Below, piece by piece: positions 1 through 40,023 of a stretch of 40,023 nt of DNA. The notes under the pieces are model-generated. The model made no database searches and had not been told where the DNA came from. It saw only the letters and a list, made by a program, of their open reading frames with translations. Every line of letters starts with the position of its first letter. Positions within the stretch are counted from its first letter, which is position 1. The stretch is from Flavobacteriales bacterium (lineage in GTDB: Bacteria; Bacteroidota; Bacteroidia; Flavobacteriales_C; GCA-002722245), in contig PBLA01000002.1 in NCBI GenBank assembly GCA_002722245.1, positions 80,651 through 120,673 of the forward strand, given 5' to 3'. Made by a program: the position numbers and the translations under genes.

Positions 1-44
1 GCTGCACCTGCTAAAACAGATAGTAATATTTTTCTCATAGTCAT
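1..44 (-). CDS. N-terminal end of a secreted protein (partial, runs off the left edge)
   Basis: On the minus strand an ATG at 44 opens MTMRKILLSVLAGAA and continues past the window edge; a second in-frame ATG at 38 gives MRKILLSVLAGAA. A basic N-terminus followed by a hydrophobic Leu/Val/Ala stretch is what the first half of a Sec signal peptide looks like, so an exported protein is likely. Only 14 complete codons are visible, so neither the cleavage site nor the family can be judged. Its upstream DNA (45-166) is shared with the divergent hydrolase gene. The second ATG fits the usual short n-region better. Confidence 0.5.
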   Translation of the reverse strand, partial: MTMRKILLSVLAGA

Positions 45-166
45 TTGGTTTAATAAAGGATGCTAAAATAAACTTTATCCCTGTCATTTCCCAATTTTGG
101 ATGAAACCTAAAAAGTTGTTTATAACTTGATTAGCAGAAAAAACAGCTTCTTTTTACCTTTAGTAT

Positions 167-976
167 GTGTTCAAACAGACCGTCTATAAAGGAGCAAAGA
201 TTCATTATTCAAAGAAGGGAAATGGCAAAAGAACCGTAGTTCTTTTGCATGGTTTTTTGGAGAATCTTAATGTTTGGAACGATTATGTAAGCGTGCTTGC
301 AAAATACAATACAGTGTACTCCATTGATCTGCCCGGACATGGTCAAAGTGATTGTCTTGGATATGTGCATACAATGGATGATATGGCCGGTTGTGTGAAA
401 CAAGTGTTAAAGGAAAATAAAAAGCGTAAAGCGATCCTTGTAGGGCATTCACTTGGAGGATATGTAGCGCTTGCATTTGGCGATTTATATCCCGATGCTC
501 TCAATGGACTTTGCTTGTTTAATTCAACAGCAAAACCAGATTCTCCAGAAAGAATTAAATTTCGAGACAGAGCCATAGAAGTAGTAAAAGAAAATCATGA
601 ATTATTTATAAAAACGGCTATCCCTAATCTTTTTATTAAAGAAAAAACACCTGCTATTCGAGGAGCAGTTCGACGGGTACTTAATATGGCATTGGCTACA
701 CCAAAGCAGGGGATTATTGCGACACTTCAAGGAATGAAACGAAGACCAGATCGTTCGATTATTTTGCGTTTCTCCCCCTATCCTGTATTGTGTATTGCCG
801 GGAAGAATGATGAGGTAGTGCGCTGGAGAGATTTAAAAGCACAAAGTGAATTGTGCGATCAAGGGGAGTTTTATTTATCCCAGAAAGGAGGACATATGTG
901 CTTTTATGAGGATAAATATCCGTGCTTGAAGGTGCTTGAAAAATTTATCATTAAATGTTATGCAGTCACTCGTTAA
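167..976 (+). CDS. alpha/beta-hydrolase fold protein
   Basis: A 269-residue single-domain alpha/beta hydrolase, probably cytoplasmic; the substrate cannot be told from sequence. Visible: oxyanion-type HGF at residues 28-30, nucleophile elbow GHSLGG with Ser95, acidic member in AGKNDEVV (Asp215) and catalytic His in GGHMCFY (His243), all in the expected order and spacing. The codon at 167 is GTG, overlapping an out-of-frame ATG at 165; GTG is chosen because the strand KGAKIHYSKKGNG that normally precedes the HGF motif begins right after it. The family includes esterases, lipases, dehalogenases and MenH-like C-C hydrolases. It is convergent with argH and their stop codons overlap (974-976 against 973-975), so no terminator separates them. 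Fold call is firm, function open. Confidence 0.85.
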   Translation: MFKQTVYKGAKIHYSKKGNGKRTVVLLHGFLENLNVWNDYVSVLAKYNTVYSIDLPGHGQSDCLGYVHTMDDMAGCVKQVLKENKKRKAILVGHSLGGYVALAFGDLYPDALNGLCLFNSTAKPDSPERIKFRDRAIEVVKENHELFIKTAIPNLFIKEKTPAIRGAVRRVLNMALATPKQGIIATLQGMKRRPDRSIILRFSPYPVLCIAGKNDEVVRWRDLKAQSELCDQGEFYLSQKGGHMCFYEDKYPCLKVLEKFIIKCYAVTR

Positions 977-2304
977 TCTAGGAGCGCGTTCAGCGCTTTC
1001 TTGATTTTCGCCGTATTAATCTTTTTAAAGTTACCTTCCATTTTATGTTTAATCTCCTCTGAACAAAGATTTCCAATAGATCCCTCGTGAGAATGATTAA
1101 TCGTTTTGTTTGGTTTAAATTTCCCAGCCTCGATCTCGAACCCCACTTGTTTATAGGCTTCTCGAAACGGCATTCCTGCCAATACTCGTTTGTTTACTTC
1201 TTCCACACTAAATAAATAATCGTAAATATCCTCATTGAGGATATTTTCTTTTACGGTTATATTGGGAACCATTAGGAGGGCAATTTCTAAGCATGCTTTT
1301 ATTTCAGTAAATGCATAAATATATTTTTCCTTCAACAACTGTAAATCTCGGAAGTATCCTGTTGTTAAATTCCCCATAATTGAGGCTAACTCTCCGGGAA
1401 TGGCTTGAAGTTTATTGCACTTGCCACGCATTAATTCAAATACATCTGGATTTTTCTTGTGAGGCATAATGCTGGATCCTGTAGTAAACTCAGCAGGCAG
1501 TTGGATGAATCCGAAATTTTGGCTCATAAATAAACAACAATCTGCGGCAAATTTCATTAATGTTGTTGCCAATGCGCTAATTGAATAAGCAACTGTTCTT
1601 TCTGTTTTTCCGCGTGTCATTTGGGCGTAAACCACGTTATAGTGAAGATCCTCAAAACCTAGCAACTCGGTTGTTCTTTTTCGATTAATAGGGAAAGAAG
1701 AACCATAACCAGCAGCAGAGCCTAAGGGATTTTGGTTTGTGAAACGAAACGCTGCAGCCAATAAATCCATGTCGTCTGCGAGTGATTCAGCATGAGCACC
1801 AAACCACAGACCGAACGAGGAAGGCATCGCTACCTGAAGATGCGTATATCCTGGTAGAAGAACATTTTTGTTTTTTTCACTTTGATCCTGAAAAGCGTCA
1901 AACAGTTTTTTCACAAGCGCAGTAATTTCCATCAACTCATTTCTCCCATATAACTTTAAATCAACAAGAACTTGGTCATTTCTAGAGCGCGCGCTATGTA
2001 TTTTTTTGCCAATTTCTCCCAAACGTTCGGTAAGAATTGCCTCTACCTGAGAGTGCACATCCTCCATCCCTTCCTCAATTTGAAACGAGCCATTTTGAGT
2101 AGTTTGATAAATATTCGAAAGCTCTTTTTTAAGCGCAGGCAATTCAGATTTATCCAAAAGTCCAACCTCTGTAAGCATAGTTACGTGAGCAATGTTTCCT
2201 AAAACATCAAAAGGCGCGAGGTGCATATCAAGCTCAACATCATTTCCAATAGTAAAATTTTCAATGGCCTTATCCACGTTAAATCCTTTGTCCCAAAGTT
2301 TCAT
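973..2304 (-). CDS. argH: argininosuccinate lyase
   Basis: Last step of arginine biosynthesis: cleaves argininosuccinate to arginine and fumarate; cytoplasmic homotetramer of the fumarase/aspartase superfamily. From the ATG at 2304 the protein is 443 residues, close to the usual 450-470. Signatures: SARSRNDQV near residues 105-113, PGYTHLQ with the catalytic His near 155, and the superfamily loop GSSIMPHKKNPD at about 276-287 that supplies the catalytic Ser. The reading frame extends to a TTG at 2313, but the ATG three codons later gives the standard N-terminus MKLWDKGFNVD and is preferred. It is the last gene of a leftward run after rbfA and the LolC-like permease. No other arg genes are in the window. 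Confidence 0.95.
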   Translation of the reverse strand: MKLWDKGFNVDKAIENFTIGNDVELDMHLAPFDVLGNIAHVTMLTEVGLLDKSELPALKKELSNIYQTTQNGSFQIEEGMEDVHSQVEAILTERLGEIGKKIHSARSRNDQVLVDLKLYGRNELMEITALVKKLFDAFQDQSEKNKNVLLPGYTHLQVAMPSSFGLWFGAHAESLADDMDLLAAAFRFTNQNPLGSAAGYGSSFPINRKRTTELLGFEDLHYNVVYAQMTRGKTERTVAYSISALATTLMKFAADCCLFMSQNFGFIQLPAEFTTGSSIMPHKKNPDVFELMRGKCNKLQAIPGELASIMGNLTTGYFRDLQLLKEKYIYAFTEIKACLEIALLMVPNITVKENILNEDIYDYLFSVEEVNKRVLAGMPFREAYKQVGFEIEAGKFKPNKTINHSHEGSIGNLCSEEIKHKMEGNFKKINTAKIKKALNALLD

Positions 2305-2309
2305 GTCAA

Positions 2310-2459
2310 TCAAATTAATATGGTAAAGGTAATTTTTTTCATTTTCTGAATAGACAAATCGTAAAGAAGTTTTTGTACTTGCTCAGACGCAGTAACTCCT
2401 TTTTGGAGGTGAAACAACGGTGTTTTGATAAGGTTTAAATACGTTCCAAGATCAAACAA
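2310..2459 (-). CDS. possible small protein or gene relic between the permease and argH
   Basis: The gap between the LolC-like gene and argH holds a 49-codon minus-strand frame from a TTG at 2459 to a TGA at 2310-2312. The peptide begins MFDLGTYLNLIKTPLFHLQK and ends MKKITFTILI. Its composition is protein-like rather than the low-complexity typical of random AT-rich frames. The frame stays open back to a TAG overlapping the permease tail but contains no ATG except one close to the end. Position, strand and near-contact with argH would fit an operon member; equally it could be a decayed gene fragment or chance. I recognise no family. Confidence 0.22.
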   Translation of the reverse strand: MFDLGTYLNLIKTPLFHLQKGVTASEQVQKLLYDLSIQKMKKITFTILI

Positions 2460-2473
2460 TAAGTAAAAAGCGA

Positions 2474-3667
2474 TTATGATTGAATTCTACGAATAGGAAT
2501 GAGTGAAGCAAAACAGCCAATACTGTTAATTACTAACATAATAATCAACAAATCTAGGATGTGAAGTTCAACAGGGAAACAGTCAAAGCCACTTGATGTT
2601 CCGTAACCAAAAAAACAGAGCTTTTCTTGCAATACAATAAGAATGATTCCTAACGCAATACCAATCAATGACCCTAATCCAGAGATTAAACTACCCTCTA
2701 GCCAAAAAATAAATCGTATTTGAGGTAAATTTGCCCCCATACTTTGTAAAACAAAAATATCTTTCTTTTTATCAATCACCAGCATCGTTAAAGAACCCAT
2801 TACATTGAAAATGGCTAAAATGATCACCAAGGAAAGAATAAGAAGTGTAATCCATTTTTCCGCATTTATCGATTTAAAAAGGAATTCATTTTGTTCAAAT
2901 CGTGTTTTAACAGAAAATTGATCTCCCACTAAGGATTGGATTTGTTGTTTAACAAGACTGGGGTCTGTAATTGAATCAACACCAATTTCAACAGCATTTA
3001 TTTTGTCATAAATCCCGGTAAGATGTTGAGCTTGGTCAATAGAAACAATGAGGTATTTACTGTTGAAATCAGAATTGATATCAAAAACACCTCTAGGATA
3101 CGATGATATTGAAGAAAACAATTCGGATGGTCCGCTTCCGTTTCCGTTTAGATTCGGAATGTACACCCTTAACGGGAGATTAGCATCAGTATTTATTCCT
3201 AATTTATAGGCGAGATTGATGCCCATTAAACTTTCATTTGCGCCGCCTACTTGAGGACCATAATACCCTTCAATCAATGAGGTGGTAATATTAGTTAATT
3301 GAGGAAAGTAGTCCGTAACCCCTTTAATTGTTGCCACCTCTTGGTTATCCTCATATTTTAACAACCCTGTTTCCTCAAGAGATAAACACCACCCTTTAAT
3401 CCCAGGGATATCTTCAATTTTTTTCAAAGGGATACTATCTGGTTGAAATCGTGTTCCTTTTGTATGTTCAATTTTAATGTCGGGATCAAAATTGGTGTAC
3501 AAATTCATTACTGAAGATGATAAACCATTCATTGCAGATAATATAATGACCAAAGCACCAGCAACAATGGCCACTACCGAAACAGAAATCCATGTAATCC
3601 AATTAATGACATTATTTTTTTTCTTGGAAAAAAGGTATCTCAGCGCTATGGAAAATGTAAACCTCAA
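2474..3667 (-). CDS. FtsX-like/LolC-LolE-type ABC transporter permease
   Basis: A 397-residue inner-membrane permease with the LolC/E-MacB layout: N-terminal anchor (RYLFSKKKNNVINWITWIS then a TM helix near 20-45), a periplasmic domain of about 200 residues, and three C-terminal helices (about 262-285, 310-335, 362-385) with the ferric FtsX signature region FNVMGSLTMLVIDKKKDIFVLQSMGA. In proteobacteria such proteins extract lipoproteins from the inner membrane together with the LolD ATPase; no ATPase is present here. The start is a TTG at 3667, one base after the rbfA stop (3669-3671). No in-frame ATG lies nearby and the conserved RYLFSKK motif begins about ten residues in, so the TTG is needed. 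Expression is probably translationally coupled to rbfA. Confidence 0.88.
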   Translation of the reverse strand: MRFTFSIALRYLFSKKKNNVINWITWISVSVVAIVAGALVIILSAMNGLSSSVMNLYTNFDPDIKIEHTKGTRFQPDSIPLKKIEDIPGIKGWCLSLEETGLLKYEDNQEVATIKGVTDYFPQLTNITTSLIEGYYGPQVGGANESLMGINLAYKLGINTDANLPLRVYIPNLNGNGSGPSELFSSISSYPRGVFDINSDFNSKYLIVSIDQAQHLTGIYDKINAVEIGVDSITDPSLVKQQIQSLVGDQFSVKTRFEQNEFLFKSINAEKWITLLILSLVIILAIFNVMGSLTMLVIDKKKDIFVLQSMGANLPQIRFIFWLEGSLISGLGSLIGIALGIILIVLQEKLCFFGYGTSSGFDCFPVELHILDLLIIMLVINSIGCFASLIPIRRIQS

Positions 3668-3668
3668 T

Positions 3669-4004
3669 TTATTCCTTTAAAAGTCTATCAATGTTCTCAT
3701 AATAATCCAATGAATCATCAATATAAAATTGGAAATCGGGCACTTTTCGCATTTGGTTTTTTACCTTTTGAGCAATTGAGTATCGAATTTCTTTTGATTG
3801 TGATTTTACTAGCAACAAAGTAGATTCGGCATCATTTCCTAAAATACTTAAGTACACTTTTGCAAAAGACAGATCCGAAGTTACTCGTACATGCGTTACT
3901 GTTATGAACGCACCTCCAAACAGAACTTTTGACTCTTGTTGGAAGATGGAGGCTAAATCTTGTTTTAGGATATTTGCTATTTTTTTTTGTCTTCTACTTT
4001 CCAT
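3669..4004 (-). CDS. rbfA: ribosome-binding factor A
   Basis: Small KH-type factor that binds the 30S subunit and helps late 16S rRNA maturation, classically needed for growth in the cold. The 111-residue product opens MESRRQKKIANILKQDLASI, the standard RbfA N-terminal helix, and has the expected strand ITVTHVRVTSDLSFAKVYLSI and the PDFQFYIDDSLDYYENID segment near the end. The frame can be extended to a TTG at 4013, but the ATG at 4004 gives the family's normal N-terminus. First gene of the leftward run with the permease one base downstream. Divergent from the exbB operon across about 170 bp that contains a GTTAAC-based dyad (4027-4043). Confidence 0.93.
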   Translation of the reverse strand: MESRRQKKIANILKQDLASIFQQESKVLFGGAFITVTHVRVTSDLSFAKVYLSILGNDAESTLLLVKSQSKEIRYSIAQKVKNQMRKVPDFQFYIDDSLDYYENIDRLLKE

Positions 4005-4026
4005 AATAATCAAAGAGAAATAATTT

Positions 4027-4043
4027 GTTAACCTAAAGTTAAC
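4027..4043. promoter_or_regulatory. perfect 17-bp dyad, two GTTAAC half-sites five bases apart
   Basis: GTTAACCTAAAGTTAAC: two self-complementary GTTAAC hexamers with centres 11 bp apart, about one helical turn, in the divergent spacer between rbfA and exbB and only 23 bp from the rbfA ATG. This is the geometry of a dimeric or paired repressor site. The central five bases are not symmetric, so the symmetry lies in the hexamers. No regulator gene is adjacent. It may also be chance in AT-rich DNA. Confidence 0.3.
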
Positions 4044-4074
4044 ATCGAAATATTAACTTCGCGCCGAACTTATC

Positions 4075-4082
4075 TATATTTG
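4075..4082 (+). promoter_or_regulatory. TATATTTG, candidate -7 element for the exbB operon
   Basis: Matches the Bacteroidota -7 consensus TAnnTTTG and lies in the divergent spacer, about 95 bp ahead of the exbB ATG. A convincing -33 TTTG at 19-21 bp spacing is not visible, so this is a half-match. If used it would leave a long 5' leader containing the partly complementary segments GAGCGAATTT and AATTCGTTCGC. Confidence 0.4.
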
Positions 4083-4177
4083 CTGAGCGAATTTATTTGG
4101 GTTTCACGCAAAACTAATTTTTTAATTCGTTCGCAGAAAATTATTTGCGATCAATAACAGTAACAAGAAAAATAGAA

Positions 4178-4981
4178 ATGAGAAAAATTGCTTCAACTTT
4201 AGTACTTTCATTAACCCTTATCCTTGGGTTATTTACAACAAACGTATATGCCGATTCTACCGCAGTTGCGCAAGAAGAAACAGCTACTAGTAATGAATCA
4301 GTTGCAGCGGCTGTCGAAACACCAGCCCAAGAAATAGAAGGTGGGAATGAACCTACGTTTACTCAAACATTGAAAAAGTATTTTATTGATGGTGATGTGC
4401 GCTTTATGATTTGGGTTTTGGCATGCTTAATATTAGGGATTGCTACAGCTATTGAAAGAATTATATACCTAAGCTTATCTAATGTAAACAATGCTAAAAT
4501 TCTTCAACAAATAGAAGAAGCTTTGGGAACTAGCGGTATTGAGGGTGCAAAAGAGGTTTGTCGAAACACAAGAGGGCCAGTGGCATCAATTTTCTATGAT
4601 GGTTTAGAGCGATCTGATGAAGGGATTGAGCAAGTTGAAAAAGCCGTAATTGCAGGCGGTTCTGTTCAGATGGGATTGTTAGAAAAAGGAGTTTCTTGGA
4701 TTTCTTTATTTATTGCATTAGCACCAATGTTAGGGTTTATGGGAACGGTAATTGGAATGATTCAAGCATTTGACTCTATAGCCGAAGCGGGAGGGATTGA
4801 AGCTTCAGCTATGGCAGGAAGTATTAAAATGGCATTGATTACCACTGTTGCAGGTCTTGTAGTAGCGATGATTTTGCAGGTTTTTTATAATATTATTATC
4901 GCAAAGATTGATAACATTGTAAATCAAATGGAAAATGCATCAAATTCCTTTATAAAGATCGTTCAAAATAATATCGGTTAA
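4178..4981 (+). CDS. exbB: MotA/TolQ/ExbB proton-channel family protein
   Basis: Proton-conducting channel subunit that, with ExbD, powers TonB-dependent outer-membrane transport (or a TolQ/gliding-type machine; the paralogue type is not decided by sequence alone). From the ATG at 4178 the protein is 267 residues: an N-terminal signal-like helix ending near VYA (about residue 25), an acidic Ala/Glu-rich linker, and then three TM helices near 76-97, 172-195 and 217-240. The glycine-rich APMLGFMGTVIGM (182-194) is the hallmark of the family's second conserved helix. An upstream in-frame TTG at 4145 is rejected because the ATG starts a clean signal sequence. The extra N-terminal signal is usual for Bacteroidota ExbB. 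First of four co-directional genes with 3-20 bp spacing. Confidence 0.9.
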   Translation: MRKIASTLVLSLTLILGLFTTNVYADSTAVAQEETATSNESVAAAVETPAQEIEGGNEPTFTQTLKKYFIDGDVRFMIWVLACLILGIATAIERIIYLSLSNVNNAKILQQIEEALGTSGIEGAKEVCRNTRGPVASIFYDGLERSDEGIEQVEKAVIAGGSVQMGLLEKGVSWISLFIALAPMLGFMGTVIGMIQAFDSIAEAGGIEASAMAGSIKMALITTVAGLVVAMILQVFYNIIIAKIDNIVNQMENASNSFIKIVQNNIG

Positions 4982-5001
4982 ACTGATAAAAATTTATAAT
5001 T

Positions 5002-5394
5002 ATGCAGTTAGGTTTGACAATAGGAAAATGGACTTTAATGGTTCTTATATGGGTTTTAATTTTCATGACATTTTCCCAGTCGATTGATGAAATGGTGATT
5101 ATTAAATTTTCACTCGCTTTATTTTATATTATTGTAGTTGTTACTGTTGCGTTTGCGATATTTAACTTTGCTGAAAACCCTAAATCTGGTGTAAAGTTTA
5201 TTATTAGTGCTTTAGCTTTGGGTGTTGTAATTCTATTAAGTTATCAATCTTCTTCCGATCTTGACCCTGAAACAGGAGCCTTAGTAGAGGGTGGGACAAT
5301 AAGCGAGGCTGGGATTTATACATTTTATGTTTCTCTATCTATTGCATTAGTGTTACTTGTTTTTTCTGAAGTTAAAAGAATATTAAAGATTTAA
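5002..5394 (+). CDS. four-helix membrane protein of the exbB-exbD operon
   Basis: A 130-residue, very hydrophobic protein with four predicted TM helices (about 9-26, 33-54, 63-81 and 106-126) and a short acidic loop SSDLDPETGALVEGG between helices three and four. I do not recognise a named family, but a small membrane protein between exbB and exbD is a recurrent arrangement in Bacteroidota. It sits 20 bp after exbB and 3 bp before the first exbD, so co-transcription is almost certain, and a structural or assembly role in the ExbB/ExbD complex is inferred from position only. No polar residue stands out as a proton-path candidate. Confidence 0.8.
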   Translation: MQLGLTIGKWTLMVLIWVLIFMTFSQSIDEMVIIKFSLALFYIIVVVTVAFAIFNFAENPKSGVKFIISALALGVVILLSYQSSSDLDPETGALVEGGTISEAGIYTFYVSLSIALVLLVFSEVKRILKI

Positions 5395-5397
5395 GAA

Positions 5398-6081
5398 ATG
5401 CCGATAAGAAAAGGTGCTCCAGAAGTAAATGCAGGTTCGATGGCAGACATTGCTTTCTTGCTTTTAATATTCTTTCTTGTAACGTCTGAAATGAATAAAG
5501 AATCAGGAATGTTTCAGCTACTCCCCGAAAAGTCAAATGAAACTGTTGATACAGAAAAAATTAAAGAAAGAAACATTATTGAGGTATTGGTCAATAATAA
5601 TAATTTAATTCTTTTTGAAGGGAACTTGGTGAATTTGGACGAGATTCCAGTTTTGGTCAAAGAGATGATTCTGAATATTGGAGATAAAAAGAATTGGCCA
5701 GAGAGTAGAGCCATTACTCAGGAGGAACTACAAGCGATTATAAATAAGAATAAACAGAATTTGGAAAATGCTGATGAGTCTAAGGTGAAGGCATACACAA
5801 AACGTTTAAGAAAGTCGGAGTTAAGGTTAAAAGCGCTTGAAGTTTTTGGGAATGATTTTAGAAAGTCAAATCATGTTGTTAATATGCAAGCTACTCAAGG
5901 CTCGGAATATAAAACTTACATCGAATTAAAAGATAAGTTAAAACAAGCATATGCGTCATTAAGAAATGACTTGGCAAAGAGAAAATTAGGTAGAGGTTGG
6001 GACGATCTAACCCTTGAGGAAAAAGAAATGTTGAAAATGGTCTACAAGGAAAATATTTCAGAAGCACCAGTAATTCAATAA
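5398..6081 (+). CDS. exbD: ExbD/TolR-family protein, long variant
   Basis: Partner of ExbB in the proton-driven TonB motor. The N-terminus MPIRKGAPEVNAGSMADIAF leads into the single TM helix (about 15-30); the Asp of SMADIAF is at the position of the conserved protonatable Asp of ExbD/TolR. At 227 residues it is clearly longer than the roughly 140 of the proteobacterial protein: after residue 100 there is an inserted charged, helical stretch (roughly 110-190, rich in Lys, Glu and Asn) and a tail with GRGWDDLTLEEKEML. It starts 3 bp after the four-helix gene and is followed by a second, shorter exbD. The extended periplasmic part is common in Bacteroidota but its role is unknown to me. Confidence 0.87.
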   Translation: MPIRKGAPEVNAGSMADIAFLLLIFFLVTSEMNKESGMFQLLPEKSNETVDTEKIKERNIIEVLVNNNNLILFEGNLVNLDEIPVLVKEMILNIGDKKNWPESRAITQEELQAIINKNKQNLENADESKVKAYTKRLRKSELRLKALEVFGNDFRKSNHVVNMQATQGSEYKTYIELKDKLKQAYASLRNDLAKRKLGRGWDDLTLEEKEMLKMVYKENISEAPVIQ

Positions 6082-6100
6082 TCATTAGAAAAAAACCATT

Positions 6101-6601
6101 ATGTCAAAATTCGACGGAGGTAAAAAGAAAAGAGCAGAACCAGGGATTTCAACGGCATCGTTACCCGATATCGTTTTTATGTTATTGTTCTTCTTTATGG
6201 TTGCTACCAAGTCTAAAGACAATGAATCAAGTGTACTCGTTTCATTACCAACAGCTGTTGAAACGGGGAAATTAGAAGATAAAACCCCTACCGCATACAT
6301 TCAATTAGGGATTCCCGTGAAGTCATTGCAGAAAATTTATGGAGATAAAACATCCATTCAATTAAATGATGCGATAAAAAAGAAGGAGGATATTCGTCAA
6401 TTCTTGGATGAGAAAAAGGCAAGTATAAAAGCAAATTACTCGGATGTAAGTCCAGAGATCGGAGCCTCAAAAGCAAAACAAATGGTTGTTTGTTTGAAAG
6501 TAGATAAAAAGACCAAACTTGGGGTGGTGAGTGAGGTAAAAGAGGAATTAAGAGATGCCTCAGCATTGAAAGTGAATTATATCGTTAACGAAGGAAAGTA
6601 A
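6101..6601 (+). CDS. exbD: ExbD/TolR-family protein, second copy
   Basis: A 166-residue biopolymer-transport protein: basic N-terminus GGKKKRAEPGISTASLPD, one TM helix (about 23-40, DIVFMLLFFFMVATKS) whose leading Asp corresponds to the essential membrane Asp, then a periplasmic domain ending KVNYIVNEGK. It lies 19 bp after the longer ExbD, and the pair probably forms a mixed dimer inside the ExbB pentamer (inference from family structure). It is the last gene of the operon; a strong hairpin with a T-tract follows at 6625-6656. No tonB gene is in the cluster. Confidence 0.88.
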   Translation: MSKFDGGKKKRAEPGISTASLPDIVFMLLFFFMVATKSKDNESSVLVSLPTAVETGKLEDKTPTAYIQLGIPVKSLQKIYGDKTSIQLNDAIKKKEDIRQFLDEKKASIKANYSDVSPEIGASKAKQMVVCLKVDKKTKLGVVSEVKEELRDASALKVNYIVNEGK

Positions 6602-6624
6602 ACTTTTTTATAAATAGCACGTAT

Positions 6625-6656
6625 GCCATGTCCAATTAGGAAATGGCTTTTTTTTT
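6625..6656 (+). terminator. rho-independent terminator of the exbB operon
   Basis: GCCATGTCC (6625-6633), loop AATTA, GGAAATGGC (6639-6647), then nine T. The stem has eight of nine pairs with one internal mismatch. It begins 24 bp after the exbD stop and swallows the ATG at 6643, which therefore is unlikely to start the next gene. Confidence 0.8.
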
Positions 6657-6681
6657 GCCAAATTCCATCAAATCCTATTTT

Positions 6682-7362
6682 ATGCCACTAAATCTTGAGC
6701 GAGTTGCCCTAGTTGGAAGAACTTACAATGAATATAAAAGGATGTTTAATATTACCAAGGAGTATTTGGAGGGTAAAAAAACATTAGATGTTGCAGCTGG
6801 GGTAAGTAATTTTTGTGCTATTGGAAACGTTATGGGATTAGATATTACCGCTGTTGATCCAATTTATCACTTAATGGCAGATGAAATAGAGGTGCAAGCG
6901 GAGAATGATCTCGAGTTAGTTATGAATCAACTTCCTGTGAATTCTTCAAATTATAACTGGGATTTTTATGGTGATATTGAAGGGGTAAGAGTAAGTAGGG
7001 TTAAGGCATATCAAACCTTTTTAAAACATTATCAAGCACATCCTAAAAAATATGTTCCAGGGGAAATAGGAAAACTGCCCTTTAAGGATAAGGCATTTGA
7101 CACAACATTGGTATCGCATTTAATGTTTCTATATGATCATATGTTTTCTGCTGAGGATCATATCGCTATGTTTCGTGAATTGATTCGAGTAACCAAAAAC
7201 GAAATCATGATTTTTCCTACAAAGAACCTTAGTGGAGAAAACTGTAAATGGGTAGATTTGATTATTCAGAATCATGAATTTTTGGATCATACCTTTCGGT
7301 TAGAAAAATCCCACTTTGAATTTCAAAAAGGGAATTATTTAAGATTACGGGTAACGGTTTAA
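6682..7362 (+). CDS. class I SAM-dependent methyltransferase-like protein
   Basis: A 226-residue protein from the ATG at 6682. It has a Rossmann-type methyltransferase outline: motif I KKTLDVAAGVSNF (about 33-46), an acidic end of strand 2 in LDITAVDP, and the segment KLPFKDKAFDTTLVSHLMFL that matches the 'lpf.d.sFD.v.s...l' motif before strand 4. The next strand RVTKNEIMIFPTKN fits too. The AAGVSNF version of motif I departs from the usual GxGxG, so activity is not certain. The longer frame begins at an ATG at 6643, but that codon is inside the terminator stem of the previous operon. Substrate unknown. Confidence 0.7.
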   Translation: MPLNLERVALVGRTYNEYKRMFNITKEYLEGKKTLDVAAGVSNFCAIGNVMGLDITAVDPIYHLMADEIEVQAENDLELVMNQLPVNSSNYNWDFYGDIEGVRVSRVKAYQTFLKHYQAHPKKYVPGEIGKLPFKDKAFDTTLVSHLMFLYDHMFSAEDHIAMFRELIRVTKNEIMIFPTKNLSGENCKWVDLIIQNHEFLDHTFRLEKSHFEFQKGNYLRLRVTV

Positions 7363-7561
7363 TAATTCCAGAATAATACTCTTTCGTGTATCATTTTAAC
7401 ACTTAAATGATGTGTTGTAAACGATATGGAATTATCCTTATGAGAGATACTCTGAATAAATAGAAATAGGTGTTGTTAACCACAATAAGTGAATATTGAA
7501 ACGAGTTATCTCTTCATTAGTGGGATAAAATCCTTTACATTTAACGTATAACCCTTCCATC

Positions 7562-8317
7562 ATGAACAATCTTTCAGAAATTATTAATCAACTCAAAAAT
7601 AATCAGGAGAAAATTCGTAATAAACTAGCCAAGGTAGAGGACTTAGGTTCAAATGTTGGTCAATCTGTGTTAAGAGATTTAATTCAAGAGGCGAGAGAAT
7701 TACATGAAGGTGCTGTTGTCCTCTCGTATATACTTTTTAACGAAGATCAGAAGAAAGAATCTAAACAATTGGAGATTTTGCTTTCTGAGGATGAACACGG
7801 AGAATTACATGATAACGCTCAATCTCCTTCGGAGGAAGATCAGTTGATGGATGCATTAGATGAGGCACTTGATTTTACTCAAAAAGAGATTGAAACGGAA
7901 AAAATGGTAAGCGAAATTTCCAACGAAATAAGCGCACTCGATCCACAAGAGGAACTTCCTTCACAAGAAGCACTAACCGCTGAATTAGAAGAGGAAATTT
8001 CTTCTGTTATTTCTGCTTTTTCTGTTCCTAAAAAGGAGCAGATTGAAGAAGATAATTCACTTGCTGCACAATTGGCAAAACAACGCATTGAAAGTTTAAG
8101 TAGTGCTATAGGGATAAACGAAAAGTTTCTCTTAACGAACGAACTTTTTGATGGAAACACGGAGCAATTCATTCAAGCAATTGAAGATTTAAATAGTTGT
8201 TTATCACTTCAAGAAGCAAACTCTAAATTAGTAACCATGGCTAAAAAGAGAAATTGGGAAAAAGAGGAAGAGCCTTTCCAAAAATTACAAGCATTACTAG
8301 AAAGAAAACACCAATAA
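7562..8317 (+). CDS. acidic protein with a conserved Bacteroidota C-terminal domain
   Basis: A 251-residue soluble protein with no signal or TM helix. Residues 1-60 form a helical region (EIINQLKNNQEKIRNKLAKV). Residues about 65-160 are strongly acidic and low in complexity. The C-terminal 80 residues (from about 168, LAKQRIESLSSAIGINEKFL, through NELFDGN, AIEDLNSC and a final KRNWEKEEE..F.KL segment) resemble a domain I know as recurrent in hypothetical proteins of Bacteroidota. No function is assigned. It is followed by tdk 21 bp downstream, which suggests a shared transcript. The preceding 200 bp gap (7363-7561) holds no gene that I can see. Confidence 0.72.
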   Translation: MNNLSEIINQLKNNQEKIRNKLAKVEDLGSNVGQSVLRDLIQEARELHEGAVVLSYILFNEDQKKESKQLEILLSEDEHGELHDNAQSPSEEDQLMDALDEALDFTQKEIETEKMVSEISNEISALDPQEELPSQEALTAELEEEISSVISAFSVPKKEQIEEDNSLAAQLAKQRIESLSSAIGINEKFLLTNELFDGNTEQFIQAIEDLNSCLSLQEANSKLVTMAKKRNWEKEEEPFQKLQALLERKHQ

Positions 8318-8338
8318 TTACCAATACAATTCAACACT

Positions 8339-8896
8339 ATGAGTAGTCAAAAAAAAGGTTCTATAGAAGTTATTACAGGTCCCATGTTTTCGGGAAAAAC
8401 AGAAGAGCTTATTCGAAGGGTTTCACGTGCTGAAATTGCTCAAATCCCATACATGTTATTTAAGCCGATGTTTGATACGCGATACTCTGAAACAGAAATT
8501 GTATCACATAATAATAATCGAATAGGGGCAAAACCCGTTATGAACGCAAAGGAAATTTTAGGATTATCCGTGGATGCCGAAATTATTGGAATTGACGAAG
8601 CACAATTTTTTAACGATGAATTGATAGACACCTGCGTAAAACTTGCAAACAATGGCGTTCGAGTAATTATTGCAGGATTGGATATGGATTATTTGGGAAA
8701 GCCTTTTCAGCCAATACCTAACTTGATGGGGGTGGCGGATAAAGTCACAAAATTAAAAGCGATTTGTGTTGAAAGTGGCGAAGATGCTGGGTTTACTCAT
8801 CGTATAAACGTCACGGAAGAGAAAAGATTAATGCTCGGAGAAAAAGATTCTTATGAACCACTTAGTAGAGCGTGTTTTTATAAATATGTAAAGTAG
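8339..8896 (+). CDS. tdk: thymidine kinase (TK1-like, type II)
   Basis: Phosphorylates thymidine with ATP in the dTTP salvage path. The 185-residue protein has the P-loop GPMFSGKT (14-21), the DEAQFF motif with catalytic Glu87, and the C-terminal substrate lasso region GEKDSYEPLSRAC. In many TK1 enzymes four Cys bind a structural zinc; here the first pair reads C143-V-E-S146 and the second S176-R-A-C179, so two of the four ligands are Ser and a normal zinc site is not expected. I believe Ser-type variants are common in Bacteroidota, so this is a lineage trait rather than decay. It precedes ruvB by 21 bp. Confidence 0.94.
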   Translation: MSSQKKGSIEVITGPMFSGKTEELIRRVSRAEIAQIPYMLFKPMFDTRYSETEIVSHNNNRIGAKPVMNAKEILGLSVDAEIIGIDEAQFFNDELIDTCVKLANNGVRVIIAGLDMDYLGKPFQPIPNLMGVADKVTKLKAICVESGEDAGFTHRINVTEEKRLMLGEKDSYEPLSRACFYKYVK

Positions 8897-8917
8897 TTTA
8901 TGTATTAAATTTGTACT

Positions 8918-9943
8918 ATGAATGAAGCCTTAAATCCTACAGGAGAGAACATGTCGAATCCAGAAATGGAGTTTGAACGAGTTCTTCGTCCAAAGGCGTT
9001 TGAGGATTTTACAGGTCAAAAAAAGGTTCTCGATAATCTTGCCGTTTTTGTACAGGCTGCGTTGAAGAGAGAAGAAGCGTTGGATCATGTTTTGCTCCAT
9101 GGTCCTCCTGGACTGGGAAAAACAACCTTGGCAAATATTATAGCCAATGAATTGGGTAGTAATATTAAGCTTGTGTCGGGTCCAATGTTAGATAAACCAG
9201 GAGATTTAGCAGGGTTACTTACTAACTTAGCCGAAGGAGACGTTTTGTTCATTGATGAGATTCATCGATTAAGTCCCGTTGTGGAAGAATATTTGTATTC
9301 TGCAATGGAAGATTATAAAATTGACATTATGATTGACTCGGGACCAAATGCCCGGTCAGTTCAAATTGGATTAGAACCATTTACCCTTATAGGCGCAACA
9401 ACAAGATCAGGTCTTTTAACCTCTCCCCTCAGAGCTCGTTTTGGAATAAATTGTCGATTAGAGTATTACGATGCGGAGTTACTACAGTTAATCATACTTC
9501 GTTCATCGCATCTGTTAACTGTGCCAATTGATGAAGATGCTGCATTTGAAATTGCTAGAAGGAGTAGAGGAACACCACGAATTGCCAATGCCTTACTGAG
9601 ACGAGTACGAGATTTTGCAGAAATAAAAGGAGATGGTGTAATCACTATGAAGGTTACAAATCATGCGCTGAAGGCTTTAAATGTTGATGAGAATGGATTG
9701 GATGATATGGATATTCGAATCCTTACTACGATTATTGATAAATTCAAAGGAGGTCCTGTAGGAATTAATACGATTGCAACAGCTGTGGGTGAGGATTCCG
9801 GAACAATTGAAGAGGTTTATGAACCTTTTCTAATAAAGGAAGGCTTTATCAACCGAACACAACGCGGAAGAGAGGTTACTGAGCAGGCATACAAACATTT
9901 GGGGATAAACTTTAGAGGTACTCAAGGTAGCTTGTTTGATTAA
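8918..9943 (+). CDS. ruvB: Holliday junction branch-migration helicase RuvB
   Basis: Hexameric AAA+ motor that, with RuvA, drives branch migration during recombinational repair. The 341-residue length is typical. Walker [11 protein letters not shown] at 61-70, Walker B FIDEIHRL with DEIH at 113-116, sensor region [11 protein letters not shown], arginine-finger segment and the C-terminal winged-helix ([20 protein letters not shown]) are all present. The first in-frame ATG is taken; another Met at residue 12 is possible. ruvA and ruvC are not in the window, as is usual for Bacteroidota where these genes are dispersed. truA follows after 5 bp. Confidence 0.97.
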
Positions 9944-9948
9944 ACGAC

Positions 9949-10740
9949 ATGCGTTATTTTTTTCATATTGCCTATGATGGCTCCAAATATTCTGGTTGGC
10001 AATGGCAGCCCAATTTTTTTTCTGTTCAAGAAGCGATAGAGCAGAAATTGGCTAAAATTTTCAAAGAAAAAGTGACTGTATATGGTTGTGGTAGAACAGA
10101 TAAGGGTGTGCATGCCGCTCAATATTTTTTTCATTTAACATTAAATTCGGTACCCGATTTTGAGATTGAATTTGTTGTTCGACAACATTTACCTAAATCT
10201 ATTGTCTTATTTGAGGTGTTTCAAGTAGACGAAACTCAGCACTGTCGATATGATGCGATAAGTAGAAGTTATGACTACTTTCTGCATACAAAAGCAGATC
10301 CTTTTTTAGATAAGTATAGTACGTTATTCAATTATGAGAAATTGAATGTTTCTGCAATGCAGCAAGCTGCTCAAATGATTTGTCGTTATCAAGATTTTAG
10401 AGGTTTCTGTTTACAGCCTGAATCACATAATCATACACGCTGCATGGTTTCCAACTCAAGATTGTATTCGGATAAAGAGCAACATCGGCTCCGGTTTTCA
10501 ATAACAGGGAATCGCTTTTTAAAAGGAATGAACAGGATTTTGATAGGTGCGTTACTTAAGATCGGAAGAGAACAATTAACTCTAACAGCTTTTGAGGAGT
10601 ACTTACGAAATCCAAAAGCGATGCCTAATATCAAAATAGCTCCACCAAATGGGCTGTATTTATCACGGGTAGAATATCCTACTATATGCAGAGAAAATAA
10701 ATCACAATTGTACTCTTTTTTAAAGAGTGATTTATCCTAA
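9949..10740 (+). CDS. truA: tRNA pseudouridine synthase A
   Basis: Forms pseudouridine at positions 38-40 in the anticodon stem-loop of many tRNAs. The 263-residue protein shows the N-terminal strand RYFFHIAYDGSKYSGWQWQP, the catalytic GCGRTDKGVHA with Asp51, and the conserved RYDAISRSYDYFL and FRGFC segments of the family. The ATG at 9949 lies 5 bp after the ruvB stop, so the two are translated from one message. A tRNA-Gln gene with its own promoter follows 67 bp downstream. Confidence 0.95.
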   Translation: MRYFFHIAYDGSKYSGWQWQPNFFSVQEAIEQKLAKIFKEKVTVYGCGRTDKGVHAAQYFFHLTLNSVPDFEIEFVVRQHLPKSIVLFEVFQVDETQHCRYDAISRSYDYFLHTKADPFLDKYSTLFNYEKLNVSAMQQAAQMICRYQDFRGFCLQPESHNHTRCMVSNSRLYSDKEQHRLRFSITGNRFLKGMNRILIGALLKIGREQLTLTAFEEYLRNPKAMPNIKIAPPNGLYLSRVEYPTICRENKSQLYSFLKSDLS

Positions 10741-10761
10741 ACATTAAATCTTAAAAGATTT

Positions 10762-10793
10762 TTTGCACTGATTGGAAAATATTATTAAATTTG
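10762..10793 (+). promoter_or_regulatory. promoter of tRNA-Gln, complete Bacteroidota consensus
   Basis: TTTG at 10762-10765, exactly 20 bp, then TAAATTTG at 10786-10793. This matches both halves of the Bacteroidota primary-sigma consensus (TTTG, 19-21 bp, TAnnTTTG) with no mismatch. Transcription would begin within about 10 bp, a few bases ahead of the tRNA 5' end at 10808. It is the best promoter in the window. Confidence 0.8.
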
Positions 10794-10807
10794 CGCCCGC
10801 ATTAGTT

Positions 10808-10878
10808 TGCCCGATGGTGTAACGGTAGCACTACAGTTTTTGGTACTGTCTGTCGGGGTTCGAATCCCTGTCGGGTAA
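10808..10878 (+). tRNA. tRNA-Gln (anticodon TTG)
   Basis: A 71-nt cloverleaf. Acceptor TGCCCGA pairs with TCGGGTA (one G-T), D-arm GTG...CAC, anticodon stem ACAGT/ACTGT around the loop TTTTGGT giving anticodon TTG, variable loop CTGT, T-arm CGGGG-TTCGAAT-CCCTG, and discriminator A. The U1-A72 type first pair is also characteristic of tRNA-Gln. CCA is not encoded. It has its own promoter upstream and a terminator immediately downstream. The cognate synthetase glnS is at 33769. Confidence 0.95.
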
Positions 10879-10884
10879 CAAAAT

Positions 10885-10910
10885 AGCTCAACGAAAGTTG
10901 GGCTTTTTTT
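10885..10910 (+). terminator. terminator of tRNA-Gln
   Basis: AGCTCAAC, GAAA tetraloop, GTTGGGCT and then a run of T. Eight-pair stem with one G-T, seven bases after the tRNA 3' end. A textbook rho-independent terminator. Confidence 0.85.
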
Positions 10911-10911
10911 G

Positions 10912-11000
10912 TGTCCGAGAGGGATGAGAACAGAAAGGTTCGTACCGAGGCTCTAGCCGAGATCATGAGAGGTTTGTCTCGAATAATCCCTGTCGGGTAA
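10912..11000 (+). ncRNA. tRNA-Gln-derived structured element, possible small RNA or tRNA relic
   Basis: An 18-base identical copy of the tRNA 3' end plus flank (AATCCCTGTCGGGTAACA at 10863-10880) recurs at 10985-11002. It closes a new fold: 10912-10925 (TGTCCGAGAGGGAT) pairs with 10986-10999 in 13 of 14 positions, with two G-T pairs and one G-G mismatch, uniting what were the acceptor and T-arm 3' strands of the tRNA in a single long stem. Inside are smaller possible hairpins (GAAC/GTTC near 10928-10940, GGCT-CT-AGCC near 10949-10958, CGAGA/TCTCG near 10959-10981). It cannot form a normal cloverleaf and has no recognisable anticodon arm. Its own terminator follows. It may be a transcribed small RNA or the fossil of an integration or duplication at the tRNA gene. 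Confidence 0.4.
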
Positions 11001-11005
11001 CATTA

Positions 11006-11032
11006 AAGCCAGTCTTTTCGACTGGCTTTTTT
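11006..11032 (+). terminator. terminator after the tRNA-related element
   Basis: AAGCCAGTC, loop TTTTC, GACTGGCTT and further T: a perfect nine-pair stem with a T-tract. It stands at the same distance from the repeated tRNA 3' end as the first terminator does from the true tRNA, so the unit 'tRNA end plus terminator' appears duplicated with a different hairpin sequence. Confidence 0.8.
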
Positions 11033-11242
11033 GTTTCTCTATACGGGATATTTGGCTTCTCCAAAAGTCATTATGTATTAAACGTATCATACCTGATGTC
11101 CGAGAGGACATCCTCCTCTAAATATCATTTTTGTCGGGTTATAATCAGTAAAATGAAGTTTGGTTATTTATTTCAACGGGATCAGAATAAATACGCTGAT
11201 ACAATTTTTATAAAGCGACATAAATTAGTTTTTTAGTTCGGC
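11033..11242. other. gene-poor spacer with a second tRNA-related relic
   Basis: About 210 bp between the second terminator and the end of the giant surface-protein gene. At 11097-11107 it repeats TGTCCGAGAGG exactly as at 10912-10922, and at 11132-11141 it has TGTCGGGTTA, close to the tRNA 3' end. The first copy also lies in a perfect hairpin GATGTCC-GAGA-GGACATC (11095-11112). A 27-codon frame at 11153-11236 is not supported by anything else. No promoter or gene is recognised. Confidence 0.4.
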
Positions 11243-14200
11243 TTACCTTAACAGGTTGAAATGACCAACACGTTTTTTTTGTACCGTTCCTTCAAACTCC
11301 GAGTTGTAGTAATAAGTTAATGTATAGGAGTAAACATCAACCTGAGCTGAGTTTCCATTTATTTTTCCATCCCAGCCTTCTCCTTGTTTATTGGTGGAGT
11401 AGAGAAGTGTCCCCCATCGGTTGAATATTTTAAAATCAAATCCTTCTACTTGCTCATTGGCAACAGGCATAAATACATCGTTTATTCCATCTTGATTTTC
11501 TGGAGTAAAGGCATTTGGAATGTAAAATATACCTTTACAATGGTTATTGAGAGTTTTTTGAAGTCGTGAAGAACAATATTCATTGTAAACTGTTAAAGCA
11601 TAGGTCCCTGCTTCTTCGATTTCTACTTTGTCCCCCCTTCCAAAATCATCCCATACAGAAAGATAAAAAGAGTCTTTACTAATCACTTCCAGGGTAACAG
11701 TCTCTATATCAAAGCAATACAGATCTTGATTTCTCGCGTCTTGAATAATCGCTTCGGGGGTATCTAATTTAGTGACATTAATTTGGAAAGTTTCACTACA
11801 GTACTCTCCTTCCACAATACTTGAATATGTTCCTGTTTCATAAACTTCTAATGTTGGACTGAATAAGTCTTCTTCCCAATAAATAAGGTAGTCCCCATGA
11901 AAGTCTGGTTTAAGCGTGATTGATGTTCCTTCGCATACATGGAGTTCCTTTTCTGAGTAAGGATCTTGAATGACCTCTTTTAAAACATTAATTTCATCGG
12001 ATCCTTTACAACCAATACTATCTATTACTTCAACACGGTAGGTGCCGCTGTCATTAATTTCGATTTGTTGCGTGTTTAGTCCGTTGTTCCATTTGTAAAG
12101 GTGGTTATCATTTCCTGCATCAAGGACAATAGTTTCTTCCCCACAAATAATGCGCTGGTCCCCTAAATGAACATTTGGTAATTGATTGATGGATAGATTT
12201 AACGTTGAAGTGTCTGTACATCCAATTTCATCAAATACAATAACTTGATAATTCCCTGGATTGTCAACGTTTATTTTTTGTGATGTTTCGCCAGTATTCC
12301 ACTGAAAGTTTAATCCTTCATTTTGTGCATCAAGTAAAAGTGATTCTCCTTCGCAAATTATTCGATCGTCCCCAAGACTAACCGTAGGGATTGGTTTAAT
12401 TGTTAATACCACAGAGGAAGAATCCGAACATCCATGCTCATTGGTTACTATTACCTTATACTCTCCTGCTGTTTTTACATAAATCTCTTGTGTTGAGGCC
12501 TCTGTATTCCATAGGAAAGTTGCGCCTGTGTTTTGGGCGTTTAAAAGAAGGGAATCTCCTTGGCATATACTCTGTTCAGCACTAAGGGATAATTGGGGTC
12601 GGTCAACCACGGTTAAATGCAGTGATGCAGAATCCACACATCCATAATTATCGGAAACAACTACTTCGTATTGTCCATTTGAACTCACGTGAATTGTCTG
12701 ATCGGTTTTGCCATTGTTCCACTGGAAATTTAACCCTTTGTTTTGGGCATCTAAAGTCAGCGTATCACCCTGACATATTGTTTGATCATCACCAATATCT
12801 ACCACTGGAGGCTGGTTAACGGTTAATTGGGTCGTGGAGGTATCGGAGCAACCTAAATCGTCTGAGACAATTACTTGGTATTTACCGGACTGAGTTACTC
12901 TGATTTTTTGATTGGATTCGCCAGTATTCCACTGGAAATTTAATCCCTCATTTTGGGCGTCAAGTGTAAGTGAATCTCCCAAACAAATCGTTTGTGTTGG
13001 AGCTAAAATTACTTGTGGAAGCTCATTTACGTTTACGTTGATTTCGCCAGTATCTTGGCATCCTTGTTCACTAGTAACAATCACCTGATAGGAACCTGCT
13101 GAATCAACATCAATTTCTTGAATGGTTGCACCGGTATTCCATAGAAAATTAGCTTCACTATTCCACGCATTCAAAGAGAGCGTCTCTCCTTTGCAAATGG
13201 TTGTGTCTTTCCCTAAGTTAATGAGCGGTAAGTCGTTGACATCAATTTGAATAGTGTCCAAAGAAATACATCCATTTTCATGAGTGATCCGAACAGAATA
13301 CTCACCGGTTTCACTTATTGTTACCTCTGATGATATACTTCCATTACTCCAAAGATATTGTTCGTTATCTGGAAGTTTGAAGGTGATTTCTTCTCCTTTA
13401 CACATAGCAGTGTCATTGCCTAGCGTAATATCGTCATGAGATTGAACAATGACAATAACGCTATCAACCTGTTTTTTAAATGTATAAAATTCAACAGCGT
13501 CTATGAGGTTACCCATAGATCCACTCATAGCTGAGGAGTAATAAAATCTTGTGGTTGTTTGGCCCTCTGGAATTTTATAAATGCCTTGATAAAACTTCCA
13601 TGACTTACCTGTTGTAATGGTTTCAATTCTCTCGTAGGGTCCTCCTGGTGGACCAATTTCAAAATGCATGGACTCTTCCCCATTTCTACCTCTGTGTGCA
13701 AATCCCCACATTAATTGATCCCCAGGTGTAGTTGGCATATCTTGATACAGGGCTGCGATCATATTTGCATTTAACTCAACAAACTGATCCCCTAAATAAG
13801 CAGGGGTATTCAAGAAGCCATCATTCCAAAATTCCATCATTCGGTCTTCAGCTGTGGTGCTCCAACCTGGAACAGTAGCATCGCTGATAATTCCAAAAGC
13901 GTTTCTGTAAGGCTCTTCAAATCCACCGTTCACTAAAGCGTTTTCAATTTTAGTATATTGGGTAAGATAATAGGTTGTGTTTTTAGAGGGTGAGGCAGCA
14001 ATAGAGTCTTTGGATAAAATATCAAAGGGTTCAGATCCACTCCAATCTCCATTCGTTAAATTTTCCTTTTCTATAATGATCTTTTCGCCTTTGCAGATAT
14101 AAAGGGTATCTACTTTTGGAATGCATTCGGGAGTTAATTCCACGCGAACTGTCAACGTAGATGTGTCGTTTTTTACAGCACCTAAAATTGTTGTCGTTTG

Positions 14201-15808
14201 CATTATTACAGTAAAATTAAAAGGTCCTTCCCGCCCGCTTTGATCATAGTCAAACAAATAGGTAGAATCATTTATTTTGGTAATCATATCCTCATCACCT
14301 GTTAAGCTTTGCCATTGATAGGTGTCGGCCCCTTTGGCCACTAAAGAGACGGTGTCGCGTGTGCATGGAATTGTAAAATCAAGTGTGCCAAATTCTGAAA
14401 CACCTAAATCCGTATTTACCGCAGCAAAACCTGAGAAATAACCCGCTGCGCCAACAATTCCGTCCACAGTTGATATTGCTGCGTTAATAGGGCCTGAGGA
14501 TTCTATGAGGAAATTTGTGTTTTGGCCTTTATTTGCGCATGTATTTCCTGAATGGCAATAGCTAAGATTAATTTCCTCTGGTGAAATTCGATAAGTGACC
14601 CAATTTGGATTTCCCAAGTTTTCAATTGGTATGCTACTCACAGGAATACCATTTATGGTGAGTTCTTCATCTTTTTTGGCAATGATGTAAAAGGAAACAC
14701 TACCAATACTATTGGCGCCAGAAACAAGCACAGAGCGCGAAGCGTCTTCCATGAGTCCAGGAACAAATACCATCCCAACATTAGCAGAACTGTTTTTACT
14801 GGCTAAGTTTTGATAGACTAATGCAGGTTTTGATGTTTTAATATGCATTGTTTGATTAATGTATTGATCACCTTTAATCACGATATTTTCTCCCTTTTGT
14901 AAGGTGTGAGATGGAGTGATTTCTCCATTTAAAAAAACAAGCGTATTGTCCTCGCTTGCAATGATCATGGCGGTTTCTAGATTTCTATTCGTGGATTGTC
15001 CTTGGGCTAATATAAATTCTGTATTTAATTGGTTTACAGGTACGATTTGATCTACTCCTGCATCTTGTCCTCCTGATGATGAACTTGCTAGAAACGATCC
15101 TGAATTAACAGCTATAGGTCGATCGGAGGTGATGTGGGTTCCGTTAAATGCATTAAAAAGATCATCTCCAACTAATCCGCTTATGTAATTAAAAGAGGCA
15201 GCAAGTACGTATGATTCTCCGCGATTCAGTGCTACACTAAATTGGTAGTTCTCTTGTCCTTCCCATTTTACTCTCGGATTGTTAAATGTAACAGTGGTAT
15301 GGTCTTCTGAAGCAATAACAGACAGAAAATGAGCCCTTGAGTTATTTGTTCCACTGGCTGAATAAATGTGGCCGCTGTAAAATTCGGTTCCCAAACCCGC
15401 TATCCCTTTTGGTGCAATTACAGCAGCTTGATTGGCTACGGCATGGATTTGACTTGAAAAAAAATAATTGTCTGCGGTTAGAATGAATCCCTCAGAATTT
15501 AAAACTTGATTGGTTTTTCCTTCATCTCCTTTAAAAATACCATCGTTACCTCCTAAGGGAAGCGTAATAGTAATTGGATTTTCTTTTGACAACCCTTCCA
15601 AATTTCGAGTATAATTGCCTGATGCATTGGTTAAAAAAACATCGAAGGGCGATTCTTCCAAGGTTGTAACTGTAATGGTTGAAAATTCAATTCTAGATTG
15701 TTGGTTGTAGGTTGGAGGAAGATAATGCACTTTACTGTATTGTGCCATTGTTCCTAAATAAAGAAACAAGGCAATACTCAACACTCTGTATTTCAGTTCA
15801 AAAGGCAT
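11243..15808 (-). CDS. giant repeat-containing surface protein with type IX secretion C-terminal domain
   Basis: A 1521-residue exported protein from the ATG at 15808 (signal peptide LKYRVLSIALFLYLGTMAQ); the frame extends to a TTG at 15826 but the ATG gives the cleaner signal. Domains: an IgGFc-binding-protein-like N-terminal region (about 140-420, with GGQDAGVDQIVPVNQL); a possible jelly-roll/carbohydrate-binding module (about 625-775, starting VNGGFEEP); seven tandem 70-residue Ig-like repeats (about 795-1284) each with two Cys; two degenerate units; and a C-terminal gliding-motility-associated domain (YIPNAFTPENQDGINDVF, FKIFNRWGTLLY), the type B sorting signal for the type IX secretion system. 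An adhesin or matrix role is inferred. It stands alone, convergent with the tRNA region. Confidence 0.9.
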   Translation of the reverse strand: MPFELKYRVLSIALFLYLGTMAQYSKVHYLPPTYNQQSRIEFSTITVTTLEESPFDVFLTNASGNYTRNLEGLSKENPITITLPLGGNDGIFKGDEGKTNQVLNSEGFILTADNYFFSSQIHAVANQAAVIAPKGIAGLGTEFYSGHIYSASGTNNSRAHFLSVIASEDHTTVTFNNPRVKWEGQENYQFSVALNRGESYVLAASFNYISGLVGDDLFNAFNGTHITSDRPIAVNSGSFLASSSSGGQDAGVDQIVPVNQLNTEFILAQGQSTNRNLETAMIIASEDNTLVFLNGEITPSHTLQKGENIVIKGDQYINQTMHIKTSKPALVYQNLASKNSSANVGMVFVPGLMEDASRSVLVSGANSIGSVSFYIIAKKDEELTINGIPVSSIPIENLGNPNWVTYRISPEEINLSYCHSGNTCANKGQNTNFLIESSGPINAAISTVDGIVGAAGYFSGFAAVNTDLGVSEFGTLDFTIPCTRDTVSLVAKGADTYQWQSLTGDEDMITKINDSTYLFDYDQSGREGPFNFTVIMQTTTILGAVKNDTSTLTVRVELTPECIPKVDTLYICKGEKIIIEKENLTNGDWSGSEPFDILSKDSIAASPSKNTTYYLTQYTKIENALVNGGFEEPYRNAFGIISDATVPGWSTTAEDRMMEFWNDGFLNTPAYLGDQFVELNANMIAALYQDMPTTPGDQLMWGFAHRGRNGEESMHFEIGPPGGPYERIETITTGKSWKFYQGIYKIPEGQTTTRFYYSSAMSGSMGNLIDAVEFYTFKKQVDSVIVIVQSHDDITLGNDTAMCKGEEITFKLPDNEQYLWSNGSISSEVTISETGEYSVRITHENGCISLDTIQIDVNDLPLINLGKDTTICKGETLSLNAWNSEANFLWNTGATIQEIDVDSAGSYQVIVTSEQGCQDTGEINVNVNELPQVILAPTQTICLGDSLTLDAQNEGLNFQWNTGESNQKIRVTQSGKYQVIVSDDLGCSDTSTTQLTVNQPPVVDIGDDQTICQGDTLTLDAQNKGLNFQWNNGKTDQTIHVSSNGQYEVVVSDNYGCVDSASLHLTVVDRPQLSLSAEQSICQGDSLLLNAQNTGATFLWNTEASTQEIYVKTAGEYKVIVTNEHGCSDSSSVVLTIKPIPTVSLGDDRIICEGESLLLDAQNEGLNFQWNTGETSQKINVDNPGNYQVIVFDEIGCTDTSTLNLSINQLPNVHLGDQRIICGEETIVLDAGNDNHLYKWNNGLNTQQIEINDSGTYRVEVIDSIGCKGSDEINVLKEVIQDPYSEKELHVCEGTSITLKPDFHGDYLIYWEEDLFSPTLEVYETGTYSSIVEGEYCSETFQINVTKLDTPEAIIQDARNQDLYCFDIETVTLEVISKDSFYLSVWDDFGRGDKVEIEEAGTYALTVYNEYCSSRLQKTLNNHCKGIFYIPNAFTPENQDGINDVFMPVANEQVEGFDFKIFNRWGTLLYSTNKQGEGWDGKINGNSAQVDVYSYTLTYYYNSEFEGTVQKKRVGHFNLLR
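11960..13428 (-). repeat. seven tandem 210-bp coding repeats
   Basis: Seven head-to-tail units of exactly 70 codons inside the surface-protein gene. Consensus landmarks per unit: a 'LG.d.tIC.Gd.l.LdA' opening, 'f.WNtG' near residue 26-30, a 'G.Y.ViV' strand near 42-48, 'GC.D' near 53-56 and a linker 'LP.V'. The middle units are near-identical at DNA level over stretches such as GCCAGTATTCCACTG..AA, which points to recent duplication or gene conversion, while the outer units are more diverged. Two looser relatives flank the array toward the C-terminus. Confidence 0.88.
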
Positions 15809-16124
15809 CTCTTTAACATAACGCAAAAATATCCATTAGGTTCAGGTATTGATTCCATAAATAGCCGATTAAATATGGCGTTATTGTTTAGTGATTCGGG
15901 ATTAATGTATGTTTCGATAAAGAAAAATAGAGATGGAGTAAAAGAGAATGTTTTTAATATGCTGAATTTATAATGACTCATCCTTGAATATGTGAATTTT
16001 TTCCTTTCTTTTTTTTATTTTCGCTCGATTATTTTAATGGATTCCTCAAATAAACAAGGGTTAAATAAACTTAAGATCCGTTAAATGCATTTTGATTGTG
16101 ATGATCCGTAATTACTTTTAGAAA
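15809..16124. other. divergent intergenic region, little recognised
   Basis: About 316 bp between the divergent surface-protein and DUF2723 genes, so promoters for both must lie here. It is AT-rich with a long pyrimidine run near 16000-16020. The nearest consensus match is TATTTTCG at about 16016-16023, one mismatch from TAnnTTTG and without a good -33. GATCCGT occurs twice, 28 bp apart (16075 and 16103). A 62-codon minus-strand frame overlapping the surface gene start looks like chance. Confidence 0.3.
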
Positions 16125-19100
16125 ATGGAGAAGAAATATTCCTTTATAAATAATATAACTGGATGGTTGGTTTTAGTTTTTTCATCAGTTATATATATAC
16201 TCACTATTGAATCTTCTGCGAGTTTTTGGGATTGTGGAGAATTCATCGCTTCAGCAACAAAATTGCAAGTTGGACACCCCCCTGGAGCTCCTTTATGGAG
16301 TATGAAGGCAAGGATGTTTGCCGCTGCTGCTGAAATTTTTACAGGAAGTCAAGAGAACATAGCGTATGCGGTGAATATCATGTCTGCATTAAGTTCTTCG
16401 TTTACAATTCTATTTCTTTTTTGGAGCATTACAGCGTTGGCAAAAAAAGTATCTAAAAAAACAGATGATTTAACCAGTGCCCATACTTGGGGTATAATGT
16501 TTAGTGGAATTGTAGGAGCATTGGCATTTACTTTTTCTGATTCTTTTTGGTTTTCAGCTGTGGAGGCCGAAGTTTATGCCTCTTCTTCTTTATATACAGC
16601 AGCTGTGTTTTGGTTAGCATTGAAATGGGATGCCAATGCGCATAAACCATATGCTGATCGATACTTGATACTCATCGCCTATTTGATGGGGCTGTCTATT
16701 GGCGTGCATATCTTGAATTTACTTGTTATTCCTGCTATTGTATACATTTATTACTTCAATAAAAAGAAGGCCACTACCAAAGGATTTTTTCTTACAGGTA
16801 TAGTGGGTGTCATTATTTTGGGGATTGTTCAACAAGTGGTGATTTCATATTCTGTTCAATTTGCCACCAAGTTTGAATTGTTTTTTGTCAATGAGCTAGG
16901 GCTGGGATTTGATTCGGGTATGTGGTTTTATTTTCTTTTGATTGCAACCGCTTTAATTGGAGGAATTGTGTTGTCTAAAAAGAAGGGGTATCCTGATTTA
17001 CAAAAAGCTTTTTTAGGCGTTATGGTTATTCTTATTGGATATTCTTCCTTTGCTATGATCGTAATTCGATCGGCGGCCAATCCCCCAATGGATGAGAATA
17101 ATCCAGAAAATATTTTATCGCTTTTACCTTATCTGAATCGAGAACAATATGGAGATCGACCGTTGTTGTTTGGACAAACATTTGAAAGTGTACAAGATGC
17201 TGGAAGCCCATATTCTGACGGATCGCCAGTGTATTATCGACCAGAAAAAACCAAGTATGGGTATATGTCCAAGGTAAAGGCAAAGAAAAGAGGGGAGAAT
17301 TGGGTTGTTTCAAAAGTAGATCAGAGGTTTAAAAATATTAAAGTAGGAGATAAAATTCTAAAAATTAATGGTGAGACTCCTCTTCCTCAACGAAAAGCGG
17401 AAGAGCTCGATTTGGTTGAACTAGGAGCTTTTGTAGATGAAACTGTTTTAAATGTAACGTATGATCGAAGAGGAGAAAAATCAACTAAAGAAATAAAAAC
17501 AGGGGTTTACCTTGTGGCTGATGAACGTAAAAATCATAAGCCAAAATATAATGAAAAGACATGTATGTATTTTCCAAGAATGTACAGTACTCAAGGACAT
17601 CATGTGAATGCCTATAAAATTTGGTCAGATTATGATGGAGCACCGGTTGAAGATAGCAGAGGGAAAGTGTTAACGGTGAAGGAGCCAACGGCTAGAGGAG
17701 TGAAAAAAGTTCCACTTGTTGTCCCGTCTCAATCAGAAAACTTTCGGTTTTTTGTGGATTACCAATTTAACTTCATGTACTGGCGTTATTTTATGTGGAA
17801 TTTTACTGGAAGGCAAAACGATATTCAGGGCCATGGAAAAGCGCGAAGTAGTGATGCTGTCTTAAAAGGAAATTGGTTAAGCGGAATTTCTTTTGTGGAT
17901 AATGCTCATCTCGGTGATCAAGAAACTCTACCGTCATCACTCAAAGATAATCCAGGAAGAAATGAGTTTTATTTCTTGCCTTTAATCCTAGGAATCATTG
18001 GAATGATTTTTCATTTTGTTCGCCATCGGGAAGATGCTTGGGTGGTTCTTTTATTGTTTTTAATGACGGGAATAGCCATTATTATTTATTTAAATCAAAC
18101 ACCTTTTCAACCGCGAGAGCGTGATTATGCATATGCCGGTTCCTTTTATGCATTTGCCATTTGGATAGGGCTTGGTGTTCAAGCAATTTATAGCTACATG
18201 CTTGGTCAACAAAAAAAGGACGTACCCGTTTTGGATCAGTCCGATGCAGAGGGGGGTGAGCAAGAGGAAAATTCGGGAATTGCTTTTCTCTTTAAGAAGT
18301 CAGTAATGAAAGCTCATGGGGTTTATGAAATTTTATCTGCTGCGTTAGGATTTATTGTGATTGGTGTTTTATCAACACAAGTTTCAGATGCATCGGCAAC
18401 CTTTGGATTGTCCTGTTTTTATATTGGCGGTGTTATAGGGGGATATGTGATTCTTTCGGCGTTATTAGGAAAGATGTTCTCAAGTAACAAAGCAAGAGCA
18501 TGCTTAGCGTTTTTACTTACAGGATTTATACCTGTAATTATGGCTGTTGAAGGTTGGGATGATCACGATAGAAGTGATAAATACACCGCTAGAGACTTTG
18601 CGAAAAACTACCTTGATAGTTGTGAGAAAAATGCCATTATTTTCACCAACGGAGATAATGATACGTTCCCATTGTGGTATGTGCAGGAAGTTGAAGGTTA
18701 CCGAACAGATGTACGTGTAATTAACCTGAGTTTGTTGAACACCGATTGGTACATTGATCAGGCAAAAAGAAAGGCTTATGACGGAGATGCGGTTCCTTTT
18801 TCAATGGTACAAGATCAATATCGTCAGGGTACAAGGGATTATGTATATGTTCAAGAGAAATGGCCTGATGGATATCATGATTTAAAGAAAGTAATGGATT
18901 TTGTCAAATCTGAGGCATCGAATACAAAAATACCAATGTCTTCAGGAGTGACGATGGATTATCTACCTACCAATAAATTCTCGATTCCTGTAAATCCTTC
19001 CACGGTATTGGCAAATGGAACCGTTTTACCAGAGTTTACAAATGATATCCCAGAAAGAATGGAATGGAAAATTGGGAAGGGAGCCGTATTAAAAGCTAAA

Positions 19101-19844
19101 TTAATGATACTTGATTTGTTAGCGCATAATGATTGGGAACGACCTGTTTATTTTGCCATTACAGTGGGGAATGATCATTACATGAATTTAGAGGATTATT
19201 TTCAATTGGAGGGATTAGCTTATCGTGTAACGCCGATAAAGCATGATAACAAAGGTGGAACAGGATGGATTAATGTTGATAAGATGTATGACAACCTTGT
19301 AAATAAATTCCAATGGGGAAATATGGAAAAAGAGGGGGTGTATATGGGAGAGCAAGTGCAAAGAATGAGTACCAATTATCGAAATAATTTTGCGCGACTA
19401 GCACGAGAACTCACGCAAAGGGGTGATACAATAAGAGCGCTTAAAACCTTGGATCGTTGCATGGAAATAATGCCACCATCAAAAATCCCAATGCATTACT
19501 ACAGCGTTTATTTGGGTGACGCCTATTATCTTGCAGGAGATGTGCGCAGAGGGAATGAGGTCATGGAAATTATTATTGAGAAATATATTTCAGAAATTTC
19601 TTGGTATTTAGAGCAGGAAGGTCTTGTGGCAAGAAATTTGACGGGTGAGGTTAAAAAAGGATTGCAAGCAATACAAACTGCAGAGTATTTCTTGGATAAA
19701 AATTTAGAGCTATTAAGAATGCGTGGTGATGAGGGGTTAAAGAAAGCAGAGGAGTTATCAAAACGAATGAAAGACTTTAATAAAGAAAGTCAAAGCGATA
19801 TTCAACGATTTATGAATAAGGCGCAAAGAGGTTCGAAGCGATAA
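16125..19844 (+). CDS. DUF2723 polytopic membrane protein (glycosyltransferase-like) with a PDZ-like insertion
   Basis: A 1239-residue inner-membrane protein of the DUF2723 family, distantly like protein O-mannosyltransferases and animal TMEM260. The N-terminus has the family motif SSASFWDCGEFIASATKLQVGHPPGAPLW cut here as FWDCGEFIAS and GHPPGAP (about 30-60), followed by many TM helices to about residue 325. A second helix group lies near 615-820, and a soluble C-terminal half starts with the conserved FTNGDNDTFPLWYVQEVEG and ends in TPR-like helices. Unusually, residues about 380-460 look like a PDZ domain (KVGDKILKING then GAFVDETVLNVTYDRRGE) placed between the extracellular start and the KTCMYFPRMYS motif. 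A role in glycosylation of exported proteins is inferred from the family. The polysaccharide deacetylase follows 14 bp downstream. Confidence 0.87.
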   Translation: MEKKYSFINNITGWLVLVFSSVIYILTIESSASFWDCGEFIASATKLQVGHPPGAPLWSMKARMFAAAAEIFTGSQENIAYAVNIMSALSSSFTILFLFWSITALAKKVSKKTDDLTSAHTWGIMFSGIVGALAFTFSDSFWFSAVEAEVYASSSLYTAAVFWLALKWDANAHKPYADRYLILIAYLMGLSIGVHILNLLVIPAIVYIYYFNKKKATTKGFFLTGIVGVIILGIVQQVVISYSVQFATKFELFFVNELGLGFDSGMWFYFLLIATALIGGIVLSKKKGYPDLQKAFLGVMVILIGYSSFAMIVIRSAANPPMDENNPENILSLLPYLNREQYGDRPLLFGQTFESVQDAGSPYSDGSPVYYRPEKTKYGYMSKVKAKKRGENWVVSKVDQRFKNIKVGDKILKINGETPLPQRKAEELDLVELGAFVDETVLNVTYDRRGEKSTKEIKTGVYLVADERKNHKPKYNEKTCMYFPRMYSTQGHHVNAYKIWSDYDGAPVEDSRGKVLTVKEPTARGVKKVPLVVPSQSENFRFFVDYQFNFMYWRYFMWNFTGRQNDIQGHGKARSSDAVLKGNWLSGISFVDNAHLGDQETLPSSLKDNPGRNEFYFLPLILGIIGMIFHFVRHREDAWVVLLLFLMTGIAIIIYLNQTPFQPRERDYAYAGSFYAFAIWIGLGVQAIYSYMLGQQKKDVPVLDQSDAEGGEQEENSGIAFLFKKSVMKAHGVYEILSAALGFIVIGVLSTQVSDASATFGLSCFYIGGVIGGYVILSALLGKMFSSNKARACLAFLLTGFIPVIMAVEGWDDHDRSDKYTARDFAKNYLDSCEKNAIIFTNGDNDTFPLWYVQEVEGYRTDVRVINLSLLNTDWYIDQAKRKAYDGDAVPFSMVQDQYRQGTRDYVYVQEKWPDGYHDLKKVMDFVKSEASNTKIPMSSGVTMDYLPTNKFSIPVNPSTVLANGTVLPEFTNDIPERMEWKIGKGAVLKAKLMILDLLAHNDWERPVYFAITVGNDHYMNLEDYFQLEGLAYRVTPIKHDNKGGTGWINVDKMYDNLVNKFQWGNMEKEGVYMGEQVQRMSTNYRNNFARLARELTQRGDTIRALKTLDRCMEIMPPSKIPMHYYSVYLGDAYYLAGDVRRGNEVMEIIIEKYISEISWYLEQEGLVARNLTGEVKKGLQAIQTAEYFLDKNLELLRMRGDEGLKKAEELSKRMKDFNKESQSDIQRFMNKAQRGSKR

Positions 19845-19858
19845 GAGAGATAAATTTC

Positions 19859-20482
19859 ATGAAATACATCTATAAAACAAGGTGGTGGATGAAGTGGTGG
19901 TATCCTGAACTCATCTGGGAGATTAAAACCACTAAGAAAGAAATTTATTTAACCTTTGATGATGGACCAGATCCAGAGGTAACTCCATGGGTATTGGATC
20001 AACTAAAGGCGCATCAAGCAAAGGCAACATTTTTTTGCGTAGGCGAAAACGTAGAGAAATATCCCGAGATTTATAAGAGAATTTTAGCAGAAGGTCATAC
20101 GGTTGGAAATCATACGTATGGACATTTGAATGGCTGGAAAACAAGTTATGATAAGTATATTGTTAGCGTAAAAAAATGTAGTCATGTATTTGGTGCGCAC
20201 TTATTTCGACCGCCTCATGGAAGAATAAGTAAAAGACAAATTAAAAAACTTAAGAAGCGCTATAAAATTATAATGTGGTCGTTGTTGAGTGGAGATTTTG
20301 ATGACACCATTTCATCTGCTGAATGTTCTTACAATACTGTTCAATATAGTGAGCCAGGAAGTATTGTTGTTTTTCATGATAGTCAAAAATGTAAAAAGAC
20401 ACTTTTTGAGGCCTTACCAAAAATTTTAAATCATTTTTCAAATACGCAATGGGAAATGAAAGCAATCTGTGATAAAAATTAG
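19859..20482 (+). CDS. polysaccharide deacetylase (NodB/CE4 domain)
   Basis: A 207-residue CE4 esterase that should remove N- or O-acetyl groups from a glycan, using a metal. The NodB motifs are in order: FDDGPDPE (33-40, catalytic base and metal Asp), GNHTYGH with metal-binding His85 and His89, FRPPHG (117-121), and a late IVVFHDS that supplies the C-terminal His. There is no clear signal peptide, though residues 1-20 are Trp- and Lys-rich and could be membrane-associated. It follows the DUF2723 gene by 14 bp, so envelope glycan processing is a reasonable shared theme. Substrate (peptidoglycan or exopolysaccharide) unknown. Confidence 0.9.
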   Translation: MKYIYKTRWWMKWWYPELIWEIKTTKKEIYLTFDDGPDPEVTPWVLDQLKAHQAKATFFCVGENVEKYPEIYKRILAEGHTVGNHTYGHLNGWKTSYDKYIVSVKKCSHVFGAHLFRPPHGRISKRQIKKLKKRYKIIMWSLLSGDFDDTISSAECSYNTVQYSEPGSIVVFHDSQKCKKTLFEALPKILNHFSNTQWEMKAICDKN

Positions 20483-20624
20483 GCGTTTATTTTAAGGTTA
20501 AGCGTAACTCATTCAGTTTTACTAAGGCAAAAGCACAATTCCTAAAATACATTTTGTGTAAGTAAGGTGTAAAATTGTTTTCAATTTCTAGGGTGAAAAT
20601 TATAAATAAGGAAAAGTAAAATCG

Positions 20625-20632
20625 TATATTTG
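20625..20632 (+). promoter_or_regulatory. TATATTTG, candidate -7 element for the lipoprotein gene
   Basis: Exact TAnnTTTG match followed by GCGCCC, ending 22 bp ahead of the ATG at 20655, in a 172-bp spacer without genes. The TTTGCGCCC context is the same as at the tRNA-Gln promoter (10790-10798). The -33 region is poor, so the call rests on the -7 element. Confidence 0.5.
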
Positions 20633-20654
20633 CGCCCGAATCTTAACACCAAAA

Positions 20655-21338
20655 ATGATGAAAATTTCGCTAAAAGTTGCTTTTATTGCCATTGCGTCAC
20701 TTGGAATGCTTGTTTCTTCTTGTAGCACTTCAATTGAGGTAGCAAAAAGAAAGCATAGAAAGGGATACCATGTAAGTATCAACCATAATAAAACCGAGAA
20801 AGGTCAAATTAAAATGGAGGAATCTATTGAATTTGCTTCAGTTGATTCGCCTATTGTAGACACAGTTAATATAGAGCCAATGATTTTGGATCAGTCTACT
20901 GAATTGGCAGCCTTAGACTCTCCATCGGTTGACACTGTAAAAACAGATGAAGTAATTCCATCTATAAAAACAATGCTTTCTTCTTCTGAGAAACAATCTA
21001 AAAAACAAACGGTTGTTCAAAAAATAAAAACCTTGAATAAGGTGAGGAAGCAGATGAAACAATTAAGAAAATCGGATGGTTTTCAAATAGCATCTTCTGA
21101 TGACGATTGGGAAATTGATAATGATGTCATTTTCATTATAATGGTTGTATTAGCAATTGTTTTACCGCCAATTGTTGTTTATTTAATTAAAGGAAAATCA
21201 AACGCATTTATTTTAAACTTTCTTCTTTGGCTTATCGGTTTTGGGTTGGCTTATGCCATATTAGGTCCTGGAATTGCTTATTTAGGAGGACTATTAGCGA
21301 TTATTCATGCGCTACTTGTACTCTTCGGACATTCTTAA
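20655..21338 (+). CDS. lipoprotein with a C-terminal YqaE/Pmp3-like membrane domain
   Basis: A 227-residue protein in three parts. Residues 1-23 are a lipoprotein signal ending LVSSC (Cys23). A linker of about 125 residues is polar and contains two related acidic segments ending in VDTV (near 70 and 95). The last 70 residues hold two or three TM helices with VLAIVLPPIVVYLIKGKSNA, then FILNFLLWLIGFGLAY and GGLLAIIHALLVLF, matching the YqaE/Pmp3 proteolipid pattern (LPP..V, N-LL, G-IHA). Pmp3-type proteins affect membrane potential and stress tolerance in yeast and plants; their bacterial role is unclear. Start at 20655 or the adjacent ATG at 20658. A strong bidirectional terminator follows. 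Confidence 0.78.
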   Translation: MMKISLKVAFIAIASLGMLVSSCSTSIEVAKRKHRKGYHVSINHNKTEKGQIKMEESIEFASVDSPIVDTVNIEPMILDQSTELAALDSPSVDTVKTDEVIPSIKTMLSSSEKQSKKQTVVQKIKTLNKVRKQMKQLRKSDGFQIASSDDDWEIDNDVIFIIMVVLAIVLPPIVVYLIKGKSNAFILNFLLWLIGFGLAYAILGPGIAYLGGLLAIIHALLVLFGHS

Positions 21339-21360
21339 AAAGAAAGATAGATTATTAAAT

Positions 21361-21390
21361 AAAAAAGGGAAGCAAATGCTTCCCTTTTTT
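21361..21390. terminator. bidirectional terminator between lipoprotein and FKBP genes
   Basis: AAAAAAGGGAAGCA (21361-21374), AA, TGCTTCCCTTTTTT (21377-21390): a perfect 14-pair stem including the A/T flanks, with a T-tract on either strand. It serves the two convergent genes. Confidence 0.88.
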
Positions 21391-21409
21391 ATTGTTTGTT
21401 ATTGTATTT

Positions 21410-21898
21410 TTAACAATTACACGAATCATCAGAACAGCTATGTGCTGGCTTTAATTCTTCTTCTGTTGCTTCTCTAACTTCAATGACTTCTACATCAAAG
21501 TTTAAGTCATATCCAGCAAGAGGATGATTTAAATCAACGATTACCTCTTCTTCTTTAATTTCAGAAACAAAGGCTAAAACAGGCCCATTTTCTGACTCTA
21601 ATTGAACTTCTAGCCCTACAACCAGTTCTTCATTGTTTTCGGCTCTGAATCCGCTTTTAGGTAATGTATACATGGCCTCCTCATTTCTTTCTCCATACCC
21701 TTCCTTCGCCATTACTTTTAATTGTCCTTTAAACCCTTTTTCCTTTCCCTCTAATTGTTTTTCTAATCCAGGAATTAACATTCCATTTCCTTGAATGTAG
21801 GTTAACGGTTCTTTTCCTGCAGAGGTGTCAATGGCATCTCCATGATCTGTTGTTACGGCATAATGCATAGCAACTACCGCGTTCTTTTGAATTTTCAT
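21410..21898 (-). CDS. slyD: FKBP-type peptidyl-prolyl isomerase, SlyD-like
   Basis: A 162-residue cytoplasmic prolyl isomerase and chaperone. The FKBP core is split by an insert-in-flap domain as in SlyD: MKIQKNAVVAMHYAV and the YIQGNGMLIPGLEKQLEG strand-helix, then the insert (about 70-120, MYTLPKSGF... VGLEVQLES), then LNHPLAGYDLNFDVEVIEV, the diagnostic return to the FKBP core. The tail PAHSCSDDSCNC is a short metal-binding-like sequence with three Cys and one His, much shorter than the His/Cys tail of E. coli SlyD but of the kind linked to nickel handling. The convergent lipoprotein gene shares its terminator. Confidence 0.92.
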   Translation of the reverse strand: MKIQKNAVVAMHYAVTTDHGDAIDTSAGKEPLTYIQGNGMLIPGLEKQLEGKEKGFKGQLKVMAKEGYGERNEEAMYTLPKSGFRAENNEELVVGLEVQLESENGPVLAFVSEIKEEEVIVDLNHPLAGYDLNFDVEVIEVREATEEELKPAHSCSDDSCNC

Positions 21899-21914
21899 AT
21901 TTTCGAATTTAGCA

Positions 21915-21922
21915 CAAAGGTA
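21915..21922 (-). promoter_or_regulatory. TACCTTTG, candidate -7 element of the FKBP gene
   Basis: On the minus strand TACCTTTG matches TAnnTTTG and ends 17 bp ahead of the ATG at 21898, giving a leader of about 10 nt. A -33 TTTG at the right spacing is not evident. Confidence 0.45.
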
Positions 21923-22004
21923 CGGTTAAATAATTCACAAGACATGTGAATACATAAATACCAATACATCAAATAACTGAAGGTAATCAATTAACTTAGT
22001 ACCG

Positions 22005-22742
22005 ATGAAAATCTCCGTTTTGTTTCTGATGAATATACTTTTTGTAGTCCTTGGTATGGCACAACAGGAATTAATTTCCGAACGACCTGGCCAAGCCCTT
22101 TCTCCAAATTGTATTGGTAAACGTAGTATACAGGTCCAATCTGGAATGGATCTTTTTCATTTTGAAGAAAAAAAACATGGAGTAAATCTTCCTAGTTCAT
22201 TAAACACATCTATTTCATCAACAGTAGTCCGATTTGGATTAGGAAATAAGTTTGAAATAAATTCGGGGATTAATTATGGTATTTCTGAACAATTATTAGC
22301 CTCGCCATTGGTGGGTTTTAAGGCATCCTTATTTAAAAATCAATGGCACGATATTGCACTTCAATATTTTACTTCTTTGCATCAGCTTAATTCGGATCCT
22401 TTTTCAAATACCATAAAATTTATTTCGAGCCATTCTTTTTCTGAAAAAATTGGATTGGGAATTAATACGGGGTTTAATTATTTACCCGAGTCAGAGGGTC
22501 TAACGGTTGATTATGTTTTGAGTATTGGATTTAATGCGAGTCATAAAATTGGTATAGTTTTAGAAAACTACGGAAATTATATGAATGAATTTAAGACCTA
22601 TTGGGATGTTGGAGTTGGTTATCTGGTAGCACCATTATTTCAGATAGATACTTATTTTGGAGGGAATAAAACCCGTGATGAAACAGATTTATTTCTAAGT
22701 ATTGGACTAACCTATCGATTGGATTTTAATGAGGAGAACTAG
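22005..22742 (+). CDS. outer-membrane beta-barrel protein, MetA-pathway transporter-like
   Basis: A 245-residue exported protein: signal peptide ISVLFLMNILFVVLGMAQ, then QQELISERPGQALSPNCIGK, an opening seen in the Bacteroidota 'transporter' proteins of the phenol MetA-pathway type (PF13557-like). The rest alternates polar and hydrophobic residues in amphipathic strands ending in aromatic or hydrophobic residues, with a final FLSIGLTYRLDF, the kind of C-terminal strand expected for a barrel. The substrate is not inferable. Its last 14 bases overlap the start of the esterase gene, implying translational coupling and perhaps a joint role in taking up or processing a glycan; that is speculation. 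Confidence 0.65.
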   Translation: MKISVLFLMNILFVVLGMAQQELISERPGQALSPNCIGKRSIQVQSGMDLFHFEEKKHGVNLPSSLNTSISSTVVRFGLGNKFEINSGINYGISEQLLASPLVGFKASLFKNQWHDIALQYFTSLHQLNSDPFSNTIKFISSHSFSEKIGLGINTGFNYLPESEGLTVDYVLSIGFNASHKIGIVLENYGNYMNEFKTYWDVGVGYLVAPLFQIDTYFGGNKTRDETDLFLSIGLTYRLDFNEEN

Positions 22743-23856
22743 CATTTATACAGTAATGATTATATGCTTAGGTTTTGTTTTAAAAACCCATGGTAAATTT
22801 GCTTCTGCTCATTCAGAATCCTTCCGCTATATCGGTCGATTTGATTTTTCGAATCCTCAATCACCCTCTTTTGCACATTCGGGTACACATATAGAGTTTC
22901 TTTTTAAAGGAACACAATTGGAAATAGGATTGAGTAATGATGTACTTCCGAATATCGAAGATCTAAACTATTATACGGTATTAAAAAATGGTCAGAAAAT
23001 AGCCACGATTAAACCTTCAAAAATTAAAGCGTTTTTTTCGGTGAATATTCATACTCCTGATACTTTTTGTCGTATTCAAGTAATTAAACGAACAGAATCA
23101 TTTTGCGGAATAGGGGTATTTCATGGCGTGAAATATAATGAGGAAGGAGCCCTCCAAAGACCGCCTGAAAAGTTAAGAAAGATTGAATGGATTGGTGATT
23201 CTTTTTTAGCTGGATACGGCAACATGGTTGCGATTGATCCGCCACCGAAAGACAACCCAAGCACGGGATTTCATGCTGAAAACGAAGATGCGTATCAAAC
23301 TTTTGGAGTAATTACATCACGGAATCTTCATGCCGATTATTCCTGTATTGCAATGTCTGGAAAAGGAGTGTATCGTAATTATGACACAACAGAGGAAGAA
23401 ACGGTACCAAAAATATATCCATTCATCTATCCTGATGGAGGGAAATATGATTTCTTATTTAAACCGGATTTGATTGTGATTAAACTTGGGACAAATGATT
23501 TTGGTGCTGAAATGAATCAGCCGCCAAACATGACTGATTCTAGCAGATTTGTATCTACCTATTTAAAATTTTTACATGATGTGATCAATAATAATCCAAC
23601 CTCGAAAATTGTATTGGCTTTAGGAGGAGGGATTTCAAATTCATTTCCAAAGGGGCTTAACCGATTGAAAAGATACAGGAATTGGGTTCAAAAGGTGAAA
23701 ATTGAAGCGGAACAAAAATATATGAATGAATTTGGCTTTTTTGAGTTTAAATTGATGGAACCTCCCTATGGAGAGGATTGGCATCCTACAGTAAACGATC
23801 AAAACAAGTTTGCCAAAGAGATTACACCATTTTTAAAGAAATTTATGGGGTGGTGA
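22729..23856 (+). CDS. exported SGNH esterase, CE2 acetylxylan-esterase-like
   Basis: A 375-residue secreted protein with a signal sequence at 1-22. Residues about 30-135 form a jelly-roll-like N-terminal domain (FRYIGRFDFSNPQSPSFAHS, a typical CE2 opening), and about 150-375 an SGNH hydrolase: GDSFLAGYGN with Ser158 as nucleophile, KLGTNDFG near 252-259 and GEDWHPT with His352. This two-domain layout is that of CE2 deacetylases acting on plant or microbial polysaccharides. It overlaps the preceding barrel gene by 14 bp, with ATG inside the other gene's last codons. Activity on acetylated glycans is inferred from the family. Confidence 0.85.
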   Translation: MRRTSIYTVMIICLGFVLKTHGKFASAHSESFRYIGRFDFSNPQSPSFAHSGTHIEFLFKGTQLEIGLSNDVLPNIEDLNYYTVLKNGQKIATIKPSKIKAFFSVNIHTPDTFCRIQVIKRTESFCGIGVFHGVKYNEEGALQRPPEKLRKIEWIGDSFLAGYGNMVAIDPPPKDNPSTGFHAENEDAYQTFGVITSRNLHADYSCIAMSGKGVYRNYDTTEEETVPKIYPFIYPDGGKYDFLFKPDLIVIKLGTNDFGAEMNQPPNMTDSSRFVSTYLKFLHDVINNNPTSKIVLALGGGISNSFPKGLNRLKRYRNWVQKVKIEAEQKYMNEFGFFEFKLMEPPYGEDWHPTVNDQNKFAKEITPFLKKFMGW

Positions 23857-24014
23857 ATTTAGGAATATTTGAATTATACGGATGTTTTTTGAGAAGCGAA
23901 TTGATTTTTTATAGAGGCCTTGATCATTTTAAAAATTAATTATCGATGTGCACCCTTTAAATCCTCCTCTTCATTTATCTTCGCGCTTTGCATTATGGAT
24001 TATCAAGTTAAGGT

Positions 24015-25196
24015 ATGAGATCACTTACTTTCTTTTTATTACTTTTCTCTTTAAGATTATTGTCCTCGCCAATAACCCTATATACCAGTAAGCACGGGTT
24101 AATCAATAAGCATGTCAATTGTATTGAACGTGGAAAAGATTTTGTGTGGATTGGGACAAATGGCGGGATTAACCGCATTGATTTTAGAGGGGAAAAGCCA
24201 ATTAAATTCTCTCCCAGAGGAACCTCTGTTCCTGTAACAGCCCTTGAAAATGATGGGAAAATCATTTGGGTAGGATTAAAGGGAAAAGGGGTGTACATGA
24301 TGCCTAAAGAGAATTACAAATTTATTGGGTTTCGTAAAGACGTGCTTGGAGATAAGGAAATTCTAAAAATCGAAAAAGTGAGTAAAGGTCTTGTTGTTTA
24401 TACTTCCACTAAAAAGTACGAATTTAATTTTAGCGATAAAACATATATAGAGTCAGAACACTCGATTAAAGCGTACAATCCTGTTATTAGTATCGGAAGT
24501 AAAACATTAATGATTAATCATGGAAAGCTTGAACGTTTTAATAAGTCTACTCAATCATTTCGACCTCTGGATCTAGCTATTTTGGCAAATGATCATTTAA
24601 ACTTCCATAAAGGGGTGCTTATTGCCAGTCCATCAGGTTTAGTGTATTATAATCCTGCAGAAGATACAATTCAGTTTGGTGATCCAATGATTAAATTGGA
24701 GAAGGTTCAGTTAAATGGAGTGGACACAATAGCTGAACGTTTGGACTTAAACTGGGATAATCATGTGTTGAATTATCACTTTATATGCTCTGAATTGGGA
24801 GATAAAAATCAAATAACCCTGAACTATACCTTAACTGGACCTGATGGAGAGTCAAAGGGGTTTATAAATGCGCAAGAGGGAATAGAATTGAGTGAATTAG
24901 GACATGGGGATTATTTGTTAGTTGTTTCAGCAGTTAATGAAAAAAAGATTTCAGCAACAAACAAATTGAGATTTAAATTTTCAATAGAGAGTCCGCTTAA
25001 AGATTCAATTTGGTTTTATCTTATTATTACCGGTGCACTATTTGTGTGGACATTACTTGTGAATGGATTAACAAGAGCAAAATTTAAAAAAGACATTAAG
25101 GTGCTTGAGGATGCGTTAATTGAAAAAACGAATAAACTGAATACAATAGAAAGAAGTAAATACGGGTTGGTAGAAGAAGATGAACTGGAATTATAA
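24015..25196 (+). CDS. kinase-less propeller sensor-like membrane protein
   Basis: A 393-residue protein with the sensor half of a hybrid two-component system but no kinase. Signal peptide at 1-18 (RSLTFFLLLFSLRLLSS); propeller blade motifs such as LYTSKHGLINKHVNCIERGK, DFVWIGTNGGINRID and KIIWVGLKGKGVYMM; a Y_Y_Y-like strand domain (about 225-325, with LNYTLTGPDG); one TM helix (about 333-350, IWFYLIITGALFVWTLLV); and a cytoplasmic coiled-coil tail of about 40 residues (KKDIKVLEDALIEKTNKLNT). It ends VEEDELEL with no HisKA, receiver or HTH domain. Only about two to three blades are recognisable, far fewer than the usual fourteen. Possible relic, or a partner that signals through another protein. 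Confidence 0.7.
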   Translation: MRSLTFFLLLFSLRLLSSPITLYTSKHGLINKHVNCIERGKDFVWIGTNGGINRIDFRGEKPIKFSPRGTSVPVTALENDGKIIWVGLKGKGVYMMPKENYKFIGFRKDVLGDKEILKIEKVSKGLVVYTSTKKYEFNFSDKTYIESEHSIKAYNPVISIGSKTLMINHGKLERFNKSTQSFRPLDLAILANDHLNFHKGVLIASPSGLVYYNPAEDTIQFGDPMIKLEKVQLNGVDTIAERLDLNWDNHVLNYHFICSELGDKNQITLNYTLTGPDGESKGFINAQEGIELSELGHGDYLLVVSAVNEKKISATNKLRFKFSIESPLKDSIWFYLIITGALFVWTLLVNGLTRAKFKKDIKVLEDALIEKTNKLNTIERSKYGLVEEDELEL

Positions 25197-25224
25197 GTTA
25201 ACTGAGAAGAGACTTTTTATAAAA

Positions 25225-26502
25225 CTACTTCTCTAGTAAAATTTGTTTTGCCATTTTCATAGGCACAGAGATGTATTTTTTTTCAATGTAGGCCAGCATT
25301 TTATCTAAGACTTCTTTGCTTTCTTCATTCATTGTTTCCATTTCTTTAGAAAACACTTCATTGATTGCTAAGTCTTTAATTTCTTTTATTTTTTGAGGAA
25401 CTTGACGCATCGCCAATTCAACTTTTCGCTCTTTAAAAGTCACTTTAAAAGCTTCAATTTGTTCTTCAATCAATGCACTGCATATGGATAATTCCTGTTC
25501 TCTCTTTTTAAGGTTTTGTTCTGAAACCTCTTTTAATCCTTCGATTTCAATGTAGTTTACAGCATTGTTTTCCACAACCTTGGGATCTACATCGTAAGGA
25601 ATTGCTAAATCAATGATGGTTTTTTTAGTTGTTTCACCAGCTAAAAGCGATTTATAAACTTCAGGAGTAATTAAATACTCTTCACTTCCCGTACACGTAA
25701 CTAATAAGTCAAAACCTGTATTGAAATTTGATAATTCCGATAACGGTAAAGGACTCCCTCCAATATGGTTCGTTAAAGATTCTGCTTTTTCTAAAGTTCG
25801 GTTAAAAATAGTCAGGTTCTTAAGGCCATGTTTACTTAAAAACTTACACATCCTAGTGTTTGTCTCTCCTGCACCAATAACCAAAATTCTTGAATTGTCT
25901 TTTATTCCTAAATCTCTTAATTTTCTATAGGCTAAAGAAACAATTGAAATAGGGTTTTTTGCAATTTTAGTATTTGTATATATTTCTTTAGCAGATTCAA
26001 TGGTTTTATTAATTAAAAGTCGAATAATTGAACCAGTTAAACCTAATTTAGAGCATTCGTCAAAGGCTTTTCGAACTTGGGTAATTATTTCTCGCTCTCC
26101 AATTACTAAAGAATCTAATGAAGATGCTATGTGAAACATATGTTTAACAGCTTCTTCCCCTTCAAAAATAGTACAGTTTTTTATGGCCCACTTAATATCT
26201 TCTTCTTTCCAATCCTTAGAAAAAGACGAGAAGAAAGAATTTAAGTAGTTTTTTGATAGATTGATTTCACTTACAAATATGAATTCTACTCTATTACAAG
26301 TAGATAAATACATAAGTTCGGATATGTCATTACTCTTTAGTTTCTCAAGCCTATTTTTTCGGTTTTCAGAATCAATATGAAGTCTACCGATATTTGAAAT
26401 ATTTGTGGTCTTATGAGTAAATGCTATGATTTTTAAATCTCTCAAATCGTCGAACAGTCGAATTTTAACAAATTTCCCCAAACAGTGCTTTACCTTTGTC
26501 AT
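25225..26502 (-). CDS. hemA: glutamyl-tRNA reductase
   Basis: Reduces glutamyl-tRNA to glutamate-1-semialdehyde with NADPH, the committed step of C5 tetrapyrrole synthesis. The 425-residue protein has the catalytic STCNRVE with nucleophile Cys69, SLDSLVIGEREIITQV, the nucleotide-binding RILVIGAGETN and the C-terminal dimerisation helices. The start is uncertain: the ATG at 26502 adds about 19 residues before the conserved LKIIAFTHKTT, whereas a TTG at 26445 would give MRDLKIIAFTHKTT, nearer to what the family usually shows. I keep the ATG. hemA is isolated; the rest of the haem pathway is elsewhere. Confidence 0.94.
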   Translation of the reverse strand: MTKVKHCLGKFVKIRLFDDLRDLKIIAFTHKTTNISNIGRLHIDSENRKNRLEKLKSNDISELMYLSTCNRVEFIFVSEINLSKNYLNSFFSSFSKDWKEEDIKWAIKNCTIFEGEEAVKHMFHIASSLDSLVIGEREIITQVRKAFDECSKLGLTGSIIRLLINKTIESAKEIYTNTKIAKNPISIVSLAYRKLRDLGIKDNSRILVIGAGETNTRMCKFLSKHGLKNLTIFNRTLEKAESLTNHIGGSPLPLSELSNFNTGFDLLVTCTGSEEYLITPEVYKSLLAGETTKKTIIDLAIPYDVDPKVVENNAVNYIEIEGLKEVSEQNLKKREQELSICSALIEEQIEAFKVTFKERKVELAMRQVPQKIKEIKDLAINEVFSKEMETMNEESKEVLDKMLAYIEKKYISVPMKMAKQILLEK

Positions 26503-26638
26503 AGTTTTGTCACATACCCTTTTGATATTAGGTAAATCAGTATTTAGAATGATTATAAATTAGAGGTTGATTATTGTAAACTTAAATTTTATTGAATGGT
26601 TTTGTGACCATCTTACATAAGAAGGTTATTAAGTTATT

Positions 26639-27700
26639 ATGAGATTAATTATTTTATTGCTTTTGATTGGATTGATAGGGAAAGCTCAGTTTTTAAAAGA
26701 GACTAGATGGATGGACATTTACCCAAGAAAAAAGATTTCTTATGTACCTAAAGGAACCTGGGTTGATTCTTCAGGTCAAATGTTTATTAAAGATTTTCCA
26801 GTTCTGAAGCTTTCAAAAAAATGGAATAGTATTCCTTGTATGAAAATCAACTCTGGTTCAAAGCCTTTTCTTCCTCCTAATACAGAATTTAGAAACGAGA
26901 ATTGGTTAAGAGAATCAAGTCCGATTGATCTTGATTCAGTGAACTTTGGTATTCAAACTTTTTTGGTTACAAGAAATTATGTGTCGATACGTGAATACGC
27001 TTTGTTTGAAAATTGGGTAAAAGATTCAACGAATTTATTCAAGCATGTTGAGAAGATTAATGAAGGCGATTATCAGGAGAGATTAAATTGGAAAGAGGTG
27101 AAAAAAGTGAAAGACATAAAAATATCCCGAGACAGTCTTGAATATGAATATTGGTGTATAAATTGGAATAAAATGTCAAAGGATACTTTTAGATTCGAAC
27201 TTCCAAAGGATACAATTAAAAAGAAACTATCTGTTGAAGAGTTGAGACAAAAGTTAATAGATAGAAGCGAATTTATAATACGAGAAGAAGTGCCCGTAAA
27301 GTACAGTTTATATTGGGGTATCGTAAAAGATGAGAACGTAAAATCCTTTTTAGATGAACATTACTTGACGCATCCATATTTTAAGAATTATCCAGTTTTA
27401 GGATTGACAAAAGAACAGCAAAAAGCTTATTTACATTGGTGTACAGAGCAGGTTAATGGTTACCGTCGATCAAAAGGTAAAATTATAAATAATGATATTC
27501 GATTTGGAACAGCTTGGGAATTAATGTTAAGTCCAGTGGATGAATGGCAGAGAGGTACTATTAAGATCAAAATAGATAAGGAGTTTATTAAAGCTTTTGG
27601 TTCTGATAATTGGGATTTAGGTGAAGTAATTGAAGTTCCATACCCAACTAAACCATTTCGAATGGTTAGAACAACTTTAAATCGATGTAGGTTTTTATAA
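26639..27700 (+). CDS. divergent sulfatase-modifying-factor (FGE)/GldK-like exported protein
   Basis: A 353-residue protein with a signal peptide (IILLLLIGLIGKAQ). Residues about 100-135 read FLVTRNYVSIREYALFENWVKDS, which matches the 'EVTN.eY..F..WV.DS' opening of FGE-type domains in gliding proteins such as GldK/GldJ. HPYFKNYPVLGLTKEQQKAY followed by LHWCTEQVNGYRR (about 243-278) matches the 'yPVvgvsweqA.aYc.W' core. The typical C-terminal GGS...GFR motif is reduced to MVRTTLNRCRFL, so formylglycine-generating activity is unlikely. A structural envelope or gliding role is inferred. It is divergent from hemA and has no close neighbours on its strand. Confidence 0.62.
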   Translation: MRLIILLLLIGLIGKAQFLKETRWMDIYPRKKISYVPKGTWVDSSGQMFIKDFPVLKLSKKWNSIPCMKINSGSKPFLPPNTEFRNENWLRESSPIDLDSVNFGIQTFLVTRNYVSIREYALFENWVKDSTNLFKHVEKINEGDYQERLNWKEVKKVKDIKISRDSLEYEYWCINWNKMSKDTFRFELPKDTIKKKLSVEELRQKLIDRSEFIIREEVPVKYSLYWGIVKDENVKSFLDEHYLTHPYFKNYPVLGLTKEQQKAYLHWCTEQVNGYRRSKGKIINNDIRFGTAWELMLSPVDEWQRGTIKIKIDKEFIKAFGSDNWDLGEVIEVPYPTKPFRMVRTTLNRCRFL

Positions 27701-27803
27701 AAAGCACCAACCTTCAAAATATCCAGTTTTCAACATCTTTTTTTTAACGTTTATTACATGGTTTTACAATTCCAATAGGAGCGATTTATTTATTTTTAAC
27801 CTT

Positions 27804-28691
27804 ATGTCAACAGCAGAAGAAAAATATTCCAATTGGCGGACAACTACCTCCTATGTTTCTACAGCAATTAGTATTGCTATGGTAATCTATGTAGTTGGAT
27901 TATTAGGTTTGGTCTTGATGAAGGGTAAAATACTCGGAGATCAGTTTAAAGAAAAATTTGCCTTTGAAATCTATTTGAAAGAGGGTGTAAAAGATATTGA
28001 TATCATGCACTTAAAAAAGGAATTAGATGCCGAGGATTTTGTTAAAAAAACCATATGGAAAGACAAGGAGGATGCCTTAAAAGAATATTTAGAGGAGGTT
28101 GATCCGAGTGAGAACTTCACAATGAGTCTTGGTGCAAATCCTTTGCCTCAAAACATTGATGTGTTTTTTGAAGCACGCTTTAATCATCCTGATAGTATCC
28201 AACACTTAAAGGAGCGGTTGCAAGCCAATGCGCATGTGGATGATTTTCGTTATCCCAAAGATTTGCTGTACAAGGTATACGATAATATAGAAAAGATCAG
28301 TGTAGCGCTTTTAATAGTGAGTGGATTGTTACTGATTATAGCCATTGGATTGATAACGAATACGATTCGATTGAGGGTGTATTCGCAGCGATTTATTATT
28401 AAAACAATGCAATTAGTGGGCGCAAGTAATTGGTTTATTAAACGTCCTTTTATTTGGAAAGGAATGGTTTTAGGCTTCTTTAGCGGTGTTTTATCCGTTT
28501 TTGCATTAGCAGGTACTTTGAAAATAATTTACGACCTTTACCCTGAATTTCAAATGGAATTACAAAATGTAACCTTAGATCTGTTGCTTTATGGGGTAAT
28601 GTTAACCTTGGGTGTCATCATTTCATGGTTCGCTACCCAGTTTGCAGTAGGTCGCTTCCTTCGTTTGAAAACGGAAAAGTTATATTATTAA
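27804..28691 (+). CDS. ftsX: cell-division protein FtsX
   Basis: Inner-membrane partner of FtsE that activates peptidoglycan hydrolases at the septum. The 295-residue protein has a short cytoplasmic N-terminus, TM1 (about 20-40), an extracytoplasmic domain with the family segment FAFEIYLKEGVKDIDI, then three helices (about 165-187, 217-240 and 255-280) with LRVYSQRFIIKTMQLVGAS, the conserved FtsX permease loop. It heads a tight run with DUF3098 (3 bp), uppP (0 bp) and truB (overlap). ftsE is not in the window. The cluster order is typical of Bacteroidota. Confidence 0.93.
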   Translation: MSTAEEKYSNWRTTTSYVSTAISIAMVIYVVGLLGLVLMKGKILGDQFKEKFAFEIYLKEGVKDIDIMHLKKELDAEDFVKKTIWKDKEDALKEYLEEVDPSENFTMSLGANPLPQNIDVFFEARFNHPDSIQHLKERLQANAHVDDFRYPKDLLYKVYDNIEKISVALLIVSGLLLIIAIGLITNTIRLRVYSQRFIIKTMQLVGASNWFIKRPFIWKGMVLGFFSGVLSVFALAGTLKIIYDLYPEFQMELQNVTLDLLLYGVMLTLGVIISWFATQFAVGRFLRLKTEKLYY

Positions 28692-28694
28692 AAA

Positions 28695-28994
28695 ATGAGT
28701 TCGACACAATCAAGTTTTGTTTTTGGAAAGAAAAATTATGTAGCCATTGCTATAGGTTTTGCGTTAGTGATTTTTGGTTTTTTATTAATGTCAGGAGGTA
28801 AATCAGCTGAACCTAATATTTTCAAAGGGGAAGAAATCTTTTCTTTTCAGCGAATAACGTTCGCTCCATTTATGGTTTTATTGGGTTTTTTGGTCGTTGG
28901 ATTAGGGATTATGATAAAACCTAAGTTAGATGAAGTTTCTCAGGAGGATTTAACCACTAAGAAAAATACAAACGACACAATAATAGACGACTAA
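28695..28994 (+). CDS. DUF3098 small membrane protein
   Basis: A 99-residue protein with two TM helices (about 16-32 and 53-72) joined by a loop PNIFKGEEIFSFQRITFAPF; this matches the Bacteroidota DUF3098 family, whose function I do not know. It lies 3 bp after ftsX and its stop codon abuts the uppP ATG with no base between, so the three genes are one transcription and translation unit. A role tied to division or lipid-carrier recycling is inferred from position alone. Confidence 0.85.
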   Translation: MSSTQSSFVFGKKNYVAIAIGFALVIFGFLLMSGGKSAEPNIFKGEEIFSFQRITFAPFMVLLGFLVVGLGIMIKPKLDEVSQEDLTTKKNTNDTIIDD

Positions 28995-29789
28995 ATGGGG
29001 GTTTTAGAAGCTATTATTATTGGGATCATTCAAGGGTTAACTGAGTTTCTTCCTGTAAGTAGTAGTGGACATATAGAACTTTCAAAAGCCATTTTAAATG
29101 TTGAAGTAGAAGGTGAGGAAAACGTTATGTTCACCGTTGTGCTCCATGCGGCAACAGCGTTGAGTACAATTATAATTTTTCGAAAAGACATTCTGCAAAT
29201 CATTTCGGGATTATTCCAATTTAAATGGAATGATGATTTTAAGTTTGCCATCAAAATTCTCATTTCCATGTTTCCTGCAGCATTTGTAGGAATTGTGTTT
29301 AATGATGTAATCGATTCATTTTTTAATGAACAAATCCTTTTAGTAGGTCTTATGCTTGTAATCACTGGTCTACTATTATTTTTGGCTGATAGAGCAAAAG
29401 ACACTACAAAAAGTGTTGGTTTTTTGAATGCATTCATAATAGGGATTTCTCAAGCAATTGCTATACTTCCTGGAATTTCCAGAAGTGGATCAACTATCGC
29501 AACGGCTGTTTTGTTGGGGATTGATAAAGCAACGGCTGCTCGATTTTCGTTTTTGATGGTTGTTCCTTTGATTTTAGGAAAAATGGCTAAGGAACTTATG
29601 GATGGTGGTTTAGCTACTTATAAACCTGAAGAGTTAACAGCATATGGATCAGGATTTATTGCAGCATTTATCGTTGGTTTATTTGCGTGCACTTGGATGA
29701 TTTCGTTGGTTAAGAAAAGCCAGTTGAAGTATTTTTCTTTTTATTGTTTCATTGTAGGAACTCTTGCTATTGTTCATGCTGCCATTTAG
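28995..29789 (+). CDS. uppP: undecaprenyl-diphosphatase
   Basis: Dephosphorylates undecaprenyl diphosphate to recycle the lipid carrier for peptidoglycan and other glycans; also gives bacitracin resistance when overproduced. The 264-residue polytopic protein (BacA family) has both signatures: GLTEFLPVSSSGH (14-26, catalytic Glu17 region) and PGISRSGSTI (about 154-163, essential Arg), with about eight helices. The ATG at 28995 directly follows the DUF3098 stop. Its last 14 bases overlap the likely truB start. This is the BacA-type, not the PAP2-type enzyme. Confidence 0.96.
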   Translation: MGVLEAIIIGIIQGLTEFLPVSSSGHIELSKAILNVEVEGEENVMFTVVLHAATALSTIIIFRKDILQIISGLFQFKWNDDFKFAIKILISMFPAAFVGIVFNDVIDSFFNEQILLVGLMLVITGLLLFLADRAKDTTKSVGFLNAFIIGISQAIAILPGISRSGSTIATAVLLGIDKATAARFSFLMVVPLILGKMAKELMDGGLATYKPEELTAYGSGFIAAFIVGLFACTWMISLVKKSQLKYFSFYCFIVGTLAIVHAAI

Positions 29790-30468
29790 TCTTATTTCCG
29801 ATAAACCTTTAAATGAATATTCCGAGGAAGAACTAAAAACAGGAGTTGTTTTTTTGGTAGATAAACCGCTAAATTGGACCTCATTTCAAGTGGTCAATAA
29901 GTTGCGATGGGTCATTCGAAAAATGCACAAGATCAAAAAAATTAAAGTTGGTCACGCAGGTACGCTGGATCCTTTGGCTACTGGTTTGTTAATTATTTGT
30001 GTAGGTAAAAAAACAAAGGAAATAGAAACCTATCAAGGAAAAGAAAAAGAATATACAGGAACCATTACGCTAGGAGCGTCTACACCTTCTTTTGACCTGG
30101 AAACAGAAATTGATCAAACGTTTTCAATTGATGGTATATCGGAGGAGGCCATGCAAAAAGCTGCAGCATCATTAACGGGAGCCATTGAGCAGTATCCACC
30201 TGTTTTTAGTGCGGTTAAAATAGAAGGGAAAAGAGCGTATGAAAGTGCACGGAAAGGAGAAGAGGTGAAGGTAAAACCTCGAAGCGTGGTTGTTTCAAAA
30301 TTTGAAATTGATACCTCTGAATTCCCAAAAGTTCATTTTACAATAGTTTGTAGCAAAGGAACCTATATCCGTTCAATCGCCTCTGATTTTGGGAAGATAC
30401 TAAATAATGGGGCACATCTATCTGCGTTAAGAAGAGAACGAATCGGTGAATTTATGTTAGGACAATAG
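29776..30468 (+). CDS. truB: tRNA pseudouridine(55) synthase
   Basis: Makes pseudouridine 55 in the T-loop of tRNAs. From the ATG at 29776 the protein is 230 residues, short for TruB because it lacks a long C-terminal PUA domain, as in many Bacteroidota. Catalytic GHAGTLDPLATGLL with Asp65, VDKPLNWTSFQVV, the YTGTITLGAST segment and CSKGTYIRSIASDFG are all present. The frame extends to a TTG at 29764, but ATG at 29776 is preferred; it overlaps the uppP stop by 14 bp. The DUF985 cupin begins 4 bp downstream. Confidence 0.95.
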   Translation: MLPFSLISDKPLNEYSEEELKTGVVFLVDKPLNWTSFQVVNKLRWVIRKMHKIKKIKVGHAGTLDPLATGLLIICVGKKTKEIETYQGKEKEYTGTITLGASTPSFDLETEIDQTFSIDGISEEAMQKAAASLTGAIEQYPPVFSAVKIEGKRAYESARKGEEVKVKPRSVVVSKFEIDTSEFPKVHFTIVCSKGTYIRSIASDFGKILNNGAHLSALRRERIGEFMLGQ

Positions 30469-30472
30469 CAAA

Positions 30473-30964
30473 ATGGAATCAGCAGAGTACTGGATAAAGC
30501 ATTTGAAATTAAAACCACATCCCGAAGGCGGTTTTTACAAAGAGGTTTATCGCTCAAAAGAAGTTTTTTTTCCTACAGGAATCTCAGGAGAAAGAAACTA
30601 TATGACAAGTATCTATTTTTTATTGGATGAAGGAAGTGTTTCTCATTTTCATAGTATCCAGTCCGATGAATTATGGTGTTATCACTCGGGGGATGCATTA
30701 TCCGTTTACCTTCTTTATCCCGATGGAAAGCTTGATGAATTTGTCATTGGACCAAATAGTCAAAACGGTGAAATTCTTCAAGCTGTTGTTCCTGCCAATA
30801 CTATTTTTGGATCAAAAAGTAAAGGCAATTACTCTTTGGTGGGTTGTGTTGTATCTCCTGGTTTTGATTTCCGAGATTTCACACTCTATACAACCAAGGA
30901 GCTCTTGAATAATTACCCTCAACACGAAGGAATTATTAAACAGCTTTCAAAAGCAGAGTATTAA
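30473..30964 (+). CDS. DUF985 cupin-fold protein
   Basis: A 163-residue single-domain protein of the DUF985 family (yeast YML079W-like RmlC cupin). Diagnostic features are the N-terminal LKPHPEGGFYKEVYRS, then TSIYFLLDEGSVSHFHSIQSDELWCYHSGD (cited in part: SHFHSIQSDELWCYH), where the His and Glu are the usual cupin pocket residues, and SLVGCVVSPGFDFRDF near the end. Function of the family is not established; sugar-isomerase-like structure without known activity. It lies 4 bp after truB, so it probably belongs to the same transcript. Confidence 0.88.
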   Translation: MESAEYWIKHLKLKPHPEGGFYKEVYRSKEVFFPTGISGERNYMTSIYFLLDEGSVSHFHSIQSDELWCYHSGDALSVYLLYPDGKLDEFVIGPNSQNGEILQAVVPANTIFGSKSKGNYSLVGCVVSPGFDFRDFTLYTTKELLNNYPQHEGIIKQLSKAEY

Positions 30965-30986
30965 GCGATTTCTATCCTCCTAAAAA

Positions 30987-31017
30987 GTTGCTCATCCAAA
31001 GGAAACCGTTACATTTG
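30987..31017 (+). promoter_or_regulatory. candidate promoter of the M1 aminopeptidase gene
   Basis: GTTG at 30987-30990 (three of four to TTTG), 19 bp, then TACATTTG at 31010-31017, an exact TAnnTTTG. The ATG at 31022 comes only 5 bp after the -7 element, so the transcript would be almost leaderless. It overlaps the short spacer after the cupin gene. Confidence 0.5.
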
Positions 31018-31021
31018 TTGA

Positions 31022-33718
31022 ATGAAAAAGCTGGCTTTTTTATTCAGTGTAGTCATCCTTGTATTTCAAGGTTGCTTGCCCAAAAAACAGGATTCCTCTA
31101 CTTATTCAAATGTAAGAGTGAGGACAATGGCTCAACACAAAGCCCCTCAATATCCCTATCGCGCGTCCAAGACACGAACATTTGATTTATTGCATACTTA
31201 TTTGGATGTGACACCGAATTGGGAAAACCAAACATTAAAAGGACTTGCCCGATTAACTTTGAAACCGTATTTCTATTCTACCAATGTTTTAATCTTGGAT
31301 GCGAAAGGAATGGAAATTAAATCTATCGCACTACTGGATAGTATGGATGTCACAAAACGGTTAAGTTATGAATACGATTCTACTCAAATTTCCATTGAAT
31401 TACCACAAAAATACACGAGAGAAGATATCTTTTGCGTTCAAATTGAATACATTTCTAAACCCAATACGCTGGTGAGCGGAGGTAGTCAAGCCATATCTGA
31501 TGATAAAGGGCTTTATTTTATTAATCCGATTGGTAGAGATAAGTCAAAGCCACAACAATTATGGACACAGGGAGAAACAGAGGCATCCTCCTGTTGGTTT
31601 CCTACAATAGATGCTCCGAACGAAAAAACAACGCAGGAGATTAAAATTACTGTTGATGATGCTTTTACCACTTTATCCAATGGGCGATTAATTTCTAGTG
31701 CTAAAAACTCCGATGGTACGAGAACAGATTACTGGAGACAAGAGTTACCGCATGCGCCATACTTGTTCATGATGGCCGTTGGTAAATTTGCTATTGTTCA
31801 AGATACATGGAATGATATTTCTGTGAATTACTTGGTAGAACCTAAAGATTCATCATATGCAAGAGGAGTGTTTGGCAATACGCCTGAAATGCTTTCATTT
31901 TATTCTGAGAAATTAGGGTATCCGTATCCATGGGATAAATACAATCAGGTCGTTGTTTCAGATTATGTCTCTGGAGCTATGGAGAATACAGGGGCTGTTA
32001 TTCATGGAAGATGGGTGTTTACTACTCCTGAAGAACAAATTGATTATAATCATGAGGATGTTGTGGCTCACGAATTATTCCACCATTGGTTTGGAGATTT
32101 AGTAACATGTGAATCGTGGTCTAACCTTCCATTAAATGAAAGCTTTGCGACCTATGGAGAGTATTTATGGATTGAGCATAAATATGGAAAAATGAAGGCC
32201 GACCGCCATTTGAGAGTAGACATGGTACAATACTTAAACGATACTCCTCGTGTGGATTTAATTCGATATCACTATAATAATCGAGAAGATATGTTCGATC
32301 GTCATTCGTATGAAAAAGGCGGTAGAATCCTACATATGTTGCGGAGTTATGTGGGAGATGACGCATTTTTTGAATCCTTAAAGGTTTATTTGCACAATCG
32401 TGCATTTAATACATCGGAGGTACATCATTTAAGATTGGCATTTGAGCAAGTCACAGGTGAGGATTTAAACTGGTTTTTTAATCAGTGGTTTTTGGATAAA
32501 GGCCATCCAGTTTTAAAAGTCCAGTGGGAGGATACAGGAGACTCTTTGCTCTTAACTGTTCGTCAAATCCAGTCCACGGAGTATCCTGTTTTTAAGTTGC
32601 CTGTTGAGATTGATTTTTACACAGATGAGGGTGTACGCACAAAAAGGATTTCGATTACAAATAGAGAAGAGGAATATGTTTTTGAAGGGTTAGGAAATGT
32701 TGAGGCGGTGAATTTTGATGCGAAAAAAGTTTTATTAGCTGAAATTGAACAAGTTTTTTCACCAGAAGAGGCAATGAGACTATTCAAGCATTCCAACAAT
32801 TACCGAACAAAGTTGGAGGCCATGCTTCAAATGCAAGGTGATACCTCCACAACAAGTTGGGAAATGCTTAATCTGGCTAAAGATGATGAATTTGATTCGT
32901 TTCGTAAACTGTCTATCTATTTTATGACCTCATTCAGTGAGGCTCAAAAAGAAGAGCATAAGGATTTCTTATTCAAGATGTATAATAGGGACTCCATATC
33001 AGATGTAAGAGTTGCTGCATTGTCTGTCATTAAAAGAACGTGGCCAAATGATAGTTCCTTAATTCCTTTTTATAAAAAAGCACTAAATGATTCCTCAGTA
33101 AATGTGCGATTAATCGCGTTAAGGGGATTGTTGAGTTTAGCGAGAGAGGATGCCCTTTTGAGAGCATATCAAATGGAAAGTGAAACAGATCCGAGAGTTA
33201 TTCGAGCCTTGGCCAATATGTATAAAGATGTAAAAGATGAAAGTAAAAGGAAGTGGTATAATTGGGCAATAAAGCATGTTGAATTTCATAATAAATCATA
33301 TGTGATTAATAAATACAAACAGTATTTAATGGAAAAAGGAAATGCTGTTATATGGAAAGCCTGCAAGGTGCTTGAGGAGGAAGCGATTTATGAAAACAAC
33401 AAAGATGTTCGACTCACGGCGGCATTAGCGCTTCAAGATTTACGTGAAAGAAATATAAAAAGGGTGGAAGATATTCGAAAAGACATTAGAGATAAAAAGG
33501 CCTCTTCAAAAGGCTCATCTTACGATTTGAAATTATTAGAGGGAAAATATAAAGAATTAACTGATCATGATGAGCGATTGGCAGCGATGATTAAAAAGAT
33601 TGTAGAATTAGAAATAAATGCAAGGATTCTTGAATCCTTTGAGGTTCATGGGCTAACCACAACGGAATTGCCCTCAGATGAACAAGAGAGCGAAGAACGA
33701 AACAAGATAGAACCTTAA
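31022..33718 (+). CDS. M1-family metallo-aminopeptidase, probable lipoprotein
   Basis: An 898-residue zinc aminopeptidase that removes N-terminal residues from peptides outside the cytoplasm. The N-terminus ends in FQGC (Cys18), a plausible though imperfect lipobox. The M1 signature is complete: SGAMENTG near 317-324 (exopeptidase motif), HELFHHWFGD near 350 (zinc His pair and catalytic Glu), the third zinc ligand Glu in LPLNESFATYGEY, and the Tyr proton donor likely in RHSYEKGGRIL. Residues about 590-830 form HEAT-like helical repeats (VRVAALSVIKRTWPND, VRLIALRGLLSLARED). The tail is charged and helical. glnS follows 50 bp downstream but probably has a separate function. Confidence 0.93.
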   Translation: MKKLAFLFSVVILVFQGCLPKKQDSSTYSNVRVRTMAQHKAPQYPYRASKTRTFDLLHTYLDVTPNWENQTLKGLARLTLKPYFYSTNVLILDAKGMEIKSIALLDSMDVTKRLSYEYDSTQISIELPQKYTREDIFCVQIEYISKPNTLVSGGSQAISDDKGLYFINPIGRDKSKPQQLWTQGETEASSCWFPTIDAPNEKTTQEIKITVDDAFTTLSNGRLISSAKNSDGTRTDYWRQELPHAPYLFMMAVGKFAIVQDTWNDISVNYLVEPKDSSYARGVFGNTPEMLSFYSEKLGYPYPWDKYNQVVVSDYVSGAMENTGAVIHGRWVFTTPEEQIDYNHEDVVAHELFHHWFGDLVTCESWSNLPLNESFATYGEYLWIEHKYGKMKADRHLRVDMVQYLNDTPRVDLIRYHYNNREDMFDRHSYEKGGRILHMLRSYVGDDAFFESLKVYLHNRAFNTSEVHHLRLAFEQVTGEDLNWFFNQWFLDKGHPVLKVQWEDTGDSLLLTVRQIQSTEYPVFKLPVEIDFYTDEGVRTKRISITNREEEYVFEGLGNVEAVNFDAKKVLLAEIEQVFSPEEAMRLFKHSNNYRTKLEAMLQMQGDTSTTSWEMLNLAKDDEFDSFRKLSIYFMTSFSEAQKEEHKDFLFKMYNRDSISDVRVAALSVIKRTWPNDSSLIPFYKKALNDSSVNVRLIALRGLLSLAREDALLRAYQMESETDPRVIRALANMYKDVKDESKRKWYNWAIKHVEFHNKSYVINKYKQYLMEKGNAVIWKACKVLEEEAIYENNKDVRLTAALALQDLRERNIKRVEDIRKDIRDKKASSKGSSYDLKLLEGKYKELTDHDERLAAMIKKIVELEINARILESFEVHGLTTTELPSDEQESEERNKIEP

Positions 33719-33768
33719 CAAGACGCGAAAAACACCTTTTTATTTCTTGATTAAAACCTACATGGATT

Positions 33769-35415
33769 ATGGAAGAAGAAAGATCCTTAAATTTTATTGA
33801 GCAAATTATAGAGAATGATTTGGCATCGGGAAAACATAAAGAAATTTATACGCGTTTTCCACCTGAACCAAATGGATATTTACATATTGGTCATGCCAAG
33901 GCAATTTGCTTAAATTTTGGTTTAGGGGAACAGTATAATGGAAAAGTGAATTTACGATTTGATGACACAAATCCAACTGCTGAGAAGCAAGAGTATGTAG
34001 ATGCAATCAAGGAAAATATTCAGTGGTTGGGATTTCAATGGGAGAAGGAATTACATACTTCTGATCATTTCCAACAACTATATGAGTATGCTGTTCAATT
34101 AATTAAGCAAGGCGATGCTTATGTTTGTGAGCAGTCTGCTGAAGAAATGGCTAAGTCCAAAGGAACACCCACCGAACCGGGTACGAATTCACCATTTAGA
34201 GATCGAAGCATTGAAGAGAATTTAGCGCTTTTTGAGAAGATGAAGAATGGTGAAGTAGAGGAAGGCGCAATGACTTTAAGAGCTAAAATTGATATGGCTC
34301 ACTCTAACATGCATATGCGTGATCCTTTGATGTATAGAATCATTAATGAGCGTCATCATCGCACAGGGTCAGATTGGGTAATATATCCAATTTATGATTT
34401 TGCTCATGGTGTTAGTGATGCTATTGAGGGAATTACTCATTCGATTTGTACATTAGAGTTTGAAGTTCATCGACCATTATACGAGTGGTTTAACAATAAA
34501 ATAAATACCCCTGCTAAACCTCAGCAAATCGAAATGGCACGACTAAACATTTCCAATGCTGTAACCAGTAAAAGAAAGGTGAAAAAGCTAATTGATGAAG
34601 GAGTTGTATTTGGTTGGGATGATCCAAGGTTAACTACGCTTGCTGGAATCAGAAGAAGAGGTGTTCCGGCACAAGCAATACGTGATTTAGCAGAAGGGAT
34701 TGGGGTGTCTAAAAGAAATTCCATAACTGAAATGTCTCGCTTGGATTATTACACGCGTCAGGTTTTGAATAAAACTGCTAATAGAGTTATGGCTGTTTTG
34801 GATCCGTTGAAAGTGACCATTACCAACTTTGATGAAGGAAAAGTAGAAATGTGTGAGGCAAAGAATAATCCGGAGGACGAATCAGCAGGAACAAGGGATA
34901 TGCCTATCAGTCGAAATTTATACATTGAAAAAGCGGATTTTATGGAAGACGCGCCTAAGAAATTCTTCCGATTAACCAATGGAAAAGAGGTTCGCTTTAA
35001 GCATGGATATTATATTACTTGTAATGAAGTTTTAAAGGATGCTCAGGGAAATATTACGGAACTTTTGTGCACTTATGATCCAACAACAAAAGGAGGATGG
35101 AGTGATGATGGAAGGAAAATAAAAGGAACCATTCATTGGGTAAGCGCGGAACATGCTTTAAAAGCAAAAGTGAATCTTTACGAAGGATTATTCAACTCTG
35201 AAAATCCAGAAGAAGGCGGGAAAGATTTTATGGAAGATGTTAACCCGAATTCTTTAGAAGTTATTGAGGCTTTCGTTGAGCCATCGGTAAAAGATTTAGC
35301 CCCCGGAACAACTGTTCAGTTCGACAGAACAGGATATTTTTGTGTGGATAAAGACTCAACTCCAAACAACATCATTTTCAACAGAACAGTAACTTTACGC
35401 GATAAGAAAAAATAA
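33769..35415 (+). CDS. glnS: glutaminyl-tRNA synthetase
   Basis: Charges tRNA-Gln with glutamine directly. The 548-residue class I synthetase has RFPPEPNGYLHIGHAKAI with HIGH at 39-42, the GlnRS-specific stretch LRFDDTNPTAEKQEYVDAI, YDFAHGVSDAIEGITHSICT, and a KMSKS-type SKRKV near 266-270. The C-terminal beta-barrel anticodon-binding part extends from about 340 to the end. The ATG at 33769 is chosen; an earlier ATG at 33762 is out of frame. Its presence implies that the tRNA-Gln(TTG) at 10808 need not rely on the Glu-tRNA amidotransferase route. Confidence 0.97.
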   Translation: MEEERSLNFIEQIIENDLASGKHKEIYTRFPPEPNGYLHIGHAKAICLNFGLGEQYNGKVNLRFDDTNPTAEKQEYVDAIKENIQWLGFQWEKELHTSDHFQQLYEYAVQLIKQGDAYVCEQSAEEMAKSKGTPTEPGTNSPFRDRSIEENLALFEKMKNGEVEEGAMTLRAKIDMAHSNMHMRDPLMYRIINERHHRTGSDWVIYPIYDFAHGVSDAIEGITHSICTLEFEVHRPLYEWFNNKINTPAKPQQIEMARLNISNAVTSKRKVKKLIDEGVVFGWDDPRLTTLAGIRRRGVPAQAIRDLAEGIGVSKRNSITEMSRLDYYTRQVLNKTANRVMAVLDPLKVTITNFDEGKVEMCEAKNNPEDESAGTRDMPISRNLYIEKADFMEDAPKKFFRLTNGKEVRFKHGYYITCNEVLKDAQGNITELLCTYDPTTKGGWSDDGRKIKGTIHWVSAEHALKAKVNLYEGLFNSENPEEGGKDFMEDVNPNSLEVIEAFVEPSVKDLAPGTTVQFDRTGYFCVDKDSTPNNIIFNRTVTLRDKKK

Positions 35416-35453
35416 AATAGAAAGGGGATTTGTTACCTCCCTACCTTTTAATT

Positions 35454-35804
35454 ATGAGTACAATTTGTTTGAACAACATTGAGGTATATGCTTACCATGG
35501 AGTTTTCGAAGTAGAGCAAAAAGTAGGGCAGTGGTATACTGTTAATCTCGAAATCGATGTTGACTTCTCAGAAGCGGCAATAAATGATGATTTAAAAGGA
35601 ACAATTGATTATTCAATGCTAAACGAGATCATTCGAAAGGAAATGGCTGTTAAATCTAAGCTAATCGAACATGTAGCTAATAGGATTGCTAACGGTGTTT
35701 TAGAGACTTTTCCCAACATCGAAGGGGGAACACTTTCCATAGCCAAAAGGAATCCACCGGTTCAAGGGGAAATGGAAAGTGTTGAGGTGGTAATTGAATT
35801 GTAA
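35454..35804 (+). CDS. folB: dihydroneopterin aldolase
   Basis: Folate synthesis: cleaves 7,8-dihydroneopterin to 6-hydroxymethyl-dihydropterin and glycolaldehyde; octameric, cytoplasmic. The 116-residue protein has the family's opening ICLNNIEVYAYHGVFEVEQ with the conserved Tyr/His-Gly, TIDYSMLNEII and the C-terminal KRNPPVQGEMESVEVVIEL. The open frame reaches back to a TTG at 35430, but the ATG at 35454 gives the usual short N-terminus. Located 38 bp after glnS and before a hairpin shared with the convergent lipoprotein gene. Confidence 0.92.
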   Translation: MSTICLNNIEVYAYHGVFEVEQKVGQWYTVNLEIDVDFSEAAINDDLKGTIDYSMLNEIIRKEMAVKSKLIEHVANRIANGVLETFPNIEGGTLSIAKRNPPVQGEMESVEVVIEL

Positions 35805-35830
35805 AAAAGGCCAGTATCGAATGCTGGCCT
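35803..35830. terminator. hairpin terminator, best oriented for the minus strand
   Basis: GGCCAGTAT (35809-35817), CGA, ATGCTGGCC (35821-35829): nine pairs with one G-T. Read on the minus strand it is followed by six T, so it is a proper terminator for the leftward lipoprotein gene. On the plus strand the T-tract is weak, so folB termination may be less efficient. Confidence 0.7.
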
Positions 35831-35891
35831 GTTAAATTTTATAATACTAAATGAAATACTTTTCGAAAGTAATTCGAATCTTATACTTTGA

Positions 35892-37256
35892 TTAGTCCAC
35901 TAGTTTTTCAATTTCATCTACCAAAGCATCTATGTCATTTAAGGTTTTTATGTTTTCGTCATCAAATGTCATTTCCTCTGCAGCAGTAATTGTTTGTGTT
36001 CCAAATTTAATTGACTCTCCATCTTTGTAATATACTAGGAACATAAGGTCATAGCTTTCAGGAAGTCTTGAGGCTACAAAACCATCGTCGGAAAAATCAC
36101 AGGATATAGCACCATTAAGATCTTTAAAAATAATTTTTACTTGAGCATGATCCGGAAAGTTTCCTTTTAATTTACAACTGTTTATTTGACCATATTCCCA
36201 AAGTAATTTATCTATATTGCACCAAGAAAGTTGAGAGAAGGTAATGTTAATAACATTAGGATCGAAACTGTATGACTGCAAAGAATTAGGACCATTAAGG
36301 CGTTGCAACAACATACAACTACTAATGTCTACTTCATAACGTACCGGAGATTCCAACTCGATATATGAATCGCTATTATAATTAGGACCATTCCCTACTG
36401 TACTAAGCCAATTATTATTCCATGTTAGAGTATCTCCTTCCTCATAAAATGACCATACATCACTAGAATTATAGACAGAAAGATTTTTTTCTGTTTCCAC
36501 GAATGGATTTTCAAAGCGGTCTTTGTATATGATTACTCTGAATAGTTCATCGTTGAGTGGGGAAATTTTGTTGATTTCTTTGAAAACCAAATCTTTTAAA
36601 GGTTTGATGTCTTTCCATAAAGAGCTATGTTCATCACTAGTGTTACTCTCAAATTCAGCCCAAAGAGATTGCATTCTTTTGCATGGGTTATTTTCATCAA
36701 ATTCATTTCTAACCCATTCTCCAATATTGTTTTCAACTGCTTCTCCGACGGTTTGATTCTCTTTCCAAATCCAACCTTTCATATCTTTATCGACATCAGT
36801 ATTTTTATTTTCGATGGTAAATGTACTTCCTTCAGCGAGTTTTAGCGGCTGATCATTTTGTGAAACTTCTACTTTAAATTCTCCTTGTGAGGAGAGAGGT
36901 CCCTGATCTGAATTGGTCATCATACCCGATAAAATCATTTCAGATATGTTCGTGATTTCAGTTACTGAAACATCAATATTACCGGTTACAGGGTTTCCCG
37001 AACCATCAACAAAAGCTTTTGCGGGGAAAATAAGTTCATTGCCTTTTTCAGTGGTAAATGTGATTACATTATCAGAGTTTTTAGTTTGTATTTGAGCTAG
37101 GGGAGCATAACTTTTTAGCTCATTGACAAGTTCTATGTTATCGACTGGGTTAGACGAGTTAGAATTGGTGTTGGTGTTTGTTTCGACAGGATCTTCTTTT
37201 TTACATGCGGTCGATAATACTGTGAGAGTTATAACAGATAAAAATATTTTTCTCAT
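35892..37256 (-). CDS. uncharacterised lipoprotein
   Basis: A 454-residue protein with a lipoprotein signal ending LSTAC (Cys18), then an Asn/Thr/Ser-rich linker of about 20 residues. Residues about 55-155 (VITFTTEKGNELIFPAKAFV, DGSGNPVTGNIDVSVTEI, SQGEFKVEVSQNDQPL) resemble a beta-sandwich domain often seen after the linker in Bacteroidota surface lipoproteins. The remaining 300 residues, Trp- and Asp-rich (MKGWIWKENQ, VWSFYEEGDTLTWNNNW), I do not recognise. Probably outer-membrane anchored. The convergent folB shares its terminator. No binding partner gene adjoins, so a SusD-like role is not suggested. Confidence 0.72.
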   Translation of the reverse strand: MRKIFLSVITLTVLSTACKKEDPVETNTNTNSNSSNPVDNIELVNELKSYAPLAQIQTKNSDNVITFTTEKGNELIFPAKAFVDGSGNPVTGNIDVSVTEITNISEMILSGMMTNSDQGPLSSQGEFKVEVSQNDQPLKLAEGSTFTIENKNTDVDKDMKGWIWKENQTVGEAVENNIGEWVRNEFDENNPCKRMQSLWAEFESNTSDEHSSLWKDIKPLKDLVFKEINKISPLNDELFRVIIYKDRFENPFVETEKNLSVYNSSDVWSFYEEGDTLTWNNNWLSTVGNGPNYNSDSYIELESPVRYEVDISSCMLLQRLNGPNSLQSYSFDPNVINITFSQLSWCNIDKLLWEYGQINSCKLKGNFPDHAQVKIIFKDLNGAISCDFSDDGFVASRLPESYDLMFLVYYKDGESIKFGTQTITAAEEMTFDDENIKTLNDIDALVDEIEKLVD

Positions 37257-37333
37257 TATTTAATGTTTTGTTTTCATTAATAATGTAGAAATAGAAAAAG
37301 GATACGTATAGTTGAAAAAATATTTTTTTAACT

Positions 37334-37954
37334 CTAAAGTGAGATGGATTCAACCCCTTTTACTTCAGGGAACATCCTCATTAATAATCCTTCGATACCT
37401 TGTTTTAGAGTAACTGTTGATGATGGGCACCCGGAGCAAGCTCCTCTCAAGGCAACTTTTACTATACCGTCCTTGAATTCAACAAAGTCTATCGAACCTC
37501 CATCGTTTTCAACGGCAGGACGAATGTATTCATTTAAAGCATCGATTATTTTTTCGTCCAGCTCACTAGTGGAGATGTTGAATTTAACATCGTCTCCTTT
37601 TTTCTCTTTAAGTTGTTCTTCTTTTATGGCGTGAGGTTGTAAGGCTCCTTCTTTGATGATTTCTTTATCATCCCTTAAATAGTCAGAAATAAAGTTACGC
37701 GTTTCCATAACTACCATGTCCCACTCAATTTTATCATTTTTAGTAACAGAGACGTAATTATTGGAGATGAATACGTTTTCTACGAAGGGAAAATTCAATA
37801 TTGCTTCAGCCAACGGGGAACTGGAAGGATCATCGCTGCTTGAATAGTCGAGAGGAGCACCGGGATTTAGAACTTTATTTACTACAAATTTCATAACATC
37901 CGGATTTGGAGTCATCTCTGCATAGACTGTTATTGGAATTTTTCGCGCGGGCAT
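37334..37954 (-). CDS. nfuA: Nfu-type Fe-S cluster carrier, two-domain
   Basis: A 206-residue Fe-S carrier protein. The N-terminal domain (about 8-95, ITVYAEMTPNPDVMKFVVNK, FPFVENVFISNNYVSV) is the Nfu_N scaffold-like domain found in mitochondrial-type Nfu; a charged linker follows; the C-terminal NifU domain (about 130-206) holds ALRGACSGCPSS with the cluster-binding Cys173 and Cys176. It would receive a 4Fe-4S cluster between two monomers and pass it to target enzymes. The symbol is a family label, since this is the eukaryote-like N-domain version rather than the E. coli NfuA layout. It is 77 bp upstream of the lipoprotein gene on the same strand. Confidence 0.9.
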   Translation of the reverse strand: MPARKIPITVYAEMTPNPDVMKFVVNKVLNPGAPLDYSSSDDPSSSPLAEAILNFPFVENVFISNNYVSVTKNDKIEWDMVVMETRNFISDYLRDDKEIIKEGALQPHAIKEEQLKEKKGDDVKFNISTSELDEKIIDALNEYIRPAVENDGGSIDFVEFKDGIVKVALRGACSGCPSSTVTLKQGIEGLLMRMFPEVKGVESISL

Positions 37955-38095
37955 AGCTTAACTTAATTATAGTTAAAGATAAAAATACTGCCTTTGGAAT
38001 GCCAATTTAAGTCCTACAAATTAGTTGCTAATGTATTTTAAGATTGTTTTTCATGCAGTAAAAAAGAAATTTATTAAGTAAAAGTTGATCTTGAA

Positions 38096-39016
38096 TTAAA
38101 GTTTGTAAGAAAAACCAAGTCCAAAAATCTCTTTAAATTGAATTCTTGGTCCATTAATTTCATTAATTCCATCATTGTTTTTATCTCTCGAAATCACAAT
38201 GTCGTCATCATATATCAAGTTGGTATTTATACTCACAGTTATGAATTTATTTACTTTCATTAATACCAATAAGTCCCAGTTAACGTCAATATTTTGAGGG
38301 TTTTCTTTGTAGTTTGAAAAAAGTCCAAGCGACATCGTCATTTTTACATTTTTCATTACTTCTTTTTTGAAATCACCCCGCAAATAACCTCCTATTTCAT
38401 TTCTAATGATTTTTTGGGGAGTGACTCCAAAAGCACCTGATTTTGATAGTGTTTTGTCCAATACAAAAGTTGTTTTTGATGTAATTGGAGAAACAAAAAG
38501 AGTAAAAAAATCTTTTAATTTATAATTCATTCCTGCTGCACCCAGCAAGTACCCTGGTGCAAGAAAAGTTGAGATTTTAATGGAGTCGTTAGGATAATTA
38601 AAACCATCTGTGAATTGACTCTTAAAGTTAATTAAGCCTGAATAAAACCAATTGTCCGATGCTTTTTTTCCAAAGGTTGAGGTAAGTTCAATGTTGTCAT
38701 CTGTTTTTTGAAAGGCCTCCAGGTCTTGTTTTAGTATTCCATAGCCTAAAATAAGTGTGTTTTCCCATGAGCATTTTTCTCCTGTATAAGTTAAATGAAA
38801 GTTGGCTATTCCATTCCCTGAAATTGAATTGTTTCCTCCTGCTGCCCAGTTTGTAAGAGTTACTTGACTGAAACTTAAGTTAAATAACGCCCCCTTTTTC
38901 CAGGATTTTATGGTATCTGTTTTTGTTGCGTTTTTTAGTTTAGCTTCAGCATCTGTGACTTGACCAATCAAAATTCCAGAAGAAAAAAACGTGATTAGAA
39001 AATATAAAGTTCTCAT
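38096..39016 (-). CDS. DUF3078 exported protein, probable outer-membrane barrel
   Basis: A 306-residue exported protein (signal peptide RTLYFLITFFSSGILIGQ) of the Bacteroidota DUF3078 family: WKKGALFNLSFSQVTLTNWAAGG is the family's diagnostic N-terminal strand, followed by alternating amphipathic strands and a C-terminal FKEIFGLGFSYKL. The architecture suggests a beta-barrel in the outer membrane, but the family has no established function. It lies 16 bp after the MscS gene on the same strand. The gap to nfuA is 141 bp, with no clear terminator. Confidence 0.82.
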   Translation of the reverse strand: MRTLYFLITFFSSGILIGQVTDAEAKLKNATKTDTIKSWKKGALFNLSFSQVTLTNWAAGGNNSISGNGIANFHLTYTGEKCSWENTLILGYGILKQDLEAFQKTDDNIELTSTFGKKASDNWFYSGLINFKSQFTDGFNYPNDSIKISTFLAPGYLLGAAGMNYKLKDFFTLFVSPITSKTTFVLDKTLSKSGAFGVTPQKIIRNEIGGYLRGDFKKEVMKNVKMTMSLGLFSNYKENPQNIDVNWDLLVLMKVNKFITVSINTNLIYDDDIVISRDKNNDGINEINGPRIQFKEIFGLGFSYKL

Positions 39017-39032
39017 TTGAAGTAAATAGAGT

Positions 39033-39842
39033 TTAAGAATCCTTTGAAATGTAAATATCCATTTTAGGATAAGGTATATTCAGACCTTCTTTATCGAATA
39101 TTTTATACACTTTTTCATTCATATCAAATAAAACCCCACCGTAGTTTTCTGAGTCAACCCAAACCCTCACAGCAAAATTAACCGAGCTATCTGCCAATTC
39201 ACTTACAGCTATAAAAGGAGGGGGGTCTTTTTTTATCCTTTCGTCTTCTTTAATTATGTTTAATAAAACATGTTTTGCTTTGTCTATATCATCTCCATAT
39301 CCTATACTAAATGTCCAATCAACGCGTCTTGTTTTTTCTTTTGAGAAATTTATTAGCGTCCCTGTTGATAATCCTCCGTTGGGAATAATTATGTGTTTGT
39401 TGTCTGGAGTTTTTAAAATGGTATTAAAAATTTGAATTTCGAATACGGTTCCTGTGTGACCTTGTGCAGTAATTATGTCTCCTACTTGAAAAGGTTTAAA
39501 AGTCAATATCATGACACCTCCTGCAAAGTTTTGAAGAGTTCCGCTCAGTGCCATACCAATTGCTAAACCAGCTGCACCGAGAATGGCAATAAATGAGGTC
39601 ATTTCTATGCCAAGCATACTCAATACACTTACTATAAGTAAAGCTTTTAGAGAAATGTTTAGTAAACTTCTTAAAAAAGGTTGTAAGGATTGATCGAGCT
39701 CCCTGTTTTTCATTAAAGCAGTAAGTCCTCTGGTAAGCAATTTAATAATCCAAAGTCCAATTATGAGTGACACAATTGCTCCGGCAAACCTGTATCCAAA
39801 TTCCACGGCATAAGTCATAACCGTTTTTAACATTTCATCCAT
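39033..39842 (-). CDS. mscS: small-conductance mechanosensitive channel, MscS family
   Basis: A 269-residue heptameric channel that opens on hypo-osmotic shock to release solutes. It is near the E. coli MscS size (286). TM helices are near 15-35, 60-80 and 85-113; TM3 has the pore-lining Gly/Ala pattern GAAGLAIGMALSGTLQNFAGG. The beta domain follows (FQVGDIITAQGHTGTVFEIQ) and the characteristic NKHIIIPNGGLS. An alternative would be a YbdG/YnaI-like paralogue, but the short N-terminus argues for the MscS type. It starts at the ATG at 39842 and is co-directional with the DUF3078 gene 16 bp downstream. Confidence 0.93.
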   Translation of the reverse strand: MDEMLKTVMTYAVEFGYRFAGAIVSLIIGLWIIKLLTRGLTALMKNRELDQSLQPFLRSLLNISLKALLIVSVLSMLGIEMTSFIAILGAAGLAIGMALSGTLQNFAGGVMILTFKPFQVGDIITAQGHTGTVFEIQIFNTILKTPDNKHIIIPNGGLSTGTLINFSKEKTRRVDWTFSIGYGDDIDKAKHVLLNIIKEDERIKKDPPPFIAVSELADSSVNFAVRVWVDSENYGGVLFDMNEKVYKIFDKEGLNIPYPKMDIYISKDS

Positions 39843-40023
39843 GATGAGTTTTGTTTTTACTGCACAAAAATACTTTAATGGATTGTTGTTCAGTTCTGAT
39901 TTGAAATAAATTTCTTTACAACGGATATTAAAAACAAGATGTAAACTTCAAAAATATACCATCAAAGTTTCTAAGGTGAGAGAGGTATATTCTTTAACAA
40001 GAATAATTTTAAAGTTTTATTTT
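39843..40023. other. right-edge spacer
   Basis: AT-rich DNA upstream of mscS. On the minus strand TATTTTTG at 39865-39872 matches TAnnTTTG 23 bp ahead of the mscS ATG but no -33 partner is clear. No gene is seen to the window end. Confidence 0.35.

Follow-up and report, generated by a model that had tools for sequence, protein, structure and literature searches.

The window, which is the whole stretch of 40,023 nucleotides analyzed here, contains one tRNA according to both ARAGORN and Rfam, a tRNA-Gln(TTG) gene at 10808 to 10879 that is called by ARAGORN and RF00005 and lies, like all the features described with it, on the plus strand. An 18-nt stretch at its 3′ end (10863 to 10880), comprising the end of the T-loop, the 3′ strands of the T-stem and acceptor stem, and some flank, recurs exactly at 10985 to 11002, at a spacing of 122. 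A terminator scan placed one intrinsic terminator, followed by a T run, at 10885 to 10904 and a second at 11005 to 11029. Between the two terminators, starting 33 nt after tRNA-Gln, lies an element of 91 nt (10912 to 11002) that ends in the second copy of the tRNA 3′ end. No open reading frame of note was found within the 104 bp between the 18-bp repeats, and no separate promoter was recognized in a scan that does not cover Bacteroidota promoters. The first-pass annotation had already reported the exact recurrence of the tRNA-Gln 3′ end, which was borne out, and had described each copy as followed at the same distance by its own terminator; both terminators were found, but the distances (4 and 2 nt) agree only approximately.

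The element is closed by a stem, P1, in which the 5′ strand at 10912 to 10925 faces 10986 to 10999 in the second tRNA copy. Thirteen of the 14 positions pair (11 Watson-Crick and 2 G-U), as had been noted in the first pass. With the 3′ arm held fixed, this degree of pairing was reached by dinucleotide-shuffled upstream DNA in 9 of 5000 trials and in 9 of 1978 real background windows, i.e., in ~0.2 to 0.5% of shuffles or background windows. Within P1 begins the core motif GATGAGAAC (10923 to 10931), which is common to the Ser, Arg, and E. coli Tyr/Ser units introduced below and appears as GACGAGAAC in Leu units. It overlaps a hairpin, P2 (10928 to 10941; GAAC/GUUC with the loop AGAAAG), which is present in every context and keeps a GAA/UUC base (one G-U) while its length varies. 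A further core motif, GGTTCGTACCGAG (GGTTCGnnnCGAG), spans 10937 to 10949. The variable inner arm P3 (10946 to 10981) pairs 10946-10951 with 10976-10981 and encloses 10955-10958 paired with 10971-10974 in the minimum free energy structures predicted for the window and for the sister genome G003; in the comparison of the two, U10977C converts a G-U pair in P3 to G-C. The last core motif, CGAATAATCC (10980 to 10989), runs into the tRNA copy, corresponds to the RtT consensus CGAgUaAUCC, and is identical in the Ser unit of the sister genome G002. Taken alone, a 93-nt element from the window folds modestly better than shuffles (z = −2.0) and its counterpart in a sister genome clearly better (z = −4.1); the comparative evidence presented below is stronger than this single-sequence folding evidence. 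The first reading of the locus as a refolded copy of the tRNA's own 3′ end holds for the 3′ arm but not for the rest of the element, which has no forward similarity to the tRNA.

In a permissive Rfam search, the window copy aligned to RtT RNA (RF00391) at 15.5 bits, below the gathering cutoff of 45. This sub-threshold alignment covers the RtT core and agrees at the positions conserved in RtT, namely GGAUGAGAAC, AAGGUUCG, and CGA(A/G)UAAUCC, and the shared core can be written as GAUGAGAA-hairpin-GGUUCG-nnn-CGAG ... GA(A/G)nAAUCC. The window element carries the core GGAUGAGAA, the P2 hairpin, GGUUCG, and GA(A/G)UAAUCC. It lies directly downstream of a tRNA gene, as do the Ser, Leu, and Arg units. 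Its last nucleotides repeat the 3′ end of that tRNA (18 nt and exact here, 17 to 46 nt elsewhere), and this copy pairs with a 5′ strand specific to the tRNA across contexts. Because 15.5 bits falls short of the cutoff of 45, which the best relatives (28.4 bits for Ser and 29.7 bits for Arg) also miss, we file the element as a divergent RtT-like variant rather than as a curated family member. No earlier report of RtT in Bacteroidota was found in the literature searched, the coverage of which was not full.

Running RF00391 over ten genomes of the family yielded further sub-threshold units. One lies behind tRNA-Ser(GCT) in G002 (28.4 bits). The genome of the window (G000) has a tandem pair behind tRNA-Leu(GAG), and G003 has a single unit behind its tRNA-Leu(GAG); the G002 Ser unit and the Leu units each close with the 3′ end of the preceding tRNA, copied exactly or with slight decay. 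A model built from Gln and Ser units recovered another behind tRNA-Ser(GCT) in G000, where the 3′ copy has been lost, and Gln-type units also occur in sister genomes. A strict core pattern, applied to 395 genomes of the phylum, matched three times, at the window element and at two tandem tRNA-Arg(CCG) units in G537, a genome of another class, the second of which has lost its 3′ copy; most of the Bacteroidota sampled with this pattern do not have the element. Apart from tRNA-derived matches, the best Rfam matches of the Arg and Ser units were to RtT, at 29.7 and 28.4 bits, respectively. As a control, E. coli returned three RtT units behind tyrV and two behind serX, all above the RF00391 cutoff, and the order at serX (tRNA, intrinsic terminator, RtT, tRNA 3′ copy, terminator) is identical to that in the window. 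Apart from coincidences, searches of phages, plasmids, and IMG/VR returned nothing but E. coli-like RtT (L135) and a single viral contig with an RtT-like core (L131). The viral-contig core (IMGVR_UViG_3300040801_006101, minus strand, 10190 to 10215) directly follows an intrinsic terminator, with no tRNA or matching 3′ copy near it. Separately, RF04351 (Plastid-psbl-rps4) gave sub-threshold matches antisense to tRNA-Ser at L112 (1400 to 1453), L128 (1380 to 1433), and L115 (2715 to 2764), which suggests that this model contains an antisense tRNA.

The 5′ strand of P1 in each unit is matched to the 3′ end of its own host tRNA. Since MAFFT put the P2 hairpin in the wrong place once Leu or E. coli units were added to the alignment, an alignment-free pairing test was chosen, in which 5′ strands were reassigned among tRNA 3′ copies. 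Across eight contexts, only 16 of 40,320 reassignments paired as well as the true assignment; the corresponding counts were 2 of 720 permutations for six contexts, 1 of 120 for five, and 2 of 120 for the Bacteroidota contexts alone. Between Gln and Ser units there are four compensatory pairs in which both sides have changed. The signal arises only across tRNA contexts, with no covariation signal among Gln-type units alone. A published covariation analysis of RtT itself reports an added helix framing a tandem GA (PMC8250186). The first-pass annotation had read the structure as selected, and had suggested a tRNA-derived small RNA, an element for processing or regulation, or a repeat associated with tRNAs, without the specific, RtT-like (RF00391) identity. 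This proposal is supported, a regulatory role being a possibility: homologs occur downstream of Gln, Leu, Ser, and Arg tRNA genes, and P1 varies together with the host tRNA, the two comparisons it had suggested. Neither blastn nor a covariance model of Gln units alone turned up anything beyond the genus except chance matches in coding DNA. Searches with RF00391 and with the Gln-plus-Ser model reached units behind other tRNAs. Altogether, and taking this identity jointly with the read-through and release proposed below, we consider it very likely that the tRNA-Gln transcription unit carries in its 3′ trailer, at 10912 to 11002, a divergent RNA element of the RtT-like kind. The element is not a tRNA relic, and it is more than an integration scar.

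The history of the locus can be followed in sister genomes. Compared with G003, the window has an identical tRNA and an element with 4 changes in 93 sites (96% identity). In the same pair, 74 of 117 four-fold degenerate positions in ruvB and 198 of 308 in the TMEM260-like gene are different (63 to 64%); the four-fold sites are saturated. All four changes keep the predicted fold, which random four-change mutants do in 3.5% of cases, and both differences in the first terminator fall in its loop. The adjoining spacer has 10 differences in 72 positions and a gap, and the element differs less than this spacer (P = 0.046). Since the flanking spacer is itself fairly conserved, the window genome and G003 may owe their similarity here to having recently exchanged the entire block. 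An extra unit in G003 (Gln unit 3) has decayed, with 75% identity and its fold lost; a candidate remnant of it in the window at 11131 to 11205 is weak once the core is taken out (matched by ~1 to 2% of shuffles), and we do not claim it. In G001, there is no insertion, and tRNA-Gln is followed directly by a terminator homologous to the second one in the window. For this reason, the second terminator is probably the ancestral terminator of tRNA-Gln, the first having presumably arrived with the insert. G002 retains the 3′ half of the element next to a broken copy of tRNA-Gln, to which it is joined; the element therefore probably arose before G002, G003, and the window genome diverged. The element is dispensable, because most of the Bacteroidota sampled do not have it, G002 has it only in broken form, and in G001 and G004 it is missing after tRNA-Gln.

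The neighborhood of tRNA-Gln is rearranged in the window genome. In sister genomes, tRNA-Gln sits between the TMEM260-like gene (16125 to 19844 in the window) and an RNase E/G gene. In the window genome, the upstream gene is truA in place of the RNase E/G gene, and only there does a 1527-codon open reading frame on the minus strand (11243 to 15826) separate the element from the TMEM260-like gene. A short intergenic module at 11089 to 11130, consisting of a variable hairpin followed by CCTCCTCTAAATATCATTT, is conserved beside the element in G003; in G000, it also occurs outside tRNA loci, at C29:174389, C20:35, C20:6391, C4:1801, C4:1960, and C4:4751.

By analogy with E. coli, the function of the element is probably that of a small RNA released from a read-through tRNA transcript. 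Under this proposal, polymerase starting at the tRNA-Gln promoter would sometimes pass the first terminator, and the resulting tRNA-RtT transcript would end at the second. The closing stem would imitate the stacked acceptor/T-arm helix of a tRNA, and because of this likeness, the nucleases of tRNA maturation could cut at the stem and free a stable RNA of ~90 nt, as is reported for E. coli rtT. Bosl and Kersten are said to have reported the E. coli rtT RNA in 1991, and it is reportedly released as a stable RNA; in the literature consulted, its role is only putative. The freed RNA would probably act under amino acid limitation, and tandem copies would probably arise by recombination between the repeated 3′ ends.

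It is possible, although we think it the less probable case, that the element is a selfish or neutral repeat of tRNA tails that spreads by recombination at repeated 3′ ends and serves no function in the cell, which would be compatible with an RtT-like identity. Tandem copies at several loci would fit such a repeat, as would its patchy presence and the decayed copies seen at the G000 Ser unit, Gln unit 3 of G003, and the G002 Gln locus. Against it stand the 96% retention and unchanged fold between the window and G003, as well as the reported expression of RtT RNAs in E. coli and in Pasteurellaceae, where those near tRNA-Asn and tRNA-Lys are visible on Northern blots (PMC4986893).

An integration scar is improbable. 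Here the tRNA-Gln 3′ end would be the att site of a tyrosine recombinase, the 18-bp repeats would be attL and attR, the 104 bp between them would be a remnant, and the stem would be incidental. Direct repeats of the tRNA 3′ end do stand at both ends of the insert, as in the att scars of tRNA-targeting elements, and repeats of 17 to 20 bp are typical of islands, such as those recognizable by repeats of the final 20 bp of tRNA-Lys (PMC10872708). The same tRNA-Gln is also so used in sister genomes, where a recombinase gene is intact in G004 and fragmentary in G002 and extra or broken tRNA-Gln copies are present. Unlike such scars, the window element has no recombinase or cargo between its repeats, and no recombinase relative was found in G000 at an E value of 1e−15. 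Scar remnants would also be expected to decay, whereas the element has been kept, and its 5′ strand follows the host tRNA. What overrides the scar as a full account, despite the integrases in sister genomes, is the RNA-like, non-tRNA core, which is conserved, its parts in unchanged order, in E. coli as well as downstream of Leu, Ser, and Arg tRNAs. The targeting of tRNA-Gln by tyrosine recombinase elements is seen at L096 (G004:C117; 558 to 3381), L097 (G004:C126; 3165 to 3236), and L095 (G002:C16; 8283 to 9400). The elements appear to bring along an entire tRNA-Gln gene and the promoter region that goes with it, so that as many as three tRNA-Gln copies are present, of which some are mutated. 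That the element is a degenerate tandem duplicate of tRNA-Gln whose body drifted into a hairpin is highly implausible even with mutated or broken tRNA-Gln copies at the locus in G002 and G004, since the same core behind other tRNAs already refutes it as a full account and the element, its 3′ copy aside, does not resemble the tRNA body in forward orientation (score of 14 versus 16.3 ± 3.4 for shuffles), including at 10912 to 10918, which was considered as a retained acceptor 5′ strand and rejected.

The units behind Gln, Leu, Ser, and Arg tRNAs in Bacteroidota are distant relatives of E. coli rtT that pare RtT down to a core of ~80 to 90 nt, with a closing stem that follows the host tRNA, and the question of RtT function becomes testable in a second phylum. 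For annotators, the locus is a warning that not every repeated tRNA 3′ end marks the scar of an integration. A broader speculation, which we offer with some reserve, is that RtT-like RNAs form a family in at least two phyla, behind many tRNAs, in which both P1 strands are tRNA specific and the 3′ end of each host tRNA is re-adopted. Such re-adoption would imply either templated movement between tRNA trailers or a function that imitates the acceptor/T-arm helix of a given tRNA, for example, in sensing or titrating its maturation.

Among known systems, 3′ETS-leuZ of E. coli, an annotated small regulatory RNA which we take to act as a sponge, likewise derives from the 3′ trailer of a tRNA transcript, but leuZ has no copy of its 3′ end and no RtT core downstream. 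Also in E. coli K-12, the argV-argY and argZ-argQ spacers (L157) end in a copy of the tRNA-Arg 3′ end preceded by its complement (GGGAGGAT...ATCCTCCC). The argQZYV spacers have no GAUGAGAA core and score below the RF00391 cutoff; the argV-argY and argZ-argQ spacers are possibly reduced RtT units. RtT RNA itself, known in E. coli as rttR behind tyrV/tyrT and present also at serX, differs from the window element in having a longer inner arm (a 130-position model versus 91 nt) and in its association with tRNA-Tyr or tRNA-Ser rather than tRNA-Gln, its occurrence in Gammaproteobacteria rather than Bacteroidota, and the 45 bits of its cutoff versus the 15.5 bits reached here. It resembles the window element in its position behind a tRNA, its terminal copy of the tRNA 3′ end, its P1 formed from a 5′ strand and that copy, its tandem units, its core of GAUGAGAA, hairpin, GGUUCG, and GA(A/G)nAAUCC, and, at serX, a terminator on both sides.
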